Positions 1-64,000 of a stretch of DNA of 64,000 bases are shown piece by piece. The notes beneath the pieces are model-generated. The model did not search any database, had not been told where the DNA came from, and saw only the letters and a program-made list of their open reading frames with translations. Numbering within the stretch: the stretch's first letter is position 1; each line of letters starts with the position of its first letter. The translations under genes and the position numbers were made by a program. Origin of the DNA: an uncultured Pelagibacteraceae bacterium (GTDB lineage: Bacteria; Pseudomonadota; Alphaproteobacteria; Pelagibacterales; Pelagibacteraceae); NCBI GenBank assembly GCA_902593845.1, contig CACJJV010000001.1:103085-167084 (forward strand), written 5' to 3'.

Positions 1-176
1 ATTTTTACTGAACAATCTTTTTTAATTGAAAAATACAAATCTTTTAACTCACCATCGACGCTCATTATCAATGCTTGTTTTGATAATGATTTGCTTATTT
101 TTTCTGCAACATCTAAACCTGTAACTTCTTTGGGAAATTCAATATTTTTTCCATCTGGTAATGTAATTGTAGGCAT
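1..176 (-). CDS. thrS: Threonyl-tRNA synthetase, N-terminal fragment (cut by window edge)
   Basis: Only the first 58 codons are in the window and the gene runs off the left edge, so it is partial because of the window and not broken. The visible peptide starts MPTITLPDGKNIEF and reads as the TGS domain that opens ThrS, the enzyme that charges tRNA-Thr with threonine in the cytoplasm. The ATG at 174-176 follows the stop codon of the upstream glycosyltransferase gene with no gap, so the two are probably co-transcribed and translationally coupled. The TGS domain also occurs in other proteins (for example RelA/SpoT), but a TGS domain at residue 1 with this wording is typical of ThrS. Confidence 0.85.
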   Translation of the reverse strand, partial: MPTITLPDGKNIEFPKEVTGLDVAEKISKSLSKQALIMSVDGELKDLYFSIKKDCSVK

Positions 177-1331
177 TTAGTTTAATAGTCTTTTATACTC
201 TGAATATGTAGAAAAACACATTTTTTCAACATTAAATTTTTTTATTATATTATTTCTTCCCTCTTTGCCAATTTGATTTATAGCTGTTTCATCCATTGTT
301 AATCCACGGATAATTTTTTTACTTAAAGATTCTGCGTTTCCTGATTTAAATAAAAAGCCCGTTTTTTCATCATTAATTGTCTCGTTAGATCCTCCAATAT
401 TACTAGCTATGATTAATTTTTGCATAGATTGTGCTTCTACTGCTACTCTCCCAAAAGCTTCTGGTTCTATTGAAGCTGATACAATTATATCAGAAACTTT
501 ATAAGCTAATGCCATATCATTACAATGATCTATAAATTTTATTTGATTTGTTAAATGGTATTGCTCAGAAAGACGTATTAGTTTTTTTTTATAAAGGTCT
601 CTTCCTTGATCGTTTCCAAGTATAACTGCATGGAAAGCTTCATAACCTAATTCAATTTTAACAAGATTAATTGCCTCAATAAATAATTCTTGTCCTTTCC
701 ACGAAGTAAGCCTACCTGGCATTAAAATTATTTTTTTTTCATCATAGATGTTCCATTTTTGAAGTAAATTTTTTTCATCATTTTCTAATTTTGTGGAAGA
801 ATCAAAATAGTCAACATTTATTCCCCTAAAAATAACTAAAAGTTTTTTTTTACTTGTCAAAAATTCAGAATAATTTTCTTTAATGTGAGAAAAAATAAAA
901 TTTGATCCTGCAATAATCAAATCAGATCTTACCATCACAGAATTATAAAATTTTTTAAACTTGCCACTAAAATTGTAAGTTCCATGAAATGTGGTAACAA
1001 ACTTTCTATTAGTTAACTTTGTTGCAAATAAACAAGACCAAGCTGGTGCTCTACTCCTTGCATGAACAATTGAGATCTTAAAAAATAAAATTATCCCGAT
1101 TAATAAAATTGTATTTATTAGAATCAATAATGGGTTTTTACTATGAACTGGAAGTTTAATTAGTTTTACTTTTTTTTTATCAACGAATTTTGTTAATTCC
1201 CCTCCGCTAGTTACTATGAAAGACTCACACCCATTTTCTGGTAAATAATGAGCAATATCATAACATCCTGTTTCTGCTCCTCCGTAACCTAGTTTTGGTA
1301 TTACTTGCAGGACTTTTATATTAGACGACAT
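177..1331 (-). CDS. Glycosyltransferase family 4 protein
   Basis: A 384-residue GT-B type glycosyltransferase, probably working on lipopolysaccharide or another surface glycan on the cytoplasmic face of the inner membrane. The N-terminal Rossmann half opens KVLQVIPKLGYGGAE, the usual glycine-rich start of GT4 enzymes. The C-terminal half has MPGRLTSWKGQ near residue 205 and the nucleotide-sugar motif EPEAFGRVAVEA (E-x7-E) near residue 290. A hydrophobic stretch near residues 68-86 may help membrane association. The gene sits directly upstream of thrS and 42 bases from a divergent hydrolase gene. Donor and acceptor sugars cannot be read from the sequence. Confidence 0.85.
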   Translation of the reverse strand: MSSNIKVLQVIPKLGYGGAETGCYDIAHYLPENGCESFIVTSGGELTKFVDKKKVKLIKLPVHSKNPLLILINTILLIGIILFFKISIVHARSRAPAWSCLFATKLTNRKFVTTFHGTYNFSGKFKKFYNSVMVRSDLIIAGSNFIFSHIKENYSEFLTSKKKLLVIFRGINVDYFDSSTKLENDEKNLLQKWNIYDEKKIILMPGRLTSWKGQELFIEAINLVKIELGYEAFHAVILGNDQGRDLYKKKLIRLSEQYHLTNQIKFIDHCNDMALAYKVSDIIVSASIEPEAFGRVAVEAQSMQKLIIASNIGGSNETINDEKTGFLFKSGNAESLSKKIIRGLTMDETAINQIGKEGRNNIIKKFNVEKMCFSTYSEYKRLLN

Positions 1332-1373
1332 ACAGTTAGATTATATAATAATAGAGATAACTAATAAACTTTT

Positions 1374-2120
1374 ATGAGCAAATTCAATTACTTTAAAATA
1401 AATAAATCAAAAAAAATCAGATACTTAAAATACAACCAAAAAAATAAAGCTTACATAGTTTTTTTACACGGGTTTATGTCTGATTTAGAGGGAAAAAAAC
1501 CTAAAGTATTTTTAAATTTTGCAAAAAAAAATAAACTTGGTTTTCTTGCACTAGAATATTCTGGTCATGGAAAATCATCTGGTAAATTTACCAATGGGAA
1601 TATCTCAAAATGGACTAAAGAGACAACTTTATTAATTAAAAAAATTGTCAAAAAAAATAGAATCATCTTAGTTGGCTCAAGTATGGGGTCTTGGATTGCT
1701 TTAAATCAATTTAAATTTTTTAAAAAACAAATTGTAGGTTTTTTAGGAATTGGTTCTGCACCTCAATTTTTAGAGGGTTTAATGTGGAACAAATTTTCAA
1801 AAAAAATGAAAAAAGAAATAACAATAAATAGGATTATTAACTTAAAGCATGGAAATTATGAATATCCAATCTCTTTACAACTAATTAAAGATGGCCGGAA
1901 AAATAAAGTATTTCATAAAAAAATTTATGACAAATTAAAGATTACTATGGTTCATGGACAAAAGGATGAGTCTGTCCCTGTCAGTTATTCCAAAAAAGTT
2001 TTAAAAATTTTTGTAAATTCAAAAAAAAAATTAGTTATCATTAAAAAGGGCGATCACAGCTTATCTTCACCTAAATGGTTAGGCATATTAAAAAAAGAGT
2101 TAAAAATTATAATTAACTAA
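1374..2120 (+). CDS. Alpha/beta hydrolase (serine hydrolase)
   Basis: A 248-residue alpha/beta-hydrolase without a signal peptide, so probably cytoplasmic. HGFMSDLEGKK near residue 32 forms the oxyanion region. GSSMGS near residue 102 is the nucleophile elbow (G-x-S-x-G with Ser in the centre). HGQKDESVP near residue 193 supplies the acid and GDHSLSSP near residue 227 the histidine, so the triad looks complete. The pattern resembles ABHD10-like or small thioesterase/esterase proteins, but the substrate is unknown. The 3' end overlaps that of gltB on the other strand by 8 bases. Confidence 0.75.
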   Translation: MSKFNYFKINKSKKIRYLKYNQKNKAYIVFLHGFMSDLEGKKPKVFLNFAKKNKLGFLALEYSGHGKSSGKFTNGNISKWTKETTLLIKKIVKKNRIILVGSSMGSWIALNQFKFFKKQIVGFLGIGSAPQFLEGLMWNKFSKKMKKEITINRIINLKHGNYEYPISLQLIKDGRKNKVFHKKIYDKLKITMVHGQKDESVPVSYSKKVLKIFVNSKKKLVIIKKGDHSLSSPKWLGILKKELKIIIN

Positions 2121-5100
2121 CTTCTTTAATCTTAGACTTAAATGTAATTGGATTTTTAAGTTTATTAATCATCTCTTTTGGACAAACCTGAACAAAATTT
2201 TTAATTTCAACTTCAAAATTTTCAAAAATATTTTTTGATATCAATGATCCTGTCTCCTTTGAGTGTTCTAAAATTAATTCTTTTAAATAACTTGTCCAAT
2301 AATCTGTCTCAACATTTTGCCAAACAACTGAATCTGGATTTACTTTTTTTTCAAACTCTTTAGATTTATCATAGATAAATGCCATACCTCCGGTCATGCC
2401 AGCTGCAAAGTTGTCACCGACATTTCCTAAAATGACAACTGTTCCTCCAGTCATATATTCACAACCATTTGAGTCACAACCCTCAATAACTGTAGTTGCA
2501 CCAGAATTTCTTACAGCAAATCTATCACCTGCTTGACCCGCAGCAAAAAGTTTACCTGAAGTCGCTCCATACAGAACTGTATTTCCGATGATTGTATTTT
2601 CATTAGAGATTAAATTACTTTCATCAGAAAGTTTTATCGAGATTGTAGCACCTGACAATCCCTTGCCGACATAATCATTTGCATCACCTTTGAGATTTAA
2701 TTTTAGTCCTTTTGATGAAAAAGCACCAAATGACTGACCCGCAGAGCCTTTGAAATTTAATGTAAGAAAATTTTCATCAAGTTTTTCGTACCCATACTTT
2801 TTGTAAAGATGATGTGAAATTCTTGTACCAACTGCCCTGTTTGTATTTTTGATAATAAATTCTTTCACAACTTTTTCTGAATTATCTAAAGATTTTTCTA
2901 TTTCTGGCCAAATTTCCTGGTCTAATGTTTCTGGTACTTTATTGATCTCCAATGACTCGCAGTATCTTTTATTGTTTCCTGGGTCTGCCTGAACAAATAA
3001 TGGATTTAAATCCAAATCATCTAAATTTGGTGACGCTTTATTAACTTGCATTAATAAATCAGTTCTTCCAATTATATCATTTAATGATTTAAAACCTAAT
3101 TCAGCTAAAATTTCTCTTACTTCAGATGCAATGAAAGTGAATAAATTTACAACCTTGTCTGGAGTACCAGTAAATTTTTCTCTTAATTTTTCATCTTGTG
3201 TACAAACACCTACTGGACAAGTATTTGAGTGGCACTGTCTTACCATTATACATCCCATTGCCACTAGAGCTGTTGTTGCAACTCCATACTCCTCTGCTCC
3301 CATCATTGCAGCAATAACAACATCTCTTCCAGTTTTAATACCACCATCAGTTCTCAATGTAACTTTGTGTCTTAAATTGTTTAATGTTAAAACCTGATTT
3401 GCCTCGGTGAGACCCATCTCCCAAGGTATTCCAACATATTTGACACTTGTTTGAGGAGTTGCGCCTGTTCCTCCATTATGACCCGAAATTAAAATAATAT
3501 CTGCTTTCGCTTTAGCTACACCTGCAGCAATGGTTCCAATTCCTGATGATGCAACTAACTTGACACCAACTCGTGCTTTTGGATTTGTTTGTTTCAAATC
3601 ATAAATCAGTTGTGCCAAATCTTCTATGGAATAAATATCGTGATGTGGAGGTGGAGAAATTAATGTTACTCCTGGTGTGGAATGTCGTAGTCTTGCAATC
3701 TCCTTTGTTACTTTGAAGCCAGGTAACTGACCACCTTCCCCTGGTTTGGCACCTTGTGCCATTTTAATTTCTATTTCATTACAATTATTCAAGTAATTTA
3801 CAGTCACACCAAATCTAGCAGATGCAATTTGTTTAACTCTAGAATTGGCACTATCACCACTATCCATCACCTTAAATCTTTCTGCATCTTCCCCACCTTC
3901 ACCACTACAAGAAGCTCCTTTAATTCTATTCATTCCAATAGCAAGAGTTTCATGCGCTTCTTTAGATAAAGCACCGTGGGACATGCTTCCACTACCAAAT
4001 CTTTTTAGTATTTTTTCTATTGGTTCAACTTCAGATAAATCTATTGATGAACCCAATTTTTTTTTTCTAAAATCAATTAGATCCCTCAAATTTATTGGTG
4101 GTAAATTATATATACCTTCAGCATATTTCTTATATGCCTCATATGAATTTGAGCCTACAGCACTTTGTAATAAATGAATTAGCTTTCCTTGATATTGATG
4201 TGTTTCACCGTTTTTCCTGTATCTATAAATACCTCCAATTGGCAATATAGTTTCTGTGCTTTCAAATGCTTCTTTGTGAATTTCTCTTATTTTTTTTTCA
4301 ATTCCAACTAAACCAATGCCTGAAATTTTCGAGGTAACTCCAGGAAAGTATTCATTTACAACTGTTCTGCTCAATCCTACTGTCTCAAAATTACATCCAC
4401 CTCTGTAAGAACTTAAAACCGAAATCCCCATTTTTGACATTATCTTCAATAAACCTGCATTAACTGAATTAATGTAGCGTTGTACACATTCATCATAACT
4501 AAATTGACCAAAAAGTTTTTTTTCATATCTCTGATATAAACTATCGAAAGCCAGATATGGATTTACTGTAGTTGCTCCAACTCCAATTAATGTTGCAAAC
4601 GAATGAGTATCTATTGCCTCTCCAGACTGAACATTTATAGAAACATAACCTCTTAGTTTTTTTTGTATCAAAAATGTGTTTATGGCTCCGACACATAATA
4701 ACATAGGCATTGGCAATCTTTCAGATGAGAGATTTTTGTCACTTAAAATCAGTTGGGTAATACCTTGTCTTACTGCAATTTCAGATTCTTTTTGGATCCT
4801 GTTAATAGAATTTTCTAAATTATCATTTTGTGAAAATGAGCAATCAATAGTCACTGAACTTTTACCAAAAAAATTAGTGAATTTGTTAAATTGTGAATTT
4901 GATAAAATAGGACTATTTAAAACATAAATATTCTCTTTGGTTAAAGTATCAAAATCAAGAATATTACCTAAATTTCCAAATCTAGTTTTTAAACTCATCA
5001 CTTTATTTTCTCTTAAAGAGTCAATTGGCGGATTGGTTACTTGGCTAAAATTTTGTCTAAAAAAATGGTAAAGTGGTCTATACTTATCAGATAGTACTGC

Positions 5101-6618
5101 TAAAGGGGTATCATCACCCATTGAACCTGTTGCCTCTTTTGCATCTTCTGCCATTGGATGTAATATAAGCTCTAGATCCTCTAAACTTATTCCGAAAGTA
5201 TATTGTCTTCTCCTTAGACTTTCGCCATCAAAATTATGTTTTTCATTGGAGATTGATAATTTTTCATCAAGATCAATTATTTGAGAATTAAAATGTTTAA
5301 ATTCTTTAGCCAAATAATCTTTTATTTGACTATTAGAAAAAACTTTACCTTTTTCAATTCTGACCCCGATAATTTCACCAGGACCAAGTCTTCCCTTGGT
5401 TAAAATTTTTTTTTCATTTAAATCAATCATTCCTGTTTCTGAACCTGCAAAGATCATTTTGTCTTTTGTAATGGCATATCTCAAGGGTCTAAGACCATTT
5501 CTATCATTTGCAGCTATAACCCATTCATTGTCTGTAGCAGCAATAGCAGCAGGTCCATCCCATGGTTCCATTGTGCTATTTAAAAAATTAAATAATTGCT
5601 GATGACTTTTTGATAATGTCTTATTTTTTTTCGACCATGCATCCGGTACTAGCATTAATTTAGCTAATGGTGCAGATTGACCTGATTTATTTAATAATTC
5701 AAATACATTATCTAAAGCTGCAGAGTCAGAGACACCTTTTTGGATTACTGGTTTTAAATTTTCTATGTCCTCGAAAAGTGGGCTACTCATTTCTTGTTCA
5801 TGAACTTTCATCCAATTTTTATTTCCTTTGTAAGTATTTATCTCACCATTATGTGCTATGGCCCTAAATGGTTGAGCTAAGCTCCAGCTTGGTGCAGTGT
5901 TTGTTGAAAATCTTTGATGAAAAATTGCATATCTTGAAATAAATCTTGAATCTCTAAGATCTAAATAAAAGTCAGATAAAGACTCTGCTAAATATAGTCC
6001 TTTGTAAATTATAGATTTTGAACTAATTGAACAAATATAAAAATTATTCAATGAGGCATCAAAAGCTTTATTTTCAATTCTCTTTCTTATTTCATAAATT
6101 TTTCTCTCTAAGTTTTTATCTAATAAATTTGGATCATTAGGTTTAAAAAGAACTTGTATGATTTCTGGCATGGTTTGAAGAGCTTTTTCACCTAAAACTT
6201 TTGAATTTACTGGTACTTGTCGCCAACCATATATACTAAAATTATTTTTAGTTAGTTCACTCTCAACTATTGTTTTGCAACTCTCTTGCGCTGAATAGTC
6301 ATTTCTAGGTAAAAAAATCATTCCTACACAGATTTCAGAATTATCATAATCGTGTCCGGTAACTTGTATTTTTTCTATAAAAAAGTCTTTAGGGATTTCA
6401 ACATGTATTCCGGCTCCGTCACCCGTTTTACCATCTGCATCTACGGCACCTCTGTGCCAAACTGCTTTTAAAGCTTCAATTCCATACTCTACTATAGCCC
6501 TAGATTTTTTTCCCTCTGTAGATGCAATTAAACCAACTCCACAAGCATCGTGTTCCATCTCTTTTGAATAAACATGATTTTTTGTGAGTAACTCTAAATT
6601 TTTTTTATAATTTTCCAT
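2113..6618 (-). CDS. gltB: Glutamate synthase (NADPH) large subunit
   Basis: The large subunit of GOGAT makes two glutamates from glutamine and 2-oxoglutarate and, with glutamine synthetase, assimilates ammonium. I place the start at MENYKKNLEL (1501 residues), where the ATG overlaps the gltD stop as TAATG; a longer reading frame exists but lies inside gltD. Cys26 in HDACGVGLIAS is the expected N-terminal nucleophile of the glutamine amidotransferase domain, exposed after removal of a short propeptide. The FMN/synthase domain shows GEGGQLPG and SGHNGGTGA. The 3Fe-4S cysteines are in CHSNTCPVGVC. The C-terminal GXGXG helix follows (GAGQ, GG repeats near residues 1330-1420). Length is normal for the family. 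Confidence 0.97.
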   Translation of the reverse strand: MENYKKNLELLTKNHVYSKEMEHDACGVGLIASTEGKKSRAIVEYGIEALKAVWHRGAVDADGKTGDGAGIHVEIPKDFFIEKIQVTGHDYDNSEICVGMIFLPRNDYSAQESCKTIVESELTKNNFSIYGWRQVPVNSKVLGEKALQTMPEIIQVLFKPNDPNLLDKNLERKIYEIRKRIENKAFDASLNNFYICSISSKSIIYKGLYLAESLSDFYLDLRDSRFISRYAIFHQRFSTNTAPSWSLAQPFRAIAHNGEINTYKGNKNWMKVHEQEMSSPLFEDIENLKPVIQKGVSDSAALDNVFELLNKSGQSAPLAKLMLVPDAWSKKNKTLSKSHQQLFNFLNSTMEPWDGPAAIAATDNEWVIAANDRNGLRPLRYAITKDKMIFAGSETGMIDLNEKKILTKGRLGPGEIIGVRIEKGKVFSNSQIKDYLAKEFKHFNSQIIDLDEKLSISNEKHNFDGESLRRRQYTFGISLEDLELILHPMAEDAKEATGSMGDDTPLAVLSDKYRPLYHFFRQNFSQVTNPPIDSLRENKVMSLKTRFGNLGNILDFDTLTKENIYVLNSPILSNSQFNKFTNFFGKSSVTIDCSFSQNDNLENSINRIQKESEIAVRQGITQLILSDKNLSSERLPMPMLLCVGAINTFLIQKKLRGYVSINVQSGEAIDTHSFATLIGVGATTVNPYLAFDSLYQRYEKKLFGQFSYDECVQRYINSVNAGLLKIMSKMGISVLSSYRGGCNFETVGLSRTVVNEYFPGVTSKISGIGLVGIEKKIREIHKEAFESTETILPIGGIYRYRKNGETHQYQGKLIHLLQSAVGSNSYEAYKKYAEGIYNLPPINLRDLIDFRKKKLGSSIDLSEVEPIEKILKRFGSGSMSHGALSKEAHETLAIGMNRIKGASCSGEGGEDAERFKVMDSGDSANSRVKQIASARFGVTVNYLNNCNEIEIKMAQGAKPGEGGQLPGFKVTKEIARLRHSTPGVTLISPPPHHDIYSIEDLAQLIYDLKQTNPKARVGVKLVASSGIGTIAAGVAKAKADIILISGHNGGTGATPQTSVKYVGIPWEMGLTEANQVLTLNNLRHKVTLRTDGGIKTGRDVVIAAMMGAEEYGVATTALVAMGCIMVRQCHSNTCPVGVCTQDEKLREKFTGTPDKVVNLFTFIASEVREILAELGFKSLNDIIGRTDLLMQVNKASPNLDDLDLNPLFVQADPGNNKRYCESLEINKVPETLDQEIWPEIEKSLDNSEKVVKEFIIKNTNRAVGTRISHHLYKKYGYEKLDENFLTLNFKGSAGQSFGAFSSKGLKLNLKGDANDYVGKGLSGATISIKLSDESNLISNENTIIGNTVLYGATSGKLFAAGQAGDRFAVRNSGATTVIEGCDSNGCEYMTGGTVVILGNVGDNFAAGMTGGMAFIYDKSKEFEKKVNPDSVVWQNVETDYWTSYLKELILEHSKETGSLISKNIFENFEVEIKNFVQVCPKEMINKLKNPITFKSKIKEVS

Positions 6619-8057
6619 TATGCTACTCTTGTTTTTTTTAGTTGCATATTTTCTAAATAGGTTTTCATAGAAGAAGCCGCATCTCTCCCATCTTTGATTG
6701 CCCATACTACTAACGACGCTCCTCTTACAATATCTCCTGCAGCAAAAACACCTTTTAGATTTGTTTCCATGGTATTGAAATCAGTTTTAATTGTTCCCCA
6801 TTTTGTTACTTGTAACTCTTGTGCATCAAATAATAATGGTAAATTTTCTGGATCAAATCCAAGTGCTTTGATTACCATATCGGCTTTCACCATATATTCT
6901 GAACCTTCTTTAATTTCTGGTTTTCGTCTTCCTGATTCATCTGGTTCACCTAATTCAATTTGATTAACAACTAAATTTTCAATTTTATTTTTTCCCTTAA
7001 ATTCTTTTGGACTAGAAAGCCAAACAAATTCTACACCCTCTTCCTCAGCATTTGCAACTTCTCTAGCAGATCCAGGCATATTTTCTTTATCTCTTCTATA
7101 TAAACATTTTACCGACTTTGCTTTTTGTCTTACTGAAGTTCTTACACAATCCATTGCTGTGTCACCACCACCTATCACAACAACATCTTTTCCCTCAGCG
7201 TTTAAAATTCCTTTATCAAATAACTCTACTTTATCTCCTAGGCCTTTTTTATTTGATGCTGTCAAAAACTCCATTGCAGGAAAAATATTACCTAAATCAT
7301 TACCAGGTAATTCAACTTCTCTTGGCTTATATACACCTGTCGCTATTAAAATTGCATCATGTTTTTTTCGCAACTGGTCTAGAGTTGCATCTTTACCAAC
7401 TTCAAAATTTTGAATAAATTTTATCCCGCCATCCTTTAACAACTTTGTTCTTCGCTCAACTACATGTTTTTCAAGTTTAAAATTTGGAATTCCATAAATT
7501 AATAATCCACCTGCGCGATCATATCGATCATAAACAGTAATTTTATATCCATTTTTCCTAAGCTGCTCAGCGGCTGCTAATCCTGCGGGACCAGCACCAA
7601 TTATTCCAACGCTTTGATCTTTTTCATGTTTGATAGAAATTGGTTTAACCCAGCCTTGTTCCCACGCTTTATCATTTATATATTTCTCAACTGAACCAAT
7701 AGTAACTGTTCCATGTCCTGATTGCTCAATAACGCAGTTACCCTCACACAATCTGTCCTGAGGACAAATTCTTCCACACACCTCTGGCATATTGTTAGTG
7801 CTTTGAGATAATTCGTAGGCCTCTTTTAATCTTCCTTCAGCTGTAAGTTTTAACCAATCTGGAATATTGTTGCTTAAGGGACAATGTACTTGGCAAAATG
7901 GAACTCCACATTGAGAACATCTGCTTGATTGTTCTTCAGCTTTTTTAGTTACAAACTCGTCATAGATTTCATTAAAATCCTCTTTTCTTGTGCCAATCTT
8001 TCTTTTAGGTGGAGTTTGTTGACCTATTTTCACAAATTTTAACATTTTATCAGTCAT
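6618..8057 (-). CDS. gltD: Glutamate synthase small subunit
   Basis: This 479-residue iron-sulfur flavoprotein passes electrons from NAD(P)H to GltB. The N-terminal cysteine region (CSQCGVPFCQVHCPLSNNIP, near residues 47-66) plus CGRICPQDRLCEGNC carry the 4Fe-4S ligands. Two dinucleotide folds follow: GIIGAGPAGLAAAEQLRK for FAD near residue 150 and VVIGGGDTAMDC for NAD(P)H near residue 293. It is the first gene of a gltD-gltB unit, the reverse of the gltB-gltD order in E. coli. A second possible start, MLKFVKIGQ, lies four codons in. The 183-base upstream gap holds an inverted repeat (8114-8134) and a TATAAT-like element. Confidence 0.96.
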   Translation of the reverse strand: MTDKMLKFVKIGQQTPPKRKIGTRKEDFNEIYDEFVTKKAEEQSSRCSQCGVPFCQVHCPLSNNIPDWLKLTAEGRLKEAYELSQSTNNMPEVCGRICPQDRLCEGNCVIEQSGHGTVTIGSVEKYINDKAWEQGWVKPISIKHEKDQSVGIIGAGPAGLAAAEQLRKNGYKITVYDRYDRAGGLLIYGIPNFKLEKHVVERRTKLLKDGGIKFIQNFEVGKDATLDQLRKKHDAILIATGVYKPREVELPGNDLGNIFPAMEFLTASNKKGLGDKVELFDKGILNAEGKDVVVIGGGDTAMDCVRTSVRQKAKSVKCLYRRDKENMPGSAREVANAEEEGVEFVWLSSPKEFKGKNKIENLVVNQIELGEPDESGRRKPEIKEGSEYMVKADMVIKALGFDPENLPLLFDAQELQVTKWGTIKTDFNTMETNLKGVFAAGDIVRGASLVVWAIKDGRDAASSMKTYLENMQLKKTRVA

Positions 8058-8113
8058 AGAATCTTTAAATTTTCGGCAAATTATACATTGTTTTTAGTAA
8101 TAAAAGTATTATT

Positions 8114-8134
8114 TAGGTCAATAATTATGACCTA
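8114..8134. promoter_or_regulatory. Inverted repeat between gltD and uppP, possible operator
   Basis: TAGGTCA and TGACCTA form perfect 7-base arms around a 7-base AT spacer, midway between the divergent gltD and uppP starts. In the gltD direction a TATAAT-like hexamer lies just downstream, nearer the gene. A dimeric regulator site is plausible and a poly-T tract is absent, so it does not look like a terminator. Which protein binds, and whether it serves gltD or uppP, cannot be told. The rest of the 8058-8240 gap is AT-rich with no gene that I can support. Confidence 0.4.
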
Positions 8135-8240
8135 TAATAAACTTTATTCAGCATAAAATGTGAGAAATTTATTTTTTGCATACCTATTATGATTAAATCG
8201 AATTGTTTAAAATGAATATTTTTTAAGTTACGACATCTTT

Positions 8241-9020
8241 ATGCTTCAAGATTTTATAGAAATACTAATTCTTTCTGCAGTCCAAGGAATTTCTGAATTT
8301 TTACCTATTAGCTCTTCAGCCCATCTGATTTTAATATCAAATTTTTATGATTTTAGCTCAAGCTCTTTATTCATTGATATTGGTCTGCACTTAGGTTCTT
8401 TATTTGCAATAATCTATTACTTTAAAAAAGATTTACTAAATTTAAGAAACAATCAAGAACTATTGGTTTTGATTTTAGTTGGATCAATACCTCTTATAAT
8501 TTTTGGATATATAATATATTCGATCGAAATAATTAATCTTTTAAGAAATATAGAAATTATTGCTTGGACAACTCTATTTTTTGGTTTAGTCCTATTTTTA
8601 TCGGATAAAAGAGATACTGATCAAAATATATCAACCAACTTAAATATAAAATCAATATTATTCATAGGTTTATTTCAAATTTTAGCACTCATACCTGGTG
8701 TGAGTAGAGCAGGAATAACTTTAACAGCAGCTCGATTTTTGAAATTTAATAGAGTTGACTCAAGCAAAATCGCCTTTTTACTATCTATACCTGCGTTAGC
8801 TGGTGCAAGTTTTTTAGGTCTTCAAGATGCTGTACAACAGTCTACTGAATTTAATTATTTATTATTAATTGCAGTCACTCTTTCTTTTATCTTTTCATTT
8901 ATCACAGTTAAATATTTTATAAAATATGTAAGGAATTTTTCTTTAACCGTATTCGTAATTTATAGAATTATTATTGCTTTAGTTTTATTATTGATAATTT
9001 ATTTTCCTCATCAAGGGTAA
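8241..9020 (+). CDS. uppP: Undecaprenyl-diphosphatase
   Basis: A 259-residue polytopic inner-membrane phosphatase of the UppP/BacA family, which turns undecaprenyl diphosphate into undecaprenyl phosphate and so recycles the lipid carrier for peptidoglycan and surface glycans. Both family signatures are present: QGISEFLPISSSAHL at residues 16-30 (with the catalytic Glu) and PGVSRAGITLTAARF near residue 154. Several hydrophobic helices cover the rest. Length is close to the usual 265-275. The 3' end overlaps the convergent transporter gene by 33 bases. Confidence 0.96.
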   Translation: MLQDFIEILILSAVQGISEFLPISSSAHLILISNFYDFSSSSLFIDIGLHLGSLFAIIYYFKKDLLNLRNNQELLVLILVGSIPLIIFGYIIYSIEIINLLRNIEIIAWTTLFFGLVLFLSDKRDTDQNISTNLNIKSILFIGLFQILALIPGVSRAGITLTAARFLKFNRVDSSKIAFLLSIPALAGASFLGLQDAVQQSTEFNYLLLIAVTLSFIFSFITVKYFIKYVRNFSLTVFVIYRIIIALVLLLIIYFPHQG

Positions 9021-9884
9021 TAATTGAGAAATTAAAACACCACACAATATGAATAAGCACCCTAATATATTATTAAAATCTAAAATTTGACTTAATAAAA
9101 ACCACGCTGCGATAGTTGCAAATACACCTTCTAATGAAAAAATTATGGCTGCTGGTGCAGGTGTTATATTTTTTTGAGCGTAAATTTGTAAAACGAATGC
9201 AAAACCACCTGATAAAATTCCTGCATAGAGTATAGAGTCTATCTCATTGAGAATATTTTCAATTACAAATTCTTCATAAATCAAACCAATGATAAAAGAA
9301 AATAAAGCCACTAATAAAGTTTGAATTGCACCTAATGTTAAGGGTAAGTTATATGTTTTAACAACCATTCCAGTAAATATGATGTGAGTACTCCAGAATA
9401 ATGCTCCAAGAATGACCAATGTGTCTCCAAGTCTAACTGTAGCATCATAAAAATTGGTTAAAAGATACCCGCCAATTAAACATAAAATGACTGAAGGCCA
9501 TACACTCCAATGCAATGAATCTCTCTTAAACATAAAAATAATAATTGGTACCATCGGAACATAAAAAATCGTAAAAAAAGCTGCATTAGCTACATCTGTA
9601 TAAAGCAGAGCTACTTGCTGCAATGCCGATCCTAAAAATAATGATAATCCTATTAAAAAAGATAGAATAGCAAAATATCTAAAACCAGTTTTAAATTCTA
9701 ATTTAAATTTTTTAGTCTCAAATAACAATGCTAAAGGTAGTATTGCCAAAAAACCCACAAAAAATCTTACTGCATTAAATGTAAACGGACCAATATCATC
9801 CATGCCAGTGTCTTGAGCAATAAATGTAGTTCCCCAAATAAATGTACACAACAAAGCACTTAACAATGAAACGCTTTTAGACAT
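8988..9884 (-). CDS. EamA/DMT-family transporter
   Basis: About 298 residues and ten hydrophobic helices in two EamA-like halves, the layout of drug/metabolite superfamily permeases in the inner membrane. Helix 1 contains the typical CTFIWGTTFIAQ. The second half has GGFAFVLQIYAQK and PAAIIFSLEGVFA, the usual second-EamA wording. I chose the ATG at 9882-9884 (MSKSVSLLSA); a TTG four codons upstream overlaps the aceF stop and is a possible alternative. It follows aceF on the same strand. The substrate cannot be predicted; DMT members export amino acids, metabolites or amphipathic compounds. Confidence 0.85.
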   Translation of the reverse strand: MSKSVSLLSALLCTFIWGTTFIAQDTGMDDIGPFTFNAVRFFVGFLAILPLALLFETKKFKLEFKTGFRYFAILSFLIGLSLFLGSALQQVALLYTDVANAAFFTIFYVPMVPIIIFMFKRDSLHWSVWPSVILCLIGGYLLTNFYDATVRLGDTLVILGALFWSTHIIFTGMVVKTYNLPLTLGAIQTLLVALFSFIIGLIYEEFVIENILNEIDSILYAGILSGGFAFVLQIYAQKNITPAPAAIIFSLEGVFATIAAWFLLSQILDFNNILGCLFILCGVLISQLLPLMRKINYQ

Positions 9885-9892
9885 AATTTTTA

Positions 9893-11158
9893 TCAAACGG
9901 CTAACTTATAAGCAAAATTTTTACCAAGATTTTCTTTTAAATCATTATTAAATCGTGCTGCCTCCGCACCGTCAATAATTCTATGATCATAAGATAGTGA
10001 AAGTGGCAACATAGTACGTGTTACAAATTTTCCATTCATGAATACTTGTTTTTTTTCTGCTCTTCCTACTCCTAAAATAGCAACTTCAGGATAATTTATA
10101 ATTGGGGTAAAAAAAGATCCCCCAATTCCCCCTAGGCTAGTTATCGTCATAGAACCTCCGAATAACTCTTTTTTATCAATTTTAAGATCTCTACATTGCT
10201 GACTGATATTTTTTAATTCTGTGCTTATTAAAGAAATATTTTTATTATCTGCATTTCTTAATTTAGGAACCATCAAACCATGTGGTGTATCCACTGCTAT
10301 GCCAACATGATAATACTTTTTAACAGTCATTTTACCTTTTTCGATTTGATCGATTGAAGTATTAAAATTTGGAAATTTTTTTAATGATGTTGTTAATGCT
10401 TTTACGATGAAAGCTAATGGTGTAATTTTTTTTTTTTCACCAGTATATACGTCCGTAAGAGAAGTTCTAAATTCTTCTAATTCAGTTATATCAGCTTCGT
10501 CATGATTGGTTACATGAGGAATTTTTGTCCAAGAGTTCATTAAATATTTAGACGATAACTTTTTCACTCTGGGAATGTCTTTAATATCTACTTCTCCAAA
10601 ATCTGAATGAGAATACTCTAGTTCAATTTTTTGTTCAGTTGTATTTTGATCCTTGAAACTTTTATCAGATTTAGTTGCAACAAATAACTTTACATCACTC
10701 TCGGTAACCCTGCCTTGTCTTTCACTACCCGGGACTTTGTTGATATTAACTCCAAGTTCTCTCGCAAATTTTCTAACTTTTGGTGAAGCAGAAGCTATTG
10801 TAGAAAAATCTTTAATTATTATATTTTCAGACTCATCATTTTTTTTTACATCATTTTTTTTTATTTCTTTTGGTAATTGACTTTTTGGTAATTCTTGAGC
10901 ACTTGTTCCTTTTATTTCTTTCTCGCTTTCAATTTCAATAATTTTATCACCTTCAGATACCTTGTCTCCAATTTTAACGTTCAAAGAAATTATTGTTCCA
11001 TCATCAGAAGATGGTATTTCCACACTTGATTTATCACTTTCTATAGTTATCAGTGGATCATTCTTTTTTATTTTTTGACCTTTTTTAATTAAAACTTCGA
11101 TGACTTCCACATCTTTGAATTCACCAATATTTGGAACTTTTATATCTTTCTTTGACAT
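9893..11158 (-). CDS. aceF: Dihydrolipoamide acetyltransferase (pyruvate dehydrogenase E2)
   Basis: The E2 core of pyruvate dehydrogenase transfers the acetyl group from lipoyl-lysine to CoA. It has one lipoyl domain at residues 1-78 with the modified lysine at K43 in ESDKSSVEIPS. A charged Lys/Glu/Asp linker follows, then the peripheral-subunit binding domain at about 122-160 (ASPKVRKFARELG), and a catalytic domain to residue 421 with H392 in SYDHRIIDGAEAARF. The total of 421 is short for an E2 paired with an AceE-type E1 (E. coli carries three lipoyl domains), but a further lipoyl domain is fused to the neighbouring E1. The start codon overlaps the aceE stop as TAATG. No E3 (lpd) gene is nearby. 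Confidence 0.94.
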   Translation of the reverse strand: MSKKDIKVPNIGEFKDVEVIEVLIKKGQKIKKNDPLITIESDKSSVEIPSSDDGTIISLNVKIGDKVSEGDKIIEIESEKEIKGTSAQELPKSQLPKEIKKNDVKKNDESENIIIKDFSTIASASPKVRKFARELGVNINKVPGSERQGRVTESDVKLFVATKSDKSFKDQNTTEQKIELEYSHSDFGEVDIKDIPRVKKLSSKYLMNSWTKIPHVTNHDEADITELEEFRTSLTDVYTGEKKKITPLAFIVKALTTSLKKFPNFNTSIDQIEKGKMTVKKYYHVGIAVDTPHGLMVPKLRNADNKNISLISTELKNISQQCRDLKIDKKELFGGSMTITSLGGIGGSFFTPIINYPEVAILGVGRAEKKQVFMNGKFVTRTMLPLSLSYDHRIIDGAEAARFNNDLKENLGKNFAYKLAV

Positions 11159-14100
11159 TATAATTTTGTCGGCATTGGTTTATCTTTATCAATTTGATAC
11201 TTCTTTATTGCCTCTTGAGCATATTTAGATGCAATTAATTGTTCTTTAGCTAAAACACTTAGTCCATATGCAACAACATGTTCTTTATCAACCTCAAAGA
11301 ATTTCCTCAAATTTTTTCTGGTATCACTTCGACCAAATCCATCTGTTCCTAGCGAGTAAAAGCTCTTGTTAATATAAGGTCTAATTTGGTCTGAATTCAT
11401 CCTCATATAATCTGATGCAGCCAAAATTGGACCTTCAGTTTTGCCTAAACAGCTTTCAACATATGATTTTTTTGGTTCTTTCTCAGGATTTAATAAATTA
11501 TATCTTTCTACCTCTAAGCCATCTCTTCTTAATTCATTGAAACTAGTTACGCTCCAAACTTCACTATCAATTTGATATTCCTTTTGTAGAATCTCCGCAC
11601 CAGCTATCATTTCTCTTAAAATTGTGCCTGATCCTAGAAATTGAATTTTGGTTTTTTTATATTTATTAAATTCTTTAATTTTATACATTCCTTTTAAAAT
11701 GCCTTCTTCACATGATTTTTCAGTCGGCATAGCAGGATGAGGATAATTTTCGTTCATTGTTGTAATGTAATAAAAAATATTTTCTTTCTTCTCATGCATT
11801 CTTTTCAATCCTTCTCTAAAGATTGTTGCTAGTTCATAATGAAATGTTGGATCATAAGACTTACAGTTTGGAATAGTTGACGCCATTAAATGACTATGTC
11901 CATCTTGGTGCTGTAAACCTTCTCCCGCTAATGTTGTTCTCCCAGCAGTAGCACCAATTAAAAACCCTCTTGATTGACTATCTGCTCCTGCCCAAGCAAA
12001 ATCACCTATTCTTTGAAAACCAAACATCGAGTAAAAAAGATAGATAGGGATCATTTCAATATCATGATTTGTGTATGAAGTGCCTGCAGCAATCCATGAA
12101 GACATTGCACCTGCCTCGTTAATTCCTTCTTCCAAAACTTGTCCACTTTTTTCTTCTCTATATGAACTTAATTGTGCTGAGTCCTCAGGTTCATATTTTT
12201 GTCCTTCGTGAGCATAAATACCAATTTTTTGAAAAAAACCCTCCATACCAAATGTTCTCGCCTCATCAGGAATGATTGGTACTAATCTTGAGGCAACATT
12301 TTTATCTCTCAGAAGATTAGTAAGCATTCTTACTAATGCCATCGTAGTCGACATTTCTTTTTTACCTGTAGACTCCTTCATATTGTCAAAAATGTTTTTT
12401 GGAGGGGCTTTAATAGGTTTTGCATAAGTAGTTCTCTCAGGGATAAATCCTCCTAATTGAAGTCTTCTTTCTTTAATATATTTTATTTCAGGTGAGTTTT
12501 GGTCTGGCTTATAATACTCAATATTTTGCACCTGTTTATCAGTTAAAGGAACATCAAACCTGTCTCTGTAATACATCAAATCGTCTATATCTAATTTTTT
12601 AGTTTGATGTGTAGTATTTACACTCTCACCACTTTTGCCCATCCCATATCCCTTTATGGTCTTGGCAATCACAACTGTTGGGCTTCCAATATTCTTTGAG
12701 GCTTTATCATAAGCTGCAAAAACTTTGTGAGGATCATGTCCACCTCTATTCAATCTCCATATATCTTTGTCTGAAAGGCTTGAGATTAACTCTTTAGTTT
12801 CAGGATATTTGCCAAAAAACTTTTCTCGCACATAAGCTCCATCTCTTGCTTTCATCGCTTGATATTCTCCATCAACAGTTTCGTTCATAACTTTAATTAA
12901 ATGGCCAGTTTTATCGTTAGCCAATAATGGATCCCAATAAGAACCCCAAATTACTTTGATAACATTCCATCCAGCTCCTCTAAAAATACCCTCTAGTTCT
13001 TGTATGATTTTTCCATTACCCCTTACAGGCCCGTCCAATCTTTGAAGGTTACAATTGATCACAAATATTAGATTATCTAATTTTTCTCTAGCTGCTAAAC
13101 CAATTGCTCCTAAAGACTCCGGCTCATCCATTTCCCCATCTCCTAAGAAAGCCCACACTTTTCGTCCTTCATCTTTAATAAGACCCCTGTTAATCAAATA
13201 TTTCATATATCTTGCTTGATAAATAGCCAACATTGGTCCTAAACCCATTGAAACTGTAGGAAATTGCCAAAAGTTTGGCATCAGCCAAGGATGTGGGTAA
13301 GATGATAAACCTCCTGGATTAACTTCTTGTCTAAAACTATCTAATTGTTTTTCATTGAGTCTTCCCTCAAGAAATGCTCTTGCGTACATACCTGGAGCAC
13401 TATGTCCTTGAAAATAAATTAAGTCTCCTCCAAATTTATTGTTTTTTGCTCTCCAAAAATGATTCATTCCTACATCATAAAGCGTAGCCGCAGATGCAAA
13501 TGTTCCAATATGTCCTCCAAGTTCAGGAAATTTTTTATTTGCGCGAACCACCATTGCTGCGGAATTCCATCTTATCAATGACCGGATTCTTCTCTCAATA
13601 TTTTGATCACCATTTGATTTTTTCTCTTCATTTACTGGAATTGTATTTATATAGGGTGTGTTTTGTGTGTAGGGAATATTTGCACCCTCCATATAAGCTT
13701 TATTAATTAATTCCTTTATTAGATAATGGGCTCTTTGATTTCCATCTTTTTCAATTACTGCAGTGAGTGATTCTAACCATTCACCAGTTTCTAAAGGATC
13801 AATATCGTTGTCATTAACTACTTGAATTATTTCTGGTTTTTTTCTCTCAATATTATTTGTATGGATGATTTGCTCTTGTTTTTTTTCTAATGATTTTTCT
13901 GCTTCTTTAATCAAATTTTCAGTGTCTTTTGGAATAGTTTTTGTTGTAGAATATTGTTCATTTGACCCTAAAATATTCAAAATTAAATCACCTTTTGAAA
14001 CTTTATCACCTACTTTAACTTTTATTGTCTCGATTATGCCTGATAACGTTGAAGGTATTTCAACACTCGATTTATCACTTTCTATAGTAACTACTGGATC

Positions 14101-14196
14101 ATTCTTGGCAATTTTTTGCCCTTCTTTGACAAGCAATTCAATGACTTCTACATTTTCAAAGTCGCCTATATCAGGAACTAATAGTTTTTCGCTCAT
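11158..14196 (-). CDS. aceE: Pyruvate dehydrogenase E1 (homodimeric) with N-terminal lipoyl domain
   Basis: A thiamine-diphosphate enzyme that decarboxylates pyruvate and reductively acetylates lipoyl groups. At 1012 residues it is about 120 longer than a standard AceE (around 890). The excess is an N-terminal lipoyl domain (residues 1-78, lipoyl lysine K42 in ESDKSSVEIPS) plus a charged linker to about residue 130. The AceE core starts around NDNDIDPLETGEWLES and has the ThDP/Mg motif GDGEMDEPES and the family wording GHSAPGMYARAF and GRTTLAGEGLQHQDGHSH. The lipoyl module closely resembles that of the downstream E2, which suggests duplication and fusion. Transcription is aceE then aceF with a 1-base overlap. 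Confidence 0.95.
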   Translation of the reverse strand: MSEKLLVPDIGDFENVEVIELLVKEGQKIAKNDPVVTIESDKSSVEIPSTLSGIIETIKVKVGDKVSKGDLILNILGSNEQYSTTKTIPKDTENLIKEAEKSLEKKQEQIIHTNNIERKKPEIIQVVNDNDIDPLETGEWLESLTAVIEKDGNQRAHYLIKELINKAYMEGANIPYTQNTPYINTIPVNEEKKSNGDQNIERRIRSLIRWNSAAMVVRANKKFPELGGHIGTFASAATLYDVGMNHFWRAKNNKFGGDLIYFQGHSAPGMYARAFLEGRLNEKQLDSFRQEVNPGGLSSYPHPWLMPNFWQFPTVSMGLGPMLAIYQARYMKYLINRGLIKDEGRKVWAFLGDGEMDEPESLGAIGLAAREKLDNLIFVINCNLQRLDGPVRGNGKIIQELEGIFRGAGWNVIKVIWGSYWDPLLANDKTGHLIKVMNETVDGEYQAMKARDGAYVREKFFGKYPETKELISSLSDKDIWRLNRGGHDPHKVFAAYDKASKNIGSPTVVIAKTIKGYGMGKSGESVNTTHQTKKLDIDDLMYYRDRFDVPLTDKQVQNIEYYKPDQNSPEIKYIKERRLQLGGFIPERTTYAKPIKAPPKNIFDNMKESTGKKEMSTTMALVRMLTNLLRDKNVASRLVPIIPDEARTFGMEGFFQKIGIYAHEGQKYEPEDSAQLSSYREEKSGQVLEEGINEAGAMSSWIAAGTSYTNHDIEMIPIYLFYSMFGFQRIGDFAWAGADSQSRGFLIGATAGRTTLAGEGLQHQDGHSHLMASTIPNCKSYDPTFHYELATIFREGLKRMHEKKENIFYYITTMNENYPHPAMPTEKSCEEGILKGMYKIKEFNKYKKTKIQFLGSGTILREMIAGAEILQKEYQIDSEVWSVTSFNELRRDGLEVERYNLLNPEKEPKKSYVESCLGKTEGPILAASDYMRMNSDQIRPYINKSFYSLGTDGFGRSDTRKNLRKFFEVDKEHVVAYGLSVLAKEQLIASKYAQEAIKKYQIDKDKPMPTKL

Positions 14197-14296
14197 TTAA
14201 TATTTAGATCTTATACACTATATAATTTTACTTAATTGCTAATTTTAACACATTCTGCTCAATTTTTTGACACTCTTCTGAAGTATCCTTTAAAAA

Positions 14297-14407
14297 ATGA
14301 TTAAAAAGTTATTAAATACACTCTTGCAACCAAAAGAAAGCACTTACATTGATGCTAAAATTTGGATACAAAAAATTCTACTTGAAGAGAAATTCAAAAA
14401 AAATTAA
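14297..14407 (+). CDS. Small hypothetical protein, 36 residues
   Basis: A short reading frame on the + strand between the divergent side of aceE and the end of the thiolase gene. The peptide starts MIKKLLNTLLQPKES and ends LEEKFKKN, with an amphipathic helix-like middle (AKIWIQKILLEE). Its stop lies 3 bases from the convergent thiolase stop, the tight packing seen for true genes in this genome. I do not recognise it and see no clear Shine-Dalgarno site. It could be chance in AT-rich DNA; no function is proposed. Confidence 0.35.
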   Translation: MIKKLLNTLLQPKESTYIDAKIWIQKILLEEKFKKN

Positions 14408-14410
14408 TTC

Positions 14411-15586
14411 TTAAATTCTCTCAACACATATGGCTATGCCCATTCCTCCACCTATGCATAGTGTAGCGCAACCTTTATTCTTTTTCTGTTTTATCATTTC
14501 ATGAATGAGAGTGACTAATATTCTAGCACCTGATGCTCCTATAGGATGACCTAAAGCTATAGCTCCTCCATTAACATTAACTTTATTCTCATCAATATTT
14601 AACTCTCGTATTACTGCAATGCTTTGGGCGGCAAAAGCTTCATTAATTTCAAAAAGATCTATATCATTTAAATTCCATTTCGCTTTTTTAACTGCTTCAC
14701 GCACAGCCTCAATTGGTCCAAGACCCATCAAAGTTGGATCGACTCCAACTGAGGCCCATGAGATTATCTTTACTAAAGGTTGAATTGATCTTTTTTTTGC
14801 CTCTTCAAAGGTTGTTAATAATAAAGCGGCTGCACCATCATTAATTCCTGATGAGTTTCCAGGTGTCACGGTCCCATCTTTTAAAAATACTGCTTTTAGC
14901 TTGCCTAAATCTGATTTATTAAGATCTTTTCTTGGATGTTCATCTTTCTCAAGATTGATACCAGATTCATTTATTTTAATTAGTTCTTCCTTAAATCTAT
15001 TGGTATTAATTGCAATTTCTGTTTTTTTTTGTGAATTTAATGCAAAGTCATCTTGTTCAACTCGTGAAATATTAAATTTCTTTGCAACATTTTCGGCAGT
15101 TACACCCATATGATAATTATTAAATGCATCTATCAATCCGTCATTTATCATTGTATCTATCAGATGTTCTTCTAAAATTTTTTTACTATCCCGGTAAAAA
15201 ATTGAATGTGGGGCTAATGACATGTTTTCTTGTCCACCAGAAATTACATTTTTTACCTCTCCTAATTTAATTGATTGATAACCTGAGATTACAGCTCTAA
15301 GTCCAGAGCCACAAACTTGATTTACTATGTGAGCTGGTTTAGAAATATTTATACCTGCATTTATCGCAGCCTGTCTTGCAGGATTTTGGCCACCACCAGC
15401 TGTAAGTACTTGGCCCATAATTACCTCATCAATATCATTTTTACCTAATTTATTTTTTCTTAAAATTTCCCTAATAACTATTGATCCCAATTTATCTGCA
15501 CTTAATTCTTTAAGAGACCCTTTATAAGCTCCAATTGGAGTTCTGATAGCTTCTACAATTACAACTTCATTCATTGAATTATTCAT
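14411..15586 (-). CDS. Acetyl-CoA acetyltransferase (thiolase)
   Basis: A 391-residue thiolase that condenses or cleaves acetoacetyl-CoA in the cytoplasm. The catalytic set is complete: Cys92 in NQVCGSGLRAV, His347 in GHPIGASGARI, and Cys377 in CIGGGMGIA. EAIRTPIGAYKGSL near the N-terminus is the standard opening. It may be the biosynthetic (PhaA/AtoB) type, but substrate chain length cannot be fixed from sequence. No reductase, synthase or CoA-transferase partner is adjacent. MNNSMNEVV offers two starts; the first is used. Confidence 0.92.
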   Translation of the reverse strand: MNNSMNEVVIVEAIRTPIGAYKGSLKELSADKLGSIVIREILRKNKLGKNDIDEVIMGQVLTAGGGQNPARQAAINAGINISKPAHIVNQVCGSGLRAVISGYQSIKLGEVKNVISGGQENMSLAPHSIFYRDSKKILEEHLIDTMINDGLIDAFNNYHMGVTAENVAKKFNISRVEQDDFALNSQKKTEIAINTNRFKEELIKINESGINLEKDEHPRKDLNKSDLGKLKAVFLKDGTVTPGNSSGINDGAAALLLTTFEEAKKRSIQPLVKIISWASVGVDPTLMGLGPIEAVREAVKKAKWNLNDIDLFEINEAFAAQSIAVIRELNIDENKVNVNGGAIALGHPIGASGARILVTLIHEMIKQKKNKGCATLCIGGGMGIAICVERI

Positions 15587-15658
15587 AATAATTTAAATTT
15601 GTCTTAGCATTAAAATACACTAAAAAATGATATACAATAATAAATAAAATTTAAAAAT

Positions 15659-15735
15659 GCGCCTGTAGCTCAACTGGATAGAGCGCTTGGCTACGGACCA
15701 GGAGGTTCTGGGTTCGACTCCTAGCAGGCGCGCCA
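15659..15735 (+). tRNA. tRNA-Arg (anticodon ACG)
   Basis: The sequence folds as a class I tRNA. The acceptor stem GCGCCTG pairs with CAGGCGC, the D arm is GCTC...GAGC, and the T arm contains GGTTCGACTCC. The anticodon stem CTTGG/CCAGG encloses the loop CTACGGA with anticodon ACG (Arg, CGN codons; A34 is normally deaminated to inosine). A discriminator G is followed by an encoded CCA at 15733-15735. Confidence 0.97.
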
Positions 15736-15750
15736 TTAATAAGATAAATT

Positions 15751-15849
15751 ATGTTGAAATGGTTGATAAAATCTTCACTACAAATGTCTGTTATTTATTT
15801 TTTCGTAATTATTCTTATAGTTTTAATTATTTTAACTTTTATACTTTAA
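15751..15849 (+). CDS. Small single-pass membrane protein, 32 residues
   Basis: A short frame between tRNA-Arg and the thioesterase gene. The peptide begins MLKWLIKSSLQMSV, and the rest is one hydrophobic helix (IYFFVIILIVLIILTFIL) ending at the stop codon. Basic residues before the helix suggest the N-terminus stays in the cytoplasm. The stop lies 6 bases before the thioesterase start, which fits an operon. There is no strong ribosome binding site and I recognise no family. Short hydrophobic frames arise easily in T-rich DNA, so it remains uncertain. Confidence 0.4.
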   Translation: MLKWLIKSSLQMSVIYFFVIILIVLIILTFIL

Positions 15850-15855
15850 CAAATT

Positions 15856-16260
15856 ATGTCTAATTTATTTGAACAAATAAGTTTAAAGCATGGGTTTATG
15901 AAACATAATGGTGGTGTTATGTTTAGAAATATCTCTGAAAACGAATATGAATTTAAATCAGTTATTAATGAAAACCATTTGAATGCAGCAGGTATAACTC
16001 ACGGAGGATACTTGGCTGCTTTGATAGATGCTGGGGCTGGAACAGCAGCACACCGTAGTGCTCAAAATGCACCATGTGTAACAATTTCATTAGATCTTAA
16101 ATATATCGGTGCTTCAAAAATTGGTGATGAGATTATAGGACATGTAAAAATTTTAAAAAAAACAAAAACTTTAGTATTTTTATTTTGTGAATTAAAATGT
16201 AATAACAAAATAATTACATCTGCTTCTGGAGTTTGGAAAATTCTTAAAATAAAATCTTAA
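15856..16260 (+). CDS. PaaI-type hotdog thioesterase
   Basis: A 134-residue hotdog-fold acyl-CoA thioesterase. The family core THGGYLAALIDAGAG near residue 49 carries the HGG motif at the start of the long central helix. CVTISLDLKYIGASKIGDEI follows as the next strand pair, and SGVWKIL closes the fold. Members hydrolyse acyl- or aryl-CoA thioesters, often as a CoA-salvage function; the substrate is unknown here. It lies just after a possible small membrane protein gene. Confidence 0.85.
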   Translation: MSNLFEQISLKHGFMKHNGGVMFRNISENEYEFKSVINENHLNAAGITHGGYLAALIDAGAGTAAHRSAQNAPCVTISLDLKYIGASKIGDEIIGHVKILKKTKTLVFLFCELKCNNKIITSASGVWKILKIKS

Positions 16261-16434
16261 GACTTTATGTTTGATAGTAATTTGAACAGTTAATCTTATT
16301 ATGCTAAGCTAAATTTTTAAAGAATTTGAAATGAGAACTTTTAATAGAACGATTCGGTCATGTTTTAGTCTATTTTTGTTCTTTACGAGTAACTACATCT
16401 TGTAGGTAAAATATTAAATATACCAAAGATAGAA

Positions 16435-18912
16435 ATGAATAAAAATAAAATCACGGCAGTGCTTGGTCCAACAAATACTGGCAAAACTCATTTAGCAATA
16501 GAAACTATGCTCTCTTTCGATACTGGGATGATTGGTTTTCCATTAAGACTTTTAGCTAGAGAAGTCTATGACAAAGTTATTAAAAAAACTAGATATGATG
16601 AAGTTGCTTTAATAACTGGTGAAGAAAAAATTATACCTTCACATGCAAAATATTTTTTGTGCACAGTAGAGTCAATGCCAATAGATAAAGATTTAGAATT
16701 TGTAGGTGTTGATGAGATTCAAATGTGTGCAGATCATGAACGAGGTCATATTTTTACAGATAGGTTACTTAATATGAGAGGAAGTAAACTTACAATGTTT
16801 ATGGGATCCAATACAATCAAAGAAATATTTTCAAAATTAAATGATGATATAGAATTCATAGATAGAAAAAGATTATCTAAACTTACTTACTCAGGTCACA
16901 AAAAAATTTCACGTATTAATAGAAAAACGGCAATTATAGCTTTTTCAACAGAAGAAGTTTATGCAATAGCAGAATTAATACGAAGACAAAAAGGTGGGGC
17001 TGCAATTGTTATGGGATCTTTAAGTCCAAAAACAAGGAATGCACAAGTAGACTTATACCAATCAGGCGATGTTGATTTTTTAGTGGCAACTGATGCAATA
17101 GGAATGGGTATAAATATGGATTTAGATCAAGTGTATTTTTCAAATTTAAAAAAGTTTGATGGAAAAAAATTAAGAAAACTAAATCTATCCGAGATAGGCC
17201 AGATTGCTGGAAGAGCAGGTAGATATCTCAATGATGGTAATTTTGGTATCACAGGTGATTGTAAAGAAATTACAGCTGAAGAAGTTGAGCTTTTGGAAAA
17301 TCATAAGTTTGAAAACATCAGAACGTTATTTTGGAGAAATTCAGATTTAAATTTTAATAACCCCACATTGTTATTAAAATCACTTGAAGAAAAGCCAAAT
17401 AAAGACTGGCTTAGAAAGATTCATGAGTGTGAGGATGAGAAAGTTTTAAAGTATTTCTTAAAGAAAATGGACTTATATAATTTTTCAAATTTAAAAGAAA
17501 AACTGATGTTATTGTGGGAATGCTGTCAAATTCCTGACTTTGTAAAGAAAACTTACGGAAACCACATCGATGTCGTTGAAAAAGTATTCAATTTTTTAAA
17601 CAGTGATAAAGGGAAAATACCCGATAATTTTATGCATTTACAGCTTATGAAGTTAGATAAATTGGACGGAAATGTAGATTCTTTAGCGAATAGAATTGCA
17701 AATGTGAGAACTTGGTCATATGTTTCAAATAAAAACAATTGGGTCGAAAACCAAGATTACTGGATTGAAAAAACTAAATTCTTAGAGGATAAACTTTCAG
17801 ATAGACTTCATGAAGAGCTTACAAAAACATTTATTGATAAAAGAGCAAGTGTACTTGCCAGAGGTTTAAAACAAGATATGGAGTTTGATACTAAAATTTT
17901 AGAAAATAATAATGTTATGATTGATGATCAATTTATAGGTAAAATAAATGGACTTAAACTAGAACTAGATCTCAAGAAAGGAGCTTTAGAGACTGATATT
18001 AAATCTCTAAAAAAAGCTGCAAGAAAAACAATAGGACCGGAGCTTGAAAAGAGAATTCAAATTGTGATTGATACAGGTCTTGTTGAGTTAAAAAATGACT
18101 CTAGAATATATTGGAACAATGCAACAATTGGCAAGTTAATTCCTGGTAAAGATTATTTGAGCCCTAATATAGAATTATTAGTGGATGACATGTTAGAGCA
18201 AAACCAAAAAAGTAAATTAATTACTTTTTTAGAAAAATGGTTAAAGAATAAAATTTCAACAGTTTTAAAAAGTCTTTACGATTTAAAAGATTTAAAAGAT
18301 AAGAATTCATCGATAAAAGCCTTAGCTTATCAACTTTATGAAAATAATGGTGTCATTAAGAGAGATAAAGTAACTGAGTATCTAAAAAAATTAGACCAAA
18401 ATGATAGAAAAATTTTAAGAGACCTGGGTGTAAAATTTGGTAGATACCATGTCTTCTTATTTAGATTAATCAAACCAGAGCCAGTTTCGTTAAGAACACT
18501 GTTGTGGAAAAATTATAATCAAAAATACTTCAATTTAGAACCTCCAACTTTCGGTCTAAATTTCTTAAATGATAACAAAATTCAAAACAAAAATTTTATG
18601 CTACTTTGTGGATTTGAAAAATTTAATAATTTCTATATTAGAATAGACATCTTAGAGAGATTATTTGTACAAATAATAAATTCAGATAAAAAAGATATGA
18701 AGGAAATAAAGATGATACCAGAGATGTTAAATTTATTGGGATGTAATAAAGATGACTTTAAAAAACTACTTAAAGCTATGAATTATAAAATTTCAGAAAA
18801 AAATAATGAAGTTTTCTTTAAATATATCCCCAAAAAGAGAGCTAAGTTTCAAAATAAAGAGAATATTAAAGAAAATCCTTTTGGTATTCTAAAAAATTTA
18901 AATCTTAATTAA
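16435..18912 (+). CDS. Suv3-like DEAD/H-box RNA helicase
   Basis: An 825-residue superfamily 2 helicase related to the mitochondrial SUV3 group found across alphaproteobacteria. Walker A is GPTNTGKT at residues 11-18 and motif II is DEIQ at 92-95. SLSPKTRNAQVDLYQSGDVD and ATDAIGMGINM give motifs IV-V and GQIAGRAGRY motif VI. The C-terminal half (about 300-825) is a long helical region. Mitochondrial SUV3 unwinds RNA for degradation with PNPase; a similar RNA-turnover role here is inference, though pnp also occurs in this window (47650-49722). It starts a run with the TerB-like, ferredoxin and carD genes, with 2-4 bases or an overlap between them. Confidence 0.88.
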   Translation: MNKNKITAVLGPTNTGKTHLAIETMLSFDTGMIGFPLRLLAREVYDKVIKKTRYDEVALITGEEKIIPSHAKYFLCTVESMPIDKDLEFVGVDEIQMCADHERGHIFTDRLLNMRGSKLTMFMGSNTIKEIFSKLNDDIEFIDRKRLSKLTYSGHKKISRINRKTAIIAFSTEEVYAIAELIRRQKGGAAIVMGSLSPKTRNAQVDLYQSGDVDFLVATDAIGMGINMDLDQVYFSNLKKFDGKKLRKLNLSEIGQIAGRAGRYLNDGNFGITGDCKEITAEEVELLENHKFENIRTLFWRNSDLNFNNPTLLLKSLEEKPNKDWLRKIHECEDEKVLKYFLKKMDLYNFSNLKEKLMLLWECCQIPDFVKKTYGNHIDVVEKVFNFLNSDKGKIPDNFMHLQLMKLDKLDGNVDSLANRIANVRTWSYVSNKNNWVENQDYWIEKTKFLEDKLSDRLHEELTKTFIDKRASVLARGLKQDMEFDTKILENNNVMIDDQFIGKINGLKLELDLKKGALETDIKSLKKAARKTIGPELEKRIQIVIDTGLVELKNDSRIYWNNATIGKLIPGKDYLSPNIELLVDDMLEQNQKSKLITFLEKWLKNKISTVLKSLYDLKDLKDKNSSIKALAYQLYENNGVIKRDKVTEYLKKLDQNDRKILRDLGVKFGRYHVFLFRLIKPEPVSLRTLLWKNYNQKYFNLEPPTFGLNFLNDNKIQNKNFMLLCGFEKFNNFYIRIDILERLFVQIINSDKKDMKEIKMIPEMLNLLGCNKDDFKKLLKAMNYKISEKNNEVFFKYIPKKRAKFQNKENIKENPFGILKNLNLN

Positions 18913-18916
18913 AAAT

Positions 18917-19321
18917 ATGTTTTTTAAAAAAGATAATAATGAAAGTAATAATCTATCTAAAGTAGCTGCACTTTTAATTCATGCAGCTAAAATTGATGAA
19001 AATTTTTCGAAAAGTGAAGAAACAATTATAAAACAAGCTCTTTTACAAATAGGTGCGAACGATAAAAATTTAGAAAAAATATTTTTAGATGGAAAAAAAA
19101 TTGAAGAAAATTCAAATCAAATTTTAGAATTTACAAAAGAAGTAAAAAACATGGAGGAAAATGATAAAATAAAAATAGTTGAGACGCTTTGGCGAATAAT
19201 TTACTCCAATAATGAAGCAGACATTTATGAGACAAGCTTAATGAGAAGGCTAGGTGGACTGTTATATATTGACAGTAAATTGATGGGCGATATTAAAGAG
19301 AGAATTAAAAATAAAATCTGA
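18917..19321 (+). CDS. TerB-family protein
   Basis: A 134-residue all-helical protein. The N-terminal half [20 protein letters not shown] and the later [19 protein letters not shown] repeat the TerB fold, in which acidic residues (DENFS, EADIYE) form possible metal sites. Database names link TerB to tellurite resistance, but these lone copies in alphaproteobacteria have no ter operon and that role should not be assumed. It starts 4 bases after the helicase stop and ends 2 bases before the ferredoxin start. Confidence 0.7.
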
Positions 19322-19323
19322 TT

Positions 19324-19650
19324 ATGACATACATAGTAAATGATAAATGTATCAAATGTAAATTAATGGACTGTGTTGAAGTCTGTCCAGTAGATTGTTT
19401 CTATGAGGGAAAAAATATGCTTGTAATTAAACCTGATGAGTGTATAGATTGTGGCGTTTGTGAACCTGAATGTCCTGTTGATGCTATTAAAGCTGATATA
19501 GAACCAGGTAGTGATAAATGGTTAGAAATCAATAAAAAATATTCTGAGATCTGGCCTAACATAAGCGAGAAAAAAGATCCACCTTCGGATAACGAAAAAT
19601 ATAAAAATGAGCAAAATAAGTTTGAAAAATATTTTAAAGAAAACCTTTAA
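19324..19650 (+). CDS. fdxA: Ferredoxin, 7Fe-8S type
   Basis: A 108-residue FdxA-type ferredoxin, a soluble electron carrier. Cluster ligands lie in [17 protein letters not shown] near residues 9-25, which has the widened spacing of a 3Fe-4S/4Fe-4S site, and in [15 protein letters not shown] near residues 40-54. The C-terminal extension ([20 protein letters not shown]) is typical of the alphaproteobacterial FdxA form. FdxA and CarD genes are adjacent in many alphaproteobacteria. The last 44 bases overlap the start of carD in another frame. Confidence 0.92.
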
Positions 19651-20476
19651 AAAAAAATCAAGTCAAAAATCAAAAAAAAAAATAAAAAAAGTTAAAAAAA
19701 CAAAAATTATCAAGTTAAAAAAAATAAAAAAAATTTCAAAAATTCCAAAAATTTCAAAGAAAGTTGAAAAAAAAAGCAAACAGAAAACTGAGACACAAAG
19801 TGAAAATTTAAGAATTCCTAAAAGTAATGAAATTAAACCTGAAATCAAAAAAGTAAAAAAACAAAATACTGAAAAGAGAGAATATAAAATAAAAGATTAT
19901 GTTGTATATCCTAAACACGGTGTTGGTCAAATTACAGAATTCAAAAAAATTAATATTGGCGGTATAGACGTTGAAACTTATATTATAAAGTTCGAAAAGG
20001 ACAAAGCTAACGGTATGGTACCAGTTAATAAACAATCTCATTTACGTCCACTTTCAACAATTAATCAAGTTAATAAAAGTATTTCAATTTTAAAAAGTAA
20101 ACCAAAAATTAAAAGGTCTATGTGGAGTAGAAGAGCTCAAGAATATGAGGCTAAAATTTCTTCTGGTAAAATTTATGAATTAGCCGAAGTAGTAAGAGAT
20201 CTTAATAAAGGTGATGATCTTATGATTGATCAATCTTATAGTGAAAGACAACTATTTGAGAAAGCTTATGATCGAATTCTTTCAGAATTCCAAATTGTTT
20301 TAAATGTTTCAAAAGAAGATACACAAAAGAAACTCGATAAAGCACTTAGAAGAAATCTTAATAAGGAGATAAAGGAGGAGGATAAAAGTGCTAAAACATC
20401 GAGTTCAACCACAAGCACAAGTGAATTAACCGTTGAAGAGCCAATTTCAGAGGATGATGAACAAATAGAAGAATAA
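19607..20476 (+). CDS. CarD/CdnL-type transcription regulator with lysine-rich tail
   Basis: The CarD domain starts near residue 92 ([20 protein letters not shown]), a Tudor-like fold that binds the RNA polymerase beta subunit and stabilises promoter complexes. The helical DNA-contacting part follows with [16 protein letters not shown] near residue 167. Residues 1-90 are an unusual extension: 29 of the first 60 are lysine, alternating with Ser, Ile and Pro, like a histone tail. The C-terminus is acidic ([13 protein letters not shown]). The total of 289 residues compares with about 160-170 for CdnL proteins. The ATG at 19607 is the only ATG that keeps the CarD domain; it lies inside fdxA and has no clear ribosome binding site, so coupling to fdxA translation is likely. 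Confidence 0.85.
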
Positions 20477-20519
20477 AAAAAAACGCCTCTCACACATAAA
20501 GTTATGAGAAGCGTTTTTT
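20477..20519. terminator. Bidirectional intrinsic terminator between carD and the 25-residue gene
   Basis: CGC and TCTCA pair with TGAGA and GCG around a 12-base loop, with one C/A bulge. A run of A on the left and T on the right means the hairpin has a U tract in either direction. It starts right after the carD stop and lies 19 bases past the stop of the convergent small basic gene, so it can end both transcripts. Confidence 0.75.
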
Positions 20520-20537
20520 ATAAAGAATACTAAGTTA

Positions 20538-20615
20538 TTATCTTCTTCTTCTTTTTTTAGCTTTTTTCTTAGCTTTTTTCTTAGCCTTCTTTGCTTTTTT
20601 TCTTCTCTTAGGCAT
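20538..20615 (-). CDS. 25-residue Lys/Arg/Ala protein
   Basis: The whole product is M-P followed by 13 Lys, 6 Arg and 4 Ala: it starts MPKRRKKAKKAKKK and ends KKAKKRRRR. It has no acidic or other hydrophobic residue. A strong Shine-Dalgarno run (AAGGGAG) lies about 7 bases before the ATG, rare among the genes here and strong support that it is translated. A long hairpin lies in its leader and a shared terminator follows. The AKKK repeats resemble histone H1-type tails, and tiny basic ribosomal proteins are another comparison. I do not recognise a named family; nucleic-acid binding is inference from charge. Confidence 0.75.
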   Translation of the reverse strand: MPKRRKKAKKAKKKAKKKAKKRRRR

Positions 20616-20631
20616 CTTTAGCTCCCTTTTT

Positions 20632-20664
20632 AGTTAAACGAATCAAATTGATTCGCTATTAACT
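20632..20664. promoter_or_regulatory. Interrupted palindrome in the leader of the 25-residue gene
   Basis: The core CGAATCAA-A-TTGATTCG (20639-20655) is a perfect inverted repeat. Outside it AGTTAA (20632-20637) pairs with TTAACT (20659-20664). It lies 10-20 bases upstream of the Shine-Dalgarno site of the tiny basic protein. It could be a dimer operator or an RNA hairpin near the ribosome binding site. The remaining 20665-20813 is AT-rich with no gene that I can support. Confidence 0.5.
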
Positions 20665-20813
20665 TATTTTTATTTTTTTATACACGTTATGTCAATTCTT
20701 TAATTGAAGTATAAAATTTTGAAAAAAAATTTTTATAAAAATATAATTTTAAATTTTTAAAAGTGTAAAAAAGTTAGTGTTTATGCGCTTTATAATCAAA
20801 TATTTTTAATAAT

Positions 20814-22514
20814 TTAATAAAGTTTTTCTAAATCATCTTTATATTTATCTAAAATTTTTTTTCTTTTTAATTTTAATGTTGGTGTTAACATTCCATTTTC
20901 AATTGAAAATTCTTCCTCAATTAATTTAAATTTTTTAACTTTTTCAACTAAAGATAAAGTTTTATTTATATTTTCTAAAAAAATTTCAATTTCTTTTCTA
21001 TTTTCGGTACTTTCAGAAACAATTAACGCAACTAAATAAGTTTTTTTGTCTCCATAAACAAAACTTTGTTTAATTTTTTCATTTAAACATAATAAATTTT
21101 CAATTTTAGATGGTGAAATGTTGTCACCACCAAGATTAACTATTATTTCTTTCTTTCTATCAGTAATTTTTAAATTTCCATCTTCTGTGATCTCTCCAAT
21201 ATCACCAGTATGCAACCAGCCATTTCTTATTACATCAGTCGTTTCCTTTTTCATGTTCCAATAACCAAGCATGACATTTTCACCTTTAACTAAGATTTCA
21301 CCATCCGCAGCTATATTTACCTGGTTTGTTTTAAAAGGAGGACCTACTGTGTCGATTTTGATTTTTCCAGGAATATTACAACTTACGACAGGTGAGGCTT
21401 CTGTAAGACCGTAGCCTTGGAGTGTTGGCAATCCTATTGCGTTTAAAAATTCTCCAATTTTTTGATCTAAGGCACCTCCCCCAGATACAAAAGCCTTTAG
21501 TTTTCCACCAAACTGATTTTTAATCTTTTTTCTTACAAGTTTTTCACAAAAAAAATTAATTAATTTTTCTCTCAATGTTAAATTCTCATTATTTAGTTTT
21601 TTGGTACCAAGTGAGATAGTGGATAATATCAGTTTTTTCTTAAAACCTTTTTGTTTTGAAAAATTCATTGAAATTTTACTGTACAAATTTTGATAAAATC
21701 TTGGGACAGCTGTCATAATCGTAGGTTTTGCAACGGACATATTGGATAATAACTTCTCTAGACTTTCAGCATAATAAATTTTTGCACCAAGTGAAATTTG
21801 AACAAATTGAACTGCATGCTCATATGAATGAGATAATGGTAACCATGTTAAAAAAGTAGGCTCACTATCCTGAACTAGTTGGTTTAATATTTCTTGAGCT
21901 CCCTCACAATTTGATAAAATTCCTCCATGACTAAGCATTACTCCTTTAGGATTACCAGTCGTTCCAGATGTATAAATTATACAGGCAAGATCTTTCCTTT
22001 CAAGATTTTGATTAAAACTTATATGAATATCTGATTTCTTTTTTTTTAAATATACATCAAATATATTTTCTAGGTTCTCAACTCTTTCATTTATATTTTC
22101 AATAGATAAAACTTTTATTTCCTCTGAAATATATTTTTGTATTTTTTTTAATTGGATTTCATTAGAGACTATACAAATTTTTGGCTTACAATCATTAATG
22201 ATGTATTCATAATCTTTCTCTGAATAAGTTGTAAATAGTGGAACCGTTACTCCACCTGCATTCATAATCGATATATCAGAGATAAGCCACTCTGGTCGGT
22301 TTTCAGATAATAGTATACATCGGTCTCCATCAGCTAAATTTGTTCTTAAGTATTCAGACAAAATTTGAATTTTTAACGCAACTTGTTCCCAAGTAAAAAA
22401 ATTTTTTTCATTTTCTTTTAACCATTTTAAAAATGGCTTATCGGCAACTGAGTTTATTTCTTTATACTTGGAAAAAAAAAGTTCTACTAAACTGTTTATT
22501 CTACTTAATTGCAT
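20814..22514 (-). CDS. Long-chain acyl-CoA synthetase / AMP-binding ligase
   Basis: A 566-residue adenylate-forming enzyme that activates fatty acids to acyl-CoA with ATP. The phosphate-binding loop is YTSGTTGNPKG at residues 181-191. Later signatures are LQGYGLTEASPVVS near residue 365, YWNMKKETTDV, and GWLHTGDIGEI near 440, with the fatty-acyl linker ITDRKKEIIVNLGG near 455. The layout matches FadD15-like long-chain ligases. It stands alone between a convergent small gene and tRNA-Leu, so no operon partner suggests a specific substrate. Confidence 0.88.
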   Translation of the reverse strand: MQLSRINSLVELFFSKYKEINSVADKPFLKWLKENEKNFFTWEQVALKIQILSEYLRTNLADGDRCILLSENRPEWLISDISIMNAGGVTVPLFTTYSEKDYEYIINDCKPKICIVSNEIQLKKIQKYISEEIKVLSIENINERVENLENIFDVYLKKKKSDIHISFNQNLERKDLACIIYTSGTTGNPKGVMLSHGGILSNCEGAQEILNQLVQDSEPTFLTWLPLSHSYEHAVQFVQISLGAKIYYAESLEKLLSNMSVAKPTIMTAVPRFYQNLYSKISMNFSKQKGFKKKLILSTISLGTKKLNNENLTLREKLINFFCEKLVRKKIKNQFGGKLKAFVSGGGALDQKIGEFLNAIGLPTLQGYGLTEASPVVSCNIPGKIKIDTVGPPFKTNQVNIAADGEILVKGENVMLGYWNMKKETTDVIRNGWLHTGDIGEITEDGNLKITDRKKEIIVNLGGDNISPSKIENLLCLNEKIKQSFVYGDKKTYLVALIVSESTENRKEIEIFLENINKTLSLVEKVKKFKLIEEEFSIENGMLTPTLKLKRKKILDKYKDDLEKLY

Positions 22515-22518
22515 AATT

Positions 22519-22603
22519 TGGTGGGCGAAGAGAGAATCGAACTCTCACTTCTTGCGAAACACGATTTTGAGTCGTGCGCGTCTACCAGTTCCGCCATTCG
22601 CCC
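22519..22603 (-). tRNA. tRNA-Leu (anticodon CAA)
   Basis: A class II tRNA read on the minus strand. Acceptor GGGCGAA pairs with TTCGCCC, and the D arm has TGGTAGACGC. The anticodon stem CACGA/TCGTG carries loop CTCAAAA, anticodon CAA (Leu, UUG). The long variable arm is typical of Leu. T arm GAGAGTTCGATTCTCTC is followed by discriminator A and an encoded CCA. It lies between the acyl-CoA synthetase gene and a divergent DedA-like gene. Confidence 0.97.
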
Positions 22604-22661
22604 CGATTGTTTAATAATTTATTAAATAGTATAAGAACTAAAATTATATTAAAACCAAAAA

Positions 22662-23267
22662 ATGTTTAAAAATCTTTACAAAAAATGTTTAGATTTAGCA
22701 GGTCACAAAAGTTCTAAATATTACTTAGCAATTGTGTCATTTGTTGAAAGCTCTTTTTTTCCTATTCCTCCTGACGTTATGGTTGTTCCGATGGTAATCT
22801 CCAAAAAAGCAGATTTTAAAAAAATTTTTTTTATAACAACAATATTTTCAGTTTTAGGTGGTATGCTCGGCTATTTTATTGGAGCATTCTTTTTCGAGTT
22901 TGGATCACATATCATGAATTTTTATGGTTATGAGGATAAACTATATAATTTAAAAGAAAGCTTGATAAAAAATGATGGTTTTTATGCTTGGCTAGGGATT
23001 CTTTTTTTAGCAGGTTTTACCCCTCTTCCTTATAAAGTTTTTACGATTGCAAGTGGTCTCATAGGATTTAATTTTTTAATATTTGTTTTAATAAGTTTAA
23101 TTTCTAGAGGGTTAAGATTTTTTTTAGTGTCATATCTCTCCTATAAGTTTGGAGACTTGTTTAATGAATTTATGGATAAACATGGGTCAAAATGGTTTAC
23201 GATAATTGGGATATTAATTGTTATTGTTGGATTAGTAGTTTATCTAATTTTTAAATCTAATGTTTAA
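22662..23267 (+). CDS. YqaA/DedA-like (VTT domain) membrane protein
   Basis: A 201-residue inner-membrane protein. The early VESSFFPIPPDVMVVPMVI is the re-entrant, proline-rich signature of YqaA-type VTT proteins, and LAGFTPLPYKVFTIASGLIG near residue 110 is the second half-site. Relatives (DedA) move lipid carriers such as undecaprenyl phosphate across the membrane or affect envelope homeostasis; the exact job of the YqaA branch is unknown. Its last 8 bases overlap the start of dsbB. Confidence 0.85.
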   Translation: MFKNLYKKCLDLAGHKSSKYYLAIVSFVESSFFPIPPDVMVVPMVISKKADFKKIFFITTIFSVLGGMLGYFIGAFFFEFGSHIMNFYGYEDKLYNLKESLIKNDGFYAWLGILFLAGFTPLPYKVFTIASGLIGFNFLIFVLISLISRGLRFFLVSYLSYKFGDLFNEFMDKHGSKWFTIIGILIVIVGLVVYLIFKSNV

Positions 23268-23745
23268 TTTAAAAGCTGAATTTTATTTAAAAATAATTTT
23301 TTTATTTAGCTTTATTGCTTTAATTTCTGCTTTTTTTATAGAATATATTCTTGGACATCAGCCTTGTAATTTATGTTTAATAGAGAGAATTCCCTATGGA
23401 TTAAGCATTATGATAATAATGGCGATCTTTTTAATTAGAAAAAATCAGAAATTTTTAGTTATGTTATTAATCCTCACTTTTATCTTCTCTTTTGCAATTT
23501 CATTTTATCATTTTGGAATTGAACAAGGTTTTTTTCAGGAGTCATCTGTTTGTGGAGTAAAGAGTTCGACAGAAATTGTCACTAAAGAAGATTTGCTTAA
23601 ACAATTAAGTGAAAAAACAATAGGTTGTAAAGATGTGACATTTAGGATTTTTGGATTATCGCTCACAAGCATTAATATTGTAATTAATTTATTGTTTATT
23701 ATAACACTTTTAAAAATTTTTAAGAAATATGAAAAAAACAAATAA
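23260..23745 (+). CDS. dsbB: Disulfide bond formation protein B
   Basis: A 161-residue protein with four predicted membrane helices. It reoxidises DsbA-type thiol oxidases and passes electrons to quinone. The first periplasmic pair is C36/C39 in HQPCNLCLIER, and the second-loop pair is C98 (SSVCGVKSS) and C123 (TIGCKD), so all four redox cysteines are present. No dsbA gene is in the window. It overlaps its upstream neighbour by 8 bases and coq7 by 17 bases; the next gene serves ubiquinone synthesis, which suits the quinone link. Confidence 0.9.
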   Translation: MFNLKAEFYLKIIFLFSFIALISAFFIEYILGHQPCNLCLIERIPYGLSIMIIMAIFLIRKNQKFLVMLLILTFIFSFAISFYHFGIEQGFFQESSVCGVKSSTEIVTKEDLLKQLSEKTIGCKDVTFRIFGLSLTSINIVINLLFIITLLKIFKKYEKNK

Positions 23746-24259
23746 AAGAGTACAAGAATTTATTAGAGTCGATCATGCTGGTGAGAGGGGTGCTGTCAAA
23801 ATCTATGAAGGACAATTGTTAGCTTTAAACACTATTGTAAAAAATGAAAGTTTAAAAAAAACAATTGAAGATATGAAAGAACACGAAATAGAACATTGTC
23901 AATTTTTTGAAAAAGAAATAAAAAAAAGAAATATAGAACCAACAAAATTTTTACCCTTATGGGATTTACTAGGTGTTGGTTTGGGTTTTGGCTCTACGTT
24001 ATTAGGCAAAAAAGCTGCAATGCTGTGTACAGCATCCGTTGAAGAAGTTATTGATAAACATTATCTAGATCAAATTAATCAGCTTGGTCCTGAAGAGGAA
24101 GAATTAAAAAAGAAAATTACAAAATTTAGACAAGATGAATTAGATCATAAGGATATTGCTTATGAGGAGGGTGCAACAAAAAAAGGCTTTTACGCTATAA
24201 TGGACAGAATTATCAAAACTGGATCTAAATTAGCAATAAATATTTCTGAGAAAATTTAA
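23729..24259 (+). CDS. coq7: Demethoxyubiquinone hydroxylase (COQ7 family)
   Basis: A 176-residue di-iron hydroxylase for one of the last ring hydroxylations in ubiquinone synthesis, attached to the inner membrane. Iron ligands show as repeated E-x-x-H: EFIRVDHAGERGAVKIYEG with the first Glu near residue 18, MKEHEIEHCQFFEKE near 50, ASVEEVIDKHY near 100, and FRQDELDHKDIAYEEG near 132. The length is that of the two-repeat Coq7/CAT5 form. It completes a tight dedA-like/dsbB/coq7 set. Confidence 0.92.
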   Translation: MKKTNKRVQEFIRVDHAGERGAVKIYEGQLLALNTIVKNESLKKTIEDMKEHEIEHCQFFEKEIKKRNIEPTKFLPLWDLLGVGLGFGSTLLGKKAAMLCTASVEEVIDKHYLDQINQLGPEEEELKKKITKFRQDELDHKDIAYEEGATKKGFYAIMDRIIKTGSKLAINISEKI

Positions 24260-24261
24260 TT

Positions 24262-24831
24262 TTAAGCTTCTAGCTCAACATCCCAATATAAATAGTCCAT
24301 CCAACTTTTATGTAAATAATTAGGAGGAAAATTCTTTCCATTTCTATGTAAATCTTCAGTTGATGGTTGATAAGGATATTGATTAAGTTTCATTCCTGAA
24401 GATTTTAATAATTTTCCACCTTTTTTAACATTACATGCAGAACATGCTGTTACAACATTATCCCAGTGTGTTTCTCCGCCTTTTGATCTTGGTAACAAAT
24501 GATCAAAAGTTAATTCCTCTCCACTTCCACAATATTGACAAGAAAATTTATCCCTTAAAAAAACATTAAACCTTGTAAAACTTGGTTTAGATTGTGGAAC
24601 TATGTAATCTTTAAGAGCAATTACGCTTGGAAGCTGCATTTTGAATGATGGACTTCGTACAATTCTATCATAACTACTTACTATAATTACTCTATCTAAA
24701 AAAACTGACTTTACTGTATCTTGCCAAGACCATAATGATAAAGGATAATAGCTTAAAGGTCTATAATCAGCATTTAAAACTAATGCAGGACATTTTTCTA
24801 ATGATACATCTTGTTCAATAAAGTTGTTCAT
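24262..24831 (-). CDS. HNH endonuclease family protein
   Basis: A 189-residue protein. The HNH core is at residues 98-135: zinc cysteines C98/C101 (CQYCGSGEE) and C130/C133 (CSACN), the metal site TFDHLLPRSKGG with H111, and WDNVV with N125. The N-terminal 90 residues (PALVLNADYRPLSYYPLSLW) match stand-alone chromosomal HNH proteins common in alphaproteobacteria. No toxin, phage or restriction partner is adjacent, so a housekeeping DNA-processing role is more likely than defence, but the target is unknown. It ends 2 bases from convergent coq7. Confidence 0.85.
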   Translation of the reverse strand: MNNFIEQDVSLEKCPALVLNADYRPLSYYPLSLWSWQDTVKSVFLDRVIIVSSYDRIVRSPSFKMQLPSVIALKDYIVPQSKPSFTRFNVFLRDKFSCQYCGSGEELTFDHLLPRSKGGETHWDNVVTACSACNVKKGGKLLKSSGMKLNQYPYQPSTEDLHRNGKNFPPNYLHKSWMDYLYWDVELEA

Positions 24832-24876
24832 AAATTAATTTTAACTTAAATAAAAAATGATTTCAATATTAAGAAC

Positions 24877-25530
24877 TCATTTTATTTTTTTTAAAATATA
24901 ATTTAATGCTATACTGGAAGCTTCGATAGGAATATGATGGTCGCAATTCTTAATTAAATGGGTCTCTATTTCAATATTAGATCTGATAAAAAAATCTTTT
25001 GCCTCTAACATATAATTGGGTGAGACAACTTGATCAGAATCACCATGAATTAAAAGAATATTTGTTGATGTTCTCTTTCTTTGTTTGAGATCCTCCTGAT
25101 TAATAATCTTACCAGAGAAACCTACAACACAACTAAATTTATTTTTAGATGTAAGCCCTAAATTAATTGACATCATACATCCTTGACTAAAACCAGACAA
25201 ACAAATTTTATCGTTTTCAAGATTATATTTAATTTTTACCTCATCTATGAATTGATTGAGTTTTTTTTCAGCCTTGATTGTCTCATTTAAAATGTATTTT
25301 GGATCATCTTTTGTAAGATCAAACCATTGATACCCAGATGGATTTATTGGACAAGGTTCATGACCATTCGGGCAGAGAAAAATTGTATTTGTAAGGTGTC
25401 TTTTCCAATTTAATGAAAGCATACTTATATCTTTACCATCACCTCCGTACCCATGTAGTAAAATGACTGCGTTTTCAATTTTCACATCTTTTTCTGGTTT
25501 TATAATGGTTGTATCAAGGCAAAATGTCAT
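24877..25530 (-). CDS. Carboxylesterase / phospholipase-like alpha/beta hydrolase
   Basis: A 217-residue serine hydrolase of the YpfH/carboxylesterase 2 type. LLHGYGGDGKD near residue 24 is the oxyanion loop, GFSQGCMMS near 113 holds the nucleophile Ser, HGDSDQVVSP near 163 supplies Asp, and NCDHHIP near 198 supplies His. No signal peptide is seen. Natural substrates are likely short acyl esters or lysophospholipids, which is family knowledge and not shown here. The divergent HIG1-type gene starts 49 bases away. Confidence 0.82.
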   Translation of the reverse strand: MTFCLDTTIIKPEKDVKIENAVILLHGYGGDGKDISMLSLNWKRHLTNTIFLCPNGHEPCPINPSGYQWFDLTKDDPKYILNETIKAEKKLNQFIDEVKIKYNLENDKICLSGFSQGCMMSINLGLTSKNKFSCVVGFSGKIINQEDLKQRKRTSTNILLIHGDSDQVVSPNYMLEAKDFFIRSNIEIETHLIKNCDHHIPIEASSIALNYILKKIK

Positions 25531-25579
25531 AGTAATTGATTTATGTTTTTTTATCTATAAAACAGCCTACTATAATTTT

Positions 25580-25783
25580 ATGATTTCTGGAATATTAGTA
25601 AAAATTTTATCTATAATCTTACTTGTGGCTGTTGGTTTAGTTCTAATTCTTGGTATTGGAACTTTATTTAAAGGTGGAGAAACAAGTAAGAAATACTCTA
25701 ATAAATTAATGCAGTTAAGAGTCTTGTTACAATTTATAGCAATTATAGCCTTAGTTGCTTTTGCATATTTTTTTAAAAATTAA
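25580..25783 (+). CDS. HIG1-type twin transmembrane protein
   Basis: A 67-residue protein with two membrane helices joined by a polar loop. I start at MISGILVKIL and not at an upstream in-frame codon that would run inside the divergent hydrolase gene. The loop GGETSKKYSNKLMQLRVLLQ carries the HIG1 pattern (M-x-x-R-V-x-x-Q). HIG1/Rcf proteins in mitochondria assist cytochrome c oxidase or supercomplex assembly, and bacterial twin-TM homologues are common in alphaproteobacteria; a respiratory role here is inference. The 3' end overlaps the convergent thioredoxin-like gene by 4 bases. Confidence 0.75.
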   Translation: MISGILVKILSIILLVAVGLVLILGIGTLFKGGETSKKYSNKLMQLRVLLQFIAIIALVAFAYFFKN

Positions 25784-26289
25784 TTAAAATTACTTAACCA
25801 TTTAATAAATTTTTCATCAACAAAGTCGATTGATCCAATTATTCTTGCAAACTCAAGTCCATCTTTGTTAAAAAGTATAGTTGTAGGAAGACCTCTTAAT
25901 TTAAATTTCTTTGCCAATGTATTGGGTGAGTCAAAATATATTTCTAAATTTTTTATCTTCAAATCTTTAAAGAAAGTTAAAGATTTTTGACTAGTATCCT
26001 TGCCAATATTTATAGGAAATATCTTTAGATTATCTAAATTTGGATTTTCAGCTAACAAATCTAAAGATGGCATTTCATCTTTACATGGAGCACACCAAGT
26101 TGCCCAAAAATTCAATAAAACTAGATTTCCATTATAATCATTTAAGTATAATTCTTTATTTTTAATGTTTAAAAACGTTATATCACTGTAATTTTTTAAC
26201 TCTTTATTAATGACTAAATTTTTTATATTGGATGCGTCACTAGCAAAAGAATTTGATAGCATTAAAACAAATATTATTAATAATCTCAT
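25780..26289 (-). CDS. TlpA-type periplasmic thiol-disulfide oxidoreductase
   Basis: A 169-residue thioredoxin-fold protein with an N-terminal export signal (MRLLIIFVLMLSNSFASDAS). The active site is C66/C69 in NFWATWCAPCKDEMPSL, followed by the cis-Pro loop RGLPTTILFN near residue 131. TlpA/ResA/CcmG proteins reduce disulfides of apocytochromes or the CuA site of oxidase in the periplasm. It is divergent from argH with 24 bases between starts. Confidence 0.87.
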   Translation of the reverse strand: MRLLIIFVLMLSNSFASDASNIKNLVINKELKNYSDITFLNIKNKELYLNDYNGNLVLLNFWATWCAPCKDEMPSLDLLAENPNLDNLKIFPINIGKDTSQKSLTFFKDLKIKNLEIYFDSPNTLAKKFKLRGLPTTILFNKDGLEFARIIGSIDFVDEKFIKWLSNFN

Positions 26290-26313
26290 GTTAAATAGGT
26301 ATAATTAATTATC

Positions 26314-27705
26314 ATGGTAAAAAATAAAAACAACCAGACAATATGGAATACAAGAATTAAAAATAATTCCTCTAATCTCTCACAAAAAATAGGTAGCTCT
26401 ATTGATGTAGATAAAAGACTGTATAAAGAAGATATAAATGGTTCTATTGCTCATGTAGAAATGTTATTTAAACAAAAAATAATTTCTTTTAGAACAAAAA
26501 ATAAAATTATTTATGGACTAAACAAAATTGAAAAAGAAATATCCAGTAAAAAATTTGAATTTAATAAAAAATACGAGGACATTCATATTAATATTGAAAA
26601 ACGACTTTTTCAAATAATTGGTGAAGAAGCGGGTAATGTTCACACAGCAAGATCTAGAAACGACCAAGTAATAACCGACTTTAAGATCTGGATTAAATCT
26701 GCAAATCAAAAAATTAGTGTGATGTTAAATAACGTAATTAAAAATTCAATTAATTTAGCTCAAAAAAATGTAGATACTATTATGCCAGGTTTTACTCATT
26801 TAAAAAATGCACAAGCAGTTTCATTTGCACACTATCTAATGGCATACGTAGAGATGTTTAAAAGAGATAAAGACAGATTTAAGAATAATTTAGACAGTCT
26901 AAATGAAAACCCATTAGGTGTTGCTGCATTAACTGGAACTTCTTTTAACATTGACAGGAACTATACGACAAAAAAACTTGGTTTTGAAAAGCCTACAAAT
27001 AATTCAATCGACACTGTAGCGGATAGAGATTTCGTTTTAGATTTTCTTTATAGTGTTTCTGTTTGTTCGTTGCATTTATCAAGAATTTCTGAGGAATTAA
27101 TTATCTGGAATTCTGATGGTTTTAATCTAATTAACCTCTCAGATAAAATAGTAACTGGTTCATCAATAATGCCACAAAAAAAAAATCCTGATCTTTTAGA
27201 GTACTTAAGAGGTAAATCTGGAATTACTTTTGGTAATTTATTTTCAATGTTTACTATATTAAAAGGATTGCCTCTTTCATACTTCAAAGATCTTCAAGAT
27301 GATAAAGAAATTATTTTTAAATCATATGATGTTCTTTTTCAAAGTTTAAAAGTATTTAATGAAATTCTTAAGAATGTAAGTCCTAATAAAAAAAGAATGC
27401 TTGAATTGGCATACTCAGGTTACATTACTGCAACAGATTTAGCAGATTACCTTGTTAAGAATAATTCAATGTCTTTTAGAAAAGCTTATCAAAAAACAGC
27501 TTTGCTAGTGAATTTAGCTGAAAAGAAAAAGAAAAAACTAAATGAATTATCCATGGAAGACTTAAAAAAGGTAGAACCTACATTAACAAAGGATGTGCTA
27601 AAAGTGTTTGATTTAAAGAATTCTGTCAATTCCAAAAAATCTTATGGTGGAACATCTTTTGATAACATCAAAAAGATGATAAGGAAATATAAAAAATTAA
27701 GATGA
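26314..27705 (+). CDS. argH: Argininosuccinate lyase
   Basis: A 463-residue enzyme that splits argininosuccinate to arginine and fumarate, the last step of arginine synthesis. HTARSRNDQV near residue 110 and the fumarase/ASL signature GSSIMPQKKNPD near residue 286 hold the catalytic Ser loop. The start IWNTRIKNNSS is also typical. It opens an argH-lptM-lysA operon with ATGA overlaps at both junctions, a conserved alphaproteobacterial order. Confidence 0.96.
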   Translation: MVKNKNNQTIWNTRIKNNSSNLSQKIGSSIDVDKRLYKEDINGSIAHVEMLFKQKIISFRTKNKIIYGLNKIEKEISSKKFEFNKKYEDIHINIEKRLFQIIGEEAGNVHTARSRNDQVITDFKIWIKSANQKISVMLNNVIKNSINLAQKNVDTIMPGFTHLKNAQAVSFAHYLMAYVEMFKRDKDRFKNNLDSLNENPLGVAALTGTSFNIDRNYTTKKLGFEKPTNNSIDTVADRDFVLDFLYSVSVCSLHLSRISEELIIWNSDGFNLINLSDKIVTGSSIMPQKKNPDLLEYLRGKSGITFGNLFSMFTILKGLPLSYFKDLQDDKEIIFKSYDVLFQSLKVFNEILKNVSPNKKRMLELAYSGYITATDLADYLVKNNSMSFRKAYQKTALLVNLAEKKKKKLNELSMEDLKKVEPTLTKDVLKVFDLKNSVNSKKSYGGTSFDNIKKMIRKYKKLR

Positions 27706-27836
27706 TTAAAAAAATTACATTTGTTATTTTAGTTTGTTGTATTTTAGTTTCTTGTGGAAAGAAAGGTGATCCTGAATATAAAGTTTTAAATAAAGAAATT
27801 AAAGTACCAACAATTATAATTAACAAAATTTCATGA
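27702..27836 (+). CDS. lptM: LptM-like small lipoprotein
   Basis: A 44-residue lipoprotein. The signal peptide MIKKITFVILVCCILVSC ends in the lipobox LVSC, with the lipidated Cys at residue 18, and CGKKGDPEY is the conserved CGxKG start of the LptM family. LptM in E. coli helps mature the LptD-LptE LPS transporter at the outer membrane; the same role here is inference from family and position. It overlaps argH and lysA by ATGA at each end, the usual argH-lptM-lysA arrangement. The tail is short and ends NKIS. Confidence 0.85.
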   Translation: MIKKITFVILVCCILVSCGKKGDPEYKVLNKEIKVPTIIINKIS

Positions 27837-29047
27837 AATATATTAATAAAAGACTAACAGTGGAAAAAGTCAATTTCCAGAGAATAGCTAAAAAATTTGG
27901 AACACCTTTTTATTGTTATTCATATTCAAAATTAAAAGAAAATATAAATAAATTTAAAAAAAATTTTAAATCTTTTTCACCTTTAATTTGTTTTGCAGTA
28001 AAATCTAATACGAATGTTAATTTAATTAGAGAAATTAAAAAATTTGGTTTAGGGGCTGATGTAGTTTCTTTAGGTGAGCTCATGATAGCCATAAAAGCAG
28101 GAATAAAACCAAATAAAATAGTATTTTCTGGAGTTGGAAAAACTTCTAGTGAATTGAATTTTGCAATAAATAAAAAAATACTACTCATTAATGCTGAGTC
28201 ATTAAGTGAAATAATGGAAATAAATAGACTTGCAAAATTAAGTAACAAAAAAGTTAGAATTGGAGTTAGACTTAATCCTAATACAGATGCAAAAACACTA
28301 AATCAAATTTCTACAGGGAAAAAAGAGAATAAATTTGGAGTAAATAAAAATACATTTCATAAAATTGTTAATTTTTGTAAAAATTCAAAAAATATAGACT
28401 TAAAATGTTTGAGTGTTCATATAGGTAGCCAAATTTTAGATCACAAGCCCTATGGAAAAATGCTTAAAGCCATCAGCCATATCTTAGACAAGACTAATCA
28501 TCAATTCGAATTTATTGATTTAGGTGGAGGTATGGGAATCAATTATTCTGATAAAAACAAAACACTTAATTATAAAAAATATAACGCTGCAATTAATAAT
28601 TTTCTTAAAAGACATAAAGTAAAAATTATTTTTGAACCTGGTAGATCTATAATTGGCAATACTGGTGTGTTAATTAGTAAAGTCATTTATATTAAGGACA
28701 GTGGTAGGAAAAAATTTATAATTTTAGATGCTGCTATGAATGATCTTATGAGACCCGCATTATATGGAGCATTTCATAGGACATTGCCAGTAACAAGATC
28801 GAATAAAATATCAAATAAACCTTACGAATTCGTTGGTCCAATTTGCGAAAGTACTGATAAATTTATAACTTTGAAAAAATTCCAAAAACTAAAGGAAAAA
28901 GATTTAATAGCTATATGCGATGTTGGTGCATACGGTATGTCTTTAAGCTCAAATTATAATTTAAGACCTAAACCAATAGAATTATTAATTAAAGGTTCAA
29001 AGATTAATGTAATTAGAAAAAGACAAAAGCACACGGAAATAATCTAG
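27833..29047 (+). CDS. lysA: Diaminopimelate decarboxylase
   Basis: A 404-residue fold-III PLP enzyme that decarboxylates meso-diaminopimelate to lysine. The PLP lysine is K57 in CFAVKSNTN. HIGSQI near residue 196, IDLGGGMGI near 230 and EPGRSI near 264 are phosphate and substrate loops, and GPICESTDKF supplies the active-site Cys from the partner subunit. It is the last gene of the argH-lptM-lysA unit, 11 bases before an acyltransferase. Confidence 0.95.
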   Translation: MKYINKRLTVEKVNFQRIAKKFGTPFYCYSYSKLKENINKFKKNFKSFSPLICFAVKSNTNVNLIREIKKFGLGADVVSLGELMIAIKAGIKPNKIVFSGVGKTSSELNFAINKKILLINAESLSEIMEINRLAKLSNKKVRIGVRLNPNTDAKTLNQISTGKKENKFGVNKNTFHKIVNFCKNSKNIDLKCLSVHIGSQILDHKPYGKMLKAISHILDKTNHQFEFIDLGGGMGINYSDKNKTLNYKKYNAAINNFLKRHKVKIIFEPGRSIIGNTGVLISKVIYIKDSGRKKFIILDAAMNDLMRPALYGAFHRTLPVTRSNKISNKPYEFVGPICESTDKFITLKKFQKLKEKDLIAICDVGAYGMSLSSNYNLRPKPIELLIKGSKINVIRKRQKHTEII

Positions 29048-29058
29048 CTTTTAACACA

Positions 29059-29760
29059 ATGTTAAGAAACTTTATATTTTCATTATTTTTTTTTACAGGA
29101 ATTATCATTATTTCAATAATTTTTTTACCCTCATTTTTCTTACCTAAACAAGTAGTTTTATTTGGTGGTAAGTTAATGGGTCACTGGACGAGTTTTTGCT
29201 TAAAATTTTTTCTTTCAACAAAAATAATAATTAAAGGGACTGAAAATATTATTAAAGATGAAAAATTTTTTATAGCAGCATCACATCAATCAATGTTCGA
29301 AACTTTCTTTCTTCAAACTTTATTTAACTCACCAGTATTTATTCTTAAGAAAGAATTATTATTCATACCAATATTTGGATGGTATTTGAAAAAAATTGGA
29401 TCCATATCAATTAAAAGAGGTCAAATTACAAAAGATAATCTCAGTTTTTATGATGAAATTTCAAGTGTAGTTTCTAATTCAGATAGACCTTTGATAATTT
29501 TTCCTCAAGGAACTAGAGTTTTACCTAATGAAAGACCACCTTTTAAAAAAGGAGCCTCTAGAATTTATGAGAAACTTAAAATTGCTTGTCAACCAATTGC
29601 AATTAATTCTGGATATGTCTGGCCTAAATCAGGGAGAAAAATTAGTAATAAAACTATCACTGTATCTATAATGCAACGAATAAATAATGATTTGGAAAAA
29701 GAAACATTTCTTAAAACCTTAGAAGATAAAATTTACTCAGAATTAAATCTTATAAATTAG
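29059..29760 (+). CDS. plsC: 1-acyl-sn-glycerol-3-phosphate acyltransferase family protein
   Basis: A 233-residue membrane acyltransferase that probably makes phosphatidic acid. One hydrophobic helix covers residues 5-28. The acceptor motif is SHQSMFET with H76 and E81, the HX4E variant common in this branch in place of HX4D, and IFPQGTRV near residue 150 is the glycerol-phosphate loop (PQGTR in place of PEGTR). Other COG0204 enzymes acylate different lipids, so the exact acceptor is open. The stop overlaps that of convergent dnaN by 4 bases. Confidence 0.87.
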   Translation: MLRNFIFSLFFFTGIIIISIIFLPSFFLPKQVVLFGGKLMGHWTSFCLKFFLSTKIIIKGTENIIKDEKFFIAASHQSMFETFFLQTLFNSPVFILKKELLFIPIFGWYLKKIGSISIKRGQITKDNLSFYDEISSVVSNSDRPLIIFPQGTRVLPNERPPFKKGASRIYEKLKIACQPIAINSGYVWPKSGRKISNKTITVSIMQRINNDLEKETFLKTLEDKIYSELNLIN

Positions 29761-30869
29761 CCTTTCATGGGCATTACTACATAGATACTATCAAAATCAC
29801 TAGGATCTTTTATTAAAGCTGGCGATCCTGTATCATTTAAAAATAATTCAATTTTTTCACCATCAAGCTGTGAGGCAACATCTATTAAATATCTCGAATT
29901 AAAGCTAATTTCTAAATCGTGGTCAAATTGAACACCTAAAGTTTCGTTTCCATCACCACTGGTAGTATTATTGACAGAAAGATTTAATGTACCCTTAGAT
30001 AGCTTAAATTTAACTCCATCTTTTTTATCGAGTGATACTGATGCTACCCTATCAATAGATCCTAAAAATGATTTGAGATTTGTCTCTAATTTTTTTTGAT
30101 TATTTTTAGGAATTACTTGTACATAATTTGGAAATTTTCCATCAATTAATTTAGAAATTAAAATACTATTAGTTAACTCAAACTTTATTTTTGATTTTAA
30201 GTTGGATATTTTAAGATCACCATCATAATTATCTAATAAAGAGCAAAGTTGGAAAATTGTTTTTTTTGGAAGAATAATTGGGTCAAAATTTATTTTTTCA
30301 CTTAACCTTATTTTGGAAATTGACATCCTGTGACTATCAGTTGCAACAGCAGTCAAATAGATCTTATCCTCAACTTCAGTTTGGTGAAAATATATACCAC
30401 TTAAGTAATGACGTGTTTCATCATTCGATATTGAGAACTTACACTTGTTAAGTAACTTTAAAAAATGTTTTGAATTAATTGCAAAAGTATTATCATTAAA
30501 ATTTTCGTCTGTAAGCGGAAACTCTGATGAATTTATACAATTAAGATTAAATATTGATTTTTCAGACTCTAGTTGAAGTTTGTTTTCGCTATTCATTGAT
30601 AAGTTTAGTTTTTTGTCCGAGGAAAATTTTCTAACAATATCAAACATAATTGACGAAGTTGTAGTTGTATTTCCCTCCTCTAAAATTTCAACATTTTCAA
30701 TTTGATGAATAAAAATCAAATCAAGATCTGTGGCTGTGATTGTTAATTTTGAATCACTTGCATTTAGTAGAACATTAGAAAGTATCTGTAACGTACTTCT
30801 TTTTTCAATGACACCCTGACAGTAACTCAACGCTTCCTGAAGTTCTTTTTGATTAACGTTAAATTTCAT
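29757..30869 (-). CDS. dnaN: DNA polymerase III beta sliding clamp
   Basis: A 370-residue clamp that encircles DNA and tethers polymerases. The opening MKFNVNQKELQEALSYC and the C-terminal DPSDFDSIYVVMPMKG (usually ...YVVMPMR.) are diagnostic, and three clamp repeats of about 120 residues fit between. It follows dnaA on the same strand with a 4-base ATGA overlap, the classic dnaA-dnaN pair. Confidence 0.97.
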   Translation of the reverse strand: MKFNVNQKELQEALSYCQGVIEKRSTLQILSNVLLNASDSKLTITATDLDLIFIHQIENVEILEEGNTTTTSSIMFDIVRKFSSDKKLNLSMNSENKLQLESEKSIFNLNCINSSEFPLTDENFNDNTFAINSKHFLKLLNKCKFSISNDETRHYLSGIYFHQTEVEDKIYLTAVATDSHRMSISKIRLSEKINFDPIILPKKTIFQLCSLLDNYDGDLKISNLKSKIKFELTNSILISKLIDGKFPNYVQVIPKNNQKKLETNLKSFLGSIDRVASVSLDKKDGVKFKLSKGTLNLSVNNTTSGDGNETLGVQFDHDLEISFNSRYLIDVASQLDGEKIELFLNDTGSPALIKDPSDFDSIYVVMPMKG

Positions 30870-32266
30870 ACTTCTTTATTATATAAAATAATACTTTTTA
30901 ATTTATTTATATTGTTGTTCATATCTGGATTTTTTTCTTTTAATTTTTCAATTGTTTTTACAGAATGAATTATAGTCGTATGATCCCGATTTGAAAATTC
31001 TCGTCCAATTTCTGGTAATGATTTTGTGGTTAAAATTTTAGTTAGGTAAATAGCTGTCTGTCTCGGTCTAACTAAATATCTCGATCTTCTTGAAGATAAC
31101 ATCTCATTTTTACTAATTTTGAAAAATTTACAGACAATTGTTTGTATTTTATCTACTGTCACATTATTTTCTGTTAAATTTAACAAATCTTTCAAAATAA
31201 TCTTTGTCTCAGATAGACTTGGTAGTTTGTTATAAATCCTTGAGAATGAAACTATACGATTAATTGCTCCAACTAATTCGCGCACATTAGTGGTAATCTT
31301 ATTACTTATAAAATCTTGAATTTCATCTGTAACATTTAATTTGTCAGCATATAGAGTAGTTAATTCATTTATCTTATAATTGATAATCTTTCTTCTTAAA
31401 TCATGCTCAGGTTTTTGAATATCTACAACTAGACCTCCAGAGAATCTTGATTTAATTCTTTCTTGAATTCTAGATAGCTTATTAGGTGGTCTATCAGCTG
31501 AAACAATTATTCGTGATTCTTTATCCAAAAGTGCATTAAAAGTATGGAAAAACTCTTCCTGCATAGCCTCTTTACCATTCATGAACTGAATATCGTCTAT
31601 TAATAAAACATCTGTATTTCTAAAATACTCTTTAAATTTAACCATATCGTTAGATTTAATTGATTTCACAAATTGATACATAAAACGTTCAGCTGAAATA
31701 AACATCACTTTTTTGTTTTTACTCATTTCGTAGCCTATAGAATTTAAAAGATGAGTTTTACCTAAACCTACGCCCCCATATATATAAAGTGGATTATAAT
31801 GAGAAATATTCTCAGATACCTTTAAAGAAGCCTCAAAAGCTATTTTATTACTTGAGCCAATTAAAAAGTTTTCAAATCTTTTATTGGGATCTATTCGACT
31901 ATACTGGAGATGAGAGTCTTTGATAAATGAGACTTTTTGTGTCTCTCTTATTTGATAAAGATTATCAAATTTTTCACTTTTTGTACCCTTTTTTTCTAAA
32001 ATCTTAAATTCTATTCTGATAATTTGTTTTTTATGTTTTCTAATGGTTTGTAAAATCTGATCTAAGTATCTTGAAGTGATCCAATCACGAATAAACCTAG
32101 TAGGTACAGTTAATAAGATATAGTTATTAAACTCTTCATGTAAATCAATTTTTTTTATCCAACTCTCATAAACTTCTATACCCAATTTGAGTTTTAATTC
32201 AGATTGAATCATTTTCCAATCAAGATTAATTTTATTAAAACTTTTATTTGTGTGCGTGTTGTTCAT
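30866..32266 (-). CDS. dnaA: Chromosomal replication initiator DnaA
   Basis: A 466-residue AAA+ initiator. Domain I is about residues 15-85 (WKMIQSELKLKLGIEVYESW), followed by a short linker. The AAA+ module has Walker A GGVGLGKT at 164-171 and LLIDDIQF as Walker B. Domain IV ends with the DnaA signature region REFSNRDHTTIIHSVKTI, which reads DnaA boxes. The start is at 32264-32266; a small hairpin lies just upstream. No good cluster of TTATCCACA-type boxes was found in the upstream gap, so an origin here is not supported. Confidence 0.97.
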   Translation of the reverse strand: MNNTHTNKSFNKINLDWKMIQSELKLKLGIEVYESWIKKIDLHEEFNNYILLTVPTRFIRDWITSRYLDQILQTIRKHKKQIIRIEFKILEKKGTKSEKFDNLYQIRETQKVSFIKDSHLQYSRIDPNKRFENFLIGSSNKIAFEASLKVSENISHYNPLYIYGGVGLGKTHLLNSIGYEMSKNKKVMFISAERFMYQFVKSIKSNDMVKFKEYFRNTDVLLIDDIQFMNGKEAMQEEFFHTFNALLDKESRIIVSADRPPNKLSRIQERIKSRFSGGLVVDIQKPEHDLRRKIINYKINELTTLYADKLNVTDEIQDFISNKITTNVRELVGAINRIVSFSRIYNKLPSLSETKIILKDLLNLTENNVTVDKIQTIVCKFFKISKNEMLSSRRSRYLVRPRQTAIYLTKILTTKSLPEIGREFSNRDHTTIIHSVKTIEKLKEKNPDMNNNINKLKSIILYNKEV

Positions 32267-32271
32267 TTTTT

Positions 32272-32284
32272 TGGAGAGACTCCA
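32272..32284 (-). promoter_or_regulatory. dnaA: Small hairpin directly upstream of the dnaA start
   Basis: On the dnaA strand TGGAG-TCT-CTCCA forms a 5-base stem with a 3-base loop, ending 5 bases before the ATG. The left arm contains GGAG, the only Shine-Dalgarno-like run in the leader, so the hairpin could hide it. The rest of 32285-32510 is AT-rich with long A and T runs; I see no gene in it. Confidence 0.3.
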
Positions 32285-32510
32285 GTTACATCAATAATGA
32301 TGGTTATTGCAACAAATTATTTTACTAAACTAAAAATAAATAAAATCTGGGATTGTGTAAAAAATTTTTTTAAAAATTTCTTTGACAAATTTTTTTTTTA
32401 TGTATCAAAAAAATAAATAAAATTTATGATTGAATTAAATATAATATCTTTTTACTAATTCTAAATATTGTAATTTAAGAATAACACATCATATATGAAG
32501 CGTATTCTTT

Positions 32511-32525
32511 AAGTTGAATCAACTT
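32511..32525. repeat. 15-base palindrome after rpsT
   Basis: AAGTTGA-A-TCAACTT is a perfect inverted repeat 12 bases beyond the rpsT stop. It could be the stem of a weak rpsT terminator or a protein-binding site; no T tract follows on the rpsT strand, which weakens the terminator reading. Confidence 0.4.
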
Positions 32526-32537
32526 GAGGTATAGAAA

Positions 32538-32798
32538 TTATAAAGAACTTATTTTTTTTGTAATTCTAGATATGTTCCTAGATGCATTTTGTTTTTTTAT
32601 AATTCCAGTTTTAGCAATCTTCATTAACTCAGAATTCAACTTGGGTAAGAACTTTAAAGCCTCTGACTTTTTCTTATTTTCAATCAGAACGTTTATCTTT
32701 TTCAATGCAATTTTGTATCTACTTTTTCTCGCTTTGTTTACCGCAGTCTGTTTAGATATTCGTCTAATTCTTTTAATTGCTGATTTTGTATTAGCCAT
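32538..32798 (-). CDS. rpsT: 30S ribosomal protein S20
   Basis: An 86-residue primary 16S rRNA-binding protein made of three long helices. MANTKSAIKRIRRISKQTAV at the start and the Lys/Ala-rich centre are diagnostic, and the length matches the family (85-90). It lies between mutM and dnaA on the same strand, as in several alphaproteobacteria. A promoter-like pair lies in the short gap after mutM. Confidence 0.95.
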   Translation of the reverse strand: MANTKSAIKRIRRISKQTAVNKARKSRYKIALKKINVLIENKKKSEALKFLPKLNSELMKIAKTGIIKKQNASRNISRITKKISSL

Positions 32799-32809
32799 AA
32801 TTTTGCAGG

Positions 32810-32838
32810 GGTATAACTGCTTAAATAGGCCCGGTCAA
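32810..32838 (-). promoter_or_regulatory. rpsT: Promoter-like element for rpsT
   Basis: On the minus strand TTGACC (32833-32838) and TATACC (32810-32815) are 17 bases apart. The -35 box overlaps the end of mutM. Initiation would give a leader of roughly 5-10 bases before the rpsT ATG at 32798, which is short, so this is tentative. Confidence 0.35.
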
Positions 32839-33713
32839 TAATATATTTGTTGTTTTTGGCATATTTCACACAAAAATGTTGATCTATTAGATTGAGTTAT
32901 TTTATTAATTGTTCCCAAACAACTAAATCTTTTACACTTTTGTTTATCTCTACCATAAACCTTAAATTCTTTTTGAAAATTACCTTGATCACCTTTGGTA
33001 TTTTTAAAGTCTCTTATAGTTGATCCACCTTTTCGTATTGCATTATTTAAAATTTTTCTTGAATTTGTAACTATATTTTTACATTGGTATTTTTTCAAAT
33101 ATTTAGCTGATAGTGAAGGATTAATTTTTGATAGATATAAAATTTCGCTTGCATAAATATTTCCAATTCCAGATACAAAATTTTGGTCTAATAAAAAATT
33201 TTTTATACTCTTATCTTTTTTTTTAAAATGATTAATCAAATACTTTGAATTAAATTTTTTGTTAAAAGGTTCTGGACCGAAATTTTTAAACTTTTTTTTT
33301 ACGTTATTAAAATCATCAAAAAATTGAAAGTAACCAAATCTTCTTGGATCATTATAAACTAACCTTATATTTTTAAAGAAAAATTCAACGTGGTTGTGTT
33401 TTTTAGGCAAATTTGGTGAATTATAAAAACTAGCATTGGTAGGCGTGTTATTTTTTTTGTTTTTAACAATATGAATTGTTCCTGACATTCCTAAATGGAC
33501 TATACAAAAACTTTTATTATCCAGCTCAATAATCAAATATTTTGAGAATCTTTTGATATTTGAAATAAGTTTATTTTTTAGCTTTTTTTCGAAAGAGGTT
33601 TCCAATTTAAATCTTAAGTTTCTATTTCTAACCAAAACTTTATTGATTTTTTTACCTTTTATATTTTTTAACAAAGATTGTCGGACTATTTCTACTTCTG
33701 GTAATTCTGGCAT
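32835..33713 (-). CDS. mutM: Formamidopyrimidine-DNA glycosylase
   Basis: A 292-residue base-excision enzyme that removes 8-oxoguanine and nicks the strand. MPELPEVEIVRQSL begins with the catalytic P2/E3. GIGNIYASEIL near residue 180 is the helix-two-turn-helix. The C-terminal zinc finger has C260 and C265, then C282 and C285: the first pair is spaced CX4C and not the usual CX2C, while QSNRSTFLCEICQ is standard. It is divergent from ubiE with 33 bases between them. Confidence 0.94.
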   Translation of the reverse strand: MPELPEVEIVRQSLLKNIKGKKINKVLVRNRNLRFKLETSFEKKLKNKLISNIKRFSKYLIIELDNKSFCIVHLGMSGTIHIVKNKKNNTPTNASFYNSPNLPKKHNHVEFFFKNIRLVYNDPRRFGYFQFFDDFNNVKKKFKNFGPEPFNKKFNSKYLINHFKKKDKSIKNFLLDQNFVSGIGNIYASEILYLSKINPSLSAKYLKKYQCKNIVTNSRKILNNAIRKGGSTIRDFKNTKGDQGNFQKEFKVYGRDKQKCKRFSCLGTINKITQSNRSTFLCEICQKQQIYY

Positions 33714-33746
33714 TTACTATTATATTAAATAAATAATTAATTAAAA

Positions 33747-34451
33747 ATGCAACAACATCTTCAAAATAAAAAAGGTTTAGTACAAGGCGTATTTGATCAA
33801 GTTTTTGATAGATATGATTTAATGAATGATTTTATGTCATTCGGAATACACAGGTTTTGGAAAAAAAATCTAATCAATATGATGAAACCGTCAAAAAATA
33901 AAAGCTTGGTTGATGTTGCTTGTGGTACAGGAGATATAGGAAAACTTTATTTAGATAACACTAATATCAATAATCATATTACTTGCATCGATCCAAATAA
34001 AGGGATGGTATCCAAAGGAAAAGAAAAGCTAAAAAATTATAAAAATATAAAATGGATAATTTCCAGTGCAGAAAAACTCCCCCTCAAAAGTAATTCTTTT
34101 GATTTTTATACGATTAGTTTTGGCTTAAGAAATACAAAAAATTTAGATAAATCTTTATCAGAGGCCTATAGAGTTTTAAAAAAAGGTGGACAATTTTTTT
34201 GTTTAGAATTTTCCAAAATACAAAATAAGAACTTAGAACTTATCTATAAAAATTATTCAAAATTAATTCCTTTAGTTGGTAAATACATTGTTGGACAAAG
34301 AGAGCCTTATGATTATCTTATTGAAAGTATTGATAATTTTGTCAATCAAGAGGAGCTTTTACAATATATGAAAGTCAATAAATTTCAAAAATGTAATTAC
34401 AGGAACTTTTCTAATGGAATAGTATCTATACACAGTGGTTGGAAAGTTTAA
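33747..34451 (+). CDS. ubiE: Ubiquinone biosynthesis C-methyltransferase UbiE
   Basis: A 234-residue SAM-dependent methyltransferase that C-methylates the benzoquinol ring. It opens VQGVFDQVFDRYDLMNDFMS with the UbiE signature, SAM binding is at DVACGTGDIG near residue 52, and SFGLRNTKNLDKSL near 125 is the second signature. It starts a ubiE-ubiB-coaBC-dut-thiF series with overlaps or very short gaps. Menaquinone use is less likely in an aerobic marine alphaproteobacterium (inference). Confidence 0.95.
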   Translation: MQQHLQNKKGLVQGVFDQVFDRYDLMNDFMSFGIHRFWKKNLINMMKPSKNKSLVDVACGTGDIGKLYLDNTNINNHITCIDPNKGMVSKGKEKLKNYKNIKWIISSAEKLPLKSNSFDFYTISFGLRNTKNLDKSLSEAYRVLKKGGQFFCLEFSKIQNKNLELIYKNYSKLIPLVGKYIVGQREPYDYLIESIDNFVNQEELLQYMKVNKFQKCNYRNFSNGIVSIHSGWKV

Positions 34452-36016
34452 TGATAAAAAAAATTATAACTTTATTTAAGCTTGGACGAAAAATAGCTCA
34501 TTCAGATATATTGGAGATAATCTCTAAATTTCAAAAGCCACCATTAGTAATCACATTACTATTTAAATTTTTATCAATATCTTTTACACCTAAAAAAAAA
34601 GATTTTAATAAAAATGAAAGTGAGAACCTGGCAGACTCCTTAGAGTCTATGGGTACAACTTTTATAAAACTTGGACAATTTTTAGCTACACGACCAGATA
34701 TAATTGGAGAGGATCTCTCAAAACAATTAGAGAGTCTTCAAGATAAGTTGCCACCATTTTCACTTGTACAAGCTAAAGAAATTGTGAAAAATGATTTAGG
34801 GAATGAGACAAATAACTTAGTTATTAATTTAAGTGAACCCGTTGCAGCAGCTTCAATAGCTCAAGTTCATAAAGCTCAAATCAACGACAATGGGACTATC
34901 AAGGATGTTGCTATAAAAATTTTACGTCCAAACATAAAGAAAATTTTTAATGAAGAGATTGATGCAATTATGCTTTTCGCTTTTTTAGTGGAGTCGTTTA
35001 TTAAAAAGACAAAAAGGTTAAAGTTGGTCGAAGTAGTTTTTTTACTTAAAGAAATAACAAATTTAGAAATGGATTTAAGATTTGAAGCAGCTGCAGCTAA
35101 TGAATACGCAGAAAATACTAAAAATGATGTTGGGTTTAGAGTTCCAGAAATTTATTGGAATTTTACAAGTGAAAATGTAATGACATTAGATTGGGTCGAC
35201 GGAATTTCTATTAGGGAAACTGAGGAGCTAAAAAAAAGAAATTTAAATACTGAAAAAATCGCAAACGATATTATTCAAAATTTTCTAAGACATGCAGTGA
35301 GAGATGGATTTTTTCACGCTGATATGCATCAAGGAAATATATTTATAGATAATAATGGTCATATAGTTCCAATTGATTTTGGAATAATGGGTAGACTTGA
35401 TAAAATGAGTAAAAGATTTTTGGCAGAAATATTATTTGGTTTTATTCAAAGAGATTATCGTAAAGTAGCAGAAGTGCATTTAGTTGCTGGACTGGTTCCT
35501 AAAGAGGTTCCAATTGATGACCTTGCTCAAGCCCTAAGATCAATTGGTGAACCAATTTTTGGTCAAACAGTAAAAGATATTTCTGGTGGAAAATTATTAA
35601 AACAATTATTTGATGTTACAGAAAAATTTAACATGCAAACACAACCCCAGCTTCTGATGCTCCAAAAAACAATGGTTGTTGTGGAGGGGGTAGCCAGAAA
35701 ATTAAATCCAAATACAAACATTTGGACTACATCTAAACCTGTTCTAGAGAATTGGTTAAGAGAAACAAAAGATCCTATGACCACAATCAATGAAACAATT
35801 CAAAGTACATCTGAAGTGATTAAAAGATTACCAGAATTTCCGGAAATAATGGACAAAGCTAATCAAGCTCTAACATATTTAGCTAGCGGTCAAATTCCAC
35901 AAAATTCAAATTCCTATACTGCTTTGAATACAAAAAAATCAGAAATGACTGCTTTTAGAAATCAATCTATTATTGGCTTTTTAGTCCTTGTAATTTTTGG
36001 TCTATTGGTATTTTAA
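34451..36016 (+). CDS. ubiB: UbiB-type kinase-like protein for ubiquinone synthesis
   Basis: A 521-residue protein-kinase-like ATPase needed for ubiquinone synthesis at the inner membrane. The start at MIKKIITLFK gives a TAATG overlap with ubiE; an upstream TTG exists but lies inside ubiE. KLGQFLATRPDI near residue 75 is the family KxGQ motif, and an Ala-rich loop AAASIAQVHKA replaces the glycine loop. FFHADMHQGNIFID near 295 is the catalytic segment with DFG-like IDFGIMG. A hydrophobic helix ends the protein (IIGFLVLVIFGLLVF). Confidence 0.93.
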   Translation: MIKKIITLFKLGRKIAHSDILEIISKFQKPPLVITLLFKFLSISFTPKKKDFNKNESENLADSLESMGTTFIKLGQFLATRPDIIGEDLSKQLESLQDKLPPFSLVQAKEIVKNDLGNETNNLVINLSEPVAAASIAQVHKAQINDNGTIKDVAIKILRPNIKKIFNEEIDAIMLFAFLVESFIKKTKRLKLVEVVFLLKEITNLEMDLRFEAAAANEYAENTKNDVGFRVPEIYWNFTSENVMTLDWVDGISIRETEELKKRNLNTEKIANDIIQNFLRHAVRDGFFHADMHQGNIFIDNNGHIVPIDFGIMGRLDKMSKRFLAEILFGFIQRDYRKVAEVHLVAGLVPKEVPIDDLAQALRSIGEPIFGQTVKDISGGKLLKQLFDVTEKFNMQTQPQLLMLQKTMVVVEGVARKLNPNTNIWTTSKPVLENWLRETKDPMTTINETIQSTSEVIKRLPEFPEIMDKANQALTYLASGQIPQNSNSYTALNTKKSEMTAFRNQSIIGFLVLVIFGLLVF

Positions 36017-36024
36017 TTCACTCC

Positions 36025-37224
36025 ATGGGTAACTTGAATAATAAAAAAATCTTATTAATAATTTGTGGAGGTATAGCCGCATATAAAAGTCTTGAATTAA
36101 TCAGACTTTTAAAAAAGGATGGTGTAATTATAAAAACAATTCTTACTAAAAGTGGTGCTGAATTTGTGACGCCTCTTTCAATTACTTCATTATCTCAATC
36201 TAAAGTTTATCAGGATCTTTTTAGTATAGAAAATGAAGTAGAAATGGATCATATTAGTCTTTCAAGATGGGCAGATCTCATTTTAATTGCCCCTGCAACA
36301 GCTAATACAATATCTAAACTTGCTAGTGGAAGTTCAGATGATTTAGCTTCAACTGTTGCTCTTGCTTCAAACAAAAAAATTTTTATTGCTCCTGCAATGA
36401 ATGTGAGGATGTGGGAACATCAATCTACTAAACAAAATATAAGAAAACTAAAAACCTATAACTATGAATTAATTGGCCCTGAAATTGGGGATATGGCATG
36501 TGGAGAATACGGAGAAGGTAAAATGTCGGAACCAAAAGAGATAATAGATAAGCTTAAAATTTATTTAAAAAATTTAAAACGAAAAAATAAATTAAAGGCA
36601 ATAGTGACCGCAGGACCAACCAAAGAATACATTGATCCAGTAAGATATATATCTAATAAATCAAGTGGTAAACAAGGCTATGAAATTGCGAAATCATTAT
36701 CAAAAAAGGGTTTTGAAACAACTTTAATTTCAGGACCAACAAACTTAGAAATAAATAATGATATCAATTTGATCAAAGTTGAAACTGCTGAAGAAATGTT
36801 TCAATCAACACTTAAAAGTTTACCAGCCGAAGTAGCAATATTTTCAGCAGCAGTGTGTGATTATAAAGTGAAAGAAATTTCTAAAACAAAAATAAAAAAG
36901 CAGAATGAAATTAGTTTAAATTTGGAAAAAAATGTCGATATTCTTGATTATGTCTCTAATCATAACTCCTTAAGACCAAAACTTGTGGTAGGCTTCGCAG
37001 CTGAAACGAATGATTTAGAAAACTATGCTAATAAAAAACTAAGTGAAAAAAATTGTGATTGGATAGTTGCAAATGATGTATCAAATAAATCAATTGGTTT
37101 TGAATCAGATTTTAATGAAGTATCAATTCTTTATAAAAATAAAAAAATAGAAAGACTTAAATATAAATCTAAATCAGAAATTTCAGATGAATTAGTTGAA
37201 AAAATCATTGATCATTTAAACTAA
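36025..37224 (+). CDS. coaBC: Bifunctional phosphopantothenoylcysteine decarboxylase/synthetase
   Basis: A 399-residue enzyme for two successive steps of coenzyme A synthesis. The CoaC flavoprotein half (1-180) shows IICGGIAAYKSLE, ISLSRWADLILIAPATANT and the substrate loop APAMNVRMW. The CoaB half starts around VTAGPTKEYIDPVRYISN near residue 195 and contains FSAAVCDYK near 273. The next gene, dut, starts on the coaBC stop (TAATG), an arrangement conserved widely. Confidence 0.95.
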   Translation: MGNLNNKKILLIICGGIAAYKSLELIRLLKKDGVIIKTILTKSGAEFVTPLSITSLSQSKVYQDLFSIENEVEMDHISLSRWADLILIAPATANTISKLASGSSDDLASTVALASNKKIFIAPAMNVRMWEHQSTKQNIRKLKTYNYELIGPEIGDMACGEYGEGKMSEPKEIIDKLKIYLKNLKRKNKLKAIVTAGPTKEYIDPVRYISNKSSGKQGYEIAKSLSKKGFETTLISGPTNLEINNDINLIKVETAEEMFQSTLKSLPAEVAIFSAAVCDYKVKEISKTKIKKQNEISLNLEKNVDILDYVSNHNSLRPKLVVGFAAETNDLENYANKKLSEKNCDWIVANDVSNKSIGFESDFNEVSILYKNKKIERLKYKSKSEISDELVEKIIDHLN

Positions 37225-37661
37225 TGATTAAAGTTTTAGTAAAAAAATTAAAACCTTCTGTAAAATTACCATCATATAAAACTGACGGCGCATCTGGCAT
37301 GGATCTGATGGCATATATAGATAAATCAATCGAATTAAAACCCGGAGAATCGTGCCTAGTACCAACAGGATTATCAGTTGCATTTCCTAAAGAATATGAA
37401 ATTCAAATAAGACCAAGGTCAGGATTAGCGGCAAAAAGCAATATTAGTGTTTTAAATACACCTGGTACAATAGATAGTGATTATAGAGGAGAAATAAAGG
37501 TTATTTTATTTAATCATGGTAACAAAAGTTTTAAAATCAATAACAACGATAGAATTGCTCAAATGATTTTAACTCCAGTTATAAAAATAGATCTAGAAGA
37601 AACAAATGAACTTCCAGAGTCAGTAAGAGGAGCAGGTGGTTTCGGTTCAACTGGTAAATGA
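37224..37661 (+). CDS. dut: dUTP diphosphatase
   Basis: A 145-residue trimeric dUTPase that keeps uracil out of DNA and supplies dUMP. All five motifs are visible: GASGMDLMAY, RPRSGLAAK, GTIDSDYRGEIKV, RIAQMI and the C-terminal RGAGGFGSTG that closes the active site. The ATG overlaps the coaBC stop and the stop overlaps the next start by ATGA. Confidence 0.96.
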   Translation: MIKVLVKKLKPSVKLPSYKTDGASGMDLMAYIDKSIELKPGESCLVPTGLSVAFPKEYEIQIRPRSGLAAKSNISVLNTPGTIDSDYRGEIKVILFNHGNKSFKINNNDRIAQMILTPVIKIDLEETNELPESVRGAGGFGSTGK

Positions 37662-38395
37662 GAGAAAGTCTTAACAAATCTCAAATTGAAAGATTCTCAA
37701 GACAATTGGTTTTAAAGAATATAGGTGCGAGAGGTCAAAAAAAAATTTTATCCTCTAAAATTTTAATTGTTGGTATTGGAGGATTAGGTTGTCCTGCTGC
37801 AGAAAATCTAGTAAGAGCTGGTATTGGAACTATTGGTCTTGTTGATAATGATATCGTAAATCTTTCCAACATACATAGACAAAGTCTATTTACTTCTAAA
37901 GATATAAAAAAATCAAAAGTTAGTGTAGCTGCAAAAAAGCTGAGAGAAATAAATCCATATACTAAAATTAAAACTTATAAGTCAAGACTCAATAAGAATA
38001 ATGTCAAAAATATAATTAAAGATTATGAAATAATTATTGATGGTTCAGATAATTTTAAGACAAAATTTTTAATTAATGATTTCTGTGTAAAGTTGAAAAA
38101 AAAATTGGTAACAGGAGCAATCAGTAAATTCGATGGTCATGTATTTACATTTGATTTTAACGATAAAAAAACAGCTTCGTTAAAAAGTTTCTACCAAGAA
38201 AATGAAATTTCAGACAATGACCTAAATTGTGAATTTGAGGGAGTTCTTGGCACAACTGCATCAATTGTAGGAACAACACAAGCAAATGAAGCCTTAAAAA
38301 TGATTATGAAAATTGGGCAAACTTTAAAAAATCAAATATTAATTATTGATCTTTTAAATCTTAATTTTAGAAAAGTTAAATTTTTTAGAAAATAG
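37658..38395 (+). CDS. ThiF/MoeB-family adenylyltransferase
   Basis: A 245-residue E1-like enzyme that would adenylate the C-terminal Gly-Gly of a ThiS- or MoaD-like sulfur carrier. The ATP site is VGIGGLGCPAAENLVRAG near residue 39 followed by DNDIVNLSNIHRQ. The C-terminal loop EFEGVLGTTASIVGTTQANE is family typical. The CxxC zinc pairs of E. coli MoeB are not evident: the usual CYRC region reads SLKSFYQ. No rhodanese domain follows and no carrier gene is adjacent, so thiamine versus molybdopterin cannot be decided. Confidence 0.82.
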   Translation: MRESLNKSQIERFSRQLVLKNIGARGQKKILSSKILIVGIGGLGCPAAENLVRAGIGTIGLVDNDIVNLSNIHRQSLFTSKDIKKSKVSVAAKKLREINPYTKIKTYKSRLNKNNVKNIIKDYEIIIDGSDNFKTKFLINDFCVKLKKKLVTGAISKFDGHVFTFDFNDKKTASLKSFYQENEISDNDLNCEFEGVLGTTASIVGTTQANEALKMIMKIGQTLKNQILIIDLLNLNFRKVKFFRK

Positions 38396-38408
38396 GTATA
38401 AATTAATA

Positions 38409-38849
38409 ATGAAAAAGTTATATTTTTTAATTTTACTCTGGATTTTTTTTCCATTAAATGTTTTTGCAAATGATATTTTTCTTTCATTAAAAAAAAATAA
38501 AGTAAATGTAAGATATGGTCCAGGATTTGAGTATCCTATAAAATATGTCTATAAAAAGATAGATTTACCTATTAAACAGATTGATAAAAAAGAAAATTTT
38601 AGGAGGATTATTGATCTAAAAAATAATAGTGGATGGATACATGTCTCTCAACTCAAAAAGGTAAATTCTTTAATACCAAAGGTCGATAAAATTTTGTTTA
38701 GCAGGCCATCAAATTTTTCAAAACCTTTAGCAAAAATAGAAAAGGGTAGAGTTTTGTTAATACAGAATTGTAATGATGATTGGTGTAAGGTGAAAACTGG
38801 AAACTTTAAGGGTTGGGTAAAAATAGAAAACTCCTGGGGTGTGAATTAA
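38409..38849 (+). CDS. Exported SH3-domain protein
   Basis: A 146-residue protein with a cleavable signal peptide (MKKLYFLILLWIFFPLNVFA). Two bacterial SH3-like units follow: KNKVNVRYGPGFEYPIKYVY with GWIHVSQLKK near residues 25-85, and a second ending CNDDWCKVKTGNFKGWVKIE near 117-140. Such proteins bind peptidoglycan or act as periplasmic adaptors; relatives are common in alphaproteobacteria. It follows the ThiF-like gene by 13 bases. Confidence 0.8.
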   Translation: MKKLYFLILLWIFFPLNVFANDIFLSLKKNKVNVRYGPGFEYPIKYVYKKIDLPIKQIDKKENFRRIIDLKNNSGWIHVSQLKKVNSLIPKVDKILFSRPSNFSKPLAKIEKGRVLLIQNCNDDWCKVKTGNFKGWVKIENSWGVN

Positions 38850-38884
38850 TCTAATCTACTCGACTTATATTTTTTAATGTTAAA

Positions 38885-39064
38885 CTACTTCTGTTGTTCA
38901 CAAACGTCCTTGATTACAGGAGCATTTGCACAATCTAAACATTTTGTTTTCTGAACAATACAACCATCATCAAGAACTTCAACATCAACAATTTTATCAC
39001 ACTTAGAACAAGTTGAGGAAATTGTTAGTCCACATTTTTTACAATTATAATTTTCAGTTTGCAT
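38885..39064 (-). CDS. Small cysteine-rich (probable zinc-ribbon) protein, 59 residues
   Basis: A small frame starting MQTENYNCKKCGLTISSTCS. Cysteines form three CxxC pairs (C8/C11, C19/C22, C42/C45) plus single C35 and C55, as in a zinc ribbon with an added knuckle. No membrane helix or signal is seen. I recognise no named family; metal binding is inference from the CxxC pairs, and the acidic middle (VDVEVLDDG) gives no further clue. The convergent SH3 gene ends 35 bases away, and two direct repeats lie upstream of the start (39110-39150). Confidence 0.72.
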   Translation of the reverse strand: MQTENYNCKKCGLTISSTCSKCDKIVDVEVLDDGCIVQKTKCLDCANAPVIKDVCEQQK

Positions 39065-39109
39065 AATGATAAATTAATAAAAAATAAATTTATTTCAATA
39101 AATATTCAT

Positions 39110-39150
39110 GCGAATGATTATTATTATTGAAACTTTTTTGCGAATGATTA
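39110..39150. repeat. Pair of 11-base direct repeats, 30 bases apart
   Basis: GCGAATGATTA occurs at 39110-39120 and again at 39140-39150, exactly 30 bases start to start, close to three helical turns. They lie 46-86 bases upstream of the small Cys-rich gene. The wording is GC-richer than the surrounding T/A runs. This could be a tandem activator or repressor site. Confidence 0.45.
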
Positions 39151-39183
39151 CTAATTGCTTTTTTTTTGGTATATTAGATCAAA

Positions 39184-39423
39184 TTATTTTTTAGATTTGC
39201 TTGCCCACCATTTATCTAAAATAAAATACCAAATTGAATTTGCAATTGGTTCAACAATTGCATCTGTCAGTGCAATTTTAAAAGAAACATCTGCTACTAT
39301 CATTAAAACTGTAATCGCAATTGCAAAGTGTCCAATTGTATAAATTACAGTTCTAAGTAAAGAACCTTTATTATTTTGATAAATATTATGGGATGCTTGA
39401 AATATGCCTTTAGTAATTTCCAT
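39184..39423 (-). CDS. DUF2061-like small membrane protein
   Basis: A 79-residue protein with two hydrophobic segments (RTVIYTIGHFAIAITVLMIV and FKIALTDAIVEPIANSIWYF). The early Arg-Thr and the closing FILDKWW resemble the DUF2061 family, whose function is unknown. It starts on the stop of the hydroxylase-like gene (TGATG), so the two are translated together. Gene order on this strand is irr, katG, hydroxylase-like, this gene. Confidence 0.65.
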   Translation of the reverse strand: MEITKGIFQASHNIYQNNKGSLLRTVIYTIGHFAIAITVLMIVADVSFKIALTDAIVEPIANSIWYFILDKWWASKSKK

Positions 39424-40019
39424 CAGTTTTTAAAAGGACTCTCAAGAACACAAGCCACAAGGTGTATTCTAGCCTGTTCACCTCCATTAAAAAAATTATG
39501 ATATTTGGTGTTATTTGTAATCCAAACTTTTCCATCAGCGGGTAAATGTTTCGCGACATTCTCTATAACCATTGAACACCCTTTGTTTGTGATTATAGGC
39601 ACATGAAGCCTACATTCAGGATCTTTGTGCCAACTCAAAGTTGATCTAGGCTCTTTTAATAAAAGTCTAACCCTTCCCAATTTAAATCTCTTGCTTAAAA
39701 CTTTGTAAACTTCTGCAAAGTATGTATTTTCAAATTCAGGTATTAATTGTGTATATTTAGACTCATCTATATCAACATCTCTTGAAACCTCTTTTCCAGT
39801 TTCATCTGCAATTGTCCAATATTTTCCTCTAATATTGCTCCCTTCAATCGAGCTTTTATCGTTTGGAATTTGATTTAATGGAATTGCACCAAAATGTGTA
39901 ACACCTGGTGTATTAAATTTTTTTAATTTCAAAATTTTATCTAAGTCATCTTTTAACTTTGAAATGTCAAAATTTAAATTTGGAACTTCGTAAAAATCCT
40001 CGAAATTTGCTGTTGCCAT
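39423..40019 (-). CDS. Aspartyl/asparaginyl beta-hydroxylase-like 2-oxoglutarate dioxygenase
   Basis: A 198-residue protein with a probable Fe(II) site: H131 and D133 in LSWHKDPECRLHVPIITN and a distal H174 in KYHNFFNGG. R184 in QARIHLVACVL is placed to bind 2-oxoglutarate. The order HxD...H...R and the RLHVP wording fit the Asp/Asn beta-hydroxylase-like family (PF05118). No signal peptide is seen. It starts 22 bases after the katG stop, so it may share the katG transcript. Whether it modifies a protein or a small molecule is unknown. Confidence 0.75.
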   Translation of the reverse strand: MATANFEDFYEVPNLNFDISKLKDDLDKILKLKKFNTPGVTHFGAIPLNQIPNDKSSIEGSNIRGKYWTIADETGKEVSRDVDIDESKYTQLIPEFENTYFAEVYKVLSKRFKLGRVRLLLKEPRSTLSWHKDPECRLHVPIITNKGCSMVIENVAKHLPADGKVWITNNTKYHNFFNGGEQARIHLVACVLESPFKN

Positions 40020-40041
40020 ATAACTTTATCTTTTTTCAAAT

Positions 40042-42279
40042 TTAATTTAATCTCAAATCAAATCGATCAGAATTCATAACTTTTACCCACGCAGCTATAA
40101 AATCTTTAACAAATTTTTCACTTGAATCCTCACAGGCATAAACTTCTGCAAGAGCTCTTAGTTGAGAATTTGAACCAAAAATCAAATCAACTCTTGTTGC
40201 TTTCCATTTGGTTTTTTGAGTTTTTCTATCTTTTCCAACAAAAGTTTGTTCTGATTTATCTTCCTCTTTCCATGTAGTATTCATGTCTAATAGATTTACG
40301 AAATAATCGTTAGTAAGAGAACCAGGTTTATTTGTAAAAACACCATAATTTGAACCGTCATAGTTAGTATTCAAAACTCTCATACCGCCTATAAGTGCTG
40401 TCATTTCTGGTGCAGTCAGACCCATTAGTTGTGCTTTATCAACCAATTTTTCTTCTGCTGAGACATTTGAAGCTCCGCTATTTAGATAGTTTCTAAAACC
40501 ATCTGCCTGAGGCTCTAGAAGACCAAAAGAATGAATATCGGTTTGATCTTGTCTTGCATCTCCTCTGCCTGCTGAAAATGGAACATTTACTTTTTGCCCT
40601 GCCTTTTTAGCAGCCATCTCAATACCAACACCACCTGCTAAGACAATCAAGTCTGCCATTGATACACTTTTCTTTTTGTTATCAAATTGATCTTTAATTT
40701 TATTTAAAGCTTTAACCACAGTTGATAATTTCTTAGGATTATTTACTGCCCAGCTTTTTTGTGGTTCTAGCATTATTCTTGCACCGTTTGCACCACCTCG
40801 TTTATCTGATCCTCTAAAAGTTGAAGCTGATGCCCATGCAGTCGAAACTAAATCTGAAATTGATATTTTTGATTTAGAAATTTTGTTTTTTAAATCTTTT
40901 ATATCTTTTGATTTAAGTTTGTACTTTGGTTTATCAATTGGATCTTGCCAAATTAAATGCTCTTTTGGAACTTCGCTACCTAAGTAACAAACTCTTGGAC
41001 CCATATCTCTATGAGTTAATTTAAACCATGCCCGAGCAAATGCATCATGAAACTCTTTAGGGTTTTGATGAAAATGCTTTGTAATTGGTCCATAACTTGG
41101 ATCAACTTTCATTGATATATCTGTTGTTTGCATCATTGGTGGATGAAGCACACCTTTTTGATGCGCGTCAGGAACCATCTTAATTTTTTGACCATTTTTC
41201 TTTGGAGTCCATTGATGAGCTCCAGCTGGACTTTTTGTTAATTCCCAATCATGACCGTATAAACAATCTAAATAACCCATATCCCATTTAGTAGGATTTT
41301 GAGTCCAAGCACCTTCGATACCACTGCTTATTGTATCGACACCTTTTCCAGATTTATATCCACTGTTCCATCCAGTAGACTGATCTTGAAGTTTTGAAGC
41401 TTCTGGATCTGGACCTTTGTAAGACTCTGATGCTGCTCCGTGAGATTTTCCAAATGTATGTCCTCCAGCAACTAAGGCTGCTGTTTCGTAATCGTTCATA
41501 GCCATTCTTCCAAATGTCTCTCTGATATCGTGTGCTGCTAGTAGTGGATCAGGATTTGCATCCGGACCTTGTGGATTTACATAAATCAAGCCCATGTGAG
41601 AAGCGCCTAACGGCTGCTCTAGATCTCTTTTTCCACTGTATCTCTCAACACCTAGCATTTCTTTTTCTGAACCCCAATAAATATCGTCCTCTGGTTCCCA
41701 GATGTCTGTTCTACCTGCACCAAAACCAAAAGTTTTAAAACCCATAGAGTCTAATGCTACGTTTCCAACTAATATAAATAAATCTGCCCATGAAATTTTT
41801 CTTCCATATTTTTTTTTGATTGGCCATAAAAGTAACCTTGCTTTATCTAAATTCACATTATCTGGCCAAGAATTGAGCGGAGCAAATCTTTGATTGCCAG
41901 TGCCGGCACCACCTCTACCATCACCTGTTCTGTAAGTTCCTGCAGCGTGCCAAGCTAATCGAATAAATAAAGGACCATAATGACCATAATCTGCAGGCCA
42001 CCATTCTTGTGAGTCTGTCATTAATTTTTTTAAATCTTTTTTTAACGCCTTGTAATTAAGTTTTTTAAATTCTTTCGCATAATTAAATTTTTTATCCATA
42101 GGGTTTGATAAATCAGAATGCTGACTAAGAATTTTTAGATTTAAACTATTTGGCCAGAAGTCTCTTACTGTTTGACCTCTTCCTGCAGAAAACTTTGCAG
42201 GTGTGCCTGCCCCTGTAAAAGGACATTTGCTTAACTCATTAGCTTTAAAAGATTTATTTTTGAAATTTTCAGTGCTCAT
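40042..42279 (-). CDS. katG: Catalase-peroxidase
   Basis: A 745-residue haem enzyme that removes hydrogen peroxide by catalase and peroxidase activity. The distal site is R107, W110 and H111 in [12 protein letters not shown], and the proximal ligand is H274 in [12 protein letters not shown]. The Trp-Tyr-Met cross-link that gives catalase activity can be placed at W110, Y233 ([10 protein letters not shown]) and M259 (GRMAMND). The second, haem-free repeat follows from about residue 440 ([18 protein letters not shown]). No signal peptide, so cytoplasmic. The promoter carries an Irr-type box, and the Irr-like gene is next upstream. Downstream are a hydroxylase-like gene and a DUF2061-like gene. 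Confidence 0.97.
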
Positions 42280-42315
42280 TTATTCTTTCCCCATGTTTAA
42301 ATTGGTATAATTTCC

Positions 42316-42344
42316 ACTTTATAATGGTTCTAAATAGCTGTCAA
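42316..42344 (-). promoter_or_regulatory. katG: katG promoter
   Basis: On the minus strand TTGACA (42339-42344) matches the -35 consensus exactly. TAAAGT (42316-42321) at 17 bases, or TATAAA (42318-42323) at 15 bases, would serve as -10. It is located 37 bases upstream of the katG ATG, after the irr-like stop, so katG can be transcribed separately from the regulator gene. Confidence 0.55.
42318..42334. promoter_or_regulatory. katG: Irr-type operator (ICE-like box) in the katG promoter
   Basis: TTTATAA-TGG-TTCTAAA matches the published iron-control element TTTAGAA-N3-TTCTAAA at 13 of 14 defined positions. It lies between and over the -35 and -10 boxes of the katG promoter, a position suited to repression. 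The neighbouring gene encodes an Irr-like regulator. Confidence 0.65.
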
Positions 42345-42377
42345 TTGGTTAATAATGACGCTTAATAAATTGATAAA

Positions 42378-42776
42378 TTAATCTTCGAGTTTGACAAGAA
42401 CTTCAATGGATTTGATTTTCTTACCATCAATTTTTCTTTTAATGTTTATAGGTCCTACATCAGAGTTTTCTAGGTCAATCAACTTTCCATCTTTCAAATT
42501 ATAAAAATGATGATGATCAGTGATGTTTGTGTCAAAATAAGTTTGGTTTGAGTTTACAGGGATTTGCTTTAAATATCCTTTTTTTTCAAAAGCATGAACT
42601 GTATTATAGATTGTTGCTAAAGATATTTTGTTATCTATTTTATCTTTAATTTTTTGCTCTAACTCATTTATTGTGAAATGAAATGTTCTTTCAGTATTAA
42701 ACAGAACCTCGCATATCTGAAGCCTTTGTTTAGTAGGTCTTAATCCAGAATTTCTTAATTTTTCAATAAATTTCAC
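42378..42776 (-). CDS. irr: Irr-type Fur-superfamily transcription regulator
   Basis: A 132-residue Fur-fold regulator. The winged helix is LRPTKQRLQICEVLF to IYNTVHAFEKKGYLKQ (residues 12-71). The dimerisation part has FDTNITDHHHFYNL with HHH at 88-90, a histidine cluster typical of Irr, and lacks the CxxC zinc pairs of Fur and PerR. The Cys-Pro haem regulatory motif of Bradyrhizobium Irr is absent. In rhizobia irr lies beside fabA-fabB, as here. Irr accumulates under iron or haem limitation and binds ICE boxes, and such boxes occur in front of this gene and katG. A PerR-like peroxide sensor is the alternative, less favoured by the motifs. Confidence 0.8.
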   Translation of the reverse strand: MKFIEKLRNSGLRPTKQRLQICEVLFNTERTFHFTINELEQKIKDKIDNKISLATIYNTVHAFEKKGYLKQIPVNSNQTYFDTNITDHHHFYNLKDGKLIDLENSDVGPINIKRKIDGKKIKSIEVLVKLED

Positions 42777-42794
42777 TTTTTAAGCAAATTGTTA

Positions 42795-42811
42795 GTTAAA
42801 ATTATTCTAAA
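42795..42811. promoter_or_regulatory. irr: Second Irr-type operator between irr and fabA
   Basis: GTTAAAA-TTA-TTCTAAA matches the ICE consensus at 12 of 14 defined positions, with one half perfect. It is 19 bases upstream of the irr ATG and just past a minus-strand TATAAT (42817-42822), so it would overlap the irr start of transcription. A plus-strand TATAAT (42819-42824) facing fabA lies at its right edge, so it could touch both promoters. Confidence 0.55.
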
Positions 42812-42870
42812 CAAGTATTATAATTATATTATATAGTTACAAAATCAAGTAAATAAGAGTATTCAATTTT

Positions 42871-43371
42871 ATGAAAAAAAACTCTTACTCATACGATGAA
42901 CTAATAAATTGTGGTGAAGGGAAATTATTTGGTCCTGGTAATGCTAAATTACCTCTTCCACCAATGCTTATGTTTGATAGAATTACAGAAATTAATGACG
43001 ACAAGGGAGCTTTTAAAAAAGGCTTATTAAAAGCTGAGTTAGATATTAAAAATGATCTTTGGTTTTTTGATTGTCACTTTAAAGAAGATCCTGTTATGCC
43101 AGGATGTTTAGGATTAGATGCTATGTGGCAATTAGTTGGTTTTTTTCTAGGTTGGAAAGGAAATCCTGGTAAGGGAAGGGCTTTAGGAGTTGGTACTGTT
43201 AAATTTACAGGTGAGGTTTTAAAAAGTGTTAAAAACGTAAGGTATGAAATAGATATGAAAAAAATAATGTCACCTGGAGGAACAACAGTCGGGCTTGCTA
43301 ATGGCATTTTACTTGCTGACGAGAAAAAAATATATTCTGCAGATAATTTAAAAGTAGGATTGTTTAAATAA
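42871..43371 (+). CDS. fabA: 3-hydroxydecanoyl-ACP dehydratase/isomerase
   Basis: A 166-residue hotdog-fold enzyme that dehydrates 3-hydroxydecanoyl-ACP and isomerises the product to cis-3-decenoyl-ACP, the branch point to unsaturated fatty acids. The catalytic His lies in [15 protein letters not shown] and the Asp in [12 protein letters not shown]. Length equals the usual 170. It starts a fabA-fabB-fabI operon (1-base overlap, then 2 bases). It is divergent from the irr-like gene. Confidence 0.96.
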
Positions 43372-44582
43372 TGAGGAGAGTAGTAATAACTGGTTTAGGG
43401 GTAGTATCTTGTTTAGGTAATAATCAAGATGAAGTGTATCAATCATTGTTAAATTCTAAATCAGGAATTTCTTTTGCAGAAGAATATAAAGAACATAATC
43501 TAAAAAGCCATGTCCATGGTAAACCAAATATCAAACTTGAGGATCATATAGATAGAAAAACTATTAGATTTATGGGTTCTGGCTCAGCTTATAATTATAT
43601 AGCTATGAAAGAGGCAATTAAAGATTCTGGCTTAGAGGAAAAGGATGTTAGTAATTTTAAAACAGGAATTGTGATGGGTTCAGGTGGTCCTTCAATTGAA
43701 AATGTGATTTTAGCTGCAGATAAAACACGTGCAAAAACACCAAAGCTTATGGGCCCTTTTATTGTGCCAAGAACAATGGCAAGTACTGCTTCTGCTACAC
43801 TCGCAGTTCCATTTAAAATTAAAGGCACTAACTACACTATGAGTTCAGCTTGTGCAACAAGTGGACATTGTATTGGAAATTCTATGGAATTAATTCAATT
43901 GGGTAAACAAGATATTGTTTTTGCTGGCGGTAGTGAAGAAATTCATTGGGCAATGACTGCGATGTTTGATGCTATGACTGCTTTGTCATCAAAATACAAT
44001 GATACTCCTGAGACCGCATCAAGAGCTTATGACAAAACAAGAGACGGTTTTGTAATTGCTGGGGGCGGAGGGGTGTTAGTGCTTGAAGAATATGAACACG
44101 CTAAGGCTAGAGGAGCAAAAATTTATGCAGAATTAACTGGCTATGGAGCAACTTCAGATGGATATGATATGGTAGCACCATCAGGTGAGGGAGCCGTTAG
44201 ATGTATGAAAATGGCTATGGAGACAGCAAAAAATAAAATTGATTACATAAACACACATGGAACATCTACTCCTGTTGGAGATATTACGGAATTAAATGCT
44301 GTAAAAGAAACTTTCGGTGAAAATATTCCAAAAATTAGTTCAACTAAATCTCTTTCAGGACACCCGTTGGGAGCGGCATCAGTTCATGAAGCCATATATT
44401 GTTTAATTATGATGAAAAATAATTTTATTGCTGGTTCGGCAAATATTAGTGAAATGGACGATGAAGCCAAAAAATTTCCAATAGTCGCCAAAACTGAAAC
44501 GGGACTAACTTTAAACACAGTTATGTCAAACAGTTTTGGGTTTGGTGGAACTAATGCTGCATTAATATTTGAAAAGGTTTAA
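43371..44582 (+). CDS. fabB: 3-oxoacyl-ACP synthase I
   Basis: A 403-residue ketosynthase that elongates the cis-unsaturated intermediates made by FabA. Catalytic Cys is in [13 protein letters not shown] near residue 160, and the two histidines are in [11 protein letters not shown] and [12 protein letters not shown], so the Cys-His-His triad is complete. It opens [18 protein letters not shown]. The ATG overlaps the final base of the fabA stop codon. Confidence 0.96.
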
Positions 44583-44584
44583 TT

Positions 44585-45370
44585 ATGAGTTTGATGAAGG
44601 GTAAAAAAGGATTAATCATGGGTGTTGCCAATGAAAGATCTATCGCTTGGGGTATTTCACAGAAACTCGCTGAGGCTGGAGCTGAACTTGCATTTACTTA
44701 TTTAGGTGATGCATTAAAGAAAAGAGTAATTCCTTTAGCAGAAAAATTAAATTCAAAAACTACGTTTAGCTGTGATGTTGAAAAAAAAGAAGAAGTGGTC
44801 AAATTATTTGAGGATATTAAATCTCAATGGGGTGAAATTGATTTTGTAGTTCATGCAGTTGCTTTTTCAGATAAATCAGAGTTATCAGGCGAATATTTAA
44901 ACACGACAAGAGAAAATTTTTTAAGAAGTATGTTAATCTCTTGTTTTTCATTTACAGAAGTTGCTAAAGAGGCCACAAAAGTAATGAAACAAAGTGGTAG
45001 TCTTCTTACGTTAACTTACGAGTCTACTAAAGCTATTCCAAATTATAACGTAATGGGTGTGTGTAAATCAGCTCTTGAGGCTAGTGTTAAATACTTAGCT
45101 AGAGATTTGGGGGCTAAAGGCATCAGAGTGAATGCAATAAGCGCTGGACCTATTAAAACCTTAGCAGCTTCTGCTATTGGGGATGCAAAATTTTTATATA
45201 AATGGAATGAGGACCATTCGTTTCTAAAAAGAAATGTTGATATTCATGATGTTGGAAATTCAGCATTGTATCTTTTAAGTGAGCTTGCAAACGGTGTTAC
45301 TGGTGAAATTCACTACGTAGATGCTGGCTATAATAAAGTAGGTATGCCAGATCCTAAAAATATTACTTAA
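44585..45370 (+). CDS. fabI: Enoyl-ACP reductase (NADH)
   Basis: A 261-residue short-chain dehydrogenase-fold reductase that completes each elongation cycle. GVANERSIAWGISQKLAEAG near residue 13 is the FabI nucleotide signature. The catalytic Tyr and Lys are spaced YX6K in YNVMGVCKSALEA, as in FabI and unlike the YX3K of other SDRs. SAGPIKTLAASAI follows as the substrate loop. It ends 2 bases from the convergent lectin-autotransporter gene. Confidence 0.95.
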   Translation: MSLMKGKKGLIMGVANERSIAWGISQKLAEAGAELAFTYLGDALKKRVIPLAEKLNSKTTFSCDVEKKEEVVKLFEDIKSQWGEIDFVVHAVAFSDKSELSGEYLNTTRENFLRSMLISCFSFTEVAKEATKVMKQSGSLLTLTYESTKAIPNYNVMGVCKSALEASVKYLARDLGAKGIRVNAISAGPIKTLAASAIGDAKFLYKWNEDHSFLKRNVDIHDVGNSALYLLSELANGVTGEIHYVDAGYNKVGMPDPKNIT

Positions 45371-45372
45371 TT

Positions 45373-47607
45373 TTAATATAAGTTTTGTCTCGATCTAACA
45401 GCTCTTAACTCTAATAAATTTTCGTGTCCTACGCCATCTTTATCAATTCTACTAATAACAGATTTAATATTCCACCCATTATCAAAAAACCAATCAAATC
45501 CGGTTTCAAAAATAATCATTGAGCTAAAGTTTTTGTCAATTGTAGTGTTATATTTGGTGGTATTTCCAACATAGTTAGCTTGTATATCTGACCCATCTGT
45601 AAGATCCTTACTAAAATCTAACTTTAAATAAGGAATAAATAATGATTCGGTAAGATATATTTCTTTCTCAATGGCAGATCCTAAAGAAATTGATGATGTT
45701 TCAAGTTCTCTTTTACCAAATTTTAACTTTGAACTACTGCTACCTGTCTCAGAATATCCATCAAAATTTACAAAACCAAAATCAAATTTGGAATAATTGT
45801 GAAATTTATAATCTTTATGGACATTCTTGAAATTATATTTAACCGAACCAAAAACTTGTTTTGCCTTGAATTTACCTTTTACAACATTAGAAGGGTTTGA
45901 GATGTCAATAATACGTGTTGTAGCGTAAGTAGTTTTTCCAAATCCTAAAAAAGAATCAATATAATTTTTTTCAGATCCTTGCCAGGTATTATATACAGAA
46001 AAATTATTAGATCTTGCTAAAAATCCAGTACTATCTTTAGTACCTATATCAGATTGATCATCTTCGTGCCTCAAAGCAAGTCCAAATAAAGAACCCTTAT
46101 CATAATTAACATCTGCACCTACTATAAAACTCTCAGTTCTATTTATTATTCCTAAATCACCAACTGAGCTAAGATTAAGTCTACCCTTATTAATTGAGCC
46201 AGCTGTCCAAAATGCCCAATCCTTGGGTGTCATATTATAATTTTCTTTTAAATATTTTGTTAATGGAAGTTCACTAATTAAATCATTAACATTTTTTGCG
46301 GATAAATTTTTATATTCATCAATGTAATGATCAAATAATTCAGTTGGTATTTGTTTATTGTAATTATTTTGATCATTGGCAAGAGTCAATCTCATATCTT
46401 TAATTCGAGTTGATTTATTAATTCCAACTCTTCTAAACTGTTCCATTCTACGCATGACTTGATTGGTGGTATTAAACATAAATCTTTTAGCATATTCTGT
46501 TTGTGCGTTTATCATTCCACTTACTTGTTTATCATTGAATGCAGTGTAAGTACTGCCACTAGCTTCTGTTGAATTAATTTTTAATGTTGTTTGACCGCTT
46601 ACTGTTGCACTTTCACCAGCTGTTCCACCATACTCAATTACATATGCTGTAGTTGTATCTTCTGTGCAATGTAAATCATTCCACTGACCTTTTACGGCAG
46701 CTGGAGAACCATACATATGAGCACAATTTTCTTCTCCGTCTTCATCACTATGATGGTCGTTAGGTTCACCACTTTTCCAATTCACATATTCATATCCTGA
46801 TGCTACCGTGCAATCTGGATGAGCAGGATCAGCTTTGGGTTCAATTTTTTCCTGGCAGTGAAAAGTTTTTCCATTATCAGGTCCTGAAACCCACTCCCAA
46901 GTACCCTCACCAGCTAGTCCATCTGTGGGATCAGATCCTGCACCACCACTAGTTATTGCTGGATGGGTATTAGATGTATGTGTTGCATCATCAGATGCAC
47001 CAATCCAAGTAGCGGTACTAATTTTATTTTTAATAAAATTATTTTCAGCTGCACTTGTAATTGTTACAAGATAACCTGTTAGACCTAGGTAAGTTGAGGC
47101 TTCTGCGGCAGTTTTTGCATCTTCCCAATTAATCGTTCCAGTTACAAGTTGATAATAATGACCATTGCCTGAAAAATAATTTGTACCAGCTGGAGTTACA
47201 GCAACAGTAATAGTAGGAGATCCAGCAACACCATCGCCTTTAAATGATAATGTTGCAAGTGCATTATTAATATCATCTTGGGTACCTCTAAAACCCACTT
47301 CTGTAAGAGAATTACCTGTACACTTAGAAGGTGCACTTGAATTATCACTTGAATAATCACAATAGCCTGCCGCCTGCATTAAATTAGTAACAGACGTTAC
47401 CTTTATATTTCCATCCGATGCTACTGCTGAAACGAGAAGGGTTCCTGTGTAACCACTAATACTAGGTGTTGTTCCTGAACTTGATAATAAAACAAAATCT
47501 GTTGTGTCAGTCGTTAAAGTTGTGGGCATTGTGAGTGTGCCTGAATAAGCTTTATTACTGTTAAAGAAAAATAATAAAATCATCAAACTTAGAACAGTAA
47601 CTCTCAT
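45373..47607 (-). CDS. Lectin-type autotransporter surface protein
   Basis: A 744-residue exported protein. The signal peptide is MRVTVLSLMILLFFFNSNKA. Residues 24-145 look like an adhesin repeat (FRGTQDDINNALATLSFKG is the cadherin-like/VCBS wording). Residues 148-328 form a C-type lectin-like domain with the sugar/Ca motif EPN (281-283), WND (309-311) and paired cysteines C251, C266, C295 and C314. A helical linker follows, then about 280 residues of alternating strands from WAFWTAGSINKGRLN to a C-terminal aromatic, fitting an autotransporter beta-barrel. It should display a sugar-binding passenger outside the cell. It lies 42 bases after pnp on the same strand. Confidence 0.8.
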   Translation of the reverse strand: MRVTVLSLMILLFFFNSNKAYSGTLTMPTTLTTDTTDFVLLSSSGTTPSISGYTGTLLVSAVASDGNIKVTSVTNLMQAAGYCDYSSDNSSAPSKCTGNSLTEVGFRGTQDDINNALATLSFKGDGVAGSPTITVAVTPAGTNYFSGNGHYYQLVTGTINWEDAKTAAEASTYLGLTGYLVTITSAAENNFIKNKISTATWIGASDDATHTSNTHPAITSGGAGSDPTDGLAGEGTWEWVSGPDNGKTFHCQEKIEPKADPAHPDCTVASGYEYVNWKSGEPNDHHSDEDGEENCAHMYGSPAAVKGQWNDLHCTEDTTTAYVIEYGGTAGESATVSGQTTLKINSTEASGSTYTAFNDKQVSGMINAQTEYAKRFMFNTTNQVMRRMEQFRRVGINKSTRIKDMRLTLANDQNNYNKQIPTELFDHYIDEYKNLSAKNVNDLISELPLTKYLKENYNMTPKDWAFWTAGSINKGRLNLSSVGDLGIINRTESFIVGADVNYDKGSLFGLALRHEDDQSDIGTKDSTGFLARSNNFSVYNTWQGSEKNYIDSFLGFGKTTYATTRIIDISNPSNVVKGKFKAKQVFGSVKYNFKNVHKDYKFHNYSKFDFGFVNFDGYSETGSSSSKLKFGKRELETSSISLGSAIEKEIYLTESLFIPYLKLDFSKDLTDGSDIQANYVGNTTKYNTTIDKNFSSMIIFETGFDWFFDNGWNIKSVISRIDKDGVGHENLLELRAVRSRQNLY

Positions 47608-47649
47608 AAAATAATTTTAATTATTCTATTTATTATTAGATTTTACATA

Positions 47650-49722
47650 TTAAACTAAAGCTTGTTTGATCGATAGTTTTACCTTTCCTCTATCAAATCC
47701 AATCACTTTTACTTTTACCTCATCACCTTCTTTGACAACATCGGTAACTTTAGCAACTCTTTTATCCGCAAGTTCAGAAATATGAACAAGTCCATCTTGT
47801 TTGCCTAAAAAGTTTACAAATGCTCCAAATTCCATAATTTTCATTACTTTACCTGAATAAATTTTATTCAATTCAGCTTTTGCAGTAATATCTTTAATCA
47901 TTTGCATAGCAATATTTCTAGCTTCTTCATCTGGTGCAGCAACTGTAACTACGCCCTCATCATTAACATCAACTTTCGCACCTGATTTTTCTACAATCTC
48001 TCTTATTGTAGCTCCACCTTTTCCAATTACGGCAGCAATATCTTTTTTATCAACATTAATTTTTTCCATTTTTGGAGTGTGTTTTCCAACATCTGATCTT
48101 GAAGCTGATAGTGCTTTATTCATTTCACCTAAAATATGAATTCTTCCATCTTTAGCTTGGCTTAATGCCTGTTCCATAATTTCAAACGTAATACCAGTGA
48201 TTTTAATATCCATTTGAAGTGAAGTAATTCCATTTTTAGTTCCAGCTACTTTAAAATCCATATCCCCAAGATGATCTTCATCTCCTAAAATATCTGATAA
48301 GACACTAAAATCATCCCCTTCTTTAATCAATCCCATCGCAATACCTGCAACAGGTTCTTTGATAGGCACTCCCGCATCCATAAGTGCAAGTGATGTTCCA
48401 CAAACAGTAGCCATTGATGATGAGCCATTAGATTCTGTAATTTCTGAAACAACTCTAAATGTATAAGGAAATGACTCACTTGATGGTAATGAAGAGTGGA
48501 TAGCTCTCCAAGCTAATTTACCATGTCCTATTTCTCTTCTACCAGTTCCTATTCTACCTGTTTCACCAACTGAGAACGGTGGAAAATTATAGTGAAGCAT
48601 AAACCTTTCTCTTTGTAATCCATCTAAGCTTTCGATTCTTTGTTCATCATCTGAAGTTCCTAAAGTTGCAGTTACAATTGCTTGTGTTTCTCCCCTAGTG
48701 AATAAAGCCGAGCCATGAGTTCTTGGTAAAATTCCTACCTCACAAGAAATAGGTCTAACATCAGATAATCCTCTACCATCAATTCTATTTTTATTTTTAA
48801 GAATGTCAGTCCTTACAATTTTTTTTTCAAGATTTTTTAGTTCAGAGTTAACATCAAGATCAGTATAATTTTCATTCTCCTCATAAAGTTTTTTTGCTTT
48901 ATCAGTGATCTCTGAAATTTGGTTTGATCTATCTTGTTTATCTCTTGTCGCAAAAGCTTTTTTAAGATCTTCAGTAAATGTTTCTTCAAGTTTTTTCTTC
49001 ACTTCCGAAAGATCTTTCTTTTCAACAGTCCATTCAGGTTTTCTACATTCTTTTGCAAGTTCCTCAATCATTTCAATCACAGGAACAAAGCCTTCATGAC
49101 CAAATTTAACTGCATTTAACATTTCTTCCTCTGTTAAACCACTTGCCTCGGATTCAACCATTAGCACAGCATCTTTTGTACCTGCTACGACTAAATCTAA
49201 TTTTGATTTTTCCAAGTCTGTTTTTGATGGGTTCAAAACATACTTGCCATCAATATATCCAACTCTAGAAGCTCCTACTGGCCCCATAAATGGCATGCCT
49301 GAAATTGCTAATGCTGCTGAAGACGCTGTAATAGATAAAATATCAGCTTCATTTTCTTTATCATAAGAAATTACAGTTGGTAACAACTGAACTTCATTTT
49401 TAAATTCATCTGGGAATAATGGTCTGATAGGTCTGTCAATTAATCTTGAAATTAATGTTTCACTTTCAGTTGGCCTTGCTTCTCTTTTAAAATATCCACC
49501 TGGAATTTTTCCAGCTGCATAATACTTTTCTTGATAGTTCACAGATAATGGAAAATAATCCATATCTGGATTTACTTTTTTTGCTCCCACCACTGTTGCT
49601 AAAACAACTGTCTCTCCACATGTTGCTACAATTGCTCCATCTGCTTGTCTTGCTACTTTACCTGTTTCTAAACTTATTTTCTTACCTGCTACTTCAATTT
49701 CCTTCTTATATACTTTAAACAT
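47650..49722 (-). CDS. pnp: Polyribonucleotide nucleotidyltransferase (PNPase)
   Basis: A 690-residue 3'-5' phosphorolytic exoribonuclease. Two RNase PH cores are visible (N-terminal [19 protein letters not shown] and the second with [17 protein letters not shown] and [19 protein letters not shown], which holds the catalytic aspartates). A KH domain near 555-615 ([18 protein letters not shown]) and an S1 domain at the end ([17 protein letters not shown]) complete it. Length is normal. It follows rpsO, the conserved rpsO-pnp pair. The leader is unusually purine-rich. Confidence 0.97.
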
Positions 49723-49779
49723 TTCATTTCCATTTCGTTTCGTTCTTTTCGTTCCATTCCGTTCTATCTATCTTATCTT
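49723..49779 (-). promoter_or_regulatory. pnp: Purine-rich repetitive leader of pnp
   Basis: On the pnp strand the gap after rpsO is nearly all purine, with repeated GGAA, CGAA and GATA units (for example GAACGAAACGAAATGGAAA). The G in GGAAATGAA just before the ATG may act as ribosome binding site. The RNase III hairpin known from the E. coli rpsO-pnp gap is not seen. Confidence 0.4.
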
Positions 49780-50028
49780 CTATTTTCTCAAATTCAGTTT
49801 CGACAGTACATTTTTGTAAGAGTCCAATTTATTATTTTTTAAATACTCTAACAATTTTTTTCTTCTATTGACGGCTCTCAACAATCCAACAGATGAATGT
49901 TTATCTTTTTTGAATTGTTTAATGTGTTTAGAGAGCGCTTCAATTTTTTCAGTTAGCAAAGCAATTTGAACTTCTGATGAACCAGTGTCCTTATCATGCA
50001 TTGCTAATTCTTGTGCTTTTTTACTCAT
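49780..50028 (-). CDS. rpsO: 30S ribosomal protein S15
   Basis: An 82-residue 16S rRNA-binding protein. DTGSSEVQIALLTEKIEALSKH and the later SSVGLLRAVNRRKKLLEYLK are the S15 signature. It is a few residues shorter than the usual 88-89 because the N-terminus is trimmed. It lies between rbfA and pnp; truB, often between rbfA and rpsO, is not here. The gap to rbfA is 12 bases. Confidence 0.95.
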   Translation of the reverse strand: MSKKAQELAMHDKDTGSSEVQIALLTEKIEALSKHIKQFKKDKHSSVGLLRAVNRRKKLLEYLKNNKLDSYKNVLSKLNLRK

Positions 50029-50040
50029 TCTTTATTTTTC

Positions 50041-50409
50041 CTATTTATTTGTTTGTTTTATTAAATTTTCTATTTTTTCTGCATACTCAAAAGACTCATC
50101 TTTTCTAAAAAGTAATTTCGGTAAAAATTTCATGGCCACTTTTTGTGATAAAATTTTTCTAATTAAAAATGAGTATTCTTTTAAAATATTTACTGCTTCT
50201 TCTGCATCTTTTCCTCCTAGTGGAAGAACATAAGCTTTAGCAATTTTTAAATCTGGACTCATTCTTACCTCAGTTACAGTAATAGTATTTGTTTCTAAAT
50301 TCGGCACCTTAGCCTCATTTCTTATAAAAATCATGCTTAAAGACTGCTTAATCATTTCTCCAACTCTAAGCTGTCTTTGAGATACTGGTTTTCCTATTCG
50401 ATCTGCCAT
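50041..50409 (-). CDS. rbfA: Ribosome-binding factor A
   Basis: A 122-residue KH-like 30S maturation factor. RQLRVGEMIKQSLSMIF at the N-terminus, ITVTEVRMSPDLKIAKAYV in the centre and RKILSQKVAMKFLPKLLFRKDESF at the end are family typical. The start overlaps the infB stop (TAATG), the conserved infB-rbfA order. Confidence 0.93.
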   Translation of the reverse strand: MADRIGKPVSQRQLRVGEMIKQSLSMIFIRNEAKVPNLETNTITVTEVRMSPDLKIAKAYVLPLGGKDAEEAVNILKEYSFLIRKILSQKVAMKFLPKLLFRKDESFEYAEKIENLIKQTNK

Positions 50410-52580
50410 TAAATTGACCTTTCTGTAGAAGTAACACTAAAAGCCTCAATTGTATCATTTTTTTGGAAATCCATATAATCTTTGACTGTAATACCACACT
50501 CTTGACCACCACTAACCTGTTTAACTTGATTTTTCTCTCTAAATATCGAGGAAACTTTTCCCGTATAAATAATAGCACCATCTCTGATAATTCTTACATC
50601 TGATGAGCTATTAATTTCTCCATCTGTCACTTTTGATCCTGCAACTTTGCCAGCTCCTGAAACTTTAAAAATTTCCAAAATTTGTGCTGTACCAGTAATT
50701 TTTTCTTGAAGATCTGGTGATAATAATCCTGACATCTTTTTTTTAATGAAATCTAAGACTTCATAAATTATGTTATAAGAAGATATTTTTATCTTTTCAT
50801 TTTCTGCAAGTTTTTTTGCTTCTTTGCTCGGCTTAACATTAAATGCAATAAGAACAGCGTTTGATGCTTTTGCTAAGGTGACATCTGTCTCCGTTACCAT
50901 ACCTATATCAGCTAAAATTATTTTTGGCTTTACTTCATCATGTTTAATTTGACTTATAGCGTTTTTAATTGCTTCTGAGGATCCATGCACATCTGATTTG
51001 ATTATTAAATTAAGTTCTTTCGATAAATTATTTGAGAAGGCAGACTCTTGCGTGGCAAAAGATAAAGGATTTTTTCCTTCTTTATTTTCTTGGGCTCTAT
51101 TTTCACTGAGTGTTTTAGCCTCTTTTTCAGTTTCTAAAACAATAAAATCATCTCCAGCTTTTGATGCACCATTAATTCCTAAAACTTCCACTGGTGTTGA
51201 GGGTGAGGCTTCATCAATATTTTGACCCCTATCATTGATAATTGCTCTAACTTTACCCCATTTCAACCCACTTACAAAAAAATCACCTTTCTTAAGCATA
51301 CCAGTTGTTACAATTATATTTGCAACTGGTCCTCTACCTATGTCTATTTTTGACTCTAAAACAATGCCAGTTGCTTTAGACTGAAAATCAGTTTTAAGAT
51401 CTAATATTTCAGCTTGAAGAATTATTGACTCAACTAATTTATCTAAATTTTTTTTTGTCTTAGTTGATATTTCAACCATTAAAGTATCTCCAGAAAGATC
51501 TTCAGCAATTAATTCGTGCTCCAATAATTGATTTTTTATTTTTTGCGGATCAGCTTCTGGTAAATCGCATTTATTAATTGCAACTACTATTGGAACATTA
51601 GCTGCTTTAGCATGCTTAATAGACTCTACAGTTTGGGGTTTTACTCCATCATCTGCAGCAACAACTAATACAACTAGGTCGGTTAATTTTGACCCTCTTG
51701 CCCTCATTTCGGTGAAGGCAGCGTGACCTGGTGTATCTATAAATGTTAATTTGTTTCCTTGGCTTTCTATTTGATAAGCTCCTATATGTTGTGTGATTCC
51801 GCCAAATTCACCAGAAACAACATTTGCGCTTCTTAAAACATCTAAAACTGAAGTTTTACCGTGATCAACGTGACCCATCACAGTTACAATTGGCGGTCTA
51901 TTTTTTAAATTTTCTGCTCTTGACGCTTTGATTTTTTGTATAATTTCCTCTGCTTTTTCCTCTCTTATTGGATTATGTCCAAATTCTTTTACTAAATATT
52001 CAGCTGTGTCTGCTGCAAGTGTTTGGTTAATCGTTACTGTAACACCCATTCCAAATAAATGCTTTATTACATTGCTTGATTGCTCTGCCATTCTATTTGC
52101 TAGTTCTCTTACTGTAATTGCTTCAGGTATATTAACATCTCTTTTAACAGGTTTGAGAGTATCTTTACTTTGGTCTTTAATTTGATTTTTATTCTCTTTT
52201 TCTCTTGCTCTCTTAACAGAGGCCAAACTTCTTTCTCTTGCCTCAATCTCATCACTTAATGCTCTAGAAACTGTTAGCTTAACTTCTCTTTTTTTTGTGC
52301 CTGATTTAAGCTTCTTATCTTTAATGCTTGCATCATCTTTAAGTCTTTTGGTAGCCCTTTGTTCTGCAAGTTTTCTTTTTTCAAAATCGTTTGGATTAAC
52401 TTGAGCTTTTGTTGAAAACTTTGTTTTGTTAGGCCTAAATGAACTTCCTTTTTTTGTGAATTTATTATGTGATTTCTCAATTACTACAGAATGTTTTCCC
52501 TGAGATTTTGTTGTTTCAAAATTCTTAAAAGATTTTTTTAGCTTTCCAGAAATTGTTAATTTTAATTTTTTGTTTTCCAT
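50409..52580 (-). CDS. infB: Translation initiation factor IF-2
   Basis: A 723-residue GTPase that brings fMet-tRNA to the 30S subunit and promotes subunit joining. The N-terminal 150 residues are Lys-rich and shorter than in E. coli (890 total). The IF2-N module is near 152-205 ([20 protein letters not shown]). The G domain has GHVDHGKT at 236-243, [12 protein letters not shown] and NKCD. Domains II-IV follow to the C-terminal tRNA-binding part. It lies between nusA (10-base gap) and rbfA. Confidence 0.97.
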
Positions 52581-52590
52581 AAGTCATCAC

Positions 52591-54144
52591 TCAATCTTTA
52601 TAGGCTATTTCTCTAGCTGACATAATTAGATTATCCGCTTCTTCTTTTGATAACGCAAAATCTTCTAGATAGCCCTCTATTTTCACTTTTGAACCTCTGA
52701 CAATATCATATCCACCAGTAAGTTCATCAGACGCTAGATCGGCAAAATTCTCCAGAGTCAATATTTTTTTCTCACCCAATGTTACTAACATTCCTGGAGT
52801 CATGCCTTTTAAATTTATTAAAGATTCCTCAAGGCCAAGCTCCTTTATTCTTTTGGAAATATCTTCTTGATCTCGCTCATGAAATTCTTTTGCTCTTTCA
52901 ATTAATGCTTTAGCCGTATCCTCTTCAATGCCCTCGATCTTGAGTAAATTTTCAGCTGAACTATCTTTAATATCATCAATTGTTGAAAAGCCTTCAGCTA
53001 CAAGTAATTGACCTAAAGTTTCATCCAATTCAAGATTTTTAACAAAATTTTCAGTTTTTTCCTTAAACTCAATCTGTCTTTTCTCTGAATCCTCTTGATC
53101 AGTCATTATATTAATCTCGAAATTTAAAAGTTTTGTTGCCAATCGAACATTTTGACCTCTTCTTCCAATAGCTTTACTTAAATTTTCGTCAGTTAATATA
53201 ACATCTAGTTTTTTTCTCTCTGTATCAACATTAACTCTGAGTACATCAGCTGGAGAAAGAGCATTCGAGACTAAAATTGCTGGGTCTTCTGACCAATTCA
53301 CAATATCAATTTTTTCACCTTGAAGTTCATTCACAACTGCTTGGACTCTTGAACCTCTCATTCCCACACACGCTCCAACAGGATCTAATGAAGTATCAAC
53401 CGCTTTTACACAGATTTTTGCTCTACTGCCAGGATCTCTTGAAGAGGATTTAATTTCTATTAGACCATCATATATTTCTGGGACCTCTTGTATAAATAAC
53501 TTTTCCATAAACTTTGGGTGTGCTCTAGACAAAAATATTTGTTGTCCACGTTGCTCTCTTCTTACATCAAAACAATATGCTTTTATTCTATCTCCAGCTT
53601 TAATGATTTCTCTTGGTATAAGCTCACTCTTTTGAATGATAGCTTCTGTTCTTCCTAGATCAACTATTACATTACCGAATTCTAATCTTTTTACTATTCC
53701 GCTTAATATACTATCTTTTTTATCTATAAATTCATTAAATTGTCTATCACGCTCAGCATCTCTAACATTTGAGCTAATCACTTGCTTAGCTATTTGAGCT
53801 GCAATACGACCAAAATCAAATGAGGGTAACGGTTGTAATATTTCATCTCCAATTGACTTACCTTTATTACTATCATTTAGATTTATTGCATCCTCAAGTT
53901 TAATTTCTGTATTAGAATTTTCTGGATTTTCTGCAATTATTAATTTTCTAAAAATTTCAATGTTACCATTATCTCTATCTATCAAAACCTTTATTTCATT
54001 CTCTTGACCAAATTTAGATTTTGCAGCTTTGGCAATCCCAATCTCCATTGAGCTAATAATAAGTTCTTTATCAATCGACTTCTCTAATGCAACAGCTTCA
54101 GCAATTCGTAACAGTTCTAGTTTATCGGCTCTTTTATTTAACAT
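52591..54144 (-). CDS. nusA: Transcription termination/antitermination factor NusA
   Basis: A 517-residue RNA-polymerase-binding factor. The order is an N-terminal polymerase-binding domain (1-130), S1 (KDSILSGIVKRLEFGNVIVD, near 147), two KH domains (with VGACVGMRGSRVQAVVNEL and LSKAIGRRGQNVRLATKL), and two C-terminal acidic repeats with helix-hairpin-helix wording (IEGIEEDTAKALIERAKEF). The C-terminal repeats match the form found in many proteobacteria. rimP, usually directly upstream, and the ylxR-type gene between nusA and infB are both missing here. Confidence 0.96.
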   Translation of the reverse strand: MLNKRADKLELLRIAEAVALEKSIDKELIISSMEIGIAKAAKSKFGQENEIKVLIDRDNGNIEIFRKLIIAENPENSNTEIKLEDAINLNDSNKGKSIGDEILQPLPSFDFGRIAAQIAKQVISSNVRDAERDRQFNEFIDKKDSILSGIVKRLEFGNVIVDLGRTEAIIQKSELIPREIIKAGDRIKAYCFDVRREQRGQQIFLSRAHPKFMEKLFIQEVPEIYDGLIEIKSSSRDPGSRAKICVKAVDTSLDPVGACVGMRGSRVQAVVNELQGEKIDIVNWSEDPAILVSNALSPADVLRVNVDTERKKLDVILTDENLSKAIGRRGQNVRLATKLLNFEINIMTDQEDSEKRQIEFKEKTENFVKNLELDETLGQLLVAEGFSTIDDIKDSSAENLLKIEGIEEDTAKALIERAKEFHERDQEDISKRIKELGLEESLINLKGMTPGMLVTLGEKKILTLENFADLASDELTGGYDIVRGSKVKIEGYLEDFALSKEEADNLIMSAREIAYKD

Positions 54145-54164
54145 ATTTTAGTTTGCTCCAAAAA

Positions 54165-54186
54165 AAAATGGGCTTAAGCCCATTTT
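54165..54186 (-). terminator. metK: Intrinsic terminator after metK
   Basis: A perfect 22-base palindrome with AAAATGGGCTT as one arm and AAGCCCATTTT as the other is followed on the minus strand by further T, giving a run of eight or more. It lies 58 bases past the metK stop and 20 bases before nusA, so it separates the metK and nusA transcripts. Confidence 0.8.
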
Positions 54187-54243
54187 GTAAAGATTAATAA
54201 TGTGAAGTGAATATAGTAAAGTTTTTTTTTAATTCAACAGAAA

Positions 54244-55413
54244 CTATCTTGAAAAAATGCCCTTTTTATCAGTTTTTTCCCAAGAAAATGAGCCATCACT
54301 TTCTGGCAATCTTCCAAAATGACCATATGCTGAGGTTTTTTCATATATAGGTTTATTAAGCCCCAACATTTCTCTAATTCCTCTCGGGCTTAAATCAAAA
54401 TTTTCCTCAATTTTTTTTACAACAAATCTATTTTTATCTAAGTCATTATCAAATAAGTTTACATAAATAGATAAAGGTTTCGATACGCCAATCGCATAGG
54501 CTAGTTGGATTAAACATTTATCTGCGATTTTCGAGCCAACAATATTTTTTGCAATATATCTTGCTGCATAAGCAGCTGATCTATCAACTTTTGTTGGATC
54601 TTTTCCAGAGAATGCACCACCACCATGAGGTGCTGCTCCACCATATGTATCAACTATAATCTTTCTGCCCGTTAAGCCACAATCACCATCGGGGCCACCA
54701 ATTACAAAATTACCAGTTGGATTCACATAAAACTCATCTTCATTAAATTCTTTAAGAAAATTTTCAGGTATAGATTTTAATAGATATGGTCTTAACAAAT
54801 CTCTGACTTGTACTTGATTTATATCAGCTGAATGTTGAGAAGAAATAACAACTGATTTTATTTTTGAGGGTTTACCTTCAATATACTCAAACGTTACTTG
54901 GCTTTTAGAGTCTGGTTCAATATTTTTAAGTTTTCCTAATTTTCTATCATCAGCCATTAATCTTAAAATCTTATGAGAATAATAAATCGGTGCTGGCATT
55001 AATTCTTCAGTTTCATCACATGCATAACCAAACATAATACCTTGATCTCCGGCTCCCTCATCTTTATTTCCACTTGAATCGACACCCATAGCGATATCAG
55101 TAGATTGGGAATGTAGGTGGCTTTCTACTTTAGTCGCTTCTTTCCAAGTGAAACCTTCTTGATCATAACCAATATCTTTTATACAGCCTCTAACTTTTTC
55201 AATTATTTCGTCTTTTTTAATTTTAGGTCCTCTTATCTCACCTGCTAAAACAACTTTGTTAGTTGTGGTTAAGGTTTCACAAGCTACTCTAGAATATGGA
55301 TCTTGAGAAATGTATGTATCAACAACCATATCTGAGATTCTATCAGATACCTTATCGGGGTGCCCCTCAGAGACAGACTCGCTAGTAAAAAGATAATTTT
55401 TTAAATTACTCAT
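54244..55413 (-). CDS. metK: S-adenosylmethionine synthetase
   Basis: A 389-residue enzyme that makes SAM from methionine and [23 protein letters not shown] near residue 9 carries the methionine/ATP loop, [12 protein letters not shown] near 116 is signature 1 and [19 protein letters not shown] near 260 is signature 2. The start overlaps the end of lnt by 8 bases, so no room exists for a SAM riboswitch of the kind known upstream of other SAR11 methionine-related genes. Confidence 0.96.
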
Positions 55414-56950
55414 ATTTAATTTTATTAATTGAAAATATCAAAAAAATATACAACAAAATTATTAGCACAAAAATTTTATTTCCATATTTTGAAAATATTG
55501 TTGGTTCTATTTTTTTTGTTTTAGATAAATCAACAAAACCAGATTGATTTAAACCAATTTTTTCTTCAATAACTCCTAAAGGATTAACAATTGCAGTTAT
55601 TCCATTATTAGCAGATCTTAAAACATATTTACCACTTTCAATTGCTCTATAAATACTGTGTGCAAAATGTTGATAAGGACCTATAGACTGACCAAACCAA
55701 CCATCCTCAGAAATATTTACAATAAAATCAAAATTTCTGTCATTAAAAATATTTCCTGTATAAATTATTTCGTAACAAATAAGTGGTAATAGTCTTACCG
55801 AAAAATTAACTTTATTCACTTCTAAAACATCTCTTTTTTTTCCTCTAGAATAAGACTGATAATTATTGGTTATTGTTTTTAATCCAATAAGGCTTAGTAT
55901 CTTTTCAAAGGGTAAAAATTCGCCAAAAGGAACCAAATTAACTTTGTTATATGAATTTAATATTTCAAGGTTGTGGTCGTAAATTGTAAATGAATTAAAA
56001 GATTTTGTAATTTGACCATCTTTTTTTATTTCATTAATTCCAATTGATAATGAGTGATTTTCATTGAACTCGTTTTCAAATAAAAATTTGTATTCCTTTA
56101 ATTGATTTTTTGAAACATCGGGCAAAATACCTTCAGGCCAAATAAAGATCATTTTTTCATTATATTTTGGTGAACTAATTTTTATGAGTTCATTAATTAC
56201 CGAAATAGGATCAATATCTTTATAAAATCTATCAATACTAACATTTGAGCTTACAAGTCGTATTTTGTAATTTAGATTATTAGCTTCAATATCGTTGAAT
56301 TTTTCTAATCGTTGAGATCCAAAAAAATAAAAAGATAGAGTTATTATAAGAAACGAAATACAGACAATAATTTCTTTTTTACTATCTCTTAAAATTAAAA
56401 ATGAGGTGCTAGTAAATAAAGAAATACAAAAAAGATTAAAGCCATAAGTGCCAATTATTGATGTAATATTTAAAATCTCAATATGATTAGAAAAACTATA
56501 AGCAATTAAATTCCATGGGAACCCGGTCAATATTGTTCCTCTTATGAATTCAATTATTCCAAATATTAGAGAAAAAAGAAAAAAAGAACTTAAATTTTTC
56601 TTTGGTTTTAGAATTAAAAACAAAAATGAAGCTAAACCATAAAATAAAGCTAAAAAAGCTGGAACCAAAACTATACTTAAAGGAATCAAAAACTTAAAGC
56701 TTTCATCAAAAGTTAATGATAACGAAATCCAATAAAGATTACTTGTAAAATATCCAAGTCCAAATAACCAGCCATAGAGGAAAAATAACTTTTTGTTTTT
56801 ACTTACCTCAAAGAGTTTTATCAAAAGAATATAAAACAAACTAAAAGTTAAAAAATTAATTAGAATATAATTAAAAGGAGGTAAGCTTAATGATGAAAAG
56901 GAACCTAGTAAAATTAAAATAATGATTTCGATGTAAACTTTTTTTTTCAA
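55406..56950 (-). CDS. lnt: Apolipoprotein N-acyltransferase
   Basis: A 514-residue inner-membrane enzyme that adds the third acyl chain to lipoproteins. About eight hydrophobic helices fill the first 200 residues, including [13 protein letters not shown]-like wording near 138-152. The nitrilase domain has the catalytic Glu in [10 protein letters not shown] near 265, a Lys in the [11 protein letters not shown] loop near 336, and Cys in [11 protein letters not shown] near 388. A last helix ends the protein. It lies between ybeY and metK; corC, usually between ybeY and lnt, is missing. Confidence 0.92.
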
Positions 56951-56951
56951 A

Positions 56952-57413
56952 TTAATTTATTTTGGATTTTACATGTTTATATATAAAATTTTCTTCTCTT
57001 AACATTTTAAAATAATCTTTATTTTTTATGTGGTTAAATCCTAATAGGTGAAGAAAGCCATGAATAAAAATTTTAATAGTTTTTTGTTTAAATAACTCTA
57101 AATCCTGAGATTTAGGCTTATTTAAATAGTTATAACTAATTATAATATCTCCCAAATACATATTTTTTGAAAGTTTAATTTTTTTATTGAATGGAAAAGA
57201 TAAAATATCGGTAGATTTATTTTTATTTCTAAAATTTTTATTTAATTTCTTAATATTTTTATTATTAGAAAGTAACAAACTCAATGATACTTTTTTGTTT
57301 GAAAATTTATATTTCTTTGGAAAAGCTCTACAAACTTTTTTAAAAAAGAGATCGGTATTTTTTAGACTTTTTGACCACGCCTTCTCTTCAGAGAAGACAC
57401 TAACTTTTATCAT
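56952..57413 (-). CDS. ybeY: Endoribonuclease YbeY
   Basis: A 153-residue metal-dependent RNase for 16S rRNA maturation and ribosome quality control. The zinc site HGFLHLLGFNH gives H118, H122 and H128. NKSTDILSFPF near 66 and YLGDIIIS near 86 are further signatures. The start overlaps phoH by 14 bases and the stop lies 1 base from lnt. Confidence 0.93.
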   Translation of the reverse strand: MIKVSVFSEEKAWSKSLKNTDLFFKKVCRAFPKKYKFSNKKVSLSLLLSNNKNIKKLNKNFRNKNKSTDILSFPFNKKIKLSKNMYLGDIIISYNYLNKPKSQDLELFKQKTIKIFIHGFLHLLGFNHIKNKDYFKMLREENFIYKHVKSKIN

Positions 57414-58401
57414 TATTTGAGTAAGCTTTTACTATTTTTGATACAAGTGGATGTCTAACTACATCTGAGTGATCAAAATCAACTATTGATATCTCTTTTA
57501 AATGTCCAAGTAATTCTTTTGATCTTACTAATCCTGACATATTTTTGTTAGGTAGATCAATTTGTGTTGGATCTCCATTAACTACAATTTTTGAATTTTC
57601 ACCGATACGAGTAAGAAACATTTTGATCTGAGTATCCGTTGCATTTTGTGCTTCATCTAAAATTGCAAAGGAATTTTTAAGAGTTCGCCCTCTCATAAAA
57701 GCCAATGGTGCTATTTCTATATCTCCAATTTCAATCATTCTTTGGATTTTTTCGAAATCGAAAAGATCATATAAAGAGTCATATAAAGGTCTTAAATAGG
57801 GGTCAACTTTCTCTTTCATATCACCAGGCAAGAAACCTAAACGTTCTCCAGCCTCAACTGCAGGTCTCGATAAAATTATTCTTTCAATCTTTTTCTCCAA
57901 AAGCATAGTTAAACCAACAGCAACAGCCAAAAACGTCTTACCTGTTCCTGCTGGTCCAGCAGAAATGACAATATCACTTTGTCTCAACGCTCTAACATAA
58001 TTCTTTTGTTTCTCAGATCTAGGAATGATAGATTTTTTAGGAGTTTTAATTATATCAGTAACATTATTATTTTTTATTTTTTCATTAATCATAAATTTAT
58101 CTACCGAAGAAAGTATATCTTTATTTTCGATATTTCCATTATTAATAAATTGATTAACTAAAAATTGGATCGCATTCTTTACTTTTTCATTTGTTTCCGG
58201 ATCTGATTTAATAAGAATAGAATTTCCCCTTGAATATAAACTACATTTGGTGATTTTTTCAAGTTCCTGTAAATTTTTATTAAATTCACCAACAACACCC
58301 ATTAACAAATCGTTATCATGAAATATTACGCTCAAAGAGTTATTATCTGAGTAAACAAACTTTAGTGCCTGTTTAATATTTTTTTTTGTTATTCCACTCA
58401 A
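57400..58401 (-). CDS. PhoH-family ATPase (PhoL/YbeZ)
   Basis: A 333-residue P-loop ATPase. Residues 1-110 are a KH-like N-terminal part. The Walker A is GPAGTGKT at 149-156, and FAILDEAQNATDTQIKMFL holds Walker B. EAGERLGFLPGDMKEKVDPY is typical of PhoH. Its link to phosphate starvation comes from E. coli PhoH; the copy beside ybeY is generally tied to RNA processing. It lies between miaB and ybeY as in most proteobacteria. Confidence 0.93.
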   Translation of the reverse strand: MSGITKKNIKQALKFVYSDNNSLSVIFHDNDLLMGVVGEFNKNLQELEKITKCSLYSRGNSILIKSDPETNEKVKNAIQFLVNQFINNGNIENKDILSSVDKFMINEKIKNNNVTDIIKTPKKSIIPRSEKQKNYVRALRQSDIVISAGPAGTGKTFLAVAVGLTMLLEKKIERIILSRPAVEAGERLGFLPGDMKEKVDPYLRPLYDSLYDLFDFEKIQRMIEIGDIEIAPLAFMRGRTLKNSFAILDEAQNATDTQIKMFLTRIGENSKIVVNGDPTQIDLPNKNMSGLVRSKELLGHLKEISIVDFDHSDVVRHPLVSKIVKAYSNNDKS

Positions 58402-58403
58402 AT

Positions 58404-59732
58404 TTATGCAACTTTCTGATTAGAATTATCTATAATTTCACCAAATAAAGTACTTCTATTACTTTTATTAATTTTTACTTGCACAATTTCTCCAATATCG
58501 CTTTTCTTACCATCAAAGATTACTGATGTCATATACTTAGTTCTTCCAAATACTTTAGTTTGATCTTCTGTAAAATTTTCAGCTAATACTTCAACAATAC
58601 TGTTTTCTAAAGATTTATTCTTTTGAAACTGATTTTCAAATAACTCAATTTGAATTTTTTCTAATCTTTCAAATGAAGTTTTCTTATCAATCAATTTTAA
58701 ATTTTCAGAGACAGTTCCAGGTCTGGGACTAAAAATATAAGAATAAGAATTTATAAACTTTACTTTTTTGATTAGATTTAAAGTGTCTTCAAAATCCTGA
58801 TTTTCTTCCCCAGGGTAAGCTATTATAAAATCACTTGAAAATTCTATTTTTGAATTAATTTCTTTAAGCTTGTTAAATGTTTCGAGGTAATTCTCAATAG
58901 AATGATTTCTATTCATTAATTTTAATATTTTATTTGATCCACTTTGCACTGGTAAATGCAGAAGTGGCATCAATTTATTAGAGCTTTTATAAACTTCAAT
59001 CAGATCATTGGTCATATCTTTTGGATGAGATGTTGTATATCTTACTCTTTTAATTTCATTCAATTTTTCAATATTTAATATTAAATCTGATAAACGAAAC
59101 CCATTACTTTCATAAGCATTAACATTTTGGCCTAACAAAGTTATTTCTCTTACTCCGTTGTCTGCTAAATATTTTGCTTCATCCAAAATTTGATCAGGCG
59201 GTCTTGAGTACTCTGGTCCTCTTGTATATGGAACTACACAAAAATGACAGAACTTATCACACCCCTCTTGAATTGTTAAAAAAGATGAAACCTTTTCTGC
59301 TTTAGTTTTTATTTTGCTCAAATATTCAAATTTTGTAACCGCATCAAACTCTGTTTCCTCATGTTTCCTTTTTTTTTCAATGTAATCTGTAATTGTATCA
59401 TTTATTTTATGGTAAGCTTGAGGGCCTATTACCAAATCAATAAAGGGCTCTCTTCTAAGCATTTCCTGATTTTCAGCTTGAGCAACACAGCCCGCAATAA
59501 TAACTAATGGTTTTTTTTTAAATCTAAAGATTTTTTTTACTCTGCCTATTTCAGAATAAACTTTTTCCTTGGCTTTATCCCTTATGTGGCATGTGTTTAA
59601 CAAATAACAATTAGCATCATCGTATTTTTGAGTCTTTTCATAACCAATTTTTTTAACAGTGTCTAATATTCTATTTGAGTCATACTCATTCATTTGGCAC
59701 CCAAAAGTTTTGATGAAAATTTTTTGACTCAT
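58404..59732 (-). CDS. miaB: tRNA-2-methylthio-N6-dimethylallyladenosine synthase
   Basis: A 442-residue radical-SAM methylthiotransferase that modifies A37 of tRNAs reading UNN codons. Three N-terminal cysteines (GCQMNEYDSN C12, NTCHI, AGCVAQ) hold the auxiliary 4Fe-4S cluster, and the radical-SAM triad lies in GCDKFCHFCVVPYTRG. A C-terminal TRAM domain (FEVL-like VEVLAENF to LFGEI) is present. The stop lies 2 bases before phoH and the start directly follows the fur-like stop. Confidence 0.95.
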   Translation of the reverse strand: MSQKIFIKTFGCQMNEYDSNRILDTVKKIGYEKTQKYDDANCYLLNTCHIRDKAKEKVYSEIGRVKKIFRFKKKPLVIIAGCVAQAENQEMLRREPFIDLVIGPQAYHKINDTITDYIEKKRKHEETEFDAVTKFEYLSKIKTKAEKVSSFLTIQEGCDKFCHFCVVPYTRGPEYSRPPDQILDEAKYLADNGVREITLLGQNVNAYESNGFRLSDLILNIEKLNEIKRVRYTTSHPKDMTNDLIEVYKSSNKLMPLLHLPVQSGSNKILKLMNRNHSIENYLETFNKLKEINSKIEFSSDFIIAYPGEENQDFEDTLNLIKKVKFINSYSYIFSPRPGTVSENLKLIDKKTSFERLEKIQIELFENQFQKNKSLENSIVEVLAENFTEDQTKVFGRTKYMTSVIFDGKKSDIGEIVQVKINKSNRSTLFGEIIDNSNQKVA

Positions 59733-60173
59733 TTATTGAGGCTTTTTTTTAACCCCATATAATTCCAGTTTATGATCTACTAATTTATAACCGTATTTTT
59801 CAGCAACTTTTTTCTGAAGTTTTTCTATCTCATCATCAACAAATTCTATAATCTCACCAGTTTTGATATCTATCAAATGATCATGATGGCTTTCAATCAT
59901 TGCTTCATATCTTGCCTTTCCACCTTTAAAATCATGTTTTGTTAAGATCCCAGCCTCTTCGAATAATTTTACTGTCCTATAAACTGTGGCTATACTTATT
60001 TTTGGATCAATTTTCAAAACACGGTTGTAAAGCTCATCTACATCTGGATGATCTGACTCTCCATACTCAGACTTTGATTCCGAAATTATCTTTGCAATAA
60101 TTTTCCTTTGTTCTGTAAGTTTAACACCTTTAGCTAAGCACTTTTGTTCAATTGTATCTGTTGTATCTGACAT
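59733..60173 (-). CDS. fur: Fur/Mur-family metalloregulator
   Basis: A 146-residue Fur-fold repressor. The winged helix spans LTEQRKIIAKIISESK to ISIATVYRTVKLFEEAGIL (residues 19-75). The metal site wording HHDHLIDIKTGEIIEF near 94-109 is typical of Fur, and the C-terminal CxxC zinc pairs of E. coli Fur are absent, as in alphaproteobacterial Fur/Mur proteins. It may sense manganese or iron. It directly precedes miaB and 8 bases separate it from the tsaB stop. It is distinct from the Irr-like gene at 42378-42776. Confidence 0.88.
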   Translation of the reverse strand: MSDTTDTIEQKCLAKGVKLTEQRKIIAKIISESKSEYGESDHPDVDELYNRVLKIDPKISIATVYRTVKLFEEAGILTKHDFKGGKARYEAMIESHHDHLIDIKTGEIIEFVDDEIEKLQKKVAEKYGYKLVDHKLELYGVKKKPQ

Positions 60174-60181
60174 ACTTAATT

Positions 60182-60568
60182 TTAACTTATATAATAAGGT
60201 TTAATCAAATTTTTTTTGAGGTTAAATTTACTGCAAAGATGTGGTATATTCTCGTATTTAACATCAATTTCATTCTTAAAGTCCTTAAAACTAAAGCAAT
60301 AGTAATCAATTTTTTTAATCATATGAATAGCTTTAATTGTCGATAAAGAATTTCTAATACCTGCAAAACTACCAGGACCTCTATTTATATAAATTGATCC
60401 AATATCACTAATCCCTAAATTATTATTTTTTAAAAAATTAATAAGTAAAATAATTAGTTTTTCATAATTATTTTTGCTATTTTCATAAGTAACACTATAA
60501 GTATTATTATCACTAATGATCATAAGAAAAATATTATCTTTAACAGCATCTATAATTAATTTATTCAT
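60182..60568 (-). CDS. tsaB: Short TsaB-like protein (t6A tRNA modification)
   Basis: A 128-residue protein starting MNKLIIDAVKDNIFLMII, the ASKHA-fold opening of TsaB, which with TsaD and TsaE makes threonylcarbamoyladenosine in tRNA. The family signature shows as NRGPGSFAGIRNSLSTIKAI near residue 62, and the end KKNLIKPYYIS resembles the usual PxYLR close. Typical TsaB is about 210-230 residues, so most of the second lobe is missing while the N- and C-terminal signatures remain. I start at the ATG at 60568; a longer frame lacks TsaB character. The first 53 bases overlap the divergent deacetylase gene. Confidence 0.75.
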   Translation of the reverse strand: MNKLIIDAVKDNIFLMIISDNNTYSVTYENSKNNYEKLIILLINFLKNNNLGISDIGSIYINRGPGSFAGIRNSLSTIKAIHMIKKIDYYCFSFKDFKNEIDVKYENIPHLCSKFNLKKNLIKPYYIS

Positions 60569-61571
60569 TTTTTTAATTATATTTACTTTTAGCTCAAACG
60601 CACAAGAAAATAATGATAGAAATTTTTCTAATGATGATGGTGTACTGTCTATTATGTACCATCGTTTTAATGAATTTAAATATCCATCAACAAATATATC
60701 AATGGATGTTTTCAAGGAACATGTTGATCTTATTTTAGATGCTAACTTGACCTTTTATCATCCAAAAAATTTTGTAAATGAGTTTGATATTCCAAAAAAA
60801 GAAAAAAAGATTCTTCTTACCGTTGATGATGCATTTCAGTCCTTTTACGATAATGCATGGCCTTACCTGAAAAAAAATCAAATTCCATTTGTATTATTTG
60901 TCTCCACTGAGCCTGTTGGTAACAATGGATACATGAATTGGGATCAGATTAAAGAAATTGAACAAAGTGAATTTGGGGTTATAGGGCATCATTCACACTC
61001 TCATGACTATTTAATTGATAAATCAGAGGAAGTTTTTTTAAATGACATAAAAACATCAAATTTAATTTTTAAAGAAAAATTAGGATATGTACCAGCTTTA
61101 TTTTCTTACCCATTTGGTGAATACTCAGGATTTATGAGAGATTATATATCTCAAAATTTCAAAATTGCATTTGGACAACATTCAGGAATTATTGATGTAA
61201 ATAAAAATAGATTTGAACTTCCACGATTTCCTATAAATGAAAAATATGGAGATATTAAAAGATTTAAATCAATAATAAACTATTTCCCCCTTGAATATAA
61301 AAACTTAGAACCACAAGAAAAAAAATTATCGAAAGAAAATAACCCACCAAAATTTAAAGTAGAATTTTTTGAAAATCAGAGAAATATTGAAAATATTAAC
61401 TGCTATTCCAATGAAGGAGATAAATGGATGAAATCAAATATTAAACTTGTTGAAAAAGAACTTACAATAGAATTTAGAGAACCATTTTTACCAAGAAGAG
61501 GTAGAATTAATTGTTCTGTAAATGACAACGGCAAATGGAGATGGTTTGGAACACAATTTATTATTAGATAA
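60516..61571 (+). CDS. Exported polysaccharide deacetylase family protein
   Basis: A 351-residue protein with a signal peptide (MIIRKILSLT, then hydrophobic residues to SSNAQ). The NodB fold shows the metal/catalytic motif LTVDDAFQSFYDNAWPYL with D104 and D105, and GHHSHSHDYL (H158-H163) supplies the His pair. FSYPFGEYS near 190 is motif 3. About 90 C-terminal residues (ending with an RINCSVNDNGKWRWFGTQF stretch) form an extra strand-rich part. It may trim N-acetyl groups from a periplasmic or secreted glycan. Its signal-peptide region overlaps the start of tsaB by 53 bases. Confidence 0.82.
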   Translation: MIIRKILSLTASIINLFIFLIIFTFSSNAQENNDRNFSNDDGVLSIMYHRFNEFKYPSTNISMDVFKEHVDLILDANLTFYHPKNFVNEFDIPKKEKKILLTVDDAFQSFYDNAWPYLKKNQIPFVLFVSTEPVGNNGYMNWDQIKEIEQSEFGVIGHHSHSHDYLIDKSEEVFLNDIKTSNLIFKEKLGYVPALFSYPFGEYSGFMRDYISQNFKIAFGQHSGIIDVNKNRFELPRFPINEKYGDIKRFKSIINYFPLEYKNLEPQEKKLSKENNPPKFKVEFFENQRNIENINCYSNEGDKWMKSNIKLVEKELTIEFREPFLPRRGRINCSVNDNGKWRWFGTQFIIR

Positions 61572-61576
61572 TAATA

Positions 61577-62659
61577 TTAAATTAAACTTTCTAACTCAAT
61601 ACTTGAGGGTAATAACTTTGCATCATCAAAATCTTTTAAATTATTTTGTTGAATAATCTTTTGTAAAACTTTCACATATTCATTTCCAGTTTCAGCGTAT
61701 TTATCTAAATACTCTGATAAAATCATACTATCTAATGGTTCACCTAAATCTCTTAACTTTGCTCTCGCCAATCTAAAATCTTCATAACTAGAGTGAGTAT
61801 TTATATTTCTTTGGTAAGCTCTTACAGAAGCTTGCAAAACATTAAATTTCATTACTTTGTGGCCTTCATTTTTTTCAGCATCTTTTGGTTTCAACCCTTC
61901 ACCTGACCAAGTCCACTGTCCAAACAATGCGTTTCCTTGTTGTGCAAATCTTGAAGTTCCCCATCCTGTCTCTTTAGCAGCTTGAGCGAGTGCTAATGAA
62001 ACCGGAACTATATCCATTCTTCTTTTTAATATTGATAAATCTCTCGAAGGTATACCGTATTGTTTATATTTTTTTTCTAACCATAATTTCTCGGATTTTG
62101 AGTTATTGCTCTTATTGATTATATTGAATAATCTTTTTCTATCCAATTTAATGTTCTTATTTTCCTCTAAAATTAATGGCAATACTATTTGTATAAAGAA
62201 TTCTTTTCTTTTTTTAACGCTCTCTATCATTTTTATTTCTGCAGGAAGTAAGGTTAAAGCTATCGGCTTAACTAATTTTTTTTTTCTAACATCATCAAGC
62301 TTATAATCTGTATCTTCAAAAAGCTGTTTAATCGTTGAAGCATCTAATCTTACTGTATCTGTTTCTTGATCGTTTAAACTATAAATATCGATTAACAAAT
62401 CATCCTCATTAAGTTTTTGAGAATTTGATGAATTTGAAGATTTTTTATTAAGAGTGTATGCAAGTATTGCTTTTGAATTATTTTGAATTCCAGCTGAACT
62501 TTCGATCTTATCACTAGTAAAATTAACAACAATCGGCAAAGAATAAAAAAATAAGATAACAAGTATACTGCTCAGAATAATTCTTGGAAGTGAACTTAGG
62601 TTATTTTCATCGAAAACTCTAAATGGTTTTATTTTATTTTTTTTAAAGATTCTTTTCAT
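61577..62659 (-). CDS. Membrane-anchored glucosaminidase-domain protein (Bax-like)
   Basis: A 360-residue protein with one N-terminal membrane helix (residues 27-47) and a periplasmic body. The peptidoglycan-cleaving fold has ALAQAAKETGWGTSRFAQQG near 220 with the catalytic Glu, and NALFGQWTW, as in Bax/FlgJ-type glucosaminidases. LRDLGEPLDSMILSEYLDKYA near the end is typical of Bax. It would trim peptidoglycan near the inner membrane. The convergent deacetylase gene ends 5 bases away; both act on envelope glycans but are on opposite strands. Confidence 0.85.
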   Translation of the reverse strand: MKRIFKKNKIKPFRVFDENNLSSLPRIILSSILVILFFYSLPIVVNFTSDKIESSAGIQNNSKAILAYTLNKKSSNSSNSQKLNEDDLLIDIYSLNDQETDTVRLDASTIKQLFEDTDYKLDDVRKKKLVKPIALTLLPAEIKMIESVKKRKEFFIQIVLPLILEENKNIKLDRKRLFNIINKSNNSKSEKLWLEKKYKQYGIPSRDLSILKRRMDIVPVSLALAQAAKETGWGTSRFAQQGNALFGQWTWSGEGLKPKDAEKNEGHKVMKFNVLQASVRAYQRNINTHSSYEDFRLARAKLRDLGEPLDSMILSEYLDKYAETGNEYVKVLQKIIQQNNLKDFDDAKLLPSSIELESLI

Positions 62660-62662
62660 TTA

Positions 62663-63202
62663 TTAAATAGCCTCAACTTTTTTTACTTCTGGCAAATAAT
62701 GACATAAAAGATTTTGAACACCTTGTTTTAAAGTCATTGTAGAACTAGGACAGCCAGAACAGCTACCTTGTAGTTGAACTTTTACTACTCCATCCTTAAA
62801 CTCTTTAAATTTAATATCCCCTCCATCTCTAGCTATTGCTGGACGAATTTTCTCCTCAAGTAATTGTACTATTCGTTTTTCAATTTCATCAAAGCCTTTA
62901 TTTTGTTCAGTTAAATCTTTATTAATGACGAATTCTTTTCCTGATGCATAAAATTCATTAATATGAGAAATCACAATATGTTTAATGTCATCCCAAGAAT
63001 TTTCATCATATTTATTGACTGAAATGAAATCTTTACCCAAAAAAATTCCCTCAACACCATTTACTGAAAGGATATTTCTTACAAGCTCATTATTTACGTT
63101 GTCATTTTTAGTTACTTCAAATGATCCTGCACTAGAAACAACCTTGCCGGGTATGAATTTTAACGAATTAGGATTTGGTGTTATCTCGGTTTGAACGAAC
63201 AT
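62663..63202 (-). CDS. nfuA: NfuA-type Fe-S cluster carrier
   Basis: A 179-residue scaffold/carrier for iron-sulfur clusters. The Nfu N-terminal domain begins MFVQTEITPNPNSLKFIPGK, the form shared with mitochondrial NFU1. The NifU domain at 107-179 has the cluster cysteines C148 and C151 in GSCSGCPSSTMTLKQG. It ends 3 bases before the glucosaminidase gene on the same strand. Confidence 0.93.
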   Translation of the reverse strand: MFVQTEITPNPNSLKFIPGKVVSSAGSFEVTKNDNVNNELVRNILSVNGVEGIFLGKDFISVNKYDENSWDDIKHIVISHINEFYASGKEFVINKDLTEQNKGFDEIEKRIVQLLEEKIRPAIARDGGDIKFKEFKDGVVKVQLQGSCSGCPSSTMTLKQGVQNLLCHYLPEVKKVEAI

Positions 63203-63254
63203 GAATTATATATAAGCAATATTTAAAAAAATGGTACTGCTTTATGAAATATCC

Positions 63255-64000
63255 TCAAAAACCCACAATTTCGTGAATTTTTTTAATTTTTTTAGAGGCA
63301 ATTTCATTCGCTTTATCGTATCCGCCTTCAAGTATTTTTTCCAAAAAGACTTTGTCATCTAATAACTCTTTAATTTTTAATGAAATCGGATTGATTTCTT
63401 TAACAACTACATCTGATAATTTTTCTTTAAATTCTGAAAAATTTTTTCCCGCAAATTCATCAATTGATTTTTGAAGTGTATTATTCGTCAAACTTGAATA
63501 AATACCAATTAGATTTTTAGCCTCAGGTCTTTTTTCTAATTCTTCAATTGTAGATGGCAAAGGTAAGGTATCGGTTTTTGCTTTTTTAATTTTATTTATT
63601 ATTTGATCTTTATCATCAGTTAAATTTATTCTGCTTAGGTCTGATGCCTCAGATTTACTCATCTTTTTAAGACCGTCTTTAAGACTCATAATTCTAGAAA
63701 ATTCTTTTTTAATTAAAGGTTCGGGAACTACAAAAAAATTTTCGATTTTATAATCATTGTTAAATTTTTGAGCTATATCACGACATAACTCCAAATGTTG
63801 TTTTTGATCATCTCCAACGGGTACATGAGTTGAGTCGTATAATAAAATATCTGCTGCCATTAAAACAGGATATGAATAAAGACCGATACTTGCTTTCTCT
63901 TTATCTTTCCCGGCTTTTTCTTTAAATTGGGTCATCCTATTTAACCATCCCATTCTCGCAACACAGCTTAAAATCCACGCTGCCTCTGAGTGAGCGCTCA
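63255..64000 (-). CDS. trpS: Tryptophanyl-tRNA synthetase, C-terminal part (cut by window edge)
   Basis: The gene enters from the right edge, so the N-terminus is outside. The frame continues upstream of the first visible ATG through SAHSEAAWILSCVAR, so that ATG is internal. GWLNRMTQFKEKAG and YPVLMAADILLYDSTHVPVG are TrpS wording, GDDQKQHLELCRDIA binds the substrate region, and the class I KMSKS loop is KKMSKSEASD. It charges tRNA-Trp. No defect is seen in the visible part. Confidence 0.93.
   Translation of the reverse strand, partial: SAHSEAAWILSCVARMGWLNRMTQFKEKAGKDKEKASIGLYSYPVLMAADILLYDSTHVPVGDDQKQHLELCRDIAQKFNNDYKIENFFVVPEPLIKKEFSRIMSLKDGLKKMSKSEASDLSRINLTDDKDQIINKIKKAKTDTLPLPSTIEELEKRPEAKNLIGIYSSLTNNTLQKSIDEFAGKNFSEFKEKLSDVVVKEINPISLKIKELLDDKVFLEKILEGGYDKANEIASKKIKKIHEIVGF

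Follow-up and report, generated by a model that had tools for sequence, protein, structure and literature searches.

A predicted Irr–katG switch, conserved across SAR11 bacteria and with an unusually small regulon

Does the 17-base palindrome in the promoter of a SAR11 catalase-peroxidase gene serve as the operator of the Irr-type regulator encoded beside it, and to what signal would such a switch respond? The question is raised by a stretch of 64,000 nucleotides from a Pelagibacteraceae genome, analysed here as a whole and called the window below. In it katG, which encodes a bifunctional catalase-peroxidase, a haem enzyme (40042-42279, minus strand; NCBIfam PRK15061, 1213 bits, and TIGR00198, 1123.6 bits, both above cut-offs), has irr (42378-42776, minus strand) directly upstream at a distance of 98 bp. 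Divergent from irr runs fabA-fabB-fabI, starting at 42871; its first gene, fabA (42871-43371, plus strand), is the landmark by which the absence of irr can be located in relatives without it. Downstream of katG by 22 bp lies an aspartyl/asparaginyl beta-hydroxylase-like gene (39423-40019, minus strand; Pfam PF05118), overlapped by a gene for a DUF2061 membrane protein (39184-39423, minus strand; Pfam PF09834). The former adjoins katG in 29 of 30 loci and the latter is found there in 27 of 30. The three genes probably form an operon and, as the two followers are conserved behind katG, the switch probably controls all three. Elsewhere in the window (45373-47607, minus strand) this SAR11 genome encodes a 744-residue protein that combines an autotransporter beta-domain with a C-type lectin-like domain.

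The predicted Irr-type operator, or ICE box (TTTATAATGGTTCTAAA; 42318-42334, minus strand), reads TTTAGAA-CCA-TTATAAA on the katG strand and agrees with TTTAGAA-N3-TTCTAAA at 13 of 14 positions, as originally predicted. The promoter claimed to overlap it was also borne out, with a perfect TTGACA -35 element (42339-42344, minus strand, read from 42344 to 42339). The box takes up the whole spacer and extends into the -10 element, which is probably TAAAGT (42316-42321, minus strand; 17-bp spacer) and coincides in part with the box's right half; TATAAA at 42318-42323, with a 15-bp spacer, is the alternative. Shuffling the 98-bp irr-katG gap gave an equally good site in 8 of 20,000 trials, and a scan of the window at no more than one mismatch gave 2 sites where 0.225 was expected. 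Matches at the loose threshold of three mismatches were discarded as noise (37 in the window against 38.8 expected). The box is the only intergenic site in this genome with at most one mismatch to ICE; the other such sites fall within the katG and tuf coding sequences and were put down to chance.

Among 397 Pelagibacteraceae genomes, katG was found in 274 and irr in 290. We examined 110 SAR11 katG upstream regions, 109 of which were long enough to score (95 with irr adjacent and 14 without). The conservation foreseen for orthologous katG promoters was found: the box was present with two mismatches or fewer in 94 of the 95 irr-adjacent loci and with a single mismatch in 89, thresholds that dinucleotide shuffles reached in 1.8% (two or fewer) and 0.09% (one or fewer) of cases. 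Locus pairs whose flanks had decayed to background identity (<45%) still shared a 99.3% identical box, a value from the 86 loci passing the box filter that describes how rigid the box is and not how frequent. The pattern TTGACA-N4-TTTAGAA-N3-TTATAAA was then sought as an exact match in 85,462 genomes, giving at least 120 matches. Of the 120 listed, 119 had the arrangement irr-[box]-katG, checked wherever flank length allowed, and nearly all the listed matches lay on contigs named SAR11. The remaining one (L223) has neither katG nor irr nearby and was set aside as a fluke. One carrier of the SAR11 fabA-irr-katG arrangement (L167, PBNK01000001.1) is filed as a Crocinitomicaceae metagenome-assembled genome and is probably a mis-binned SAR11 contig. 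The original prediction had thought a direct irr-katG pairing notable in a SAR11-like genome; the pairing stands but is not peculiar to this genome, as the arrangement is family-wide and ICE-like boxes occur before katG more widely in Alphaproteobacteria.

The regulator is a 132-residue protein of the Fur-family fold (Pfam FUR, 73.5 bits, cut-off 23.1). It was matched best by the NCBIfam models for IrrA (126.8 bits) and Irr (115.4 bits), ahead of the PerR-type (59.8 bits) and Fur (38.8 bits) models, with the scores for IrrA and Irr lying under the curated cut-offs of 150 and 170. The HHH motif (HHHF), of the HxH kind on which haem and DNA affinity depend in Irr (PMC7762939), was retained in all 95 SAR11 Irr proteins. 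These assignments leave room for a protein that works like PerR, holding iron or manganese in a His/Asp site and repressing katG until hydrogen peroxide oxidises that site directly, so that peroxide itself would be the signal. Autoregulation together with control of a neighbouring katG is a habit of PerR, and the box, when read as a 7-1-7 repeat (TTAGAAT-N-ATTATAA), is close to a Per box. Residues H33, D82, H88, H90 and D101 of the SAR11 protein align with the regulatory-site ligands H37, D85, H91, H93 and D104 of PerR (PDB 2fe3) and are invariant in the 95 proteins. Moreover, a search of 46 SAR11 genomes found no OxyR above the curated cut-off, only distant LysR-type matches. However, the same ligands occur throughout the Fur family and hence are not diagnostic, the structural-zinc CxxC that forms the Cys4 site of PerR was absent from all 95 proteins, and PerR models score about half as high as Irr models. 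A PerR-like mode of action is thus possible but, on balance, doubtful.

We consider it likely, with good confidence, that katG is repressed by Irr, with the 17-base box as the operator of the neighbouring regulator and with haem or peroxide causing release. Haem-free Irr would sit as a dimer between the -35 and -10 elements of katG and block RNA polymerase, and by occupying the box in its own promoter it would also hold down its own production. With abundant haem, as under iron sufficiency, Irr would leave and katG and the two genes behind it would be expressed; peroxide, by oxidising haem- or metal-loaded Irr, would probably also bring about release. This scheme draws on studies in which apo-Irr binds ICE, requires an HxH motif and, in response to haem, leaves the DNA or is broken down (PMC7762939), and in which Irr is degraded upon exposure to hydrogen peroxide (PMC4902296). 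For SAR11 we infer Irr binding, repression as opposed to activation, and the haem or peroxide signal. By analogy with rhizobial Irr, katG would be silenced under a shortage of iron or haem, as had been proposed for this locus, with a peroxide signal equally compatible. Note that the amount of Irr protein in Ca. P. ubique did not track iron limitation, and nor did the pattern of its transcript (PMC2864753). The protein result argues against iron-driven degradation of Irr, not against an effect of haem on DNA binding. The N-terminal Cys-Pro haem regulatory motif of the B. japonicum type was not found in the sequence of the SAR11 protein, which makes it likelier that haem acts directly on DNA binding, as in the R. 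leguminosarum type, than that it causes degradation.

Repression is what the position of the box between the -35 and -10 elements leads one to expect. From some ICE positions Irr can act as an activator instead (PMC7762939), and in 30 of the 97 boxed loci a distal box with no more than three mismatches lies 30-33 bp upstream, a spacing of about three helical turns. In some lineages the -35 element is thereby sandwiched between two boxes (L029, L066-L074, L083, L086, L090, L094, L095 and L099), and in L094, L095 and L099 a further palindrome, TTGAGAAYGATTCTCAA, is found upstream of the distal box. In the window the distal position (42349-42365, minus strand), 31 bp upstream of the katG box, holds the degenerate TTAAGCGTCATTATTAA, with five mismatches, where other SAR11 lineages have a good ICE. 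Activation of katG from the box seems improbable nonetheless, for the box covers the spacer and the -10 element, and with a dimer bound there RNA polymerase should be kept out.

It is very improbable that the box is simply a conserved promoter element and no operator at all. Its right half does overlap the -10 element, and the fixed mismatch A generates TATAAA; this C-to-A change in TTCTAAA is the sole departure from ICE, is 91% conserved at that position in SAR11, and we attribute its fixation to the overlap. The left half, TTTAGAA, is nevertheless 96-100% conserved within the spacer, a region in which promoter function by itself does not constrain the sequence. In addition, the distance from the -35 element to the box varies by lineage (mostly 10-12 bp; 61 of the 97 boxed loci have a zero-mismatch TTGACA 10-12 bp away from where the box starts) while the box is rigid, and the same palindrome recurs in the irr promoter. 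Also at odds with a pure promoter element is the behaviour of the box in genomes that retain katG and lack irr.

In those genomes the box mostly decays. It was kept, at two mismatches or fewer, in 3 of the 14 katG loci without an adjacent irr. In eight of the 14 (L080, L085, L091, L092, L093, L096, L098 and L100), which are natural variants, fabA is in its place and precisely irr is absent between it and katG; the box in these loci shows 1, 2, 2, 3, 3, 4, 5 and 5 mismatches (no more than one in a single locus, no more than two in three). No Irr was found elsewhere in the genomes of these eight loci, which gave Fur/Mur-like proteins or nothing. Comparison of these eight with the irr-adjacent loci at the one-mismatch threshold gave a Fisher p of ~7e-7, although the loci are related and independent losses are fewer than the loci counted. 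In five irr-less genomes, the near-complete G009 and G022 together with G019, G031 and G060, katG is located elsewhere and has no box. Counting against the operator reading, three irr-less loci (G006, G177 and G221) still carry a recognisable box, in genomes 82-83% complete. These losses also bear on the idea that the box answers to another Fur-family protein, Fur/Mur or Zur: the genome of the window (G000) encodes three such proteins, of which the two besides Irr match Fur and Zur models best, but Fur/Mur-like proteins persist in irr-less G009 and G022 where katG has no box, and the L003 protein matches Zur best, so that this assignment has very little probability.

How far the regulon extends beyond katG was judged from further copies of the box. 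A second ICE-like box (TTTAGAATAATTTTAAC; 42795-42811, minus strand), with two mismatches, lies in the irr promoter and went unmentioned in the original prediction; the same box recurs at about this position in most SAR11 irr promoters, and irr is therefore probably autoregulated. Across 16 genomes a strict SAR11 motif was found 17 times, and 15 of these sites belong to irr or katG promoters; in genomes without katG the only strict-motif site, where present, is at irr. The two sites outside these promoters, in G003 and G113, are each confined to a single genome: one covers the end of a glycosyltransferase-like open reading frame and the other precedes a membrane-protein gene. In G113 (C1:443720, L263) a perfect ICE box is found 18 bp before a gene for a predicted multi-pass membrane protein, in that single genome. 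A larger regulon sought through perfect ICE matches in 115 SAR11 genomes was rejected, as the 7 scattered sites are about what chance gives; the reversed pattern used as a control for that search is an unfair comparison because its base order differs. By the strict motif, then, the SAR11 Irr regulon is nearly a two-gene regulon, irr plus katG. Six near-complete genomes (G017, G026, G043, G063, G074 and G078) keep irr in the absence of katG, and Irr must therefore have other work or weaker sites.

Outside SAR11, an ICE-like box with two mismatches or fewer was found in 20 of 88 other alphaproteobacterial katG upstream regions, against 8 of 4,400 shuffles (0.18%). One of the 88 (L331) has a perfect ICE before katG. 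Boxed promoters include L300, L310, L314, L318, L320, L326 and L330, and further L334, L342, L349, L359, L360 and the L331 just mentioned. An Irr-type gene adjoins katG in L318, L320 and L342, all with the box, and in L344, without it. The katG-adjacent protein of L320 scores 181.7 bits, above the IrrA cut-off, and a rubrerythrin-like gene lies beside irr in that locus. These boxes make the Irr-katG link testable in genetically tractable strains, and the SAR11 relatives that lack irr provide ready-made natural comparisons. A broader picture, which we offer only tentatively and would not yet favour, is that genome reduction in SAR11 shrank the Irr regulon to about irr and katG, that Irr replaces OxyR there as the main peroxide/haem switch, and that katG is an overlooked core Irr target across Alphaproteobacteria.

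SAR11 are the most abundant bacteria of the ocean, where they meet scarce iron and peroxide made by sunlight. Most offshore SAR11 genera have katG (PMC12636525), and peroxide removal is something on which neighbours such as Prochlorococcus, which has no catalase, depend (PMC3033426). An Irr switch on katG would tie that removal to the haem or iron state of the SAR11 cell.

No direct link between Irr and katG was found in the literature searched, outside which lay most subscription papers and likewise Rodionov et al. 2006, reportedly a prediction of the alphaproteobacterial Irr regulon. The closest relatives of the proposed switch are the Irr/ICE systems of Bradyrhizobium japonicum and Rhizobium leguminosarum, which share with it an Irr-clade Fur protein with HHH, an ICE-type palindrome at the promoter and a repressor geometry. 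Irr in rhizobia has many iron and haem genes under its control, whereas the strict SAR11 sites are almost confined to irr and katG; B. japonicum Irr also has the N-terminal Cys-Pro motif that SAR11 Irr lacks, and the SAR11 target is katG. PerR-katA/katG modules of Firmicutes and others resemble the SAR11 arrangement in their autoregulated Fur-family repressor, adjacent catalase and identical His/Asp regulatory-site ligands, but the SAR11 protein is without the zinc CxxC and falls with the Irr models, and its box is matched to ICE. In Rhodobacter sphaeroides, Irr likewise restrains peroxide defence: mbfA and the peroxidase gene ccpA, which has an ICE box, are direct targets, and katE rises six-fold once Irr is lost, an indirect effect with no box involved (PMC3413700). 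This catalase gene is controlled by OxyR and no Irr binding to it was seen (PMC3413700), whereas SAR11 katG is boxed and has irr adjacent. In Magnetospirillum gryphiswaldense the regulator is Fur, whereas the SAR11 candidate is Irr; in both an iron-responsive Fur-family protein would act on an alphaproteobacterial katG, and in M. gryphiswaldense it does so directly (PMC3251581, PMC5459824).
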